Part shown: positions 1 to 61,218 of the stretch, piece by piece | How the letters are laid out: every line of letters starts with the position of its first letter | Numbering within the stretch: position 1 is the stretch's first letter | Assembly (NCBI GenBank): GCA_000467715.1 | Contig: AJFK01000779.1 | Span: forward strand, 1-61,218 | DNA from: Hysterium pulicare CBS 123377 | Taxonomy: Eukaryota; Ascomycota; Dothideomycetes; Hysteriales; Hysteriaceae | DNA length: 61,218 nucleotides | Direction: 5' to 3' | Notes under the pieces: generated by a model | Told to the model about the DNA's origin: nothing | Databases searched by the model: none | Seen by the model: the letters and a program-made list of their open reading frames with translations, nothing else | Program-made: the position numbers and the translations under genes

Positions 1-166
1 CGGGGGTGGGGAGGAGGGGAAAGAGGAGAGAGTGGTGGAGATTACGGATGAGCAGGAACGGAGGTTTGTGATTAGGGATGTTGGGGGGAGGTTGCCTTGG
101 TCGATGGGGTTGTTGGCTACGGAGGAGGATTTGAGGGTGAGGTGGGAGGTTGAGGGGAAGATTTAG
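1..166 (+). CDS. 3' end of an unidentified protein-coding gene (partial)
   Basis: The frame beginning at base 2 is open to a TAG at 164-166, giving about 54 C-terminal residues rich in Glu, Arg and Gly (it includes RRFVIRDVGGRLPW and ends WEVEGKI). The start lies before the window. The charged, beta-rich character looks like a real protein end, but I do not recognise the family. The gene would converge with CDC73. The bases after the stop contain another open frame (150-434) that I regard as 3' untranslated sequence. Confidence 0.4.
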   Translation, partial: GGGEEGKEERVVEITDEQERRFVIRDVGGRLPWSMGLLATEEDLRVRWEVEGKI

Positions 167-876
167 GGTGGTAAGCTGGGGGAGATGGATAGAGGTGGTT
201 GAGGCTGGGGAAAAAGGGGGGAAGATTCGTTTTGCTGTTGATGTCTTGGGAACCTTTTCGTTTGAGGAGGTTTTGATGGAGTTTTATCTGGATGGGACGG
301 AACGGGACGGACATACCTTGTATTATGATACCATCATTGTTAAGGCCGGTAGGATTATCATGGATTTTTCTTATGACGGGGGAAAAGTCATTTATATAGA
401 TAGACGTTCACGCTCGCTTTTAGATAATGATTAATGAAGGCATGCACCTCTTCTATAGGTCCGAACTTAAATACACCTGCAAGTTCGTCTCCTGGGTTCC
501 ATAACTAGATCTATATTCAACTTGACTACATTTCTAATAATTCTGCGTAGCCAGACATCAAAGTCAGCTCCCAGGACCCATGACTGACAACTTTTAGTAG
601 CCCGAGGAGAAAGAAAAGGCGCAGTTTGCCTTTTTATCTTTGCAGCAGCAACGCCTGGAAAATCGCCAGAAATGGAGATCATGAAACAGCATACCGCGCT
701 ATGCAAAACTAAAAAATAGAACTTCTGACAGAACCCTTTCCAAGCCCATCCCCAAAGGCCTACCAAAGAACACCCAAGAAAGGCAGATTTATTGATGGGG
801 AGAACGGAGACTGAACTCCTCGTCCAATCGCCAATCAGTTACAGAGTTCTACAAGAGATATACTATGCCCTCACCC
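167..876. other. Intergenic region between convergent genes
   Basis: Contains the presumed 3' UTRs of the partial gene at the left edge and of CDC73. Short open frames exist on both strands, but none shows a recognisable domain, signal peptide or convincing splice structure. No repeat or RNA gene seen. Confidence 0.5.
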
Positions 877-2266
877 TCACCTCGGCCCCGGCCCATCCTT
901 CCCCCACCCCCTCGCCCGCATACTCTCCTCAACCGCACCCCAAATCATCTCGACAACCTCTCTATCCCTCCACCGTCCCTGCGCCCCCTGCACCGGACTC
1001 CATTTATCGACTTTCACACTCAACACACCCCGGCCCCACCCCTTCACCACCGCAGGCGGTTCCTCGCCCTGCCAGCCTACAAACACGCCTAGCGCATGAC
1101 TGAACAACTCGGTAGGTTGCGTCCATTTATACCCCTTGAACTGCCACGTCTGGCCCGTTGTGAAGACGGCGACGACACGGCTCCAGTAATCCGGTTTGAA
1201 TTGATCGGGGGTATCGACGAGGATGAAGCGGAGAGGGCGGGTCGGGTCTATAGATGGGAGGGTGCGTGTTAGGTGAAGGAGGTTTACGCTTGTGGTGCTG
1301 GCTTCGGCGCTGTTGGGCGGGATGTAGAGACCCTCGTCTAGGAAGCGCTTTATGTTTGACATGCGCAGGAGAGAGGATGCGCTGGGTGAGAGTAGGATTA
1401 TGGGCTCGAGGCGGCGGGTGGGTTTCTTGAGGTTCGATACTAGGGCTGGGTTTTGAGGCGGTGGGTGGGGGGTGTTTGGGGCGTTGGGGCGGGAGCGGAG
1501 GAAGGTGGAGGCGGTTTTGCGGATGTGGGAGAAGTCCTGGGATATGTTAAATCATCTGCCTAGGTGAGGAGAAAGGAGGTGGTTTTAGGGAAGTAAGGTA
1601 AGAATTGACTATGAGAGTCGAGGATGCAATACTTACTGTCGGCTTGATACCATGCAACACACTATTCCTATCCCCCATCCTCCTCTCCCCCTGATATATC
1701 TCCACCAGCCTCGCATCCACCTGTCCCGGTTTCCTACCCGCCGAAGCCGTAGCCCCGTTCTGCACTGCAATACCACCCGCCGCACCGCTCGCCACATCCG
1801 CCGAGCTCGCTGCTTGCGCCGCGGCCGCGCTTTCCCCTTCCACTGGCTTGATGAACTCGCTGTAATCCGACTCTCCCTGCAACCAAGCAATAAGCTCGAC
1901 TTTCTGCGCGAAAGCTAGGTTCTGAACGGAGCCGCGTGCGCCGCTGGGTGCGGATAGATCTTCATTGAGCTTTTGCGTTGCGGATATGTAGTCTGGGAGT
2001 GAGGCGTCTTTCTTTATCCAGGTGAAATAGATACTGCGGAGATTCACCGGTGTATCAGCTGGCGCGAATCGCGTGGAAGCATTGAGAGGGAAGGAGCGGT
2101 GGTTGTCGTCGTGGTTGAATTGGATGTGTGTTGCTTTAGCTATATCGCTTTGCGCATCGGTTGCGGAGGTTGGGTTGGCGGTCGATGCAAGGATGGGGAG
2201 AGAGTTTGTTGCGATGGAGCGGCGGAGGTTGAAAAGCGGATCTTCGAGCTCGGCTTGGGAGGCCAT
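877..2266 (-). CDS. CDC73: Cdc73 / parafibromin-like subunit of the Paf1 transcription elongation complex
   Basis: Two exons, 2266-1637 and 1536-877, joined across a 100 nt intron (donor GTAAGT, acceptor CCCAG), give 429 aa. The N-terminus has the Cdc73 signature DPLFNLRRSIATN (about residues 10-22). The second exon holds RRLEPIILLSPSASSLLRMSN followed by a C-terminal Ras-like-fold domain with DTPDQFKPDYWSRVVAVFTTG and WQFKGYKW. Yeast Cdc73 is 393 aa, so length fits. By family knowledge the protein works in the nucleus in the Paf1 complex, binding the phosphorylated RNA polymerase II tail and promoting elongation, histone H2B ubiquitination and 3'-end formation. An Ala-rich, low-complexity linker lies at about residues 145-175. 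The start is the first ATG in a frame that begins MASQAELEDPLFNL, matching family starts. Confidence 0.93.
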
Positions 2267-3150
2267 TGTTGTGAGGGGTTTGGGAGTTTCTTTGGTGGTT
2301 CTGGAAGCTGAGGGTTTGGAGTCGCGAGAAGTCGAGGTCGAGATGAAGCTAGGATGGAGCTACGCGAGATTTCTTGGTGTTGAGCTTCATGCCAAGACTT
2401 GAGACGCTCTTTCACCTCGCTTTCACCATCGCGCTTTCTTTGTCATTGAAATCTCAAAGGCTCACGAGAAAGATAATCCGAGTTTCAATACCCAACCCAC
2501 TATAGTAAACTGCTCCATTGCCATAATCTCATCCAAACGGCAGCAATCCAAGACTTGATCCCCACGTGCTTGAACTCATATACTGTATGAGAGACTAAGA
2601 AATACTGTCAAATCGAATGCAGGAGGATGATAATCACTATATGGGTGTCAATACGGCTAAAAAAAATGTAAAAAATAACAAAAGAAATGCTTAAAATCCC
2701 CACTCGAACGCACGCATCTCGTATTCCAGGCAACAGCACAACAACAACTCGTTGTAGGTTAGAAAAAAGGATAAAAAGGAAAGGGGCCTAAGCCAGTGAA
2801 ACCCGAAGGTCTGCAGGAAGACTTTAATTCGTTGCTACTTTCCTGAGAATCACTGCAAAATAATTAAACTTATATACCTGAGCACAGAGAAATTGGGGTT
2901 TGGTGACATGGAGTCGAATTACTCATTATCAGGGGGGCTCTGTTAGGCAGAAGCATACTATAGTAACACTAAGAAATGCAGAAAGCCCAGATTGTCCGCT
3001 CCTGTTGTCGTTGTGTCCTTCATGATTCATCAACAATCGAAGATATTGCATCGACTTTTTCCTCCCAAAGTACCTACCTAGGTAGAGAAGAAATACAAAG
3101 CCATAAATTACCGCATCGACCGCCCACATGCTTCTAGATATTAGATGCAT
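2267..3150. other. Intergenic: CDC73 promoter side and LEU1 3' flank
   Basis: About 880 bp lying upstream of CDC73 and downstream of the isopropylmalate dehydratase stop, both genes reading leftwards. AT-rich stretches around 2640-2700 and 2840-2880 would suit a 3' UTR and terminator. No further gene recognised. Confidence 0.5.
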
Positions 3151-5630
3151 TTACCATTCGAGAGGCTCCTTGAGGAGCTCTCCGCGATTCGTCGTGGGGA
3201 CTTGCACAGCCTCGACCTTGACTGGTCCCTTCCTATGACGAGCGAGATAGCCACTTCCATCCAGCCACGGCCACTCTTGCGACCTCTTGCCCTCGAAAGT
3301 CTTGATTTTATCCTCACTCGCCATTGTCAGACCAATGTCATCGAGGCCATTGACCAGACAATGTTTCCTGAATTCTTCAACTTCAAACTTGGCTAGTTCC
3401 TTGCCGTTGGCGTCACGGATGACTTGGTTGGGGAGGTCAACTTCGATCTCACGTCCTGCTTTAGCTTCTGCAGCAACAGCATCGAGACCTGGGCCGGCAG
3501 GTAGCTTCATCGGAAGCATGCCGTTCTTGAAGGTGTTGTTGAAGAAGATGTCACCATAAGATGGAGCAATGACGCACTTAATACCGAAGTCGAGAAGAGC
3601 CCATGGCGCGTGTTCTCTGCTGCTTCCGCAGCCAAAATTCTCTCCAGTGCAGACGAGGATCTTGGCTTTTCTGTATGGTTCTTGGTTTAGGATGAAGTCT
3701 GGATTTTCGTCGTTCGAACCAGGGACGTATCGCCATGCATGGAAGAGAGCCGAGCCGAGACCGGACCGCTTGATGGTTTTGAGGAATTGTTTTGGAATGA
3801 TGGCATCGGTGTCAATGTTAGCAATTTCCATTGGCGCGGCAATTCCGCGAAGAGTGGTGAATTCCGGCATTCCAGTTGAGGCACCTTTCGTCGATGTCGC
3901 CGCAGTGTGGGATGGCGCATCTTCAGGAGCGTCGAGAATGCGGTCGAGGTCGGTGTCGCTCTCGATGTCTTCCACATGAGCGTCAAGCTCAACCTTTGGC
4001 GAAGCCTTGCTGGGAGCAGCTGATGCAGGCGCAAAGTTTCGAACATCGGCTAGTTTTCCTGCAATGGCCGCCGCAGCAGCCATTACTGGAGACATAAGAT
4101 GAGTTCGGCCACCGGCTCCTTGTCGACCTTCGAAATTGCGATTGGAAGTACTCGCGCAACGCTCGCCAGGGGAGAGGATGTCGGGGTTCATCCCAAGGCA
4201 CATGGAACAACCAGCTTCTCGCCACTCAAAACCTGCTTCAGTGAAGATCTTATCGAGACCCTCTGATTCAGCTCGCCGCTTGACAAGACCAGAGCCAGGT
4301 ACGATCATGGCTCTCATGATGTTTTTGGCAACCTTTTTGCCTTCGACAACACGAGCAGCGGCACGGAGATCTTCAATTCGAGCATTGGTGCACGAACCAA
4401 TGAAGATCTTATCAAGAAGGATATCTTGCATTGGTGTGCCGGCAGTCAAACCCATGTATTCGAGAGCTCGTTTGCAGGCTTTCTTCTTCGTCTCCTCTTG
4501 AAAATCATCGGGGCCAGGAACAACGCCAGTGATGGCTACGACGTCTTGTGGGGATGTACCCCACGAGACCGTAGGGGGAATATCCTTAGCATCGATAAAG
4601 ACATCCAGGTCGTACTTGGCACCATCGTCGGATTTCAAGCTTGTCCAATAAGCAACTGCCTTTTTCCATTCCTGGCTATCGGGCTTGGGTGCTAGCGGAC
4701 GGCCCTTCAGATAGTCGAAGGTGGTTTGGTCTGGTGCGACCATCCCGCCCCTTGCACCAGCTTCAATCGACATGTTGCATATTGACATTCGTGCTTCCAT
4801 GCTCAGTGCTCGGATGGCGGATCCACAGAACTCGATGACAGCGCCTGTGCCGGCCGCAGTTCCGATGACTCCGATGACGTGAAGGATGATATCTTTACTA
4901 CTCACACCAGGAGCCAAGTCCCCGTCGACCTGCACTCTCATGTTCTTACTCCGTTGTGTGATTATGGTCTGGGTTGCCAGGACGTGTTCTACCTCACTCG
5001 TGCCGATACCAAATGCGAGCGCACCGAAGGCTCCATGTGTTGATGTATGACTATCGCCGCAAACAACCGTCGTCCCGGGCAGAGTGAAGCCTTGCTCGGG
5101 GCCAATGATATGGACAATCCCCTGGCGTTTGTCTCCGAGGCCAAAGTATGTAAGATCGAAGTCCTTTACGTTCTGCTCGAGGGTGACGCATTGTATTCGG
5201 GAGTCTGCTTCTTCGATAAACTTATCGGTGGTGGTAAGGTTCTTCCGCGATGTTGTTGGGATGTTCTGGTAGCGAGTCAGTATCTGCGAGATCTTCCTTA
5301 ATTGACGTGCATGCATACATGGTCAACGGTCGCTAAAGTACAGTCTGGCCTCCGCACTTTTCGGCTCGCATTCCGCAGTCCCTCGAATGCTTGCTGTACA
5401 AAGACGTCAGCATCGCTCCTATCAAGTATGTATCTCTTATGCTTCCTACTGGTGATGTCACTTCGTGGACGAGGTGTCTGTCTGCAGATGTATAAGCTTA
5501 GGCTTTCACGAGGTATTCACATATGCATACCGATGTAGAGCAGAATAGTCCCATCCTCCTTCTCGTCGACGATGTGGTCTTTGAAGACCTTGTCGTACAG
5601 GGTCTGTGGAGGTTTCACAGCAGACGGCAT
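3151..5630 (-). CDS. LEU1: 3-isopropylmalate dehydratase (fused large and small subunits), leucine biosynthesis
   Basis: Four exons: 5630-5531, 5481-5450, 5393-5319 and 5265-3151, giving 773 aa, the usual length of the fungal fused enzyme. Introns are 49, 56 and 53 nt; exon 2 is only 32 nt. The enzyme isomerises 2- to 3-isopropylmalate through a [4Fe-4S] cluster, the second step of leucine synthesis. Cluster cysteines are visible in [14 protein letters not shown] and [12 protein letters not shown], followed by [18 protein letters not shown]. The swivel (LeuD) half carries [14 protein letters not shown] and [21 protein letters not shown] Ser/Ala/Asp-rich linker joins the halves. The start [16 protein letters not shown] matches the family; a later in-frame ATG at 5316 lies in intron 3 and would lose the N-terminus. 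Confidence 0.96.
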
Positions 5631-6063
5631 CTTGTTGGATGTGGTACAAAATGGGTCAATTGAGAAAAGAAGTTCCCGCAAAGGAAACAGAGATAGTCTA
5701 CCGTGAAATAAGAGTGGGAAGTGGAGGTGCCACAGCTTTAAAGAGGAGTTGGTGGCACTCAGTCCGTGGCCTTCTTCTGAGAGCGTGAAGCTTTCAGTGC
5801 CGATACCGGCGTTGCGGGGGCCAAGCTTACATAAAGTGAGACTGTGATAGGTGACTCGGGTATTGCGGGGTTAACTTCGGGCTGCCAGCTGCCCCTCCCA
5901 AAACATTATTTACATTTGAATATGGACATGCTCCGACTGGTCAGCGGGGAACCCATCAGCGCTCCCTAGCCAGTGTGCTATGATGCTATACTACATTGTT
6001 ATCGCTACATTTCCTACTCAGTGAATGCCTTACCTACCCTCACCACCTCCCTCAAACTCGAGT
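5631..6063. promoter_or_regulatory. LEU1 upstream region / ALG7 3' flank
   Basis: 433 bp between two genes reading left. It must carry the LEU1 promoter and the ALG7 3' UTR. In other fungi the Leu3 regulator controls this gene; I did not find a clear Leu3 palindrome by eye, so regulation is not claimed. Confidence 0.4.
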
Positions 6064-7616
6064 TCACCAGTTATCCTGTGTAAACACCAAGAGCGCCATG
6101 CGATGGCGAATAAACAAACCAACCAATCCACACACTGTTTGGAACGCCAGCAATCCCAACGCTAACCGGTCCTCTCGCATTGGTCCAAACCAGACCAACC
6201 AAAGATTGATTATAGTAAAGTTTGTAGATGCAATCACCTCTCCTTGCTCATTTGTGTCAAGTCGGAGGAGTCGAAGTCGGTGCAGGAGCTTTAGGGTCTC
6301 CGCTATCGGTCGAGAAAGTGGTTTCTTAAACTCCACCACTGAGCATTCCAACAGCCCCGTCCGAGCATTGAAATGAGGCAGCCGATGTCGGGGACAGGGT
6401 ATGATATGGAAGAGTTGTGGTGCTGAGTATACGAAATTGAAAGCTTGGGGTAGGAGGAGCAACATAAGCGTCTTACTAAAGTGGCCTAGAATACCATCGA
6501 CAGCGAACACCATGCCAGCGAAGTAGCAGTATGTATCACCCACGAAAACTTTAGCTGGATACCAGTTGTGCATGAGCAGCGCCACCGATACACCAATGAA
6601 CGGAAGCAATAAGTACAGAGAAAAGAGATGCGAGTCGGTCGCGGGATGTGGGTATGGCGTGAACGGCGAAAGATATAGAACATCGTTGAAGACAATGAGG
6701 AGGGCAATCACCAGTGACTGCGCTACCTCAATGCCGTTGATGCCAGCCAGAATGTTGATGCTATTTGAACAAAAGATAGAGAGTAAAGCCATGTACACAT
6801 AGTACAACCACCCTTGAGGAGTTCGCGTCAGTACAAGTTTGGTTTCAGACAAGACAGGGCACAACTACGCACCAAGATCGAGTAGCTCGCCCAGATATGG
6901 TCTTAGAAACGTTGGAACGACCATCTTGGTCACTCCAAAATCAACGAAGTAGACGATAAGCATAGGTACGGCCGCAATCGCAGGAATGAGCACCTTGTGT
7001 CGCCATCTAATATCGAAAAGGTCATCACCAATCCCAAGGAGGACAATGCTTTGGAGAGATAGTATTGCGGAGAGGTAGGATGCGAGCTAACAAAACTTTT
7101 TAGTTGTGTTTCCCCCTTGAGGGCTGCATGACTATACCTTGCTGTGCGGGAACTTGTGAAGGAGTCGTCCTGTTTCAACCTGCTGAAGTTCAAGCATAAC
7201 ATCCCGATTCCCGCCTCCAGATGTTGCAGCTACAATATCTTTGTAGAATGGCCACGGAATGAACATGATAATAATAAACAAATAGACAAGGGCGCAAACA
7301 GCGCCCATGGTCTCAGGACTGCCACAAATCAGCAACAGTTGAACAGAGTGTTTGCAAGAGGGCATAAAAAAGTCTTGACGTACATCTCGACCTGTTTGAG
7401 TTTGGCCAGATCTTTGCCCTTGAAACCGACCTTCATGAATGCATTCCCAAGCCATCGTATCAGAGCATAACAAAAAGAGAAAGCCAATCCGCTAAAAGCA
7501 ATAGAGGCGATCAGTGGCTCGCCATCGCCTTGAAAAGTGTTTGCCAGAATGCCGACACATGCCAAAGATAAAGAAAGGAGAGATAAAGCCTCTGTATGCC
7601 CAAGTGTGGTAGACAT
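6064..7616 (-). CDS. ALG7: UDP-N-acetylglucosamine--dolichyl-phosphate GlcNAc-1-phosphotransferase
   Basis: Four exons: 7616-7384, 7318-7138, 7086-6873 and 6812-6064, giving 458 aa; introns are 65, 51, 53... nt class, all GT-AG (60 nt for the last). The enzyme transfers GlcNAc-1-phosphate to dolichyl phosphate in the ER membrane, the first step of N-glycan precursor assembly and the target of tunicamycin. Family motifs are clear: KQVEIPETMGA (residue ~75), the acidic GIGDDLFDIRWRHK (DD at 159-160), NSINILAGINGIE (~226-238) and KVFVGDTYCYFAGM. About ten hydrophobic segments are spread along the protein, as expected. The splice between exons 1 and 2 restores the conserved EIPETMG exactly. The donor of intron 2 (GTATAG) is weak, but the joined frame reads HSK-LASYLSAI, as in the family. 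Confidence 0.95.
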
Positions 7617-7783
7617 TGGGGGGCTCCACGAACGAATGTCGAGAATGTGTTGGTGAATGCTGGGGATTTGGTGTTCACTGGCGTCTTCAATCTGGCAAGG
7701 TGTCCGAGTTCCTCACCGCTTACCACCACCAGCCAACCATCTAACGCGAAGGGGACTGGCCAATCGCTCCACAACCCGCAAAA
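7617..7783. promoter_or_regulatory. Compact divergent promoter between ALG7 and SEH1
   Basis: Only 167 bp separate the start codons of the leftward ALG7 gene and the rightward SEH1 gene, so the two must share promoter sequence if both starts are right. No specific site is assigned. Confidence 0.45.
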
Positions 7784-9593
7784 ATGGAAGCAGGCGACGA
7801 CTACGACCAGAACCCCCCTTATGATCCTATCCAGGAGGGTCTCAACCAGGTCACCGAAGTCCTTAGCCACGGCAGTTTCTTGAAGGGCCTTACACCCAGC
7901 AGATTGCCCTCGCAAGCTGTCTCGGACTCGTCTCTGTCACCAGGGGACGCCCCACTCGGCCAAGCACGGGGCTCGTTTGGCATCGATCGTCGCTGTCGTA
8001 GCCAACAGGATCTTGCTGGCGCTGCAGAAACAGAGCATCCTGAAGAGGATACTGAAGAAGCACCTGGCGAGCTTAATTCAACAAAACACTTGCCTTTGAT
8101 CCATTCACCAGATGACGATGACAATCAGAACGTAGATCAGGCCGTCAGCGACGAACTACGGATCCGTTTCATCGGAGCAAAATATCTAGCGTTTGCAGGA
8201 ATGGGCACAGAGCGCAATTTGCCGAGCCTTCAGACTTTCCAACACGGTCATCAAGATCTAATTCTTGCCGTTGACTTCAACTACTTTGGCAAACGCATGG
8301 TCACAGCGTCATCTGATCACAAACTCAAGGTTTGGGACAAGAAGGATGATTCCTGGAGCCTTGTTGAGAGTTGGACAGCACACGATGCTGAAGTTGTTGA
8401 TGTGAGTACCCCAAGAACTTTTCTGCAGCTGCTGCTTGTATTCTGCCATTGATTGCAACTTGATTGGCGGGGCTGCATTTTCGATTGGCTGGAGCAGTTC
8501 TGTTTATCTTTTCGATACTCAGTCTTGCTTTCACGGATCACGCGAGCCACATCATCTAACGGTATAACTAATTGTCAATAGGTTAAATGGAACGGCCCTT
8601 TCATGGGAGAAGTGATTGGGAGCATTGGAGACGAAGGCCACTTCAAACTTTGGCAAGAAGATGTCACTGAAGTTCCGCTGTCCGGCAGAAGATTCAAGTT
8701 AATCACCAATCTCAAATCACCAACAAGTGCGCCCTTCATGTCTCTTGACTTCAAGAATATCATGCAAGATACCTGGCTTGCCCTCATCACGCGAGACGGT
8801 CGCCTGAATGTCTACGAACCACTTGACCAGAGCAGTCTCAACGAATGGACTCTTATAGCCGAACACTGGGTTTGCGAAAACAATCCCCCAGAACGTCAAG
8901 AGGAGGTCTGTTTTAAGGTCTGTTTCCACAAGGAGCAACCTTGTTGGAAGGCAGTGCAAGCTGGACTCGATCGCAAGTCAATTTCCCTGGCTGTTGCAGC
9001 AATGCGCACCGTTCTTGTCTTCAGATCCGATAAAACGAAGAGATTCTACCTTGCCGCCGAACTAAAAGGTGCCCGACAAGTAATTCGCGATGTGGCGTGG
9101 GCAAACGGTTCGATGAGGGGATCCGACATTATTGCTACTGCGTGCAAGGACGGTGCCATCCGCATCTATGACATAGACACACCTCGTTCCGATCAACCAT
9201 CATCTTTGTCAGCGGTTCCGTCGACTGCCATTGCCCATCCGACGTCGCCACGTCCGAGTGGACCTCGAAGGAATACGCCCTCTGGTATTGGGGCTGGATT
9301 GGCTGGAGCCTCACGGGCTCCTGATAATGCACATGACCACGAGCAACATCCCGGTCGCATCAAGCAGAACGCAAAAATGGTTGCAGAACTCAATCTGCAT
9401 CATGGAGCTGTCTGGCGAGTGGCTTTCTCCCAAATGGGTAAGTATATAGCCCTCATTCTAGGCATATTACTAACATCCTTTTGTAGGAGACCTCCTAGTC
9501 TCAACTGGAGACGATGGCTCTATCAAGACCTGGAAAAAGGCCGTCAACGGCCAATGGCAGGAGTACTCAGACATTGAAGGAACCCATAACTAG
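7784..9593 (+). CDS. SEH1: Nucleoporin Seh1-like WD40 protein with an N-terminal extension
   Basis: Exons 7784-8401, 8582-9437 and 9487-9593 (introns 180 and 49 nt) give 526 aa. From about residue 145 the sequence is a Seh1 beta-propeller: HGHQDLILAVDFNYFGKRMVTASSDH, then WNGPFMGEVIGSIGDEGHFKLW, TACKDGAIRIYDI and a final STGDDGSIKTWKK. Seh1 serves in the Nup84/Nup107 nuclear pore subcomplex and in the SEACAT/GATOR2 complex controlling TORC1. Most Seh1 proteins are about 350 aa and start just before the first WD repeat; here an acidic, disordered stretch of about 145 residues precedes it. Translation could instead begin at an internal ATG at 8201 (MGTERNLPSLQ). A Pro/Ser-rich insert (about residues 405-440) interrupts the last blades. 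Confidence is high for the family, moderate for the start. Confidence 0.88.
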
Positions 9594-10215
9594 CCAGCTG
9601 GTATTTGGTGGCATGGAAAATGGATAAGGTTTGGGATAGGATATCGGCGTTTTGCGATTTTAGGAGGTAATTATGCATCAGGAGTTAGGGTCCACTCTGC
9701 ATCGAGATACCCTCTTATAACACTGGAAAATCTCCCAGTTAGGCCAGGGAAAAGGCCCTCAAATTCAATGATTAAACTCTAGCTAAGTGCCTGTATCCAT
9801 TTTCCTAAACAGTGAATTGTAGTGCTGACCTAAAGCTATATTTTAAACATTTAATATTTTAGGAATTCTTAAGTTTTTAAGAATCTATTTTCCAAACTAG
9901 CATAATCTAGACTAATAGGCTTTAGGAGATGACGGTTACTCTTCTCTGTGCGACCTTCTCCCGCCACTGATCGCAGAATTCCACGTTACCCTGCCAGCCA
10001 CTGCATTCTTACCTACCTCCCAACAACCAACTAGGGTTACAACTTAATTTCGTCATAAGAAAGATTTTCAAGTTCTAGATTTTCAATATTTATAGATTCT
10101 CTTTTCCACTCAAGAGCAAATTAGTCTGTCAGATATTTTATGACTGCCAATCTACTCACGTCCCTCTCAGTCCTTAAAGCCCCTATCCAAAACATCCATT
10201 TACCCTCTTCCAGAT
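9594..10215. other. Intergenic, AT-rich
   Basis: 622 bp between two rightward genes. It is notably AT-rich at 9830-9910 and 10070-10140, in keeping with a 3' UTR followed by a promoter. No coding or RNA feature recognised. Confidence 0.5.
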
Positions 10216-11760
10216 ATGGCAACCATGCATGTTCGCCAACCGGACAACTTCATAACAGCCCGTTTCCCGAACCCAAAAACCGGCCGCCTTACTCCTAACA
10301 ACGTCAGCATCCTCACCCATCATACCCCTGAAACACTCGAAGAAGCCCTCGCCCTCTCCACGACCAATTCTCCTCCACACCACCGCAATCGTGTGCCCCA
10401 TAGCCGTCCTGAGACCCCCTGGAACTCCCACTCCAAAGACTGGTGGATGGAAATCCGCTCCTCGCCTTCCTCCACCTCCAAAACCCCTCGCTCAAGGAAA
10501 ACCTCCTTCGCGACTATAATAACAGACGCAACGGCTGACCATCCAGCTTTCGAATCTGATGCCTTCGCTATTCAAATGCCGACAACCCGCGAACCCATCC
10601 TCTCACCAACGTGTGAGTTCCGAGCGAAGTTGCCGAGTCCATCGCCAGCGCAAGTGGAGGCTTACCAGCGGTACGCAGAGAAAGCAAGACGGAATGCGAG
10701 TACGGAGTATAAGAAGGAGCATGTACCTACGAAAATGGTGTCTTACGACTATGCGTACGAGAATGCCTATGAGAACCCTGGATACTTGGAACTAGACGCA
10801 AGTCCACCTAGCTCACCACCCATGGTATCAACAGGCGCATTCCCCGTCTCACCCCCCATCCAACAAAACGCCTTTGGCTTCCGCTCCATCTCAGCCCCCT
10901 ATCAACAGTCTATATCTCGGAAGCCAGTAGGACAAGGACCCAGCGACACATCGGCCGGTGCAAACGCAGAAACAGACCCCTTCCCCTCCTTCTGCACTTC
11001 CCCCCCAAAAGCAAAAGACGAAAAGATAAAAGTAAAGATCAGACCGAAAGCACACTCAGTGATAGATGAAGATAAACCGCAGAAGGAATCATGGTGGTGG
11101 CTCTATAACCGCTCTGCAACAAGCACTCCCTGCTCGTCGCCTACTAAACCCGTCTTCGCCCAGCAGTCCAAGTCAACGCCCAGTTCGCCGACTAAAGTAA
11201 CGCCGCAGACGAAGTCAACACCCAGTTCCCCATCTAAAGCACCGCAGACGAAGAGTCCGTCTCGCCATAAAACTCTCAGCTCGAGACTCGCGTGGCTGAG
11301 CCCCGCGGGTCCAAGAGTCCATAAGCCGTCTCCGTCGCATTCTTCAGTAACAACAGCAAACCCTGTAATGGCTTCGGCAGCGGCCACATACATTGATCCC
11401 TTCACCATCGCCTCAAACTCAACAACTATCCCTACTACCTCCCGCCCCCCTTCACCCAGAAAAGCAACTCGCCCCAGATCCCCTCCCAGATCCAAATCCA
11501 CCACCTTCGAAGACGGATTCGCACAAGTTAAGAAAGTGGCTTTGTGGATTGTGAAGCTTTGTCTTTTGGTTTATGTCCTGGTGGGGTTGTATTACTTGCT
11601 TGATGCTGTTCGAGAGGCTGTGTTGGTTATAGGAGCGCCGGTCAGAGTGATTAAGTTGTTGCTTAGGTACGTGTGGGTTTGTGTGGTGTGGGTGCTGAAG
11701 GCTGTTGTGAGGGGGTGGGAGAAATGGGGAGTTAAGGTTAGTTTGGGGGATGGGGTTTAA
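10216..11760 (+). CDS. Fungal-specific disordered protein with C-terminal membrane anchor
   Basis: A single uninterrupted frame of 514 aa. I do not recognise the family. Residues 1-435 are rich in Ser, Pro, Thr and Lys with little hydrophobic content, so probably disordered; a stretch at about 315-350 repeats a TPSSP(T/S)K unit, a potential phosphorylation platform. The last 75 residues are different: a hydrophobic run starting near residue 441 (VALWIVKLCLLVYVLVGLYYLL) and a second at about 480-495 (YVWVCVVWVLKAVV), suggesting a tail anchor or a hairpin. Codon use shifts with it, from C-ending codons to G/T-rich ones at the 3' end. The Kozak context (ATATGGCAACCATG) allows either of two close starts. 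Confidence 0.7.
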   Translation: MATMHVRQPDNFITARFPNPKTGRLTPNNVSILTHHTPETLEEALALSTTNSPPHHRNRVPHSRPETPWNSHSKDWWMEIRSSPSSTSKTPRSRKTSFATIITDATADHPAFESDAFAIQMPTTREPILSPTCEFRAKLPSPSPAQVEAYQRYAEKARRNASTEYKKEHVPTKMVSYDYAYENAYENPGYLELDASPPSSPPMVSTGAFPVSPPIQQNAFGFRSISAPYQQSISRKPVGQGPSDTSAGANAETDPFPSFCTSPPKAKDEKIKVKIRPKAHSVIDEDKPQKESWWWLYNRSATSTPCSSPTKPVFAQQSKSTPSSPTKVTPQTKSTPSSPSKAPQTKSPSRHKTLSSRLAWLSPAGPRVHKPSPSHSSVTTANPVMASAAATYIDPFTIASNSTTIPTTSRPPSPRKATRPRSPPRSKSTTFEDGFAQVKKVALWIVKLCLLVYVLVGLYYLLDAVREAVLVIGAPVRVIKLLLRYVWVCVVWVLKAVVRGWEKWGVKVSLGDGV

Positions 11761-12047
11761 GAAAGGGGACGGGGTTGTTGGTGGGAAATGGGATGGATTG
11801 GATTGGATTGGTTCTTTTTTCCTTTGCTATGTAGAGTTAGATATAATTGTCACACTATGCCGTACTCATGCTTCATGGTCTTCGTAGCATTTATAGTCGT
11901 TTCCCACAACTCAATCAAATCTTAGTAAAGTGGTGATGAATTCCAATATCTACAAGAGTGAAATTCTAGCCTATTCCTAAATCATAAATCATATTACATC
12001 ATAAAGATTATAGTTCATAACCTCCGCATACTTCAAACGCGCTCCGT

Positions 12048-15000
12048 CTACTTCATCAATTCCGCCACAACTCCCGCAACGTAGCACGCGGCTCCAGCCC
12101 AGATCCCACTCTGAATAACCCTAGTAAAGCCTCCCTTTCTTTTACTCCCTCTATTATCACGCCCTCTCGGCTGCCTTCTCCCTTCCTCCTCTACATCCGG
12201 CCCCCTCGCGGCCTCTTCCTCCCCAGTCCTGTTCTGGGGCAGGTTATGATTCACAAAGCCCGTAGGACTCGCGAAATTGCCTGTGGGCGCCTCAGGCAAG
12301 GGTATCGTAGTCCCATCTACAGGATTTATGCCCCTTCCAAACTCCTCTCTTGCTTTCACGTCATCGGAGTGCACCTCCCTCCTTCCCTTCCTTTCCGTTA
12401 TCTCTGCCCCACTACTAGAGTAGACTTCCGTCTTTGTTCCCAAGTCTGCCAAGGTCTCGCGTACGATCAGCAAATTGGATGTAGCGGCAATAGGCTCAAA
12501 GCTAGGAGGCAGATGGCGGAGGAACTTGGAGGGATTGGAGAGGTTAGAGAGGGCTACTGCGAGGGGGATTGGGGTGTTGGGGTCTTTGAGGTAGGAGGGT
12601 GGGGTTGTGGTTGTGATTGTGAGGTTGCTGGTCTCGGGGTCGAAGGCTAGGATCTTGTAGACCGGAGGTGATTTGAGTGAGGTGGTGCTTGACGATTCGG
12701 CGGACTCGAAGGCATTGGGTGAATTGGTCTCGATGGTCTCCAGGGAGGAGGCCTTGAGTTCTTGCTTCGTAGCGTTTCTGCTTGGTTCTTTGCTGCGCTG
12801 CTCTGCTGTGTTGAGATCAGAGGTGGCGTATGGTAGTCGTCCGGCCGACGTCGTCTTTGTTGATGTAGTAGCAGGCAGTGCAGTCCTCCTCTCGAGAGAC
12901 GTTTGTAATGGCAGACTGCTCTTTAGACTGTCTGCAGCAGCCAGAGGAGAGGCAGAAGAAGTGTGCTTTCCTCCTGGCAATACGATTGCTCGCTCTGCCG
13001 CCGTCCTGCCATGCTGGGCAATTGCAGAGTGGCTTCTCGTCGTGACGTTGAGTTGCCCGCCATTTTCATTCGGCTCCGCGCTCTCGCCCACAACAACCAC
13101 AGAGTCCTTCTTCACACCCACTCCATTCACAACATCATCGCCCTGACGATGAGCAGTCGTGATGGGGCCATAGCGATCTTCATATGCTTCCCTAACCTCT
13201 CTCACGAGAGCTTGGTCAGCGAGGAACTTACGTCGCTTGGCTGCGAGGTCCTGAGCCTCGCGCTTCATCTTCTGCAGCCCCGCCGCCGCTTCGTCTGCAC
13301 CCTTGCCAAGATCATTCAGCTGCTGCTGGAACGGTCTGAACCTGCTGTTCTGAAGGATGTCAAGCTCCTCAAAGCTTGCTCTTCGAGCGACAGGCTTGGG
13401 CGGGCGCCTATACCCATCGTCGGAGAGACCCTGCATGGCCGCTCGCTGAAGGCTCACCTCCTGCTCGAGTCGGAGGCGGGCAACGTCAGCTTGTGTGGCA
13501 GCAGCACTATCGGCAGCAATGTCGCTTGAGCGTATTGAAGCGGTAGGAGTCAAGATCTTTCCTCTCCCTGGCATCGCCGTCACCGAATTCGCTCCCGTCC
13601 CTTTCACATCACCCTCTTCGCTCTCCAACTGCTTCATTTCGACGACCTTCTGGGTCGCACTTTGGCTTGCCTGCTCGAGCGGAATAGGTTCAGCCATTTG
13701 CCCTTGCCCACGAGCTTTCTTCTTGAGATACTCCAACTTATCTTCTCTTTCAAGGCCATCAATGTCAGTTATTTCATTGAGATACCCCAGCTTCTCATTT
13801 TCATTCAGACCATACTCATCAGTCTTCTCAATGACATCCTCCTGCTTGGATTCTAAGAAGCCTAAAGTCCGACGCAGCGATCTCGATGAATCGTTCGCTT
13901 TGTGATCGAGGACCGAAGGTGACTCAACTTCTTTATTAGACTTATGGGTCATGGATCTTATCTGTCCGTCATTTGCTTCTCCATCACTCTGATCTTTCCT
14001 GTTAGAATCCTTAGAACTTTCTTTCTTTTTGATTTCATTCTCAGTGGTCTTTTCGAAAGTTTCAATGTCATTTCCTTCCGAGAAACCTTTGAGGGGCTCC
14101 CATGGAGACGAAGATGTGTCAGACGATATTCTTTCGACATGGCCTTCAAGCCACTTATACATCCGTCTCTTGTCTTCTCTGATCGTCATATCTTCATGAA
14201 AGTGTTCCCAGTCTATCGGTTGCCTTCGATTCTTATCCGTACTATCTTTCAAGTCATTTGTTTCCGCCAACCTATCAAGGTCCAAAAGCTCATTATACGC
14301 CGAAGAACCGAACATGCGGTCCAAAGATGTTTCCAATTTCGTCGTATTCTTATTCAAGTCACTTTCAACTCGTCTGACGAATTGCTCGTTCATGACTCTC
14401 AGTTCATTGAATGGATCAAGCTTAATCTCTTCCTTCTGAGCTTTCTCATATTCAGCTTCCAAACTCTTTCTGGTCTTCTCCCTATCTTCATTCGATTCTT
14501 TCGTTCCCTTTCTCTTGATTCCCATTGAAGCTCGAACGTCGGTAGGGCGAAGGAAGTCGATATCATCTTTCGGTAAGGTCTTCAGAATATCCGAGGAAGA
14601 CCTCTTCACGTTAACTGTCTCCTGGACTGTATCCGTCGTCTGTGGAGTAGGCTCATTAGTAGACGAGCCACGCTTCCGCTTGACCTGGGGGTTCCATGGT
14701 ACAATCCTGCCTGGCTGCACAAGCCAGTCATTATCGGCACTTGCTTCAGGATGCTTTCGATCTTCTGTTTCTGCTGGTTCTGCCGAGATTATAATTTCTC
14801 CATCTGAAGTATAGAAAGGTGGATCATCTCGGAGGGGTGAAAGCTTCCTTGCATCTTCTTTATCCTTCTCTTTCGGAGCAGTCCATGGGCGGCTCGCCCA
14901 CTCGACCTGCTTAGCCTCAGACGACTTAATATTGTTCACTGGCCTCTCGCTGTCGATTAGTTTCCCATCGTCGGCAACATTTTTAGACGCATCCGCATTA

Positions 15001-16157
15001 CCAGAAGCCTTAGGTGATGTGGGTTGATAGCCGCGGTTCGATGCCCCAAAGGCATACACATCGCTCTTCCTAATATCCGAACGAGACCTGAAGGGTGGGG
15101 ATTTCCGCGTCCACTCCCCCGTCTCCTTGTCTTTATAGTACATGGATGATTGGTTGGGATCGTATGGGAAGTCTGGCTCGACTTTAGGGATTGGATTATC
15201 CGAACTAGTCTGGTATAGCTCGTTCTCTGACATAGTAGATGTGTTTGCGGACTTTGGAGACGACGTAGCGACGGGCGGAGTATGCTCAGACTTAACGCTA
15301 ACATCCGAGGAGCTTTCTTGAGCTGGAGATACTTCATTAGCCGCGATCTCTATAATAACATCTAGAGACGACTTACTACTAGCGGTAGACTGACTACCGT
15401 TATAGTAGGTCGGATCTCGCCAGTTAGGGCGGTGTTGGAACGCCGACGATCCTGGAGGATAGCTCGTCATCGTCTCGCGTGGCCTTCTCGTATCAGATGG
15501 TGATACCACACCAGTAGAGTATAGTTCTTTAGAGGAGCTCGATGGTATAGAGGCAGCCGGTCGATTGTCAGAGGTGGGCGGATATGACCATGGCTTAGTG
15601 GGAGGAGTATTGGGTTGAGGAGTAGGCTGAGAAGTTGACGACTTAGAGGATGTCGCTGCCGATGAAGCATTGCCCGTTGTTGAAGCACCTGCATCCTGCT
15701 TGTCAACACGCTTGCTGTTTGGTATAGCTTGTCCGTCCTGCGGCTTGTTACTGCCATCTCTTGCGGAACCATCGCTCTTGCTCCGCTTCTCGTCGAAGCC
15801 AAACTCCTCAATCATCCACTTGGGGAACGCTTGAGAAACCCAAGCTGCTTTAATCCCACCTCGGCCTGATAATAGCCTGTTGGAGTAGCCAAACAGGGCA
15901 TTGTACGGGTCCTCCGTTAGGAGCTTCTTCCATCGCCGGAATTGTTGGAGCTGTATCCATTCGACATCCGATAGCCCGTCAGGCCGATCCCTGTTGTTGT
16001 CGTCTTTATGCTGGGCACGGTGTGGGTTCGACTTAGAGAAGCATCGCGATCGGAGGGAGGAATGCAGCTGGGCCTCGTTGTCCATAAGCGCCTTCCTGGC
16101 ATACCGGTGCATAACGCTCTTGCACCATAGCTCCGTGTTCCTCCTCCACCACGTCAT
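12048..16157 (-). CDS. Large uncharacterised fungal protein, possibly mitochondrial, with C-terminal TM segment
   Basis: One open frame of 1369 aa without visible introns. Not recognised by family. The first 60 residues are Arg-rich and poor in acid (ARKALMDNEAQL, RSRCFSKSNPHRAQ), which could be a mitochondrial presequence. An ordered patch follows: LSDVEWIQLQQFRRWKK and DPYNALFGYSNRLLSGRG (about 65-110). A very long Ser/Thr/Pro-rich and then Lys/Glu-rich region fills the middle, with probable coiled coil near 580-640. A second conserved-looking patch near 1200-1260 includes YKILAFDPETSNLTI and NPSKFLRHLPPSFEPI. The last 25 residues (IWAGAACYVAGVVAELM) form one hydrophobic segment. The gene converges with its left neighbour over 287 bp. 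Being a long unbroken frame, it is certainly coding; function unknown. Confidence 0.82.
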   Translation of the reverse strand: MTWWRRNTELWCKSVMHRYARKALMDNEAQLHSSLRSRCFSKSNPHRAQHKDDNNRDRPDGLSDVEWIQLQQFRRWKKLLTEDPYNALFGYSNRLLSGRGGIKAAWVSQAFPKWMIEEFGFDEKRSKSDGSARDGSNKPQDGQAIPNSKRVDKQDAGASTTGNASSAATSSKSSTSQPTPQPNTPPTKPWSYPPTSDNRPAASIPSSSSKELYSTGVVSPSDTRRPRETMTSYPPGSSAFQHRPNWRDPTYYNGSQSTASSKSSLDVIIEIAANEVSPAQESSSDVSVKSEHTPPVATSSPKSANTSTMSENELYQTSSDNPIPKVEPDFPYDPNQSSMYYKDKETGEWTRKSPPFRSRSDIRKSDVYAFGASNRGYQPTSPKASGNADASKNVADDGKLIDSERPVNNIKSSEAKQVEWASRPWTAPKEKDKEDARKLSPLRDDPPFYTSDGEIIISAEPAETEDRKHPEASADNDWLVQPGRIVPWNPQVKRKRGSSTNEPTPQTTDTVQETVNVKRSSSDILKTLPKDDIDFLRPTDVRASMGIKRKGTKESNEDREKTRKSLEAEYEKAQKEEIKLDPFNELRVMNEQFVRRVESDLNKNTTKLETSLDRMFGSSAYNELLDLDRLAETNDLKDSTDKNRRQPIDWEHFHEDMTIREDKRRMYKWLEGHVERISSDTSSSPWEPLKGFSEGNDIETFEKTTENEIKKKESSKDSNRKDQSDGEANDGQIRSMTHKSNKEVESPSVLDHKANDSSRSLRRTLGFLESKQEDVIEKTDEYGLNENEKLGYLNEITDIDGLEREDKLEYLKKKARGQGQMAEPIPLEQASQSATQKVVEMKQLESEEGDVKGTGANSVTAMPGRGKILTPTASIRSSDIAADSAAATQADVARLRLEQEVSLQRAAMQGLSDDGYRRPPKPVARRASFEELDILQNSRFRPFQQQLNDLGKGADEAAAGLQKMKREAQDLAAKRRKFLADQALVREVREAYEDRYGPITTAHRQGDDVVNGVGVKKDSVVVVGESAEPNENGGQLNVTTRSHSAIAQHGRTAAERAIVLPGGKHTSSASPLAAADSLKSSLPLQTSLERRTALPATTSTKTTSAGRLPYATSDLNTAEQRSKEPSRNATKQELKASSLETIETNSPNAFESAESSSTTSLKSPPVYKILAFDPETSNLTITTTTPPSYLKDPNTPIPLAVALSNLSNPSKFLRHLPPSFEPIAATSNLLIVRETLADLGTKTEVYSSSGAEITERKGRREVHSDDVKAREEFGRGINPVDGTTIPLPEAPTGNFASPTGFVNHNLPQNRTGEEEAARGPDVEEEGRRQPRGRDNRGSKRKGGFTRVIQSGIWAGAACYVAGVVAELMK

Positions 16158-18200
16158 TGTATCCTTGTATATATGATTGTGTGTCTAACGGAGGTTGCGT
16201 GGGTCTTTCGGTATGGGAAGGGTTCGACGGAGGTGGATGGCCGCTCGACCTCGATCAATAAAGGCTAACATCCACGTAGAGGGACCGATGTTGGCGAAGT
16301 GTTTCAGGATAAGATATGAAGATATCTTCGCGGTGAACCGAAGCTTGATACCCGTTAGCAAACTGAAAGGCTCTGGTTGTCCGCTACAGAGATAGGACTT
16401 TGCTGCCCCGCGCGGTGGCATGGATGGCTAGACGCAGCTATGGGAGACGCACGATGAAAGTATAACGACTCCTTGTCGAGGAGTGCCAAACAGTACTCTC
16501 CTATTTAACACGCTGTCGCATTCGGACGATGGGAGGGTATAGACGATAGATGTACACGATGTCGACGTCGACGATGTCCGCGTTGGATGAACCCTCGCCG
16601 AGCTCCAGCGCCTATCAGCCAGCATCTCGCGGGGTATCGTGTTAACTCCGCTGCGGGTCTATGCATGCTGGGGGCGCTCGATTAGTGGCTCTGGATGGTG
16701 GATCCTTCGAAGTTCTAGCGGCAACTCCGGAAGTTATCCAGCATTGTTCTCTACGACGACATGAGATATTATAGATGGGATATAAGAAGCACTATCTATT
16801 CGCACAAAGGTATCATCAGGCAGAGGACGGCAAACATTCTCCGTTGGCGACATGAAGGGGCGCTCCGGAGACGATGGCACACGCATCGCCGAACCGCTCG
16901 CTAGCGATGCAAGCTCCAAGAGGCCGATAACACCACCACGCATCGAAGTATAGAGGCAATTATATAAGAGAGTATCGCATTTTCATTAAGAATCACATCT
17001 TGCACGGCTCTTAAAACTAGTTCAATCTATAGTAGCGGAACACTGAACTAAGGAAACGTGAGCCAGCTCCTGAGGCTCTTCAACAACAAAGGTCTTCTGA
17101 TCCGCCAGATAATTGCGGGGAGGAAGATTCAATTCACGCGTCAAGCTTTGTTGCAGTTTGGCTGCGGTACTATGCATCGCTATCAACTAAATGTCCTATA
17201 GAGTTACAAAAGGGGTACAGCAAGCTCATATATAATTCAAGCAGCTTCGAACCAACCATTTGTCGTGCTTCAAAGCTTTGCATCGTTCATTCACATGCTT
17301 GTTGCTATCGTGATAGGGCTGCAGCCCTCGATTGTCAAAGCTTCTTGCTCGTCAACAAAAACCCTCGCTCGTTCACCTCACAACTTCTTTCCTCCACCTC
17401 ACCAACCACCACCCACCCCATCATGCAAACTTCCTCCTGCTCTTCTATACTGCCATGCAATCTTCCTCTGGGCTTCAGAAGCCAAGATCTCGTTCCTTTG
17501 AAGCTCCAGAAGTTGCTGCCCCTACAGCTTCGTCCCTGAGCGACTGTCACCCGCCTCCGAAGCAGTCCCACTTACTTCTGCTATTTTGCTCCGCCCGCAC
17601 GGAAACCGCGGCAGTTGCTGCAGAACTTCATTACCATGTCTGAAGCATGATCCATCTCCTGATACATCTATCAGCTAGTGATGAGCAGCTTGAAGACCAA
17701 ATCGTGAGCAGTTACTGATGAAGTCCGCCTGATTTCTTACTGACCTCACCCAGGCGGGGTTATCCAAACTCACGACAGCTTTTTGCCCTGAGTAAGCTCG
17801 ACGCGTGGCTCCGTCTGGCACAATGTGCTCCACTCCTCCTGTCCACGAGATCTCCTATTGCAGAGATAAATGGATATCCTGTTCCCGTGAGTTCCGTCAC
17901 GACTAGTAAGTAATAGCCCGTATAAATCATCTTGTTCTGAGCTCGATCTGACACTTGCTTAAGTCTCTAAAATAATACGGCCACGCTTCCAGACCTTCAT
18001 CGACCTCCGCCCATAACTCAATATCGGGTTCCACCACGCATTGGAGTGCCAAACTCAATAGTGCTCCTTCGAATTTGTCTTGTCTAATGATGGCATTCAT
18101 CACCAATATTCTGCTCAAAACAACGGTGACCAGGCTTTGACGAAGTCCTCACTTCCCACTCCCAACCACCACCATCAATCCCGCCCCCCTGGAAGAGACA
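16158..18200. other. Gene-poor region, start of the accessory block
   Basis: About 2 kb upstream of the 1369-aa gene. It contains that gene's promoter and then sequence in which I see no credible gene: open frames are short and lack domains or paired splice sites. No tRNA and no clear terminal inverted repeat noticed. Confidence 0.45.
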
Positions 18201-18350
18201 TGCATGAACAGTTTGTTCCCCAGGCCACACCATGGAATAAGAATGCATAAACTGTTTGCTCCAGGACACACCATGGAACAAGCATGCATCATCTTTTGGT
18301 TCCAGGACACACCATGGAACAAGCATGCATCATCTTTTGGTTCCAGGACC
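18201..18350. repeat. 41-bp direct tandem repeat carrying inverted copies of the TGCATGYTTGTTCC motif
   Basis: Two nearly identical 41 bp units abut (the shared CATCATCTTTTGGTTCCAGG begins at 18287 and 18328), preceded by a third, more diverged unit. Each contains GGAACAAGCATGCA (18275-18288, 18316-18329; diverged form at 18234-18247), the exact reverse complement of the motif repeated directly further right. A split direct form sits at 18201-18219. No coding function is evident. Confidence 0.8.
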
Positions 18351-18646
18351 ACAACACAGCGGAAGCTGGTGGATCAACCCAGAAGATGAGTCTGGTGGTT
18401 GCTTGTGAGGAGTGATTGAGAGCGAGAGAGGCAGCTTTTATAGATGTTGGGGGAGGAAACGAAATGGCCGCACGTGAAGAGACTTTACATAACCCAGTCG
18501 GCGGTGAGAGGAGCAGCTCACTTTTTCTCAACCACCATTGCTCTTCGAAAACACGTGAGCTCTACCAACTACTCAACGACATCTGGTCAAAGATCTTCGG
18601 ACATGTCTACATGGAGTTGTGGTATGTGGCTATCCGGTCACTACAC

Positions 18647-19139
18647 TGCATGTTTGTTCCCAGATCTCCTTTTCGGGGCAAGAATGCATCAATCACATTG
18701 GTGCTCATGCACATCATAGTTCATCGCTGCTGGCGTTCGTCGTCAGTTCAGGTGCGGCGAGGCAGTACGCCAACCCTCCTTCGACTGCCAATGGAGTTCA
18801 TGCATGTTTCTTCCTAAGTTCCTCTCTTTGGACAGGAACGCATCGATCACATTGGTTCTCATGCACATCATAGTTCATTTGCAGCTGGCGTTCCCGATCA
18901 GCTAAGGCGAGATGTGGTAATACTGGAACCTTCCAGTGGTCTACTTCCTTCCGCTGCCAGCGATGTTGATGCATGCTTGTTCCTAAGTCCCTCTCTTCGG
19001 AGCAGAAATACATCGATCACATTGGTGCTCATGCACATCATAGTTCATTTGCAGCTGGCGCTCACGATCAGCTAAGGCGCGATGGACAATCCTCCAGTGG
19101 CCTACTTCATTCACTGCCTTCTGCTGCTTGCGGCGATGA
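18647..19139. repeat. Three tandem copies of a 154-170 bp unit
   Basis: Units run approximately 18647-18800, 18801-18969 and 18970-19139. Each opens with TGCATG(T/C)TT(G/C)TTCC and contains ATCACATTGGTGCTCATGCA, then ACATCATAGTTCATTTGCAG and CTGGCG (for example 19035-19060). Copies 2 and 3 are closest; copy 1 has lost part of the middle. A fourth opening motif at 19140 begins a different continuation. The ACATCAT...TTTGCAGCTGGCG end also occurs immediately before the GH55 relic (20217-20241), so the unit probably derives from that gene's upstream part. Confidence 0.75.
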
Positions 19140-20075
19140 TGCATGTTTGTTCCGAGGCGACTTTTCAGGCTCTACGGGAGCTTGAGCTCTCCAAGTCAAC
19201 AAGAATGGATGTTGACGATATTATGGATGAGGCCCAGCCTCTACCAGGCCAACTCCTTGATTATCCCAGTCTCATCCCTGGTGACGGTGCAAATGGAGCT
19301 ACCGAAGCTCCTCCAGTTACGCAAGCCGGCTTTGAGGGCACCGCGGTTCAAGATATGACGAAGGATATGGCGATACCCTTGAACAAGCAGTCAATCTGGT
19401 CGTTGATGCATGCTTGTTCCATCATACTTACTTTAGAAGTTATGCAAGCCGGGTTCGAGGGCACCGCGGTTCAAGATATGACAAAGGATATGGCGATCCC
19501 AAATACGCCCGACAACTTGAACAAACAGTCAATCCGGTCGTTGATGCATGTTTGTTCCATCATACTTACTTTAGAAGTTAAGCAAGTTGGTTTCGAGAGT
19601 ACCGCGGTTCAAGATATGACAAAGGATATGGCGATCCCAAAAACGCCCGACAACTTGAACAGACAATCAGTCTGGGCTTTAATCAAGTCCAAAAAGCGCG
19701 CCAAGGAATATCTTGGTCTTGTGGGGCATCGCGAGCCTTGGGCACCATGGTCTTCATTCCACCTATGGTGTTCGTGTTTGTTTGTTCCATCATAGATCCT
19801 TTGCAAGAGAGCACCGCGGTTCGGGAGATGACCAAGGATATGGCGATACCAAACAAACCCGAAAACTTGAACAAACAGTCAGTCTGGGCATTAATCAAGT
19901 CTAAGAAGCGCTCCAAGGAGTATCTTGGTCTTGTGCAGCATCGCGAGCATTAGGCGCCATCACATCCATTCCATCTATATGTTCGAGTATGTTTGTTCCA
20001 CCATAGCTCCTTTGCAGCTAGGAGTCTTGTGTAGCATCGCGACGTCCACCGGTGGTGTTCGTGGATGTTTATTCC
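19082..20075 (+). repeat. Tandem array coding for a repeated TAVQDMTKDMAIP peptide
   Basis: A frame open from 19082 to 19795 (237 aa) contains three copies of a unit reading TAVQDMTKDMAIP..., LNKQS(I/V)(W/R); a fourth copy follows at about 19802-19950 in another frame. CCGCGGTTC landmarks lie at 19341, 19464, 19602 and 19814, so the period is 123, 138 and 212 bp. Units 3 and 4 have an extra segment reading ALIKSKKRAKEYLGLV. Between units sits the (GA)TGCATGYTTGTTCCATCATA motif, which could act as an intron-like spacer ending TTACTTTAG. Diverged motifs continue at 19987 and 20063. I recognise no protein family. It may be a decayed gene or a repeat that happens to stay open; the frame change between units 3 and 4 favours decay. 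Confidence 0.55.
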
Positions 20076-20216
20076 ATCATTGTTCTTTTGCAGCTTCTCA
20101 TCCTTCACATCCGTAGGCTGGGCGCTGAATCAGACCAAATTGGCCTGATTGGCGACATGCCGCAGCGCGGGACCCACCTGGCGAGCTCGGCTAAATCTTA
20201 TACTATGCAGCCCGCG

Positions 20217-20494
20217 ACATCATCTTCCTTTGCAGCTGGCGCACCCAGGTATGTTGGTATGGAGGCGGTGGGTGACGGCTTCACAGATGGCACTGTTGCC
20301 ATCAACAAGGCCATAAGCACTGGCAACCGTTGCGGACAGAGCTGTGACTCTTGCACCATCAATCATTGTTTACTTCCCACCTGGTACCTGTGTTTTTAGC
20401 GCCCGCATCCTTCAGTATCACCGCACCCAGTTCATTAGAGATACGCTCGCTCTTCCGACTCTCGAGGTCTCTACCAGCTTCCAAGGCATAATAG
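20217..20494 (+). pseudogene. Relic of a GH55-type exo/endo beta-1,3-glucanase (pectate-lyase-like fold)
   Basis: Translation shows family signature pieces in two frames. First frame: AVGDGFTDGTVAINKAISTG and NRCGQSCDS, matching the GH55 entry GAVGDGVTDDTAAIN...GNRCG. At about 20345 the reading shifts frame and continues VYFPPGTCVFSARILQY, TQFIRDTLALPTLEVS and FQGIIG, matching the family's VYFPPGTY...YTQ.IGD....PT. Intact GH55 enzymes are about 750-1000 aa; only about 90 codons remain. A CTTTGCAG just before the block resembles an intron acceptor. The fragment stops where SmD1-like sequence starts. Recognition rests on my memory of the family; a protein search would confirm it. Confidence 0.7.
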
Positions 20495-20521
20495 GTCCTC
20501 AAGGCAGGGCCCCTTTTTCCC

Positions 20522-20883
20522 TAGATATTTGAATTCCGATCAAGTACAAGAATGGTAAGCTTCAATGCCGCTTCCGCTTCACAAGGCGGGTATCTAATAA
20601 AGCATAAATAGGTACCATGGTCCACGGCACTATTGCATTGGTGTCACCCAAGATGAATACTGCGCTCCGAACTGTCAAGATGACGCCGAAGGGGCGAGAT
20701 GCAATTGCGCTTGATACTATCACTCTCCGCGAACGGACTATCCGATACATAACCCTGCCCGACAGCCTCCTGCTGGATACGCTCCTCATCGACGACGCAC
20801 CGAAGCCCAAGAACAAGGCTCGCAAAGAGGTAGCAGATCGAGGAGGAAGGGGAGGACGTGGGGGACCGAGAGGCAGGGTGTAG
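20522..20883 (+). pseudogene. 5'-truncated copy of the spliceosomal SmD1 gene
   Basis: After an intron of 57 nt (20555-20611, GTAAGC...AAATAG), the frame reads GTMVHGTI, then [40 protein letters not shown] and a short RGG tail, clearly SmD1 (core snRNP protein; Sm fold binding snRNA). Just before the intron, IPIKYKNG matches the family's TIEYKNG, but the codon before it is TGA and the N-terminal MKLVRFL part is missing, replaced by the GH55 relic. The RGG tail ends early (GPRGRV). From the ATG at 20621 some 87 codons are open. Retention of an intron argues for DNA-level duplication, not retroposition. Probably non-functional; expression is possible. Confidence 0.75.
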
Positions 20884-22350
20884 GACTGGGCAAGGGAAAA
20901 GAAGGTCCTAGATACTTGGATGGGGTCTGGGTTTGCAGTGTATCATCGATCAACGACGATGTGACTTCTTGTTCTCTTCCAAGAGCCAGTGACGATGGGG
21001 AGTGACGAGGTTCATCAGCAAGTTCTCGTGATTTTCGAAAATTTAACATCAATATTCTGCGTTACTCTCCCCTCTTTTGAACGAGTCCAACTCATGCTAT
21101 ATTCTCTCTGCTTTTGCATCGATTTGATCCCTATCTCTAGACAGTGTGTCGGAGCACTTTTGTTTGATAATGGTGATAGTCATCACCATTGTCTGCTTAA
21201 AAGCAAGAAAGCCCACCTCCACACGAACACCTTCTCGTCCCCACCTCCCCACGACCATAATTCAAATATCTAGGGTAAGTTTCATCCCCAAACCCATACC
21301 ACAGCCGAAACAGATAGGATTCCGAAGAGGTTGGTGATTGTTTGGTGATTGTGTTGTGAAAAAAGAAAAAGAGTAGGAGGAGAGGGGGGAGGATGAGCTT
21401 TTATAGATCTCCGGAGGGAGCGAGAAGCCGATTGCATGACATAAACTCAGAGGGGTGAGAGCACTCGACTTTCAACAACGTTCAGTGCGATAGTTTAAAG
21501 TTTTAAATCGAACCTTTTATCCATACCATGCCAGACTAAGGATAAGTACAGGAGGATAAAGCCGGCAGCTCTCACAGCGAGCAACTCCACTTAAAACCTA
21601 GCCCATAGCTCAAACACTCTAGGCGCACAGCAAAGACCTTGACATGACCATGCAAGCACAAGAAACCAAGTCCTGTACCGGAGTCTTGGTGTTTGGGATG
21701 GAGTCCGAAACCGGGTTACATAATCCCGCTCTGATTGGTCTACACCTAATCCCCGACCCACAACACATCCCTCAGCCTCACCCAACTCCCCTTCTCAAAC
21801 ATAAGCATATTGTTTCAATCCCCCACGTCATCATACCGTGTTTCGATATATGCAGGGTCTCAGAGCCTCAGAAGTCCAGGGATGAAAGAGGCCTAGTTGC
21901 CGCGTGAGAAAGTGTCCGGCCGAGAAGTTCATTGCCGCATTGGGACGTGTCCGAAGGATCAGCGACGCGTACCCGGGTTCAATGATTCACCGCTATTGTG
22001 AGAATGGGCCCATGGGAGCATGGAGGACGGGGACCGATTGATGATAGGGTTTTGTGTTCGTGCTGGATGGAGTCAGACAGGCAAAGGGACCAAGCAGATG
22101 GTAAGCCTTGCAGTACCAAGAAGAAGAAGGGGGTTCGTTTCGAACGAGAATGTCCGCAGGAGGGTAAATCTCCGGGTTAGCCACGTTGTACATTCATATA
22201 TTTGGAACCGGAGCCTTTTTTTAAACTTCTTCTGGACGTTCTTCTAGAACTAGGGCCGATAATCTAGTTTTTGCATTCCTTCTAATATCCTTATCTATTG
22301 TGTACGACTAGGCTAGTACCACGGGTACTAGTTGCATAACAGTATAAACA
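20884..22350. other. Gene-poor region
   Basis: About 1.5 kb with short open frames only. A GCTTTTATAGAT stretch at about 21398 resembles one at about 18435; both lie near purine-rich tracts and may be remnants of a duplicated promoter-like segment. The right part must include the promoter of the membrane protein gene at 22351. Nothing else recognised. Confidence 0.45.
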
Positions 22351-23198
22351 ATGTTTCCAATCTCCGTTACTACAACTGTCACCGTCGAGAGTAAAAAGAG
22401 GAGGTCGCTTCGCAGTCTGAGAAGCCTCACGGCCTTGCGTCCTAAATCAACTCCTACGCTGGCCACTATTCCGCCGGCCTATCTTCGACCTGTTAACCTT
22501 TATGATGTACCCTTCAGATCCCCCATGCACTCAGAGACTGATCTGCTTCAAAGAGGTGCCGCGGATCCAGCGGTCACTAGTGTGGCATTGCAGAAACCTC
22601 GTCTCTACTTGAGGGTCGCTTCTACAACTCTCCTGTTTGCGGTGTTGGGTATGTTGGTGGCCGTTAATCAGACATGTCCGGCATCGGGGGACGGGAGAAA
22701 ACTCTTGAATTGCAGATTGCCGACGACGGTTATCAGTGTTGTAAGTGTTGAATTCAATTCGTTGCCCATATATTTGTCTTTTGTCATTACAATACTTAGG
22801 AGGGTGCTTATGGTTAAGCCGCAGGTTCCCTTCTCCATCCTCACAAACATCGCGGAACTCGGCACGAGATACTTCTGCGGAACCGGAATACACCCGGCCA
22901 TAATAACCATCATCGACTTCCTCATCTTCGTAGGATTGGCTTTGGGAGGTGGATGGGATGCGAACCAGGGGACGGATGGAGGATCGAAGATGCTGGTAGC
23001 TGCTGGGGTGGTCGAGTGTATTACAGCGTACGTGTTCAGGTTGATATATTTGAAAATTGGAAGAACGAGATAGGCTGACTTGAGACTTACAGTATGATTC
23101 ACTTTGCTCTTTTCATCTTAGCCTGCATCGCGGTCTACGAATGGCGGAGAACGAGGTTGCTTCAAAGCAAGAGAGGGATCCGGACGCCGACGCCATGA
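22351..23198 (+). CDS. MARVEL-like four-helix membrane protein
   Basis: Exons 22351-23027 and 23093-23198 (65 nt intron, GTACGT...TTACAG) give 260 aa. Splicing replaces the read-through end with TAMIHFALFILACIAVYEWRR, which supplies a fourth membrane segment. The others are near residues 90-112 (TLLFAVLGMLVAV), 130-150 (VISVVSVEF...SFVITIL) and 185-200 (IITIIDFLIFVGLALGGG). A basic, Ser-rich cytoplasmic N-terminus of about 85 residues precedes them. The layout is that of fungal MARVEL-like integral membrane proteins; no function is known to me. A GTAAGT at 22741 with a nearby CTTAG looks like an intron, but removing it breaks the frame, so I left it unspliced. Confidence 0.72.
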
Positions 23199-26100
23199 AG
23201 GAATCGAGATGGTCGTACTATTGCCAAATGCTCATTCGGCATAGATAAACCAGTTTCAACTCCACTTGGTCGGTTATTGGCGATAGTGCCATACGGATGA
23301 TGGAACACTTTCCCCTTTCGTCTCATATATGGTACTAGGTACTCTCGCAGTCGGCAGGTCCTTTGATAGTCTATCATGGAGCTCGCAAGCTCGTCTCAAG
23401 AATCGCCACGATCTTGTTGGCCGCGATATCCATTTGCTCAGTGCGCGTGGAAGCTGTCCGAGTTACACTTAGAAGGCCGACATGCACTTGACAAAGGGTC
23501 GCAAGATAAAGATTGTCAAGCGATGCGGGGGAAGTCAGATATGAATGAGGTTGAAAGAAGTCTTGCAGATCGAGAAATGTCATAGAAATCAATGAGGTTG
23601 AAGAGATATTATGCAAGAGAAATGGCGTGATGATCAGGGCCGACACGGATTGACTGCCTAGTGGAGCATGTACCAATTCTTGGAAGAAGATAAGGTCGTC
23701 GAATGGAGCATTGTTTAGAGGCACCGTTGGATGTTTCCATGCTGCTATTAAGATGAGTTTGGATGATTCCGAATCTTATAGATAGCATCCATGTTCACTT
23801 AGGATCGCTGTGAGCTTCATCAACTCTAGAATGCTTTTCCTTCTCTAGAGAGTTTCTAATTGGCGTGACTTGGAGCGCAGCTCTCATTCATCGCAGCCCG
23901 GCTCACTAAGGACGAGTAGCATGGTAAGAACTTTATCCGGATTGTGCCGATTAACAAACAGGAGACTTTGTAATGGACGCTTTCCCGTCGATTTCTTTGA
24001 TTTCGCTGCATGCATCTGGACTAGTAAGCACGGAATGCCATGAGTGTTGTCGGTGATAGAGATACCCGAGATATACTGCAAGGCAGCCTAATTCTTCCCT
24101 CATATTGACCAAAGAAGCCAGAGCACTGATGGGATAATCGGTTTGACGGCTTCCCCGTTTCAGACAGTTTTTCCTTCCAGAAATGCTTCCCAATAATTGG
24201 ACTGCTTTAATCACGGCTTCAATATAGTCAGCTCCATGGTCATCCGAATGCGAATGATCGGGCTGAAACCGCTCAGCCTTATGAACGTCGACCCCGCTTA
24301 ACCGTCCTCGGCACCACGGAAGATGTGCAACATGTGGGCCGATTATTGTCGGTCGGTCTCATCTCCACCTTGACTTGGAGAATAACGGGATATGCAGGGT
24401 GCCTTGGCTCTGTAATTCTGAGCTGATATGCACACGATTGCAGGCGGAAGGATCTCCTAACCAGTCACAAGGCTCAAGAAGTGTGAAGGGTGGAAAGTCC
24501 ATGTTTAGGCGTGGAACCGTCAAACGGTCAAGGTCATCACTGGCTAGAGATGGTATGTTCAGCATCTCAAATGCAGAAGAGGAGTCCGGACTCTTTGCCA
24601 ACGCTGCTACTTGGACGCCAAACTCTATATTTCAACTCTGGTACTGCATATCGACGGGAGAGTTACTGCTTTGGGTCATTGATAGAAATCGCTTTTCGCA
24701 TAATGGAACGGCCATTCAAGAATCTTGTTGCTTTGATGAAAAGAATAATAGTGGACGGAGGCATATTTTGGCATTTCCCAGTTGATGTTTAGTCATTGGC
24801 CAATCTGCTCTGGGATGGAAGTGCTGCCCAAAGTCATGTCAGTCATGCCGCTCTTCTGGCTGCTTTGACAGTATCTCTCCCAGTTGATAGAAGTCGGAAG
24901 CTGCAGCACTTATCTGATGCGTGTTGATGCATGTTCTGCGGACTTGCATTATTCATCTGCTCGCTCCCAGGGCAGATTATTAGGTCATGCCTGCGGGCCT
25001 GTATACAGCAGGGATTCAAGCTCACGATAACGCGTGCCGAACGGCAGTCTTTCGGCCTGACGCCTGGCAATTCGCTACAAAAGCCTATCCCCAACATGAA
25101 GGCAGGTCTGCCACTGTGCGTATGCAGTGCGCCTGGACTGCCCAATTTGGTCCAAGATAGAATTTTGGTCGCAATATCCTACTTGCATCTTGCATGAGAC
25201 GTGAGCTAGGAAGATTTGGGACTTGCTCGGCTGTGACAAAGAATCAAGTTTCTTTGATAATGGTGTTGGTCGTCGTTCACGATGCTTGCGACGCTCGTCC
25301 ACGTTCAGGGCGGCCGAAGACCGAGTCGTTGCGGAGTGCCCGTTCGCGCAATTAAATAGCACAGAACTATTGCTGTTTCCGCCGCTCTGAGTGGTGGACG
25401 CTACAGCCACGGTTTCTATTTTGGCAGTGAGATGAAAGAGTCGGTGACGAAGCTTGAATCTCGGGGCGAACCAGGGCCGAACTTTCCCCAAGTCTCCACG
25501 CTTCACACACCACTGATGAGCAAACGTCTGCAACGTCAATTTCCTCTTCTTCAATTCCCACCGTCGTGTTTCCCGTCGCAGATTGTGCCATAGTCTCGAA
25601 CATGCAATCCGTATGCCAGACAGGAGCTAAGACGCCATCTTCATGTAGTCTTGATGTCGACGAAGAGGAATTATAGGTCTCTGTACATTACCTATGCCCT
25701 GATTAAGCAGACGTGCTTCTTCAAGTGTCACGTTGCAATGTCGGTCGACGCTTGGCTTCAGCCTTACTGGTGGGATAGGAGGGGAGCTTCGAGAACCGCG
25801 CACTACGTCAGGGCCAGAGGGCTTGACTAATGCCATGTCGAATGACTAACGGGCATCTGCAGCCGACGCCCAGGAAGGAAACGCCCTAGCTCTGAATTAT
25901 CAAACACCCGAATCGGCATGGTCTGCCGCTTCAATGCACGTTCATGCAACCCCCTGCACAGTTGCCGCTCGCAGTGCGCGCCGGTGCAACGTCGATAGCC
26001 ACTGGCCACAAGAATAACAACACAACGAAGCTTTCTGCCCACACCGAACATCCGGCTACGTGTGCCGATCGAGAACTTTCTACGACCGACAGGGCGGCAT

Positions 26101-26446
26101 GCACAAAGCGATGACCCTGCTGGTACAGGGTCTTGGGCTGTGGATTAAGGTTGCTCAAGGGCGTGGATGCTACCCATGCTAACGCAGCCTTCCCCAAAGT
26201 CGGCCGCTTTATGGCGGTTAATCCCGAACGTGAACAGCTCTGACTCTGTCTATAAGATCTCATCGTCCCCGTCGAGCTCGTAAGCTCACTCTTCCCTAAC
26301 TAAGCAAACCTTCCCCTCACCAGCAATCATCCCAAGACCTCTCCTTAGACCGCCCTCAAGCACTTTCTTGAAGCTTCAAAGTATACAACGACAGAGCCTC
26401 ATCCAGCTGTCAGCCTTCCTGCTCACCGTCTCACTTCCCTACCTCT
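23199..26446. other. Gene-poor region, possibly holding a decayed regulatory gene on the minus strand
   Basis: More than 3 kb with no intact gene. On the minus strand, broken frames at about 24359-24640 (FEMLNIPSLASDDLDRLTVP, RLNMDFPPFTLLEP), 23951-24290 (YIEAVIKAVQLLGSISG) and 23374-23724 read in order with a protein-like composition. They vaguely resemble the acidic middle and C-terminal part of Zn2Cys6 regulators of the AflR type. I could not find the Zn2Cys6 cluster, and stops and frame changes intervene. This is a weak call. The last 200 bp before 26447 are C/T-rich, as fungal promoters often are. Confidence 0.25.
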
Positions 26447-26488
26447 ATGATACCCAACCCCTCACAATTACCTCCCTCCAACTTCACA

Positions 26489-27247
26489 ATGGACGCACAA
26501 GCATTTGATTACTGGCTGTCGCAAGGCAACTACCTGCCACCACATCAAACAACCATATTCGAGTTACCTCCCGACTTATCCAAAGTCCCAAGCTTGAGTG
26601 GCTCACCTGTAAGTATACCCATTCTTCTCCTGGAGCCTCTTTGACCAACTCTCTAAAGCATAAGCGCAAGGTCTCTTCGACATTCGACCAATTCCCGGGC
26701 CCCATACAACAGGGCTACTTTCCGCAAATCGCCGAAGAGATGCAATTCAACTCCTACCAATTACCTATGACACCTTCAGATTTTGGCTCAGCAGACGAGA
26801 GCCCGTATTGCAGTCCGCGGCCGCCACAGCCGGAGCCAGTGTATGCACAGCAAGCACCAGCTCCAGCATCCTCTGAGCGCACACATACAACTTCGGGTGT
26901 AAGTAGTTCCCGACAGCTTCAGGCAAGCACGAGCAGTGACTAATTTACTCCAGCGACGGCGCGCCCAAAACCGCGCAGCGCAACGCGCTTTCCGTGAACG
27001 TAAAGAGAAGCATGCGCGCGACCTCGAAGCTCAACTTTCCGCACTCACAGACAAATACCGCACGCTCGAGTCTTCGCATACAGAGCTCAATGCCGCATAC
27101 GACAAACTCCGCAAGACCATCGAGCTGCTAACCAAAGACGATGGCGAGGAAGAGGCAGGTCGGCGGTCTAGTAATGCAGATACTTTGAGGAAACTACTGG
27201 ACATATTACATGGGGAGGTCAGGGGTGCTAAAGCTGAGAGCAATTGA
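26489..27247 (+). CDS. Short Yap/AP-1-type bZIP transcription factor
   Basis: Exons 26489-26608, 26659-26898 and 26954-27247 (introns 50 and 55 nt, both GTAAGT) give 217 aa. Residues 121-140 form a Yap-type basic region, RRRAQNRAAQRAFRERKEKH, with the NRAAQRAF core, followed by a leucine-zipper heptad pattern to about residue 175. The N-terminal 120 residues are Pro/Ser/Gln-rich. The protein lacks the C-terminal cysteine-rich domain of Yap1/NapA, so it is unlikely to be a redox sensor; its size and plan recall RsmA-type regulators of secondary metabolism, but that is inference. An in-frame ATG at 26447 would add 14 residues; I prefer 26489 for its better context (CACAATGG). Confidence 0.85.
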
Positions 27248-29423
27248 TGTACATTCGCACTTTAATTACTTTCCTTTCTCTTCATCATATCACAGCATTG
27301 GACTTTACGAAAGGCCACGATCGTTTCTAGCGAGTGAGCAAGCGAGGGATATCTTAACGGCGTTTAAACGGGACTTGACATGTCCAGGAGGCTATCTTTG
27401 CTTTTCCGTCTTTTTACGATGGGACTATCGAGCTTTGGCAGCAAACTCAGCTCCTTCTATTAAGACTACGTATGAGTCTTTCGTCATACGAAACTAAATT
27501 ATTCAGTATGTCTTTTAATTGACAATGAACTGTTGAAACTACTCAATCGCCATGCTGTGATACGAATGTCATCTCCGATTACGACCAGAACCCCTTGCAA
27601 ACACCAACCATCTCTCGAACGACGACTGAGATAACGACGATCACATAAAAAGGAATAAGCTCCTGTACCATGCTAAGTGAAACTTGAAACCACTCAACCC
27701 TCCTCTCAGAGCAAGCCTAAAAACCAAATATTTCGATGAGGGCTCCATTACAAGATCCACAAACACACACTACCAAATTCACCCCTCCACCCACCACGTG
27801 CTCCCTTACACACACACACCTCCGCAATCGGCGTATCACCCTGCATACCGATTTCGCAATGCGGGAGTAAGCTGACCCCAACTCCGTCATAAGGCTGAGC
27901 GCCGCTACACAGTTACCGCCGCGCGCCCGTGGATTGGGTCTGTGCCGGTTGGCTGGTATACAATGCCGCTTTAATCTTTAATTTAGCTGGGGATGGTGGT
28001 ACGTATTTTGGGGAACACGAAAGCTGACAGGCTTACGGCTTCTTGCATACCGAGTGGAGTGTTTTTTTCTTGCTTTTCTTTTCGATTGGATAGGTTGGCC
28101 AATTAGGGGGTTGGTTGAGAAGGAGGTGAGATGCAGGCAAGGAGAAGCAAGGATGGATAGGTGGCTAAGAGTAGGATTGGGTGGACGGACGGATAGGATG
28201 GTGTAAGACTTGAAGCAGAAAAGCGGATGAGGCTGAAAGAGGCGTGGAGATGGTGTTCCATGCATAGAAGCATGCATGGAATTGATCTTGACCGAAATGC
28301 TCGATTCTATGGGACTGAATGGAAATGTATATTTAGGATATGAATAGGTAAGACGAAGCGAATTCGCTATTTCGTCCAATTGTACTTGTAAGATTTTCTC
28401 TGAATTTGGGTATGAGGCTGAACGGAAGTGTCGAACTGTGCAGATGGTGTGCATAGAAGCATGCATGGAATGAGTTTAATGCTCGTTGTCTCTTAGTTAG
28501 TGTGTATATTTAGGAACTGGCGAGTAACTTTAGTCGGTCTAGAGGATCAGCCGCTTGGTCTATCGGTAGACTTTACAGTACTTTTCCGGACTGTAACTCT
28601 AAATTAGCGACAATGCTCTTTTCTGGGAAGTGAATGTTGACGCCATGTGCTTTCTAAGGGTGTTTCGTTTCTTTTCCACCGGACTTCCTACCAACTCATC
28701 AGTCCACGTCTCCAGCGAGCATGGATATAATTAAATCCAAATCAGTCGACATAGGCTAGCTAACAGCACGCCTATCGCTCTCGCCGTCGTCGCCGCCCTC
28801 GCCGTGACCTTTTTGCACGCCGTTACCATCAGATGTCGCATCCTGAGATAAAATAAAAATTAGCGTTGGTCCGTGAGCCGATGATGCCGTCGGCATGCTA
28901 GGAAACAAGCGAGGACCTATAATTAGACTCGTCTGCAGTTGCAGCATTAACGAAAAGAACGTTAAAAGTCATTTCGTTTAGAGCCATCGTGAAATCGATG
29001 CTAAGAAGTAGTGTGGAGAGACTGAAGGGGGAAATTCCTTGATTTGGAAAGAGGTGGGCGAGTCATAGGGTTTGGTGGATGGAAGTAGGTTTTTCGCGAT
29101 CTGTTGTGGGTTTGTCGCGGTTGAGTTCTGGAATCAGATAGGACGGAATACGAAGTTGATGAGAGGTATGTAGCTAGTAGAAGGCTATTATTATTTTAAT
29201 ATTATTCTAAGGATGCGTTACCGAACTCCGTTAACCTTCCCGCTATGATGTGTGCTGGTGTTGAAGAATTGAATGCATCGTGACATTCATGGGTACTGTA
29301 CCCTATCCATTGGTACCATGCCTCCTTCAATCGAGTGCCTGGTCATTACTATTACTCCTGCCTCCTAGATGCCCCTGAATAACTCCATAACAGTCACTCG
29401 ACGTCTTGCTCCATCGTATCATC
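27248..29423. other. Gene-poor region
   Basis: About 2.2 kb. A 162-codon frame on the minus strand (27978-28466) has a low-complexity product with repeated MHASMH and no domain; I do not call it a gene. A 63-codon minus-strand frame at 28756-28947 is also unconvincing. Contains the duplicated palindromic element listed separately. Otherwise nothing recognised. Confidence 0.4.
28258..28468. repeat. Two copies of a GCATAGAAGCATGCATGG element, the first a perfect hairpin
   Basis: At 28258-28279 an 8 bp perfect inverted repeat (CCATGCAT / ATGCATGG) flanks the 6 nt loop AGAAGC. At 28450-28468 the same core returns with shorter arms. Both copies are preceded by AGATGGTGT and followed some 60-70 bp later by GTATATTTAGGA, so a segment of roughly 100-190 bp was probably duplicated. 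Confidence 0.65.
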
Positions 29424-29906
29424 TTAACAGTTGATGTCTCCGCTCATAGCGCTGGTATACTCCCCAGAAGGCGCAACGACGAAATCACTCGGCTCCAACT
29501 TCCGATTATACATCAAGCAAGCTGTCATAAGCTGTCCACCCGCACTGCCATAGTATCCCGCCGGTACAGGCACGTTGTTCGCCAGATAAGCCGTGAGACA
29601 CTCTCCGCTGCCCGCCCCGCCGTACCCATAGCATTGCTCAAGACATTGTGTATAGAGTTGAGTCTGGTTTGACGATGGTGGTGGATAGTAAGCGCTGTAG
29701 CCTGCGGCGTTGGAGGTTGAGGGACCTGGAGCGTAGGTTTGGTTGTTCGTCGCGTTGGTTGGGAGCGGTGAGGTCACTGTGCAGGTGCTGGGGATTGGAG
29801 CTGCTTCGGGACCGCCGGCTCGGGGAGAGAGATTGTTGGTTGAGGTTGTTGGGAGGGCGGATGTGAGGCTCAAGAGAGCGGTGAGGAGAAGAGTTTTGGA
29901 GAGCAT
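29424..29906 (-). CDS. Small secreted cysteine-containing protein
   Basis: An intronless 160-aa frame. Residues 1-17 (MLSKTLLLTALLSLTSA) are a clear signal peptide with a likely cut after LTSA. The mature part is rich in Pro, Ser, Asn and Tyr, with several N-glycosylation sites (NAT, NQT), and a C-terminal half with six cysteines (CTVTS, CLEQCYGYGG, GECLTAY, ACLMYN, final INC). An even number of cysteines suggests disulphides. It ends exactly on Cys. Such proteins are candidates for effectors or cell-wall proteins; no family recognised. It stands alone among gene-poor sequence. Confidence 0.75.
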   Translation of the reverse strand: MLSKTLLLTALLSLTSALPTTSTNNLSPRAGGPEAAPIPSTCTVTSPLPTNATNNQTYAPGPSTSNAAGYSAYYPPPSSNQTQLYTQCLEQCYGYGGAGSGECLTAYLANNVPVPAGYYGSAGGQLMTACLMYNRKLEPSDFVVAPSGEYTSAMSGDINC

Positions 29907-31481
29907 GGTTGCTTAAGTAGTTGGTGGTCGTGTAGAGATTGGTTAAAGGTAGGTACAGCTCGATTTAAGCTGTTCGACTATTGGAAAAGACTCTTCAGTG
30001 ATTGAATCTGTAAGGTAAGGCGCTGTAAACGAGCGTGGTTGAGATGTAGGCGACGAAAGTAGGTGGAGTTGATCCAATTGTTCGAGAGTGACTCTAAAGG
30101 TGTTGTAGTCAACGAAGGTGAGTGATAAGCTATTCCAGGTACTGTTAATCGATGAGTCTGGATGCGGTGAAGGAACTATCGATTCAACCGCAGGGTAATC
30201 AATACTTAATATATTCTTCTGTAGTGTGACGATATTCCCCGAAGGTGGTTGGGGTCAGCTGCTAGCCATCGCTGTCGCCTCTCGCTTTTGCAGGAGCAGC
30301 AGGACCAATGCCACGGTGGACAATCCTGCGAATACCACATGCGCGACGTCATCTTTGCGGCGAACACTCTCGTGCGACTGGCCTGTTCTTTGTTGTTTGT
30401 GCAGTTCAGAAATAGAGAATGAGTTGTGAGTGGTTAAAAGAACCCTGACTGGTGAGACCGAGCTACCCGACTTTTGGGGCTAGGCTGCGAGGGAAAACCG
30501 TTTCCCAGCAATATGACGATCATCCTTGACCTTCATTGCCTTGAATAGTGAATTAGGCCCTTCTTTTGCTATTTTTTGATGCCTTTCATATTTGTTCTCG
30601 TACTCGTATTTCGCAGCTCGGGCTACAAAACTTTTCGTTCCCGAATACATCTTATTCTACAAGATATTTGCTGTCCGAGTGCAGTTCAGGCCTCCTAGTC
30701 GATGGCACTCTTACATACTACCACGGACTTTGGATTGAGCTTGGATAGAAATGCTACGAAGAAGTCAACGGGATGATTGATACTTAAAAAACACGTCCAT
30801 CTGATCCTGACCGGTGACTTCAGGTCCCAATCTCTACATGGCGAATATCCACTGGACGTTGAAGTACCCTCTTTGCATCGCTTGCTGTTCGACCCATTGC
30901 CATCAGGATCCTTGTCTCTAAACTTCCCGTCCTTTGAAAGATACTCTGGTTCGGACTTACAAAACTGCAATGCTGAACAGCCTGAATAGTAAGAGGCTCA
31001 AGTCAGAGATCGAGGTATTTTCCTTTCGATATTTCAGGATACTGGAGATGATTGTGGTCGCCAGGTGATCTCAGACATAGAGCGAAGGGAGGGGAAGCCT
31101 GTTTGCCTACATCCCTGAAACGTTTTACCACAAGGAAGAGGCCTGTGTCGTTGTGTTAGCGATGATATTTTCCACTGGTACCTAAAGTATAACAAACGAC
31201 TTTTCTTAGTTCCGACTGTCATCTCAATTTCTCAGATCCTTGCGCGTGAGGAATACATCCGCGTCGTCATGTCTTCAGTATCTAAACAAAGCTGGGGTAA
31301 TAGTCTCGAATGCTCTCGTCCACAGTTTCGCTGGTGAGCTCCAATCTCTAATGCACGTGCGACTCTTCAGCGTGCACATGTCATTTCGAAATAGCTACCA
31401 AACATCAAACTTGGCACTTCAAACCTCAAGTCATCTCACGCGACATTCTACTTCTTTTCCGAATGTCGTCATGCTCACCAT
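29907..31481. other. Gene-poor region
   Basis: About 1.6 kb. The left part is the promoter of the secreted protein gene. Short frames at 30226-30429 and 30777-30989 have no recognisable feature. No tRNA or repeat recognised. Confidence 0.4.
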
Positions 31482-31568
31482 ATGAAAACATCGTTGAATC
31501 TTTCCACTTCTGTTCGTCCACAAGACCTGCTTCTCACATTCGCAGCATTATTTCAGGGACAAGTGACC

Positions 31569-31848
31569 ATGACTGACAACAGTTTCGCAGCGTTGAGAAA
31601 AGCAAAGATAGCAGCCGACAACGAACGACTAAAGGGGATCGAGCAATTTCGCGTCGAGATTGGCGCCCTCACACGAGAGCAGCAAGAACTAATTAATGAG
31701 ATGGAAGATATCAAAAAGCGAAAAGAACAGCTGGTGGAGTTGCGGGCAAGAGTTCAGAAACAGATGTGAGTATCTACTGCTCCCGGAAGGTTCTTTATGG
31801 CTAACGTTCAATACGTGTAGACTATCCAAAAGGCAATTGAAGAAATAG
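31569..31848 (+). CDS. Small coiled-coil protein, member of the local family (status uncertain)
   Basis: Exons 31569-31765 and 31821-31848 (55 nt intron, GTGAGT...GTGTAG) give about 74 aa. Nearly the whole product is heptad-patterned coiled coil: ALRKAKIAADNERLKGIEQ and EQQELINEMEDIKKRKEQL. After the intron the frame that would continue the helix (IQKAIEEIENKKVDREEF) does not join cleanly, and the phase-correct join stops after nine codons, so a small indel may have broken a longer gene. An upstream ATG at 31482 is in frame but poor in character. It is the first of several similar coiled-coil starts in the 31-42 kb block. Confidence 0.45.
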
Positions 31849-32207
31849 AAAACAAGAAGGTCGACAGAGAAGAGTTTTAATTGAGGAGGACCTTGAAGTG
31901 CTACAATGCGGATTGAAAACGTGAAGGGCAACGAGTTGGACTTGCTGCGATGGATCAGCTTACCTGTTCGGGACTTTGCTGTCTTATACTAGGGTTGTAT
32001 GATCGCAAAGGCGACTCGCAGGCTATATTCCCCACTATGATAGTGAATGACTACCTAGGTATTCGGTAACCAAATACGTGGCTTACTAACTTATTCAGTC
32101 GTTGGATCACCGAATTCCCACCTCAAAAGACAGCCGCAAAACATCTAGACCTAAAAACTATTACGCCTATCCAGTTTCTCCAAAAGACATCCAGCCCTCG
32201 AACCACT

Positions 32208-32877
32208 ATGGCTTCTGAAATGGGATCCTTGACCTCCACTCAATCTGCTCCATTCCCTCGGATAGGTTAAAGTCCATGCCTCCGCACTATCTCGAGTATA
32301 TACATAAGCAACTTACCACCAGCATCTCCGATGTCGATCGAGAAATCTCAGACGTAGCGGAACATTTCGACAGCGCTGAGACCGACATGCAAGGATTGTT
32401 ATAAACAAAGGGGTAAGTACAGCCCATATGCGATTGCAGTCGTGTGTATTGCTAGTAATTCGAAGTGCTGACTCAGCGCTTTAACCCAGAACTTTGCGAA
32501 AAAGAGTTTGATCAAGCTCAACCACGCGTAAGCGGTGATTATATTTAAAGCTCTCATTTATGGTTGATTTCATTGAATAATGTAGCGGTGTTGCTTTGAT
32601 TTTGCGTTGAGTTCTCGTTGGTATTTGGTTTCTTTGGTTCTGGTACGCTATCGTCACCGTTGACGACAAAACAGAACTTTGCGAGGAACTCTTGAAATTA
32701 AAGAAGAGAGATGACGAAGGCACCGCTCCCACCCAAGAGGAATCTGGACACCGACAATCGCTTTGCGCCGCATCTGAGCCTGCGACGAGTGATGGATGGG
32801 ATGCAGAGGCGGCCGCTACTACTACTGCAGAGGGAGAACAGATTGCAGGGTATCTGACGGGATCCAAAGCGTCTTAA
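32208..32877 (+). pseudogene. Decayed coiled-coil gene of the local family
   Basis: Open pieces run in order on the plus strand: an ATG at 32208, a frame reading YLEYIHKQLTTSISDVDREI and SDVAEHFDSAETDMQGLL (to about 32400), a TAA where Gln would suit, a GTAAGT donor at about 32412, then ELCEELLKLKKRDDEGT and a low-complexity acidic end to a TAA at 32875-32877. Stops and a frame change separate the pieces. Composition and plan match the neighbouring coiled-coil genes. No domain with cysteines was found here. Confidence 0.35.
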
Positions 32878-33700
32878 GAGATCATATCATAGTAAGTAAG
32901 ATGAGACATAGGACGTCTGAATTGATTCATTAATGGCTAGACAGATGATTATGGCTCCAACAACAATCGGACGAGATTGATTTCGGGGTGTATCCAGCAG
33001 GAAAAGTCTTGGCCTTGGTAAATGCGTGGGATATTATAACCTACTGATAAGAGCATACTAAATCAAGACTTTGATGCTCAGGACCATGGAGAGCGCTTCT
33101 CCTGAATTTCTTTACAAAGTTTGTTACTCAAAATACTCCATTGGTGTCAAATGGCGGACTGGTATCATTTGAGTGTATACCCTCTTTTGTAAGATGTCCA
33201 TTCCAAAAGATTAATCTTTCAAATCACGAAGCCTCATATGCATGTGGACGCCTATTATGACAATCGATCATTCGCTAGTTGTTTTTCCATCTAGGATGCA
33301 TCAAGCGTGGTCTAGAGAAAAGTGAGTGTTCCCTCATCCACACTAGAAAACTTTGACTTTCTTCTGTTCTTCTTGACAACGTACCACACTGAGCCCAGGT
33401 AAGGTGTCTCGTCTTACCGAAGGAGCATTCGAGCAAAACTCAGACTGCAGTTCGCTGTTAGGCGAGTTGAGCCGCGATACCCTGTATTTTTCCGGCTTCA
33501 TGTGACTCTTGCTATACACGCGACTACTCCAAACAGCTTGCCAGATTCGTTTGATGCTTGACCCCAATCGGTCTCAGTCATCACGAGGCCGCCTAATCGG
33601 CCGCCGCTCTTCTTTTGGTCTCCATATCAGCTCCGTTCCTTTATCCACTTCTTGTCTACGTAAGCTCGTACACACCTAGCTCACTGTTACTTTACACAAT

Positions 33701-34324
33701 ATGCCTGACAGCAATCGAAAGAATCTGGAGGAGGGGCCCTCTAATACTCAACTGCCTTCAATATTGCTCAACGGAAACGAAATGACCCAATCCTCTTTCG
33801 AAGAGAGTAACCTGAACGATGACAACAACCATACCACGAATATCATTAACCAAGCTACCTACAACAACTTGCCTAGCACGTCTCCAATTGCTCCAACCTC
33901 ATCCACCGCGTCAAACCTCTCCATCTCCGGGACCCAGATGAACCCGAGAATGATGAGCGTCCCTATCACCGACCTCACGGACTTCCCGAACTTCATAATA
34001 GAGACTGCTGACGGGAGCCTCGCGGAGCTAGCATGTCACATTTGTAACTGCAATGCTTATTTCGCGAAACCCTCCAATAACATTGTCCCTTTCGAAGGAC
34101 TATATGGCTTCCAACGACACCTGCATAGAGACCATGGTATGCGATATTCTCTTGATCAAGTGCTTCTCAAATGCACAGCCCGCATATTTACAGATGAAGA
34201 GATGGATGCTTTAATGATGGGTGATGAGGGAGCACCTCAGCTGAAATACACTCTCTACCCTCCAGTGAGTAGATTTGTTGCTTCTGGTACTGGGGTCGTA
34301 CCGGAGCTTCCCGACGATGAATAG
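33701..34324 (+). CDS. CxxC...HxxxxH domain protein (local family, copy A)
   Basis: A 207-aa frame. The first 90 residues are Asn/Ser/Thr-rich and probably disordered. The domain follows: FIIETADGSLAELACHIC (Cys pair CHIC), a linker, then FEGLYGFQRHLHRDHG, giving C-x2-C and H-x4-H as in a zinc finger, then VLLKCTARIFTDEEMDALM with a third cysteine. The same order recurs in the copy at 40979-41764 and in two decayed copies at 37.0-37.7 kb. I know no named family for it. Binding of zinc and of nucleic acid or protein is inference. A GTGAGT at about 34264 may start an intron, so the C-terminal 18 residues are uncertain. Confidence 0.65.
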   Translation: MPDSNRKNLEEGPSNTQLPSILLNGNEMTQSSFEESNLNDDNNHTTNIINQATYNNLPSTSPIAPTSSTASNLSISGTQMNPRMMSVPITDLTDFPNFIIETADGSLAELACHICNCNAYFAKPSNNIVPFEGLYGFQRHLHRDHGMRYSLDQVLLKCTARIFTDEEMDALMMGDEGAPQLKYTLYPPVSRFVASGTGVVPELPDDE

Positions 34325-34648
34325 TACCGGCACTTTCAGTGGCAGTGGGGAAGCAGAGAACGAGGTAGGTGGTTCTAGAAGAAGGTTAATATGTGTGGAT
34401 TGACTGGTAGTGATAGAAAAGAAGGCTCAGAATATTGACCGAGCCGTGAAGGGACATTTGCTAAAAGTGGGTGAAGAAGGTGAAAGATTAAGTGAAAGAG
34501 GTGGGTTCCTGTGTGAATCAAGCCGGCTGCCATGTTAATAAGTCTATTTGTTTCCAAGTCAGTTGTTGACTACACACTGCGAAAGCTTTGAAGCAATGTG
34601 AATACTACCTCACAATACCAGCTTCGCTCTTCGCCTACCGCCACCACG

Positions 34649-34825
34649 ATGCAGCCTCTCGCTATGGCACCCGTGGACTTGAACACCACCTTTGCTATTG
34701 CTCAAACGACATTAGATTCGCTCTCTTAGGATATTCTGTAAACTATCTGTCATGATATTGACACTCTTCAATCTGGAATCCGTGACGAGATGGCAAAATT
34801 TGCAAGTCCAGAGTCAGCTTGCTGA
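34649..34825 (+). pseudogene. Broken coiled-coil start with two Gln-type stop codons
   Basis: From an ATG in good context (CACGATGCAG) the frame reads MQPLAMAPVDLNTTFAIAQ, TTLDSLS, then TAG (34727), DIL, then TAA (34739), then a helix-like stretch TICHDIDTLQSGIRDEMAKF to a TGA at 34823. Both internal stops sit where Gln would continue an amphipathic helix, so CAG and CAA changed to TAG and TAA by C-to-T mutation is the simplest history. That is the kind of change repeat-induced point mutation makes. The plan matches the N-terminal halves of neighbouring family members. Confidence 0.45.
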
Positions 34826-35040
34826 GCTAGCTAGGGCTAAAGTGGTAGGTAAGGAGGATGGGACACATACGACAATTCGGATGAGGACTAGTTTGAATTT
34901 GTTGACTGGCGAGTCTGATGCTGCTGTACACACTCCAGTGCCGAAGGTAAGTGGCGGAGAAGGTGAGGAAGGTTCTTACCTCAAAGCGCAGTGGGTATAT
35001 TCGTACGGAGGTCAGTGGTAAATAAGCTGTAAGGATCAAG

Positions 35041-35960
35041 ATTGTCATGCCATTTTCTAGTGTTATAGATCTATAAATTACTTACTATCCAAGTTCCTGT
35101 ATAGCGTGAATAAGATTAGTTTATGAGTTCTTGAAGAGGCGACCTCCATTTGAAGCTTTTCCCAGAGCGCAAATTGGGTCAGTACACCTCGGACATCGTG
35201 GTAGGTGTAGTATCTGCAATTCAAAGGGAACAATATGTTTCTTAGTCTCTTTACAGCAAAGAATTATTCTAGTCAAGTCTCAAATAATATCTCGCCTTTG
35301 ATCACTTGATATTCTATGGCAGAGTGGCAGAGTTCTAAATCTTTGGCCGGATACACTAGTAAGAGATACTAACCTAAAGAAACGTTAGTGAGACACATTG
35401 ACCAATCACGTTTGTTAGCGCCTTGGAAGGACTGCACCTGAAACCTCCACCAGAACTCAACCAACAGGACTCCAAGACCTTTACACGTCACAATACCGAC
35501 TGAACTCATCACATAGCCTCCGGAAAGCAACGCCGTCGCTCGCGAGGAAATCGGAGAGGCAGAAATTGACCAAAGACAGACAAACAGCGCAAGGCAAAAG
35601 GAGCGCCAAGCGTGCTATGCAACATGCGACATGCAACGATTCGTGATTCAAACCCTCAGCCATCTGGCACTCCACGCCTCAGACACTGCTTCAGACGCTA
35701 CCTCAAACTCGCCAATGACCTAATTCATTAGACGCCCGACCCCTAGCTCTCGACATGAAAGTCTCATATACATATTCCTGCCCTGTCGGTCAAAATGGCC
35801 TGATTTTCACCTGCTCGTCGTTCTTTTATTCATTCATTTTTTTCTGGTGACTGGCTCACTTTTCATAGCGTAATACGCTTTGGATTTCTTCGAATACCCT
35901 TTAGATATCCTTGAGTTTCTGTTACCCATCTCAACCTAAGCTCTTAATACCTACGACAAA
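35041..35960. other. Intergenic region
   Basis: About 0.9 kb containing the promoter of the secreted protein gene at 35961, with a pyrimidine-rich tract at 35800-35850. No gene or repeat recognised. Confidence 0.45.
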
Positions 35961-36437
35961 ATGTACAACTCATTCGTTACCAACATCCTCCTGCTCATAT
36001 CCCTCTTCCATGTCGCCGTCCTCGCCGAAGCAGACAAATACCCTGCCGTACTAGCCGTCCGCCAAACCACTGCTCCCAACGCTCAATGCCTCGACTACTC
36101 CCGCACAGCCAACCTCTCTACCATCGGCGCCAACAGCACCTACCGCTCCGCCTTCCTCCAAGCCTCCAATGTCGGCACGATTTACAACGCCCGAATGCTC
36201 GACTCCGCCATCGCGCAACTGCCTGCGCTAACCAGTAACGCGGCTTTGAACCAAGCGTGCGGAAACCTCACGACGATTGCTTTGACGGAGGCAGAGCTGA
36301 ATTTCACAAAGGGCACTGTGGCGCAGTTCTCGGGTCTTGTAGGGAATCCGCAGGAGATTTTTGCTGGACCGGGGTTGGCGGTCATCGTAGGGGGAGTTGT
36401 GTTAATTTTTGGTGTGGTGTGGATTTGCATGCCCTAG
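35961..36437 (+). CDS. Small secreted or surface protein with C-terminal hydrophobic segment
   Basis: An intronless 158-aa frame. Residues 1-22 (NILLLISLFHVAVLAEA) form a signal peptide. The middle has two cysteines (QCLDYSR, NQACGNL), several N-glycosylation sites (NLS, NST, NLT, NFT) and Ala/Ser/Thr-rich helices. The last 20 residues (LAVIVGGVVLIFGVVWICMP) are hydrophobic and reach the end with almost no tail, which fits a C-terminal membrane segment or a GPI-attachment signal. I recognise no family. The N-terminal LAVRQTTAP stretch could be a Kex2-type junction, though only one Arg is present. Confidence 0.7.
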   Translation: MYNSFVTNILLLISLFHVAVLAEADKYPAVLAVRQTTAPNAQCLDYSRTANLSTIGANSTYRSAFLQASNVGTIYNARMLDSAIAQLPALTSNAALNQACGNLTTIALTEAELNFTKGTVAQFSGLVGNPQEIFAGPGLAVIVGGVVLIFGVVWICMP

Positions 36438-37029
36438 GGGATACAGAATGGAAGATGAGAGGAGGAAAGGAGAAATGGGAGCCATGCTTAGGAAGAACGG
36501 GATACTGTTGACATTGAAATGATTGGACATGGGATATGTATCTAAATGTGGAGGGTTTGGTCTGGGTTTCGACAACTGAAGAGAAAGGAGCTAAGATTCT
36601 TGAAGATAAAGAAATGAGTATTCATACCAACGCTTATGCTTCATTATGTTCTTCCCCGACCCTCGATATGTGGAACTGCGCAGTCATATGTCCAACGACA
36701 ACACTAAGAACGAGCTAAATATGGAGACCCATCTAGAAACCTTCACCAGAGTTCAAGATTCATATTTTCTCTTCCTATCAACCCCAGAATTCAGTACATC
36801 CTTCCCAATATCATCCTGAATATCATCCTCTGCACTCTCCAGTTTCTTCTACAAAGTCTAGAATCCCAGGCTGTTAGCACTAACGATCTCAACGGACGAC
36901 GACGATTAAAACTCGCTTACGTCCTTGTGCTTCTGAAGTGTGAAGCTTGCTGCTGGCTCCTTGACCGCCAACTTCTTTAGTGCTTCCTCAACTGTACGAT
37001 TTTGCACCTCAACAATTTATATTCTACTC
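36438..37029. other. Intergenic region
   Basis: About 590 bp, probably the 3' UTR of the secreted protein and the 3' flank of the decayed copy to its right. Nothing else recognised. Confidence 0.45.
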
Positions 37030-37494
37030 CTACCCCTGTCTTGCTGCTGACCTATACTCCTCCCCAGCATGCTTTGTTTCACAACGCTTTGAGCTATCGT
37101 CAGCCGACCCATTTACAAGACCATAAACAGTCGCCGTTTTGTTGTTTGCACGCTTGTGAGACCAGATAGTCGGAGCCTCGGCATCGCCGCTTCTGATCAT
37201 CTCAATCTCTTCCGCAGAATACTCTTTGAAAGCGCAGTCGTCGAGTACCATTTCATGAGAGCCCTGGAAGCCGTGCTTTTGACGAAGGTGGTTGAAGAAA
37301 GAAAGCATGCCTCGAAAGGGTAGCATTTTGCTGGTTGAAACGTCTGCACCGTCGTACTGAATGGCATTTCCGCCGCATCGAAACTCTATGAACTTTCTCT
37401 TTCAGGTTTTGACAATGAAAGGGTACTCGTCGAGTGAGGGGGTATGGAGAGGACCAAACGGATTTGTGCGAGCCGGGCCAGGGGCAACGCCCAT
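37030..37494 (-). pseudogene. CxxC...HxxxxH family, copy C, broken by a nonsense codon
   Basis: From an ATG at 37494 the frame reads DEYPFIVKT, a TGA at 37404-37402, then KRKFIEFRC, FRGMLSFFNHLRQKHG, VLDDCAFKEYSAEEIEMIRSG and on to a TAG. The spacing from FI to Cys is 15 residues, exactly as in copy A, so the TGA replaces one codon. The second cysteine of the CxxC pair is also gone (RCGGNA), while H-x4-H and the tail are kept. One nonsense change plus loss of a ligand residue argues for a pseudogene, although the 98 codons after an internal ATG at 37326 remain open. Confidence 0.55.
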
Positions 37495-37553
37495 GGTAGA
37501 CGAATAGGGAACAGTTACCATTATTTGGAGGAGATCGATTGTTTAGTCCCCTC

Positions 37554-37703
37554 TTATGATGCGGAATATGCCTTTGATACGCGGCGGTAATGAATTTTAC
37601 TTCCAAAGTCCGGAGGCCTCGCTTCGTCCTTCCTTAAGGCCACGATTTGTTCTGCTGAGAATTCTCGGTTGACGCAGCTATCTAGCACCTCCATTTGTTG
37701 CAT
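37554..37703 (-). pseudogene. C-terminal fragment of the same family, copy D
   Basis: A 49-codon stretch reads MEVLDSCVNREFSAEQIVAL then RKDEARPPDFGSK, which aligns with the tail of copy C (MVLDDCAFKEYSAEEIEMI, then acidic/Pro end) and of copy A. An acceptor-like CTCCATAG lies just upstream at about 37711, consistent with the family tail forming its own exon. The Cys/His part is not found upstream. It lies 5' of copy C on the same strand, so the two probably arose by tandem duplication. Confidence 0.45.
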
Positions 37704-37763
37704 TCTCACGCTATGGAGAGAAGCAAGAGGCAGTGTTATGATGTTAGGGACGTTAGTCAGCAT

Positions 37764-38123
37764 GTCTGGCAGGAATACCTAAGTTCAACACACCCTCTGT
37801 AATTTAGCTTCTTAGCGTTGATATCACTCATTTGATCACCTATTGCGTCCCCCTTAGTTGCACCGCGATAGGCAGCCACTTCATTTGAACAACCCAATTA
37901 CCAATCATAGGATTTGCTTCAAACATACATCTAAGGTGAAATTTGCATTTGACGCGAGTCTATCATGAATATTTGTGTGGCTATGGGGACGTCTCTCTCT
38001 CACCGTTGCACTACCTGTGGTAGAGCAAGCAAAGTTGCCGATTCAGAAGCCAATATATTGGCGCAAACGGAGCTCGTCCTGTTTCAGAACTGGAGACCAA
38101 TCCTGTACCTGTTCCGTTGGCTC
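37764..38123. other. Intergenic region
   Basis: 360 bp between copy D and the SnoaL-like gene stop. No gene recognised; the plus-strand open frames here are antisense to the SnoaL-like gene further right. Confidence 0.4.
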
Positions 38124-38601
38124 TCAGTTAACACCATGCTCTGGCTCTGCGCCCACCGGTCCCCAGATTGAGCGTTCAATCAGACACTCCATCTTTCCGC
38201 TCTCCTCGTTGACCTTGGCAAACATGAAGCTCTCAAACACGATATCGGCCCCGTCGACCTTAATGGTGCCCGTCATGCGTGCCGCCAGCTGGTTACCGTC
38301 ACGGAGGAACTCGTCACTAAGCACGGTAAGAGGTAGACGTCAGCCTTAAGTTGCGCCTTTGCATAGAGACAAAGGCAGGAAAGTGCACCCACACGACCGG
38401 CTCGTAGTCGCTGATCTTGGCCCGCCACTCGGCGATGCCCTTGACATAGTCATCGTACGCGAGGCGCTGGCCATTCATAACGTGGTAGAAGGTCGGTGTC
38501 GCGGTGCCCTCTGCATATAACCTGGCATCCCCAGCCGGGCCGGTGAGGCTCCACTTCATGGCGCGCTGGAAGCCCTCGCGCGTGGACGTGTATTCCGACA
38601 T
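38124..38601 (-). CDS. SnoaL/NTF2-like small protein
   Basis: Exons 38601-38393 and 38316-38124 (76 nt intron, GTGGGT...GCTTAG) give 133 aa, the usual size of a single cone-shaped NTF2-like domain. The N-terminal helix (YTSTREGFQRAMKWSLTGPA) and the run YDDYVKGIAEWRAKISDYEP, then DEFLRDGNQLAARMTGTIKV and a beta-rich end (VFESFMFAKVNEESGKMECL, IERSIWGP) match SnoaL-like proteins. Members include polyketide cyclases and small-molecule isomerases, many uncharacterised; the substrate here is unknown. The gene has higher GC and codon bias (many C-ending codons) than the surrounding 31-42 kb sequence, and stands alone, which could mean transfer or a surviving single gene. Confidence 0.75.
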
Positions 38602-39580
38602 GGTCCTTGATTGTGCTTGGGGAGGAGATTTGGTGGATGGTGCTAGTGCAAATTACGAAGAATTCGAATGCCCGGCAACCGTACAGCGCTGTTCTCTACG
38701 AAAAAGAGGAACCCGGCAAGCTCTGCATGAGGTGATGAAGGCGCTACCCGGAACGATACTTATCACCAGGTTTTGTGCGGGGAACACAACGCTCGCCGCA
38801 TTTCAGAATAGACATTCGTCGTTGGTGCCCGGTTTCGTTGGAAGCTTACGTTGGACAAAGTTTATGTCTGGCCGTCAGGTCTTAAGGCATCGAATCCTTG
38901 TGACGATCATACCATGACAAGAATGAAGAGCAGAACAATACGACCAATGCGGCGTTGTATCCGCGAGATGAGGTCAGGTATCCGGATCAGTCGCCTGGAA
39001 CCCGCAGCCGGGGAACAATAAAATGCTAGGCGTTCCTGACCTACATGAAGTCCGTGAACGATCGCCTTAGCATCAGCGGTGGCACAACCTCGGAAGTAGG
39101 GTGGATTACAGGGGACGGCTAGGAACTAATAGAATGGCTGAGCAATAGCTCTTTAAAAAGGGTATTATCCAGTTTGTATACAAGTAATAATCTTCCGCTT
39201 CATATACTAAATAGACTCTTCAATCATTTGAATGAGGTAAGTATAAAAGAATCTCAATTCAAAGAATATTTGCATCACATTATCCAGATATCCATCATAC
39301 CAATTTCTCAGAGCAACCCCGACCTCCTGGGCGGTTCCAAGGTTTCTTGGTTGCTCTATTACCATGTAAATCTAGATTGGACATACTCTTTCATCAACTT
39401 AGAATATCTGCTTTCACCAAATGACCTCTTCACTCTATGCAGGATCATCCAACGTCAGGCATCCTCATGTGACCTTGTAACGTATCCCGATGTTTGTATT
39501 CTTATCTATATATAAGTATGTTTCTAGTCCGAGTCTTCTTTCCATCAGCAGCTTCTTCGACAGGATCAATTCTCATTACC
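38602..39580. other. Intergenic region
   Basis: About 1 kb including the promoters of the divergent genes on each side; the right half is AT-rich (39160-39540). Short frames there show no domain. Confidence 0.4.
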
Positions 39581-40026
39581 ATGGCGAACAGCAATAAGAA
39601 AAAAGATGAAGAAAAGATCTGGCACGAGATCAATGAAATTTATAAGAGGGAAAAGACCCTGACTGGAGAGATTAGCGTGATAAAGAGGTCGGTAGTTCTT
39701 GTAATATGGGTATGTCAGATACTTTAGCTAACGCTGTCATAATCCAGTTTGTGGGAAAGGAAATAGAAAGAAAAGGGGGAGAGATAGATATTGAAGGTAA
39801 TGAAGACCAAAGTACAACAGCAAAGCCTGTTACTCGAGTAGCAAACAATCAGAAGCAGGCCGAAGAGCGCAGAGAGCAACTTGAGCAAATCAGTCAACGA
39901 AGAGATACGACCAAAAAGCAACACGAACGCCAGACCGAAGAACGTCGAAGCGATGAAGAAAGTTCGCCATCGCCGTACTTACGTAAACACAAGGATGCTC
40001 GTGGAGACGAGGACGAGGGAAATTAG
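39581..40026 (+). CDS. Lys/Glu-rich coiled-coil protein of the local family
   Basis: An ATG in good context (TTACCATGG) starts ANSNKKKDEEKIWHEINEIY, then KREKTLTGEISVIKR. An intron follows. The donor may be GTAGTT at 39692 (56 nt intron) or GTATGT at 39710 (38 nt, very short); both keep phase 0 into FVGKEIERKGGEIDIEGNED at 39748. The rest is charged helix (QAEERREQLEQISQRRDTTK) to a TAG at 40024-40026; total about 130-136 aa. The overlapping frame ends REGSASVDAGRSSDINLEEF at 40093, so an extra intron or a frameshift near the end is possible. Similar to the N-terminal part of the neighbour at 40979, but no Cys/His domain is attached. A further charged stretch at about 40190-40260 may be a remnant of one. 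Confidence 0.5.
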
Positions 40027-40978
40027 AGAGGGTTCTGCTTCTGTCGATGCTGGTCGTTCATCCGACATCAACCTTGAAGAATTTTTGGACTGATAACCAG
40101 AGGTAAAGATCTCTGCCACCATAGTTGTATGAAGCCCATATACTTAGGCACTTTATGACTATAGTTGCCAGCTCATAGAAGGAAGAATGAACCCAAGACC
40201 GTGGTAGAGTGGGATAAGATTGAAGAAGAAATGGAGGAGGCTGTGCATATTTGTAGACTAAAATACGGAGGTACGTCCTCAGCGCTGCCCTTTGGGGACT
40301 CTCCTTCGGTTGATTTTTGGGAAGGTAATGTTATATGAGGACTGTGCAAGAGGCGCAGAACGAGGCTGCAGGCGACTCCCTGACACTGAGACTGGCAAGA
40401 CTGTTTGAATTTCTTTCTAGAAGATCCCGTATAGGTAAGGTACCGTTGGATTTGATCACTCATCGGAGCACTACCAAACACGTTCAGAGTTTGTCGCCGA
40501 GAAAGGGGGAAAAGAAAAAGACCGAAAAAGTTTCGAAAACATAGAAAGCAAACAATAAGAGACTTGAGAATGTATTAATGTGACTAAGACTAACAGAACG
40601 TGTTTGTATTTTGCCTTGACTTTGACAACCTGATGTTTAGGTGTTCAGTGTTGTGTACTCTCTGGGAAAGCGCAAGGATTCAAACATGCTTTGTTCCGAT
40701 GCTCCAAGACCCGCCAAATCAGGATTTGTCTGTTATCAAACCTTATACATCCTATGGCATCAAGGTTTGGAATCGATTTGGCTGCTCGACAAAGAAACTC
40801 CTGGAACTATGCTGTGGTCTCCACTACAGCGCGACATCCACCACAATCACATGACAAACGATCGATAAGCTTGCTTCAACAAACTGAGTCTAGAAACTAG
40901 TAAGTATTCGTGAAGTGCACCTCGCTCCGTCTTTCCACAATAGATCACTAGAATCGGTTTTCCCCAGTTCAGATCAAG

Positions 40979-41764
40979 ATGACGGCCGAACTTGACAAAT
41001 TGCTCGAAAGAATGGATGTCCTGAAGAATTGTAGATCAGAGCTACAAGAGATGATAGACAAGGCAAAGGAAAGTCTTAAGGCCGCGGAGGATGATATCAA
41101 GGCCGCAGGCAAACAAATCAGCAGCGCCACACCTGTGAGTGGAGAAAAGCCTTAAAACTATACATGCACTGATAGCCTTGCCCTTTAGGAACGATCGAAC
41201 CTACGAATCCAGTCTGACGATGCTACGACTATGAGCGGGAATTACGAAACTACAGCTCATCCGCTTGTTATCGTGCAAAATGGCAAGTGGATAGAACTGC
41301 GTTGCAAACTTTGCAGTTACAATAAAACGGTAGATAAGCTGAAGGGTGGATACAATTACATTACCGGAGTAGAGGGGTTCTGTTCCCATTGCCAGTCCAA
41401 ACACAAAGCCTCATACAGGGCATTACCCCCTAGACAAACGAAGTTCGCCTGGATTATCAAAGAATGCACTTTTCGTATACCGGAGGAAGAGGAGATTGAC
41501 CAGATCAAGAAACATGGGGAAATCGGGTTTCGTCGTATGTTACTTCTCCACGTTGAAATGATCCCTGTTAATCTTTGCACTCTAGCCCTCCCCCTTCTGT
41601 CCGACCCCAATGCAGCTCGTGAAGTGGAGGACGAAGATATAAATGATGACGCCTCCTCCGCTAGCTATAATCCAGAGCACAACGGAGGCAGGAAGGCGCA
41701 CTCCATTCGAACACGGAATGCTTCTTCAGGTGCGCGAGCTGCGCACGAGAAGAACAGGGAATAG
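40979..41764 (+). CDS. Coiled coil plus CxxC...HxxxxH domain protein (local family, copy B, most complete)
   Basis: Exons 40979-41134, 41189-41534 and 41586-41764 (introns 54 and 51 nt; donors GTGAGT and GTATGT) give about 226 aa. Residues 1-52 are a coiled coil (LLERMDVLKNCRSELQEMI, then DKAKESLKAAEDDIKAAGKQ). The domain then reads HPLVIVQNGKWIELRCKLC, GVEGFCSHCQSKHK and IIKECTFRIPEEEEIDQIK, giving C-x2-C, H-x4-H and a third Cys, in the same order as copy A. The C-terminal third is acidic then basic and disordered. The first intron joins coil to domain in phase 0, which makes this the best template for the family's full form. Function unknown. A short ORF ending at 41155 would result if intron 1 were retained. 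Confidence 0.65.
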
Positions 41765-42299
41765 CAGCACAAGCAGCTTCACTGCAGTTCTGAACGACCA
41801 GTCACCGGTAGCATCGACAAATTCACCGGTGAGGACGCAATATTTTGGGAAAGACTGCTGAAGAAGCAGTGCAACGGAGAAAACCTTCACAGAGAACGAA
41901 GACCACCTATTCCAAGTGCTGCAGGGAAAAAAGAAGAAGCTCGAAGAACGCTCTCATTCGGGTCAGCAGCATTAAATCTGCAGATAACATGTCTGCAGGA
42001 AACGGTGGCGTACTTGTGGCGGCCTGGAAAAGTAGATTAGTCCGCATCTGTGAGCTCCTATATCAAGGGAGCTTTTAAATACAGTCGCGTCTAGAGGAAA
42101 GCACGCATGAAAAAGTTCGAACATCCAGTGAACTCCAAAACCAGCCCTTTTTAAACTCCCGTAACCTACACCCCCAACTTCCACCCCTATTCGACTCATC
42201 TCCAAACCCCTTGCGGCCGTTTTCCTTGACTTACTCTTCCCCAGCAACTCACAAAACCACCTGCCTCCTCAGATCACCCAGCCCACAACTCCCCGATAA

Positions 42300-42857
42300 A
42301 TGACTGCATCCAGCTTTACAGCCTTTCCTCCTACCCTCCTTTTCGCCGCTCTCACAAACCTACTCTCCATCCCCACTTCATCCTCCCAACTCCCCAAACC
42401 CATACAGCATCACGCTCGAAACATGAATAACCCCTACGCCCCCTTTCCATCCCTGAAACCTCCTTCTAGCTCTTTCCCTTCCATCCAGATAACTCCCCTA
42501 AAACTACAACTATATATAGTGGCCGCTCCATTCCAGCCTTTCACCCCTTTATATTCCCTCTTCAACCCCAAACCTCAAACTCCCCAAACCTCCACACCCA
42601 ACGACTCCCGAACACTACAAAACCATGCACTCAAAACCTCGAACCAACGCTCTGACCAATTCCCCTTTCAAGCTATCCATTCTATGCCCCCAGCAAAGAC
42701 ACTCGTAAGTTTCACCGACGAGGAGAGAAAGAGAAGACATCTTTATCCATTTTCGAACCTTCAAAGTAAAATCATCAAGAATGAAGACGAAAAGAAGGAT
42801 GGAAGAAATTGTGAGGGACCGACGCTCTGGATATCACATACCTCTGCTAAACCGTGA
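42300..42857 (+). CDS. Doubtful 185-aa open frame
   Basis: Pro/Ser/Gln-rich product with a hydrophobic start (FTAFPPTLLFAALTNLLS) that might pass for a signal peptide. The DNA is extremely C-rich, with a TATATATA at about 42512, so the frame may be open only because of composition. A GTAAGT at 42703 could start an intron and change the end. No family recognised. It lies between the coiled-coil cluster and the 3' end of FOX2. Confidence 0.25.
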   Translation: MTASSFTAFPPTLLFAALTNLLSIPTSSSQLPKPIQHHARNMNNPYAPFPSLKPPSSSFPSIQITPLKLQLYIVAAPFQPFTPLYSLFNPKPQTPQTSTPNDSRTLQNHALKTSNQRSDQFPFQAIHSMPPAKTLVSFTDEERKRRHLYPFSNLQSKIIKNEDEKKDGRNCEGPTLWISHTSAKP

Positions 42858-43065
42858 GCAGGAACGAACGTCTAGTAATCAAGCCATAGATGGAAGAGTA
42901 CTATAGTGCTTACTTGATCATCACTAGCAACACCCACACAATCAGCAAGAACCATAACGAGAAAAGTATGTATAATATAATATACCAATACACCTGAAAA
43001 ACTAAAACCCAAAATCCCTCAACTATCCCACCCCACACCACCCCATATATACTTTTCCCACAAAT

Positions 43066-46000
43066 CTACAACTTACTCTTCGCCCCCTCCAACAACTCCG
43101 CCCCAGCGCCCGCAATACAAAGCTTCCCCGTCTCCACAACCTTAGTTTGAAACACCACTCTCGGCCCCTCCTTCCACATCTCCGTCCTGAGCGTCTGGCC
43201 CGGTAGCACCGTCCCCGCAAACCTGACCTTGATGTTCTTGAACGCGCCGAACTTCTGCAGCACGTGTTTACCCGAGATACCGAAGAAGCAGAGGCCGTGG
43301 AGGATGGGCACGTCGAAGCCTCCGACTTTGGAGAATTCCGGGTCGATGTGGAGGGGGTTGCGGTCGCCGGATAGGCGGTAGATGGCTGCTTGTTCGTCTG
43401 TTGTTTTTTCTTCGATGACGGCGTCGGGGTTGCGTTGGGGGGGCTTGTGTACGGCTGTTGCGGCCCCTCGATCGCCTCCTTTCTTGGGTCCACCGAATCC
43501 GCCGGAGCCACGGATGAAGACAGTGGATTCGTTGTAGAAAACGTCCTCACCTGTCTTGGCATCTTTTGTAGTTGTTCCCGTAACAACTATTCCGGCATTA
43601 CCCTTGTCGACGACTTCGATAAGCTTGGGGTAGGAAACTAGCTTGGCTTCGGTGGGGATTGGGAATTTTCGGATCTCCAAAAATTGCTCGCCGTGAAGCA
43701 ACATCATGGGGGAGAAATTGGGGACGACATCGCCCATGGAGAAGGGAGAAACAGCGTTGAAAGGTGGGATGACACCAAAGGTGGGAACGACTTGGAAGTT
43801 GTCGGCGTTTTCGTAGACGAAGGGGAGATCAGTGCGTTTGGCACCAATTCCAAGGTCTATTTATGTCAAATGGTGTTCAGAACAGGTTGAGTTGGACTGG
43901 GAAGAGCAGGAATATTGGTGACTTACTGTAAAGAATGACATCCCTCTCATCATACGAGAACTCACTTCCATCGGCTTTAGCTTTCTTCGCCTTCTCGATG
44001 GCTCCCAAAATCTCCTTATCGACCTTTCCGGCCGCCTTCTCCTTCTTGGCTCCACTTCGGTTCTCCATGTTCGCCATGATAGATTTCAAACCATCCTGGT
44101 TTGACTCTGGGTGATCTGCGCGACCATCATCAAAGTTATTGATCTTCTCCCATTGCTCAAGGACCGCCTCTGGAGTGAGCGTGACATCGATAGGGAAGCC
44201 ATGACCACCAGATCGCTGCCACCTGGTCTGAGCGAACCAACCCATTCCACATTCGTAGAGACGTCCAGTAGGTGGATCCGGTGTCTTGTCCGAGGCAAGC
44301 AAAACGACTAGAGGTGCAATAAAATCGGGCTTGAGAGCCTGTACCATCTCTTCAGGCATGATGGTTCTCGTCATTTGGGTGCCAGCGTTTGGTGCAATGG
44401 TGTTGACATAGATGTTGTACTTAGCGCCCTCGCGTGCCAAAGCGCGAGAGAAACCGAGGATACCGCATTTGGCGGCAGAGTAGTTAGCCTGTCCAAAATT
44501 ACCGTAGATACCGCTGGTACTGGTGGTATTAATGACACGACCATACTTCTGCTTCAGGAAGTAAGGCCAAGCAGCCTTAGAGCACTTGTAAGTCCCTTTG
44601 AGATGGACATCCAGGATGGTATTCCACAAGTTGTCGTCCATGTTCGTGAAGGCCTTATCCCGTAAAATACCAGCGTTGTTGACAAGAACATCAATACGGC
44701 CCCAAGTATCAATTGCTGTTTTGATAACCGCATCGCCGTCTAATACGTTGGCTTTATTTCCAACGGCTTGGCCACCCAGCTTTTGGATTTCCTGAACAAC
44801 GGTATCAGGGTTGACAAGATCATTGACCACGACCTTCGCACCCAGTTTGGCGAACAGGAGGGAGTACGCACGGCCGAGACTAGAGAAGTCAGAAAACACC
44901 CCGTTTGAGTTGCACACAATTTGTACTCACCCAGCACCACCTCCGGTGACCAAAACGACTTTGTCCTTGAAGTCGAGCTTTTCTGTAGGCTTATTGGGAG
45001 GCTGCTGCTGCGCCGCCTCCAAAATTTCCATAGGATTAGCCGCACCGTCAGGATGCTCATAATTTGAGAAATCATTGACATCGTTCCACTTAGTAAGCAC
45101 AGCTCCAGGGGTTAACGTATCGTCTGTTTGGCATAAAGCACCCTTCGCTCGCTCCCATCGAAGCTTAGCAATGTGACCACCGCCAACCTCATATATCCGG
45201 CCACTCTCAGTATTTGATTTGTGTGTGAGGACGGCCACGAGCGGAACGACCCAGTCGGGCTTGAGGTTCTCGAGGACATCCGGAGGCATGACGGTTTGGG
45301 TCATTCGGCTTGCGGCGATGGGAGCAATGACGTTGCAGAGGATGTTGTATTTCAAACCTTCCTTTGCGAGAGTCTCGGTGAAGCCGACAAGTGCTAGTTT
45401 AGCAGCTTCGGGATATCAGCACAGGTTTTTTTTTTTTTTGAGAAGTAGTTGGATAGACATACCAGCATAATTGCACTGTCCAAACGAACCAAAGAGACCA
45501 GCAGCAGAGGCAGTGCTAATAAGGCGACCATATTTCTGTTTCCTGAAGTACGGCCATGCAGCTCGTGCGCACTATGTGTTGATCAGCCATCTCGTCCCTA
45601 TTGACCATCTTCGGGAGTCCACCCTGGACCTACCTTGTATGCTCCCTTGACATGAACAGCCATGATCAAGTCCCAATCCGAATCCTTCATGTTCTTAAAG
45701 CTGATATCCCTTAGGATACCAGCGTTATTGATCAGCACATCAATGCGGCCAAAGTTATCAATAGCGGTCTTGATGATGGCCTCTCCATTCTCAACGCTGT
45801 CGTAGTTGGCAGCAGCTTTGCCGCCTTTCGATCGAATTTCTTCGACGACGAGATCTGCAGCCTATTGAATCTTGAGTCAGTATGGGTTTCACATCGAAGG
45901 TTTTGCTGTACTCGAAGCACCATAGAAAAGGAGATGGAATTGAACCAAGAAATGAGACTGAACCCACCTTACTACTCTGCCCTTCGCCCTTGAAGCTTCC

Positions 46001-46129
46001 TCCAAGATCATTCACCACAACATTGGCGCCCCTACTTCCATAAAACAGCGCATATGCTCTTCCCAGTCCGCCACCAGCACCAGTCACAACAACCGTCTGG
46101 CCATCAAATCGCAGCTCAGATGGCGCCAT
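43066..46129 (-). CDS. FOX2: Peroxisomal multifunctional beta-oxidation enzyme (two 3-hydroxyacyl-CoA dehydrogenase domains plus hydratase 2)
   Basis: Six exons: 46129-45968, 45861-45634, 45571-45463, 45405-44931, 44879-43927 and 43856-43066 give 905 aa, the standard fungal length. Two SDR domains follow each other: [14 protein letters not shown] (about 16-29) with NYAAAKLAL, and [13 protein letters not shown] (about 318-330) with NYSAAKCGI; each Y-x3-K pair is intact. The C-terminal MaoC-like hydratase 2 has [16 protein letters not shown] and [11 protein letters not shown]. The protein ends SKL, a perfect PTS1 peroxisomal signal. It hydrates trans-2-enoyl-CoA and oxidises the (3R)-hydroxyacyl-CoA. 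Introns are 51-106 nt; the third contains a run of 15 T on the plus strand at about 45425-45439. The start [17 protein letters not shown] matches the family; an upstream in-frame ATG at 46201 is unlikely. Confidence 0.96.
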
Positions 46130-46710
46130 GCTCTCCGTCTGACGTTCCTGTTGCGTGGTTTTACACAAAGAACGCAATATGCTTGACACTTTCTGAAACA
46201 AACGAAGAGGTAAAAGTCAAGATAAGATAGTGTTTCGACCAGTCAAAGAAAAGGTATACCGTCTTAGGGGAGAGCTGTCAAGAAGGTGGTCGTGGCAGTT
46301 TTGAGGATGCTGTGCAGGCCGAGCTTGAATGACGATCCATTCTGCCGAGGTCCATTTCCTCACGTGACGGCGGGGACGGCGGCTCCGCTTGGAGGTGCGG
46401 GATGTCATCGCGGCTGATTTTCACATGCTCCAAGCCCTTTGCCATCTGAAGACTCTGCCATCAGATGACTGTGCATGGCCTCTGAACTAATCTCTAGCTT
46501 CTATAGCCAGAGTCCCTAGGCACACCTTCACTCGGTACCTAGGTAGTCGCCAATGTCCACAATGATAGCGGCTGTCTTCTCCTAATCGAATGCCCATTTC
46601 GCTAGAGTAGTCGTGGAGCAAGCGGTGGGGCCGTTGGTCGGGGAAACTCCACCCTCTAGATTACCCGCCCCTTTGGAAAAAACCTTGGGTCAAACCACAT
46701 CGTATAAGCC
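46130..46710. promoter_or_regulatory. Divergent promoter region between FOX2 and the kinase gene
   Basis: 581 bp between start codons of opposite genes. Fungal beta-oxidation genes are usually induced by fatty acids through FarA/FarB-type regulators (CCTCGG core). A CCGAGG, the reverse complement, appears at about 46342. One 6 bp match is weak evidence by itself. Confidence 0.35.
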
Positions 46711-48255
46711 ATGCCTGAGATCATAGACGACAAGTCCGAACACTGCATACCCTTCATTCTCGAGCTCTTAGAAGCCCACCAGAAGAAGTATGCAGGGAAA
46801 GGAGGTGGTGAGCGCGCACCGCCGTTCTTTCTTGGGTTGAATGGAGTGCAGGGGGCTGGCAAGACGACTCTGGTGCGTTAACACTTGTTATATTTGATTC
46901 GAGCGAATGCGACAACGTCTCTAGTCGTTTCATTATATGCCACGTTGTTCGTGTGTTTGATCGTCTTCCGGGGACGAGTCAGAGATGAGTTGTTAAGTCC
47001 CCAACTCCGAATACGATCAAAGATATGATGTCGAAATTTCCATATCTGTATTTCTCACCTATCCACAATCGGACACGGAACATGTTCATGTACCCACCCC
47101 TGGAAATGAGGCTTAGCATCACCCCATTCCACACCCCCTATCCTTCTATCCACTGCTATTGAACGATCAAAGGAACTAGAATGCGGCCCGTTCTGACATA
47201 GTGTGAAAGGTCTCAACCCTCTGCAGTACCCTCCGCGAACCCCCCCACTCCTTGCCCACCGTCGTGCTCAGCATCGACGATTTGTATCTGACGCACTCCG
47301 ATCAACAAGCCCTTGCGGCAACCCACCCCGATAACCCCCTGGTTCGACATCGCGGAGAGCCCTCGACGCATGACGTTGCTCTTGGGGCCAGAGTATTCTC
47401 CGCACTCCGAGCTCGTCAGCCAACCAAGATACCAGTATATGATAAATCTCGATTTAACGGACAGGGGGACCGCGCCGACGTGTCAACGTGGGAGGAGGTG
47501 AACAAGCCTGGCGAACCGACCATCGACGTCGTTGTCTTCGAAGGGTGGAGCGTGGGGTTTCGAGCGCTTGGCGAGGACGAGGTGCAGTCCAAGTGGAATG
47601 ACGCAAAAGAGCGGGAAAGGACCGGGAATGCGAATATACGGTTGGCTACGCATCGACTACAGGACTTGCTGTTTGTTAATGAGGCGCTGAAGGGGTACGA
47701 TGTACTAACCGAGTGAGTATACAATGCCTCATATATTCCTGTCAACTCACCTCATTAACGGGGATGCGAATATAGCTGAGAGTGCTGATGCCTGTTCATA
47801 GTTCGTTGCATGCATTCATCCATATGTGAGTCTTTTAAGCACCAAACCATTCCTGTACGACGTATCAGTAATTGGCATCTCAGAGATGCGGAGGATCTCA
47901 ACTATGTCTACGAATGGCGGTTGGAGCAAGAGGCAGCCCTTCGTATATCAAGAGGCGTTGGTATGACAGATGAGCAGGTCATAGAGTTCGTGAACGGATG
48001 TAAGTCCCGGTCCAGTCTCATCTCGTGGCAACACATTCTCCAATGCATGTTTTGCCTTCCTCACTGCTCTTTCTTGCAAGGCGGATCTCGGGCGTATTGG
48101 ATGGCTGATGGCCACACCTGTAAGCAGACTACCCCGCATATGAGCTCTACACCGCAACCCTTCGGAAAGGTGTCTTTGTTCCTGAACACCCGGGCAGACA
48201 GTTGAGGTTGATAGTGGGGAAGGACCGCAAGGTCAAGTCAGTTGCGAGGATTTAG
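46711..48255 (+). CDS. Tda10 / D-glycerate 3-kinase-like P-loop kinase
   Basis: Five exons: 46711-46872, 47210-47712, 47802-47825, 47884-47999 and 48128-48255 give 310 aa, close to yeast Tda10 (290 aa). Walker A is FLGLNGVQGAGKTTL (G45-T52). SIDDLYLTHSDQ, HRGEPSTHD and VVFEGWSVGF are family motifs for substrate binding. The end reads YYPAYELYTATLRKGVFVPE and LRLIVGKDRKVKSV, as in the family. Exon 3 is only 24 nt. Intron 1, at 337 nt, is far longer than its neighbours, and splits the gene just after the Walker motif. Plant and fungal relatives include photorespiratory glycerate kinase; the fungal role is not settled. It is divergent from FOX2. Confidence 0.9.
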
Positions 48256-51009
48256 GAAGACGATCGGGGTGGATATCGATTTCCCCTTACGGTTAGACAG
48301 ATAAGTAAGAGGCTTTCGCTCCCATGCGAGCGCCGTTCAGCCCGATTGTAGGCGTACCCGGTGGAAAGGCTCCGTGCGCATTGCATCAGATCGGTTGGAA
48401 CGTGGGTGATCGCAAAAAGTGCTAGCCTAGAATCTTGATTTGCCTCTGAGCATTTTGGAGGTCTCCACAGAAATCCCTCATGATGTCCCGGAGATGAATC
48501 GGATATCTAATTTCCAACACCGTGCCAGCTGATGCTCCCCAACCAGAGTGAATGCAAGGTCTTGCGCACCGTTCAGCCCAATCAAGCAAACCTAGCCTTG
48601 CGGCTTACGGCGATGAAGATTTCCTCGATGCTTACCTGCAGTCCGTGCCGAATTGCTGAATCGGCCTCGTATGAACTGTCGGTATGCCTATCATTTATAT
48701 CGGCACTCAATTACCCGACCAATGCAAGGAGAAGCCGATATTCCCCAGAGGCTTGCAGTCACCGCATCCTAATATGTCTGGACGATAAGAGGCGCCTGCA
48801 TGGTGATGAATGACAAAGCAGCGGCCATTGTTTGTTCTGGAAATAGTGGCGTACCGCTCCAGCGGTGCATGACTCTGGTACCTTGCAATAGTTTTGACTT
48901 TCTAACACACCCTTAGGAGTTAATATTATAAGCTTCCATGGCCTTCCGTCTACTCAGCCAGCAGGCATTAGGCGGTCTGACAATAGGGCGCTGCGGTTCG
49001 TATTCAGGTGGGACGGCCTATGCATGCTCGGGATCAGCTCCTGGCGGCGTTCGTGTCGAAAATACCATCTACGCCTTGAAAAATTAATCTTGCCCTCACT
49101 TCGGTTTTCTGATGCGATCGGAGATGTGCTCCGTGATTGCTGGCTCAACAGCAGGAGCATTGCGGAAATGCAAAGCCGGTGTAGGGCCCCGAGTGACCAA
49201 GAGGAAGTTAGCCTAAAAACCAGCCTGTAATGTCAAGAAACCTCGCGGGTACTCCAAGGTCTAAGCGTGCTATGGCATAGAGTATTGGAAGGGATATGCT
49301 ATAGCTGGAGCATGTGCTGAGCCTCCAAAATGTGTCTTCTGACATGCATGAATGGCGGGTGGTAAAGCTTATCTTAAGCTAGACTAGCCTGGCTTCGAAG
49401 AGATTCTGGCAGTAAGCCGTTACCAACGCGAAGAGGACGAGATACGGACAGCAAAGAAGGTGCTTAAAAACAGCGCTTGCAGAAACTGGAAACCGGAGGC
49501 GATTGACAGCGGGGAGATGTTCCAAGAGCCAGAAATGCAGACATGAGGTGAGCTCGACTTTGGGTTGAAGTACCGCGCCTGTGTCGTAGTGCATCAGATG
49601 CAGTGCGCTTCTCGGGTAGCTGCATGACGCAAATGTCATGGAAGCTAGGGCCGAAGGGCGAGTGATACTGTACGTCAAGGCGGGCTCACCTGTACTCTCT
49701 TAGCCTTGGCTAGTATCGGCCAAGTCCGGAGACTGAAGCACATGCGAGAAGCATCTGGAGAAAAGGAGCAGATGGCGAAGCTGAGCGCACGAGCTGGAGG
49801 TGAACAAGTCGACAAGGGCTCTAGTCTCAAACGGTACTAAGTGCGGCAGGACGATTCGTTCTCTGAAACCCCCCTCACATAGCTCTGCCGGATGGTCAAT
49901 CAATTGAAGCACAGCCAGGCGTTTTCACGCCGATCGCCCAGGAAGCCGTGAAGAAAAAGACAGGTCACATTTTACTCATCGAGCATCGAACTGCGCGTTG
50001 GGGATATGCTGGTACAAATACTTAATCTCGTCCAGGACCCTGCGAATCAGTGGGATTTGCTGAAAGGTTCTCCGTTGGAATAAGCGAGTCTTCGAATTCA
50101 AACGCAGCACAACTGCCAGTTGTAACACCAGCATCCCTTGGAGCCCCTCTTTTGCTACCGCAATGATAATCTGGGGCATAGCACTGCTCTTGGCCCCAGT
50201 GCTGTTTGGGTTGGGGGTTTCCAGAAGTGCTCCCGTTCCAAGGCCATGTCGTTGGGACTTGGTCTTAAGGAGCCTTATCGGCGCCTACCGCCCCGGCGTA
50301 TGCTGTTCTCATGATGCGTGTCGAGCTGCCACTAGCAGGACTAGTCTCTGGGTTACATGAAGTGACGATACGTCTTTTTGTTAGCCCTGAACGCAGTGCC
50401 TTGGCCAATTGACAAATGAGGTCCGGCGAATAGCATGAGCGCCTCGTTGCTGGCATGTTCTTTCCCATTCATTATGTGCTCCAATCGCGGTTAATAAATA
50501 TGAATTACCCGATAACGGAAGCCGTACTTGGGAGTTGGGCTCTCTTGCTTGTATCTTGCCATGCTGCCTGGCGCTGTTATGGGTGCTGTGGAGGTATCGT
50601 GTCCTTGCCGTTAGCTTCCGCCTCATTGCGTCAGTCCTGCTGTTGTAGACGAGCTTGAGGGCGTCAAGGTTGATGATGAAATCTTGGTCTCTGAGAATTT
50701 GTACCAACAACAGGGTGTAGCTCCCGATGAGGGACTGGGACGCAAAAAAAGCTCCACGTTTTTGTCGAAAGCAACAAGGGTTTCCGCTCGGGATCGGGCT
50801 CTAGTATCACAAGGGATGTTTGCAACGGTTTCACCCCGAGCCCGCCACCCGCCAATATTGAACCCAAAGTGGCTGACTGGCCAGCTCATTCACCGCGTTT
50901 CGAGGCGTGCTAGAGGGATCCAATGAGAGGCCGCCTACCAGCAGTGGTTTATCGAACCGTTCTTTACGTTGAACGACCCCTGTTCCACAAGTCAGGTGAG
51001 GCCTGATTT
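48256..51009. other. Gene-poor region with fragmentary open frames
   Basis: 2.7 kb in which no intact gene is seen. On the minus strand a string of open pieces (49379-49678, 49700-49912, 49976-50179, 50381-50710) has protein-like composition, for example LVDLFTSSSCAQLRHLLLF, and is broken by stops; it may be an old decayed gene, but I cannot name it. No tRNA or repeat noticed. Confidence 0.35.
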
Positions 51010-51240
51010 TCATTGAGAGGACACTTTCCATGGTGGACACTTTTGCCGATGTCTTAAGATGGTGTTCTGCAGCGCATGGCGGCATGTTTCAGAGCAGTAG
51101 TACCGAGTCTTCCGCAACTGGATCGACATGATATCCAATTCGTCTACTTTGTGAAGTTCGCCAGCCTTCCTTAAGAGTCGTCGAGCCCCCAACAACGACA
51201 TTATGTACGCATTGCACAACATGGAAATTATTTCCCCTGG
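51010..51240 (-). pseudogene. MYND-type zinc-finger remnant
   Basis: The minus-strand frame ends with RYYCSETCRHALQNTILRHR then QKC, matching the second half of a MYND finger (YCS.EC...W..H...C) except that Trp is missing and spacing is loose. The first half (paired CxxC motifs) is absent or degenerate upstream, where the frame runs as LLGARRLLRKAGELHKVDEL. MYND fingers bind Pro-rich peptides and are greatly expanded in many fungi. I take this as a broken copy; a splice form that restores the first half cannot be excluded. Confidence 0.35.
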
Positions 51241-51468
51241 AAAAATCTGATCAGTGAGTAAACAGCTTCTGGACATGATCATCGAAGACACGGTATGACT
51301 TACAGCTCTTCTCACAGCCACATCCCCGCAAATTCTTCCATTTCCGGATTTCTCGGCTTGGAAAGCTGCCTCAGCTGTTCCAACGTTTGTGTTTTTCGAT
51401 AAATACCGAGAGCAACACGACGAAAAGTCTTCACAAGTCGAGGGATAGCTGTCTGGCACAAGGTCACG

Positions 51469-52958
51469 ATGGCGGAGAATGATATAGCCTCCAAGTGTGT
51501 AAAAGTATTGATCCATGATCGAGAATTTCAACGTTACTCTGTCGAGCGTGAGATCTACTGTGTCCCAGTCGATGAGGTACGTAAAAACTTACTGGGAACT
51601 CAATAGATATGGTCGGAGGTGCCTGTCGTGCCATAAACGAGCATCCTCGTGGCCCCTACCGCTTGTTTCTGTCAAGGTTAGCTGACTTCTAGCAAAGGAA
51701 GAGGAAGACAGACTTGTTCAACAGCATAACGTAATACAGAGGCTGTTTGACCTCGGAGACCGACTATACTTTCCACCGATCGAATATCCAAGCACGGTTT
51801 TGGAGTGTGGCTATGGCAGGGGAAGCTGGGCAGTCGCTATGGCGGAGCAATATGTAGATGCTCAAGTGAGTCGTGTTTCCATCCCGTACGAATGGTCGCC
51901 ATTGGTAGTCGCGTTCAAACGCCTTTGCACATCAACATTGTGAGAAGGACGCCTCGTCGTAGACTCAGAGTATCTCGTTCCGCGATGAGACTGATAATGA
52001 CAATGGTCAGATTACCGGTATCGATGTATATCCTGTAGTGCTATACGATCAGCCGGAGAACCTCGACTGCTGGTTCGCCAACCTGAACGATCCACTCACT
52101 AGCCTTTTCGATCCGAATACCTTCGATCTAATCCACTCGCGGTTCGTCGGGCCAGGAATCAAGAAGAACAGGTGGCCTACATATGTTCAGGATTTGCGAC
52201 GTCTTTTGAAGCCTGGTGGCTGGGTACAGATGGTCGAATACTATTACGCTTTCCAATCCCATAGTGGGCGGCTCACTGATAATCATGCCCTGCGCAAGTG
52301 GTACTTATATTATGTTCAGGCCGTGGAAGCAAGTAGGGATCCGAGGATCGGAAGACGTCTAGAGCACCACATGAGGAACGCTGGCCTTACAGACGTTCAA
52401 TATAGGAAGTTCGACCTCCCCATTGGCGACTGGCCTACTGGTACGTCAACCATATCTCTGTTGCCTCTTTCATTTGTGATTGAGCGCCGTGTCTTCCGAC
52501 CGAGGCAGGTTTCCATACTATCACTTCCTTGTTTACATCAAAACCAATGCGGTGACCTTTCCATTCTGATTGACTGCCCTTACCCCACGTCAAAAACAGT
52601 ATGGAAGCTATCAGAGAAGCAGTGCTGTCTGATTGCCGTATTTGCCGCGCAACAGTCATGATGGATGTGGCTGACGGTTTCAACGTCTGCAGATCCAAGG
52701 TTGAAGGATATTGGGCTGGAGAACTGCGAGAATATTGCCGAATTCCTGGATTCGCAAGCAATCTGGCCGTTCACACAGCAGCTTGATTGGTCACCAGAAC
52801 AGGTCAAGGCGTTTACCGACCAGGCGCGGCAGGAAGCTGGAGATGTCAACATGAAACTATATATCGAGGTGTAAGTATCTCCTTCCCTTTTGTCATTGTA
52901 GAAGTGAGTAACAAGCAGGATCAGTCATGTTGCCTGGGGTCGCAAGCGTCGCCGATGA
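51469..52958 (+). CDS. LaeA-like SAM-dependent methyltransferase
   Basis: Five exons: 51469-51576, 51698-51865, 52011-52440, 52693-52870 and 52919-52958 give 307 aa, the usual size of this large fungal family. The N-terminus has RYSVEREIYCVPVDE (family INGR.YH....Y..P.DE). SAM motif I is VLECGYGRGSWAVAMAEQY (about 70-88), then TGIDVYPV, a motif after FDLIHSRF, and LRRLLKPGGWVQMVE. The last 13-codon exon supplies ISHVAWGRK, the typical end of LaeA relatives. Members are nuclear or cytosolic; LaeA itself tunes secondary metabolism through the velvet complex, but most paralogues have no known substrate. The usual GxGxG is GYGRG here. Introns of 121, 145 and 252 nt are long for the window. No biosynthetic core gene (PKS, NRPS, terpene cyclase) lies nearby. 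Confidence 0.85.
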
Positions 52959-55267
52959 TTCGAAACCGGGCGTTGGTTCGATTGCAAGTTGGTTGGCCGA
53001 CGGATAAGTGTCTTGGAGTTCCATTTGCATTTGGGTATAGCGAATGAATCCGTAATCTGGACATCCGTAGTCAGTAAAGTCTCAAACTCTTATCTTCAAT
53101 GTCTATGTGACAATGACGCATGTTGGTAGTTGGTGACTCCTCATTCCCTTCGCTCCAGAATACCTAACACCATGCTACATCGCGGGACAACAATATAAGA
53201 GTCTATGCTTACAGGCTTCAGCCATGACATTCTGATCCGAGTTTGAAGCAATCTCAGGCTCCAAAGGGAACTTGACCACGGTTTGCTGAATTAGCAAAGC
53301 ACTATCGGTGGAGGCCTTGCGAGTAGTGTAGTTACCCAAGTATCGGACACCTCGACTACACTGGAAAGGCCCAATAAGTGCGTATTACAGCGTTAGTCGT
53401 AAACTGCTTCCAAGGCTTAACAAGGCACAATCTCGGCTTCGCCGCCGAACCTCTACTCTTCATAAGGGCTCAGGCTTGGTTCGTAAGAGGTCCTCGAACT
53501 AATCGAGCGAAGTCGAAGGGCTCACATCTCCCGTCGAAGGGCAGAGAGGGAAAGAGAGGTTGTAGGTAGATGACTGCTCTGCCGCAGCGGATGTCAGCAG
53601 GCAAGATGGTACAGTTGGCGTCCCAGGCGAGGAGAAAAGAGACGCTGATTGGCAATGAGCCGACAGAATGGAACTGGCGGCAGGCATACGTAGCCGGCTG
53701 TCACATGGCAGTCGTGCTCGGCGTCAACATGAGCTTCGGAAGCAGACAGCGGTAGGAATAAAAATATGTTGAGGTTCATGGAGGGAGGGAGGCGACGACG
53801 TCGGAAGCCTCCGAACAGAGGAATGCTATATCGGGCCCGGCAAAGTTTAACCCTACGTCAACACCACGATGCAGCCATTTGTTGCAACGCATTGATAGAC
53901 AGCTGTTTGGCCATGCGGCAAAGTTGTTGAACTGTGAGCGGCTGGAAGGGGAATAGTCTCAAGCCCAATCACTGATTTACCAGCCCGCATCCCCGACGAC
54001 ATGGTAACGAAGCTCCAGTGCGACGAGATGGGAATCCTAGCGCGTGGGCAATAGCAGCCACCATGCACTAGGGTATTGCCAAAGGAATCGCAGCACACGA
54101 GATGGAAAGGGGCATGCTATCCTGACTGCCACGGGGAGAGCTACCAACCCTGCCCATTGGCCTGCCAGCAACATGTTGATGGGTTGGTTGAGCATGCAGG
54201 CCGGTTTTCTGGGGGCAGTTCCACGATGTCAGTCCACCATGTTGGGCTCTTATATCCACGGGCGGCATAAAAGCCGTTAGATGGCCGGACAGCTGAACGA
54301 GCATTAGCCCTGCAGTCCGGAAGATCCGATGGCCAGAGATACACTCTGACGATGCCTGAACGGGCTTGGTGACTTGCGGGGAGATCGGGTGCGAGCAGAG
54401 CCCGCATGTTGATTTATACACGTGAGCCCGACCAGGGAGGCATTCACTCCTGCATTATTGTTTTGGGCTCCTCCTTGTCTATTTCCACGGAGCGTCGATG
54501 AAAGCTATCCCAGTCATTCTTGGCCCTTTTGCTCTAAGCAGTAAGCCTCTTGCTCTAATTTAAACACGATCGCGATCCCTCATTCTCTAGAAATTGTCTT
54601 CGTGTCACGCTGCCTTTCACTCTCCCCATCTCCTTAAACTCCGGATCGTCACGCCAGCCCTTTCAGAGCTGTCGTGGAACGAATCCACGTTGAAGTGCGA
54701 CCGTTACACACGCACACTATTCATTGCGGTACCACTTCATCCATCAACATACTCGTCCGCATTCACTTGTCATCATGCTTGTTTTCCTATTCCCAGTCTT
54801 GAAACTTGGAAGTCTTGCATGTTCTTCGCATAGCTTGTCGCGATCTCCAGGGCCCCCCACGCCCTGCACAGTCCACCCAACATGTGCCTTAGGCGAAACC
54901 TTCTCCTCTCCATCATCAAACCATCAAACCGCGTCCCTTCACAAATGCTGAATAGCGGTGATTCTGGAGGCTGGCTTTTAGGCTGTTTCCGAAGCCGATC
55001 GACCACCAAATTGCGTTAAGCGGCCGCTGCTGGCTCAGATTCACAGCATCATGACCCGGTTGACAACCCCTCATTCTCCACCGCGGCTCTGCAATTATCC
55101 TGGCCTTTCACAGACACGGAATCTCGGCGGAGAGGAACACATTTGAATCCCATCTTCACATCATCGCTGCTTCCTTCGTTCACTGCAATCATGCAGCTAT
55201 TTAAAACGTTGCCCGCCTCCCAGGTTTTGGCTCCTCAGCCGCCTTACCACCAACCGGGAAACTCAAC
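52959..55267. other. Gene-poor region
   Basis: 2.3 kb with many overlapping short frames on both strands and no domain. The last 700 bp are C/T-rich and must hold the promoter of the esterase gene. Nothing else recognised. Confidence 0.4.
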
Positions 55268-56738
55268 ATGCGCTGCTCGTCATCTTCGATCGCTGCCCTG
55301 GCCTTGAGCTTGGCTTCTGCTATTGCTCGCCCTCATGGAGGTAACTCAAGTAATGGATGGGACTTGAAAAACTTTCAGAGCCTCGTTACCTTTGGAGACA
55401 GCTACACGGATGAGAACCGGCTAAACTACTTTGGAAGCCACAACGGCTCCGCACCTCCAATTGGGTGGGTGGAACCTTGGGTGAGCATTACGGTTTCCTT
55501 CGCTGTCTTCCATTTTCAGCTTGAATCATAATATTAGGACTGCAGCTGTAGGTTTTCAATTGTAACTTCCAGTTGTAACTTCCAGATTTGGAAACGCCAC
55601 TTTATACTAGCAAAACAACTTTAGTACTGGTCGATTCGACGCATCAAAACCACTCTCCAGACTAGTCACGCACGTTATGCTGCCCAGAGACTGCCGCAAT
55701 ACATTCAAATTTCAATCATTTCCCTGCTTCTCAACCTCGACATACTTGAACTGTCCTCCATAACCTTCAACACCACACTAACAACCCCAGGCCCCCGTAA
55801 CCGCCTCCGGAGGCCTAACCTGGCCCCGCTACGTCTCCCTCTACAGCACCGCCCACCTTTACAACTACGCCGTCTCCGGCGCCGTCTGCTCCAACCTCAT
55901 AACGCCCCGCACCTTCTCCAGCATCCACGCCCTCTTCCCCGACATCGCCACCTACGAGCTCCCGACCTTCATAGCCGAATCCCACCTCCTGACCAACGGC
56001 ACCGCCTTCGAGAACATCCCCGCCTCCTCGACCGTCTACGCCATCTGGATCGGGACTAACGACCTCGGCAACGCCGCTTTCTTGACTGATTCGCAAGTCC
56101 CCGGGAAGACGCTTAGGGATTATGTAGACTGTGTTTTTGGCACGCTGGATGCGTTGTATGAGAACGGGGGACGGTACTTTGTGCTTATGAATTTGGCGCC
56201 GTTGCAGTTGGTGCCGCAGTATGCGACGCCGGAGAACGGGGGCTTGGCTAGGACGAAGTATTTTCCGGATAAGGGGAGTAATATCACGGAGATTAGTTAT
56301 CGGATGTGGGAGCAGATTGTTACTGTTAATGAGGTATTCCAATATCGGTTGGGGTATGATAGTCAGGTTGAGGAGAGGTGGGAGGGGGCGAGCGTGGCGC
56401 TTTTTGATACGAATGGGTTGGTATGTGGAGTCTCTATCAGTCTTTTCTTCCTGCTGAATTCCCGGTGTATGGAGATGCGAAGGTGCTAATGTGTAAGTCA
56501 GATGACGGATATATGGCAGAACCCCCAAAATTACCTCAACGGTACCGCGCCCCTGAATGTCACGGACTATATCAACCACTGCGACATCACCGGCGCGAAC
56601 TGCACGCAGCGAGCGAGTCCAGATTCGTACATGTGGTTTGATGAGCTGCATTCCAGCGAGCAGACTGATCGCATCATTGCTAGGAATTTCTTAGACGTTG
56701 TGAAGGGAGAGAGTAAGTGGGCGACTTATTGGTCTTAA
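55268..56738 (+). CDS. Secreted GDSL/SGNH acetylesterase, carbohydrate esterase family 16 type
   Basis: Exons 55268-55480, 55791-56420 and 56502-56738 give 359 aa. Residues 1-20 (SSSSIAALALSLASAIA) are a signal peptide. Block I is TFGDSYTD with nucleophile Ser45; block III is IWIGTNDLGN (159-165); the catalytic Asp/His pair is in WFDELHSSEQ (D328, H331). CE16 enzymes remove acetyl groups from xylo- and other oligosaccharides during plant biomass use. Several N-glycosylation sites are present (NGT, NVT). Intron 1 is 310 nt, unusually long, with a 13 bp direct repeat TTGTAACTTCCAG at about 55560-55585; joining exons 1 and 2 gives GWVEPW-APVTASGGLTWP, which is smooth for the family. Intron 2 is 81 nt. 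Confidence 0.9.
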
Positions 56739-56907
56739 AGAGATAGGAAGTAGGTAATTGAACAAAGTGGGAATTTGGAAAAATCATAGGTTACAACATA
56801 GATGAGAAAATATCTAATAAAATAGTAAATGTTGATCAAAAGAACAACACAACTAATATCCAATTACTAAAATTCCCCGTCTACACCTTCTATCAAGCCA
56901 CCCGCCC

Positions 56908-58364
56908 TCACAACCAACCCACCCTCTTCGCCGCAAACCCCCACCCACCCAACAACGCAGTAACCCCCGTAAACACAATAAGAGACCCATACCCACTCCC
57001 ATAAGCCAACCCCGCACTCCTCCACGTCCCCGCCTTCAAAAGCGCCTCACTCAGTGGCCCAGAGCACAAATTCCCAATTCCCTTGCCCGCACTCAAACAC
57101 GCAAACACCATTCCCGAGTCCGCTTCATGCGTCTTCCTCTTCGTTTCGCGGATAATAGCACTCCAAGCACTGCTACTGCAGCCTGCGAAAGCGCCGTATA
57201 GGATGCAGAAGATGTAGAGGAGGGGGAGAGAGGTTGAGAAGCCCCAGAGGAGGAATACACTGAAGGTGGAGCCGATTGCGGAGACTAGAAGACAGGTTGT
57301 TACATGATACCGGTCTGCGGCTGCGCCCATGAGGAAACATCCTAGGAAGGCGGAGAAGTTTTGTAACATTGTCGTTAGGATGGATTCGAGTGGGGAGGCG
57401 CCGAGGGTACGGGCGAAGGTAGGGAGGTAGATACTTGGGAGGAAGTAGCCTAGGGATTGAATGACGTTGCCGGTTTGTAGGATCAGATACGATCTGTTTT
57501 TCCAGAAGCTGAGATCGAAGCGTCGGGATTGGCTTGTTTGAGAGGGAGGGATGCGGGGCTTGAAGAAGAAGAGGATGGGGAATGTGAGGATGCAAAATGC
57601 TATGGCGCAAACTCGCAATGTGGTACGGAAACCATACTTGTTGAGGAGCCATTCGAGTATGATGGGGAGAACGGTGCCGGAAAGTCCTAGCCCGGCCATC
57701 GTCACGCCGTACGCAAAGCCGCGGCGTCGAACCCACCACTGCTCTAGATAAAAGAGGATAGGCGCCCAGGCTATGCCGCCGCCAATTGAGTAAAAGATGC
57801 CTTGGGTCACAATGAGGTGGGAAACTTTAGTCGAGAAAGATGCGAGGCCTAGGGAAAGGCCGGTGAGGAGAAGACCTGCGGGGGTAGCATATTTCCGGAG
57901 ATTGGGGAAGTATTGGAGGACGGCGAAGATTACTGTTAGGTCCATGTACATGATACCCTTTCTTAAGGTAAGTAAAGGTGGGAAGAGAAGGAGATAGGAG
58001 CTTTACCATTGCACATGCGCCGACAGTAGCAATGTTTCCAGATCCGGCAAATGGTTCATGGGTGCTGTAGTAATCCTGAAATACACCGAAACAGGCAGGG
58101 AAACCTGATAGAAGTTAGTTATAATCAACATACGAGTAAAATGGCCAGAATATGGAACTGCGACTAAAGCCTACCCCAAATCAATGCCTCAAGCAGAAAG
58201 CAGGCAAGAAGACAAAGCCATGCATGTTTTCCACCATCTGCTGGAGGAAGTGAGAAGCCTTGATTCTCTTCGATGGATCTCAATGGGTCTAGTTGTTCGG
58301 TCTGACTGGCCACAGATGCGGATGCCTGCGTCCGAGATTCCAACTCCACGCTATTGGTATCCAT
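56908..58364 (-). CDS. MFS transporter, monocarboxylate-transporter (MCT) type
   Basis: Exons 58364-58175, 58104-58007 and 57957-56908 (introns 70 and 49 nt) give 445 aa with about 12 hydrophobic segments. A Ser/Glu-rich cytoplasmic N-terminus leads into GKHAWLCLLACFLLEALIWG, then FPACFGVFQDYYSTHEPFAG, a stretch typical of fungal MCT-like permeases. The loop after TM4 reads EQWWVRRRGFAYGVTMAGLG, the A-like motif region with RRRG.A.G...AG.G conserved in the family. C-terminal TMs include GKGIGNLCSGPLSEALL. Substrate unknown; relatives move monocarboxylates, riboflavin or secondary metabolites. It converges with the esterase gene over 169 bp. A near-cognate upstream extension is open but not needed; MDTNSVELES has a good start context. 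Confidence 0.88.
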
Positions 58365-58961
58365 TGTGACTCTAATGAAAACTGAGAAATTGAAGACGTG
58401 AAGTTGAGACAAGAATCAATAGAAGGATGTGAGCTTTAGACAAAAGAGGCGTCATGGACTCTGTTCGTCATGCTTCATATTCGGCACGATTGATTCGACA
58501 TGATTGACAAAGGGCGTGCCGATGCATGTCTATTCCCTAGTGTTGCCGACTTGCGGAGCTAGCATCTAAGACTTCGTCGCCGTCGGGTGTTGAGTGGGGT
58601 TCATCCACAATCCCGGGGATAGTTTTGCTGCGTTAGGGGATGCATCCTGCAGTTACCATCTATGCCTACTGATCTGAGGCACGGAACTGAAATTGTCGAA
58701 AGACCGCCTGGAGTTTTCCGTGTGAAAGGAGGACATGAATCGGAGTGAACTCGGGATGAAGTGTAATTCGGTCAGGGGTGGAGCGGAGCGGCAACGGAAG
58801 CGACGAGCTTTACGCGACGCGCCTGAACATTCACATTCACGTTTCTCGACATCAATTCACCGCTTTACCACGAATTGTGTTTCTCCAATCGCCCTGTCAA
58901 ACGAAGCGAAATGTATAGCATTGCTTCGCACATCTGATACGCCTAGACTTGAACCTCCTCC
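58365..58961. promoter_or_regulatory. Divergent intergenic region between the MFS gene and ORC4
   Basis: About 600 bp between opposite start codons, so it serves both promoters. A 103-codon plus-strand frame from 58735 runs into the ORC4 start out of frame and is not credible. No site assigned. Confidence 0.4.
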
Positions 58962-61218
58962 ATGGACGACTCTCCCCGGCCCACAAAAAGGAGGAAACTC
59001 GACACGCCAACCCGCAATGGTTCAACTCCACGCAGAACAGCTTTAGACACGCAAAAGCGTTCTACTCGAGCCTCAGGGAGGACCGCGCAGCGTACAACCT
59101 CACTAGCTGCCAACGACGGCCATGAGCTAGACGATATTGTATCCCCTTCTGCCAAAGCGAAATCCTCGAAAAAGGCGACCAATACTCCCAATGGCACATC
59201 TCGCAGACGAAATATACAAGCAAGCGAGGAGGAGATATATGATGATTTCGAAGGAGCGCTAGGCGATGAGACTTCTGCGCAACGTTTGCGTCGATCATTG
59301 AGAGAGGCAAAGAACAGCAGCAGCCCCGTGGATACTATACCGAATCCGCATCTTTTCAGAAAAAGCAGGAGTACAAGAGCAATACAAGCTACAGAACAGG
59401 ATGATGAGGCGGAGAAGGTTAATGGGACGCCCAGACGTAGTCAAGCGCCCGTAGCGCTAAGCACTCGGAGTTCCGCCCGGAAACTTCTCGATGAGACATT
59501 GACAAATGGCGATGGAGACGAAGAAGCCCTGGAAGCTGAGAGCGAGGATGAACTGGCGCTGGAGCCACCGATGCCGTCAAGTCGCCGGAAACGCTCGACG
59601 GCCACTAATGGAGCTGCTCAGACCCAGAAAGGCAGAGAGGGCCTTACCCCAGCGCGTTCAACGAAAGGGCGATCTAAGAAAGTAGTCGAGCCAGAAGAAT
59701 TAGAGCAAGAGACTCTTGAGCAGCAGCTTAACGGCACAGGCGGATATGCAGTGCCGGACTTAGGGACGCCAAAACGGAAAGTAGGTCGTCCGCCGAGATC
59801 TACGAGGAAGTCCGGAGTGGATCCGGATGCTCTTCAACTCGTCGTTCCAACCCCGACAACATTAAGACGAAAGAATAATCGCACCGATCATTTCAATAAT
59901 GAGGATGGTACTGATAGCCAATCAGGCCTAGAAGAACTTGATGAAAATGCGCCTTCCGAACTAGAGCTTGTGAGGAATGATATTGAAGACGAAAGTTTAT
60001 CTGTGCATATGAACGGGGATGCCGAGGAGCACGTGGACGAAGAGAATGGAAGCATTTTGGACCCACTGGAATCTAGTCCTTTCAATACCGTTCGAAGAGA
60101 AAAGGACACTGCTGCTCCTCCCAAGCCAAACGGCATCAACATAAAATCGAAGAAAAGTAGCGAAGTAGAGCTCCTGCAGAAGATTGTGATTGAGAGAATC
60201 ACAGGCAGACGTTCGGTACCGCTAGTTGGACTCGATGATGAATACAAGAAAGTTTATCAATTACTCGAGCACACTGTAATCGCTGGAGAGGGTAACTCTC
60301 TGCTCCTGATCGGTGCCCGGGGTAGTGGAAAGACAGCACTGGTCAACAACGCCATCTCGGCTCTTTCTAAAGAATACCGAGAAGACTTTCACATTGTTAG
60401 ATTGAATGGATTCATTCATACCGATGATAAGATCGCCCTTCGTGAGATCTGGAGGCAGCTAGGCAAAGAGATGGAAATCGAGGAGGATGGTATCGGCAAA
60501 AACTACGCTGATACCCTGACAACACTTCTAGCCCTCTTGTCACATCCCTCGGAACAAACTGGCCAAGAGACTGAGCAGGTCGCCAGAGCTGTTATATTCG
60601 TCATGGACGAATTCGATCTCTTTGCTTCGCATCCTCGACAAACGCTACTATACAATCTATTCGACATCGCTCAATCCCGAAAAGCTCCAATCGCTGTACT
60701 TGGACTGACAACACGCATCGATGTTGCCAACAGCCTTGAGAAGCGAGTTAAGAGCAGATTCAGTCATCGATACGTCCATCTCTCACTCGCGAAAACTTTC
60801 ACCGCATTCCAGGAGATCTGCAAAGCTTCTTTAGTTCTTCAGCCTGACCACCTCAGCATTGAAGAACGCGCAACACTCTGTGCAGCACCAACTGCAACCC
60901 CCTCCAAAAAGAGCAAGATGTCCTCAAAGCACCAAGACCTCCTCATAGAATGGAACGACAACATTTCCGTAAGTACCTTATTCATCGTCTATCTTCTGAA
61001 AAACAACCAACTAACAACAACCCAGTCCCTCTTCACCTCAAAATCCTTCCTCCAAAACCACCTCGCCCCCCAATACTACCTCACAAAATCCGCCCCAACA
61101 ATCCTAACAAACTTCCTCCTCCCAATCCTCACTCTAGGCTCAGACCACCCCCTGAACTCCTCCACCCAAAGAGACCAACAACAAAACAACCCCTCCCTAA
61201 CCCCACCCCCCTCAAAAC
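58962..61218 (+). CDS. ORC4: Origin recognition complex subunit 4 (3' end beyond the window)
   Basis: Exon 1 is 58962-60968 (669 codons); an intron of 57 nt (GTAAGT...ACCCAG) leads to exon 2 at 61026, which runs off the window. The AAA+ core begins near residue 400: ITGRRSVPLVGLDDEYKKVY, Walker A GARGSGKTAL (451-460), Walker B VIFVMDEFDLF (544-554), then RKAPIAVLGLTTRIDVANSL and EKRVKSRFSHRYVHL, which are Orc4 signatures. Orc4 is an ATP-binding subunit of the complex that marks replication origins and loads MCM. Unlike yeast Orc4 (529 aa), there is an N-terminal region of about 400 basic, Ser/Thr-rich, disordered residues with AT-hook-like patches (KVGRPPRSTR). The start MDDSPRPTKRRKLD has good context (CTCCATGG). 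Confidence 0.93.
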   Translation, partial: MDDSPRPTKRRKLDTPTRNGSTPRRTALDTQKRSTRASGRTAQRTTSLAANDGHELDDIVSPSAKAKSSKKATNTPNGTSRRRNIQASEEEIYDDFEGALGDETSAQRLRRSLREAKNSSSPVDTIPNPHLFRKSRSTRAIQATEQDDEAEKVNGTPRRSQAPVALSTRSSARKLLDETLTNGDGDEEALEAESEDELALEPPMPSSRRKRSTATNGAAQTQKGREGLTPARSTKGRSKKVVEPEELEQETLEQQLNGTGGYAVPDLGTPKRKVGRPPRSTRKSGVDPDALQLVVPTPTTLRRKNNRTDHFNNEDGTDSQSGLEELDENAPSELELVRNDIEDESLSVHMNGDAEEHVDEENGSILDPLESSPFNTVRREKDTAAPPKPNGINIKSKKSSEVELLQKIVIERITGRRSVPLVGLDDEYKKVYQLLEHTVIAGEGNSLLLIGARGSGKTALVNNAISALSKEYREDFHIVRLNGFIHTDDKIALREIWRQLGKEMEIEEDGIGKNYADTLTTLLALLSHPSEQTGQETEQVARAVIFVMDEFDLFASHPRQTLLYNLFDIAQSRKAPIAVLGLTTRIDVANSLEKRVKSRFSHRYVHLSLAKTFTAFQEICKASLVLQPDHLSIEERATLCAAPTATPSKKSKMSSKHQDLLIEWNDNISVSTLFIVYLLKNNQLTTTQSLFTSKSFLQNHLAPQYYLTKSAPTILTNFLLPILTLGSDHPLNSSTQRDQQQNNPSLTPPPSK

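Follow-up and report, generated by a model that had tools for sequence, protein, structure and literature searches.

An apparently undescribed, clustered gene family with predicted C2H2-type zinc fingers and both intact and decayed copies in Hysterium pulicare

The window (the whole 61,218-nt stretch analysed, from Hysterium pulicare CBS 123377) corresponded to contig C505 in an assembly of 596 contigs and 37.2 Mb. The following features were recognized in its central block:

31569..31769, + strand: candidate charged helical start, putative as a family member
32219..32389, + strand: decayed first exon of the kind seen on contig C489, in a frame other than that of the ATG at 32208
32500..32671, + strand: dispersed SINE-like repeat of 172 bp, with 13-bp direct repeats at 32487-32499 and 32672-32684
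33701..34324, + strand: copy A, an intact 207-aa ORF with a polar N-terminus followed by the predicted zinc-finger domain (33968-34240)
37165..37443, - strand: copy B, a decayed domain with one in-frame TGA and without the second Cys of C-x2-C
37554..37763, - strand: copy C, only the C-terminal part of the domain, its tail resembling that of copy B
39581..40026, + strand: candidate charged helical pieces, putative as family members
40979..41134, + strand: copy D exon 1, a charged amphipathic helix
41135..41188, + strand: copy D intron 1 (predicted), 54 nt, phase 0, GTGAGT...TTTAG
41189..41764, + strand: copy D exon 2, bearing the predicted zinc-finger domain (41243-41533)

No joined helical exon was found for copy A, while exon 2 of copy D had room, by its sequence, for a predicted in-frame second intron of 51 nt (41535-41585). 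Copies B and C adjoined each other in the same orientation, and they may be two fingers of one former gene, with C possibly the first finger. The original prediction had placed at least seven related pieces in this block: domains A, B, C, and D and the start at 40979 held up, together with a decayed exon in place of the coiled-coil start proposed at 32208; the start proposed at 34649 was not supported, and those at 31569 and 39581 were unproven.

The similarity between copies, on which that prediction depended, was clear in profile-to-sequence searches: a profile built from three other contigs and containing no window copies matched copy A (E 7.7e-21), exon 2 of copy D (E 2.9e-13), and copy B on the minus strand (E 6.6e-9). 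Genome searches with eight single family proteins located about 15 family loci, a lower bound because only the best candidates were scored, and all matches at E below 0.09 were confined to four contigs, so that the predicted clustering of intact and decayed paralogues applied to at least about 15 loci in four clusters:

C505 (the window): copies A, D, and B/C
C52, 1-14 kb: six places
C489, 0.4-7.5 kb: three genes with five fingers
C341, 31-36 kb: three places, the domain at one of them being reduced to its first half

On C52 and C489 the start of the cluster was no more than about 1.2 kb from a contig end, and thus more copies may sit in gaps. Domain identity between copies was only about 18-50%; the copies were old, divergent paralogues, not near-identical ones, and most of them retained open frames and ligand residues.

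The sequence comparison was also applied to 16 domains of the family. C-x2-C and H-x4-H were present in 15 of the 16 rows, copy B lacking one Cys; one Cys, one Asn, and both His were invariant in all 16 (copy B included), the second Cys was kept in 15, and mean column identity was 30%, in agreement with the earlier proposal that the domain kept its motifs while the rest of the sequence diverged. The Cys pair and the His pair were separated by 19 to 33 residues, with H-x4-H itself constant; two Cys and two His thus occurred in C2H2 order and were conserved across copies. AlphaFold predicted beta-beta-alpha-alpha-beta-alpha in metal-free models for both A and D (mean pLDDT 60 and 52, respectively), with two additional short strands in A, the two runs sharing one alignment of three window sequences and hence not being independent. 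Both low-confidence models were compatible with the beta hairpin plus helix order of C2H2, and Foldseek and VIA gave no meaningful match. Together, the ligand residues and the order of elements argue for a zinc finger, with predicted zinc ligands. The classical C2H2 motif is C-x2-4-C-x12-H-x3-5-H. The family domain resembled it in the types and order of ligands and, in the low-confidence models, in the beta-beta-alpha order, but it differed in (i) its 19- to 33-residue gap between the second Cys and the first His, (ii) its predicted alpha-beta-alpha tail, and (iii) its finger number of one or two, not a tandem array.

A helical start was in view in ten copies (D, three of C489, and six of C52), and an automatic exon 1-exon 2 model was obtained for seven of them (D, three of C52, and three of C489): each had a charged helical exon 1 followed by a 54- to 72-nt phase-0 intron, and Glu opened exon 2 in 7/7 top-listed models. 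No automatic junction was obtained for the remaining three helical-start copies of C52; two copies of C341 had short first exons and longer introns, and two of the three C489 genes carried two fingers each. The heptad signal of copy D exon 1 was equalled by 2 of 500 shuffles. The charged helical exon suggests self-association, but such a signal was at or under 5% in 5/15 pieces, every one from the window, and in 0/9 exon 1s from C489 and C52, D being the only joined copy for which it was convincing. Basic K-[KR]-x-[KR] stretches, similar to nuclear signals, were present in four of the seven proteins examined (out of about 15) and were absent from A and D.

The original prediction had found no family name for the domain, and no Pfam family matched it over its cut-off; the sub-threshold Pfam matches among the 16 domains were DUF7892 (3/16) and zf-BED, Zap1_zf1, zf_ZIC, plus ten others (1/16 each). 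A protein database of 5.8 billion sequences gave 64 candidates for copy A alone and 6758 for a 13-row family alignment, none of them at E<=0.01, a threshold that needs an estimated 39 bits or so and at which a relative no closer than many of the paralogues are to one another would go unseen. The family is apparently lineage-restricted, with the qualification that distant relatives outside the species could escape such a search. No description of such a family was met in a literature search at the level of titles and abstract openings. The family thus looks real, apparently undescribed, clustered, and multi-copy, with intact and decayed members, and an unannotated, gene-poor-looking block is now part of a family that has a motif, a gene layout, and known positions for about 15 loci.

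The copies were homologous, had a common exon layout and conserved ligand residues, and lay in clusters in which some members had decayed. The leading, still tentative explanation is a lineage-restricted family of C2H2-type zinc-finger proteins evolving by birth and death, with the window as one of its four clusters. Most members would be small proteins, composed of a charged helix from exon 1 and one or two C2H2-type fingers from exon 2; each finger unit would comprise C-x2-C, 19-33 residues, and H-x4-H, predicted to fold as beta-beta-alpha and then alpha-beta-alpha. The four ligand residues would bind zinc, the helix would permit self-association, and the protein would act in the nucleus, where the finger may bind DNA, RNA, or a protein partner; the clusters would have evolved through old duplication, divergence, and loss.

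A rival reading is that of fast-diversifying zinc-finger proteins engaged in genome conflict, namely allorecognition, mobile-DNA defence, or biotic interaction; the original prediction had suggested, as an inference, roles in heterokaryon incompatibility, host interaction, or action against transposons, and the analysis did not carry these further than that. The many old, divergent paralogues clustered with intact beside decayed copies, together with the lack of outside relatives in the protein database at E<=0.01, are consistent with it, but neutral birth and death also predicts lineage-restricted clustering, and in the ORFs scanned the family was not accompanied by any HET, NLR, or transposon gene. 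HET, NACHT, and NB-ARC had no Pfam match in 8 window pieces, 13 family ORFs, or 16 domains, and HET, NLR, and transposase were absent both from 10 chosen window ORFs (E<=0.01) and from 10 chosen ORFs at the other clusters (E<=0.1). The sole NACHT match, with 22 bits against a cut-off of 26.7, fell on an AAA ATPase encoded at the edge of the window, and this protein also matched ORC4_C. The chosen neighbours at the other clusters were ordinary (triosephosphate isomerase, iron alcohol dehydrogenase, and galactose-1-phosphate uridylyltransferase), and further chosen neighbour ORFs there had no match. A role in conflict is possible but unlikely; even if it proved false, an apparently lineage-restricted, old zinc-finger family outside Pfam coverage would stand.

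Descent from DUF7892 (PF25422), one of whose two fingers would have been copied, duplicated, and freed to diverge while keeping a partner-binding role, drew on the most frequent of the weak Pfam matches: the best E was 0.0051 among the 16 domains and 0.024 among 13 family ORFs, 2 of which matched. Copy D scored 14 bits (13.8 bits as the whole exon), below the 27-bit cut-off, and aligned to profile positions 76-145 only, of 159, which fell short of a full domain; in contrast, the true DUF7892 member of this genome was present at one place (C39:4916-5428) and reached 173 bits. Invariant Cys/His columns in 21 DUF7892 relatives marked two fingers (C-x4-C or C-x2-C, then H-x4-H), and thus DUF7892 resembled the family in having regions with a Cys pair plus H-x4-H. 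The two best profile-profile matches between the family and DUF7892 fell on both of these finger regions with scores of 28.7 and 20.4, above the controls (at most 15.7 for 20 column-shuffled alignments and 17.8 for a reversed one), but hhalign gave a probability of only 10% over 25 columns, and a common finger type suffices to explain the match. A control search with the DUF7892 protein returned 700 matches, many of the named fungi among the 120 listed being Dothideomycetes, and the protein database therefore does contain such fungi. Identity to the copy of this genome was 50-64% among the best 120 of the 700, which marks DUF7892 as slow-evolving; the closest of the matches listed was from Zopfia rhizophila (64% identity), and this one gene by itself points to a Dothideomycete as the most likely source. 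DUF7892 is a long conserved protein of Dothideomycetes, with one place in this genome. The link is taken here as the best of the weak Pfam similarities, DUF7892 being a distant look-alike that would share the finger type without implying membership, and an origin as its offshoot is distinctly unlikely.

Clustered, duplicating zinc-finger genes are also seen in the KRAB zinc-finger clusters of tetrapods (see also PMC4592553 and PMC2604467), from which the family differed in lacking a KRAB match, a tandem finger array, and a known target. It is conceivable, as a long shot, that the family is a fungal counterpart of such a clustered, duplicating zinc-finger system for defence or self/non-self recognition, in which each protein, with its one or two fingers, would recognise its own shifting target, a nucleic acid or a protein, and the loss of old copies would be visible beside living ones. 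If strains showed presence/absence variation or diversifying selection, the clusters would offer a compact new system for studying the gain and loss of fungal recognition proteins.

Slimmer still is the chance that the copies are remnants or domesticated versions of the DNA-binding part, a BED-like finger, of a transposon protein. The zf-BED motif consists of C-x2-C followed by a helix bearing two His, an arrangement like that of the family, and zf-BED (PF02892) matched 1 of the 16 domains (E 0.011). In the genome search its best cluster place was C52:13407-13520, but the 16.1 bits reached there were below the 20.6-bit cut-off, and no cluster place exceeded it. Moreover, the copies contained introns and were not near-identical, no transposase family was found in the chosen ORFs scanned, and the repeats listed for 31000-42500 came down to the 172-bp SINE-like element alone (39 of 304 candidates scored, so that others could hide). 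That the family consists mostly of non-functional relics, now drifting, is just as improbable, since most copies had open frames and ligand residues despite about 18-50% domain identity and 7 copies had usable splice signals, set against the decay of B, C, and 32219-32389 in the window, the half domain at one of three C341 places, and the weak codon-usage signal of the family.

Birth and death of zinc-finger genes remains the preferred reading, and four further observations were made. Firstly, two adjacent MYND-finger ORFs followed the finger copies of C341 (L020 5584-7764), representing a second small zinc-finger group. Secondly, an intact 158-aa ORF within the window block (35961-36437), without a Pfam match, opened with a signal-peptide-like segment and was hydrophobic at its C-terminus, and by eye it looks like a cell-surface protein. 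Thirdly, an ORF at 19082-19795 of the window, likewise without a Pfam match, contained three imperfect copies of an internal repeat resembling QAGFEGTAVQDMTKDMAIP. Finally, the SINE-like repeat, which followed the decayed exon 1 at a distance of about 110 bp and had no Rfam match in the window, was 172-174 bp in length and occurred at no fewer than 39 other places with 85-99% identity and at one more as a short fragment (39 of the 304 candidates were scored); direct repeats of 10-16 bp, as expected of a SINE, flanked five of the six copies examined by eye, the window copy (13 bp) included.
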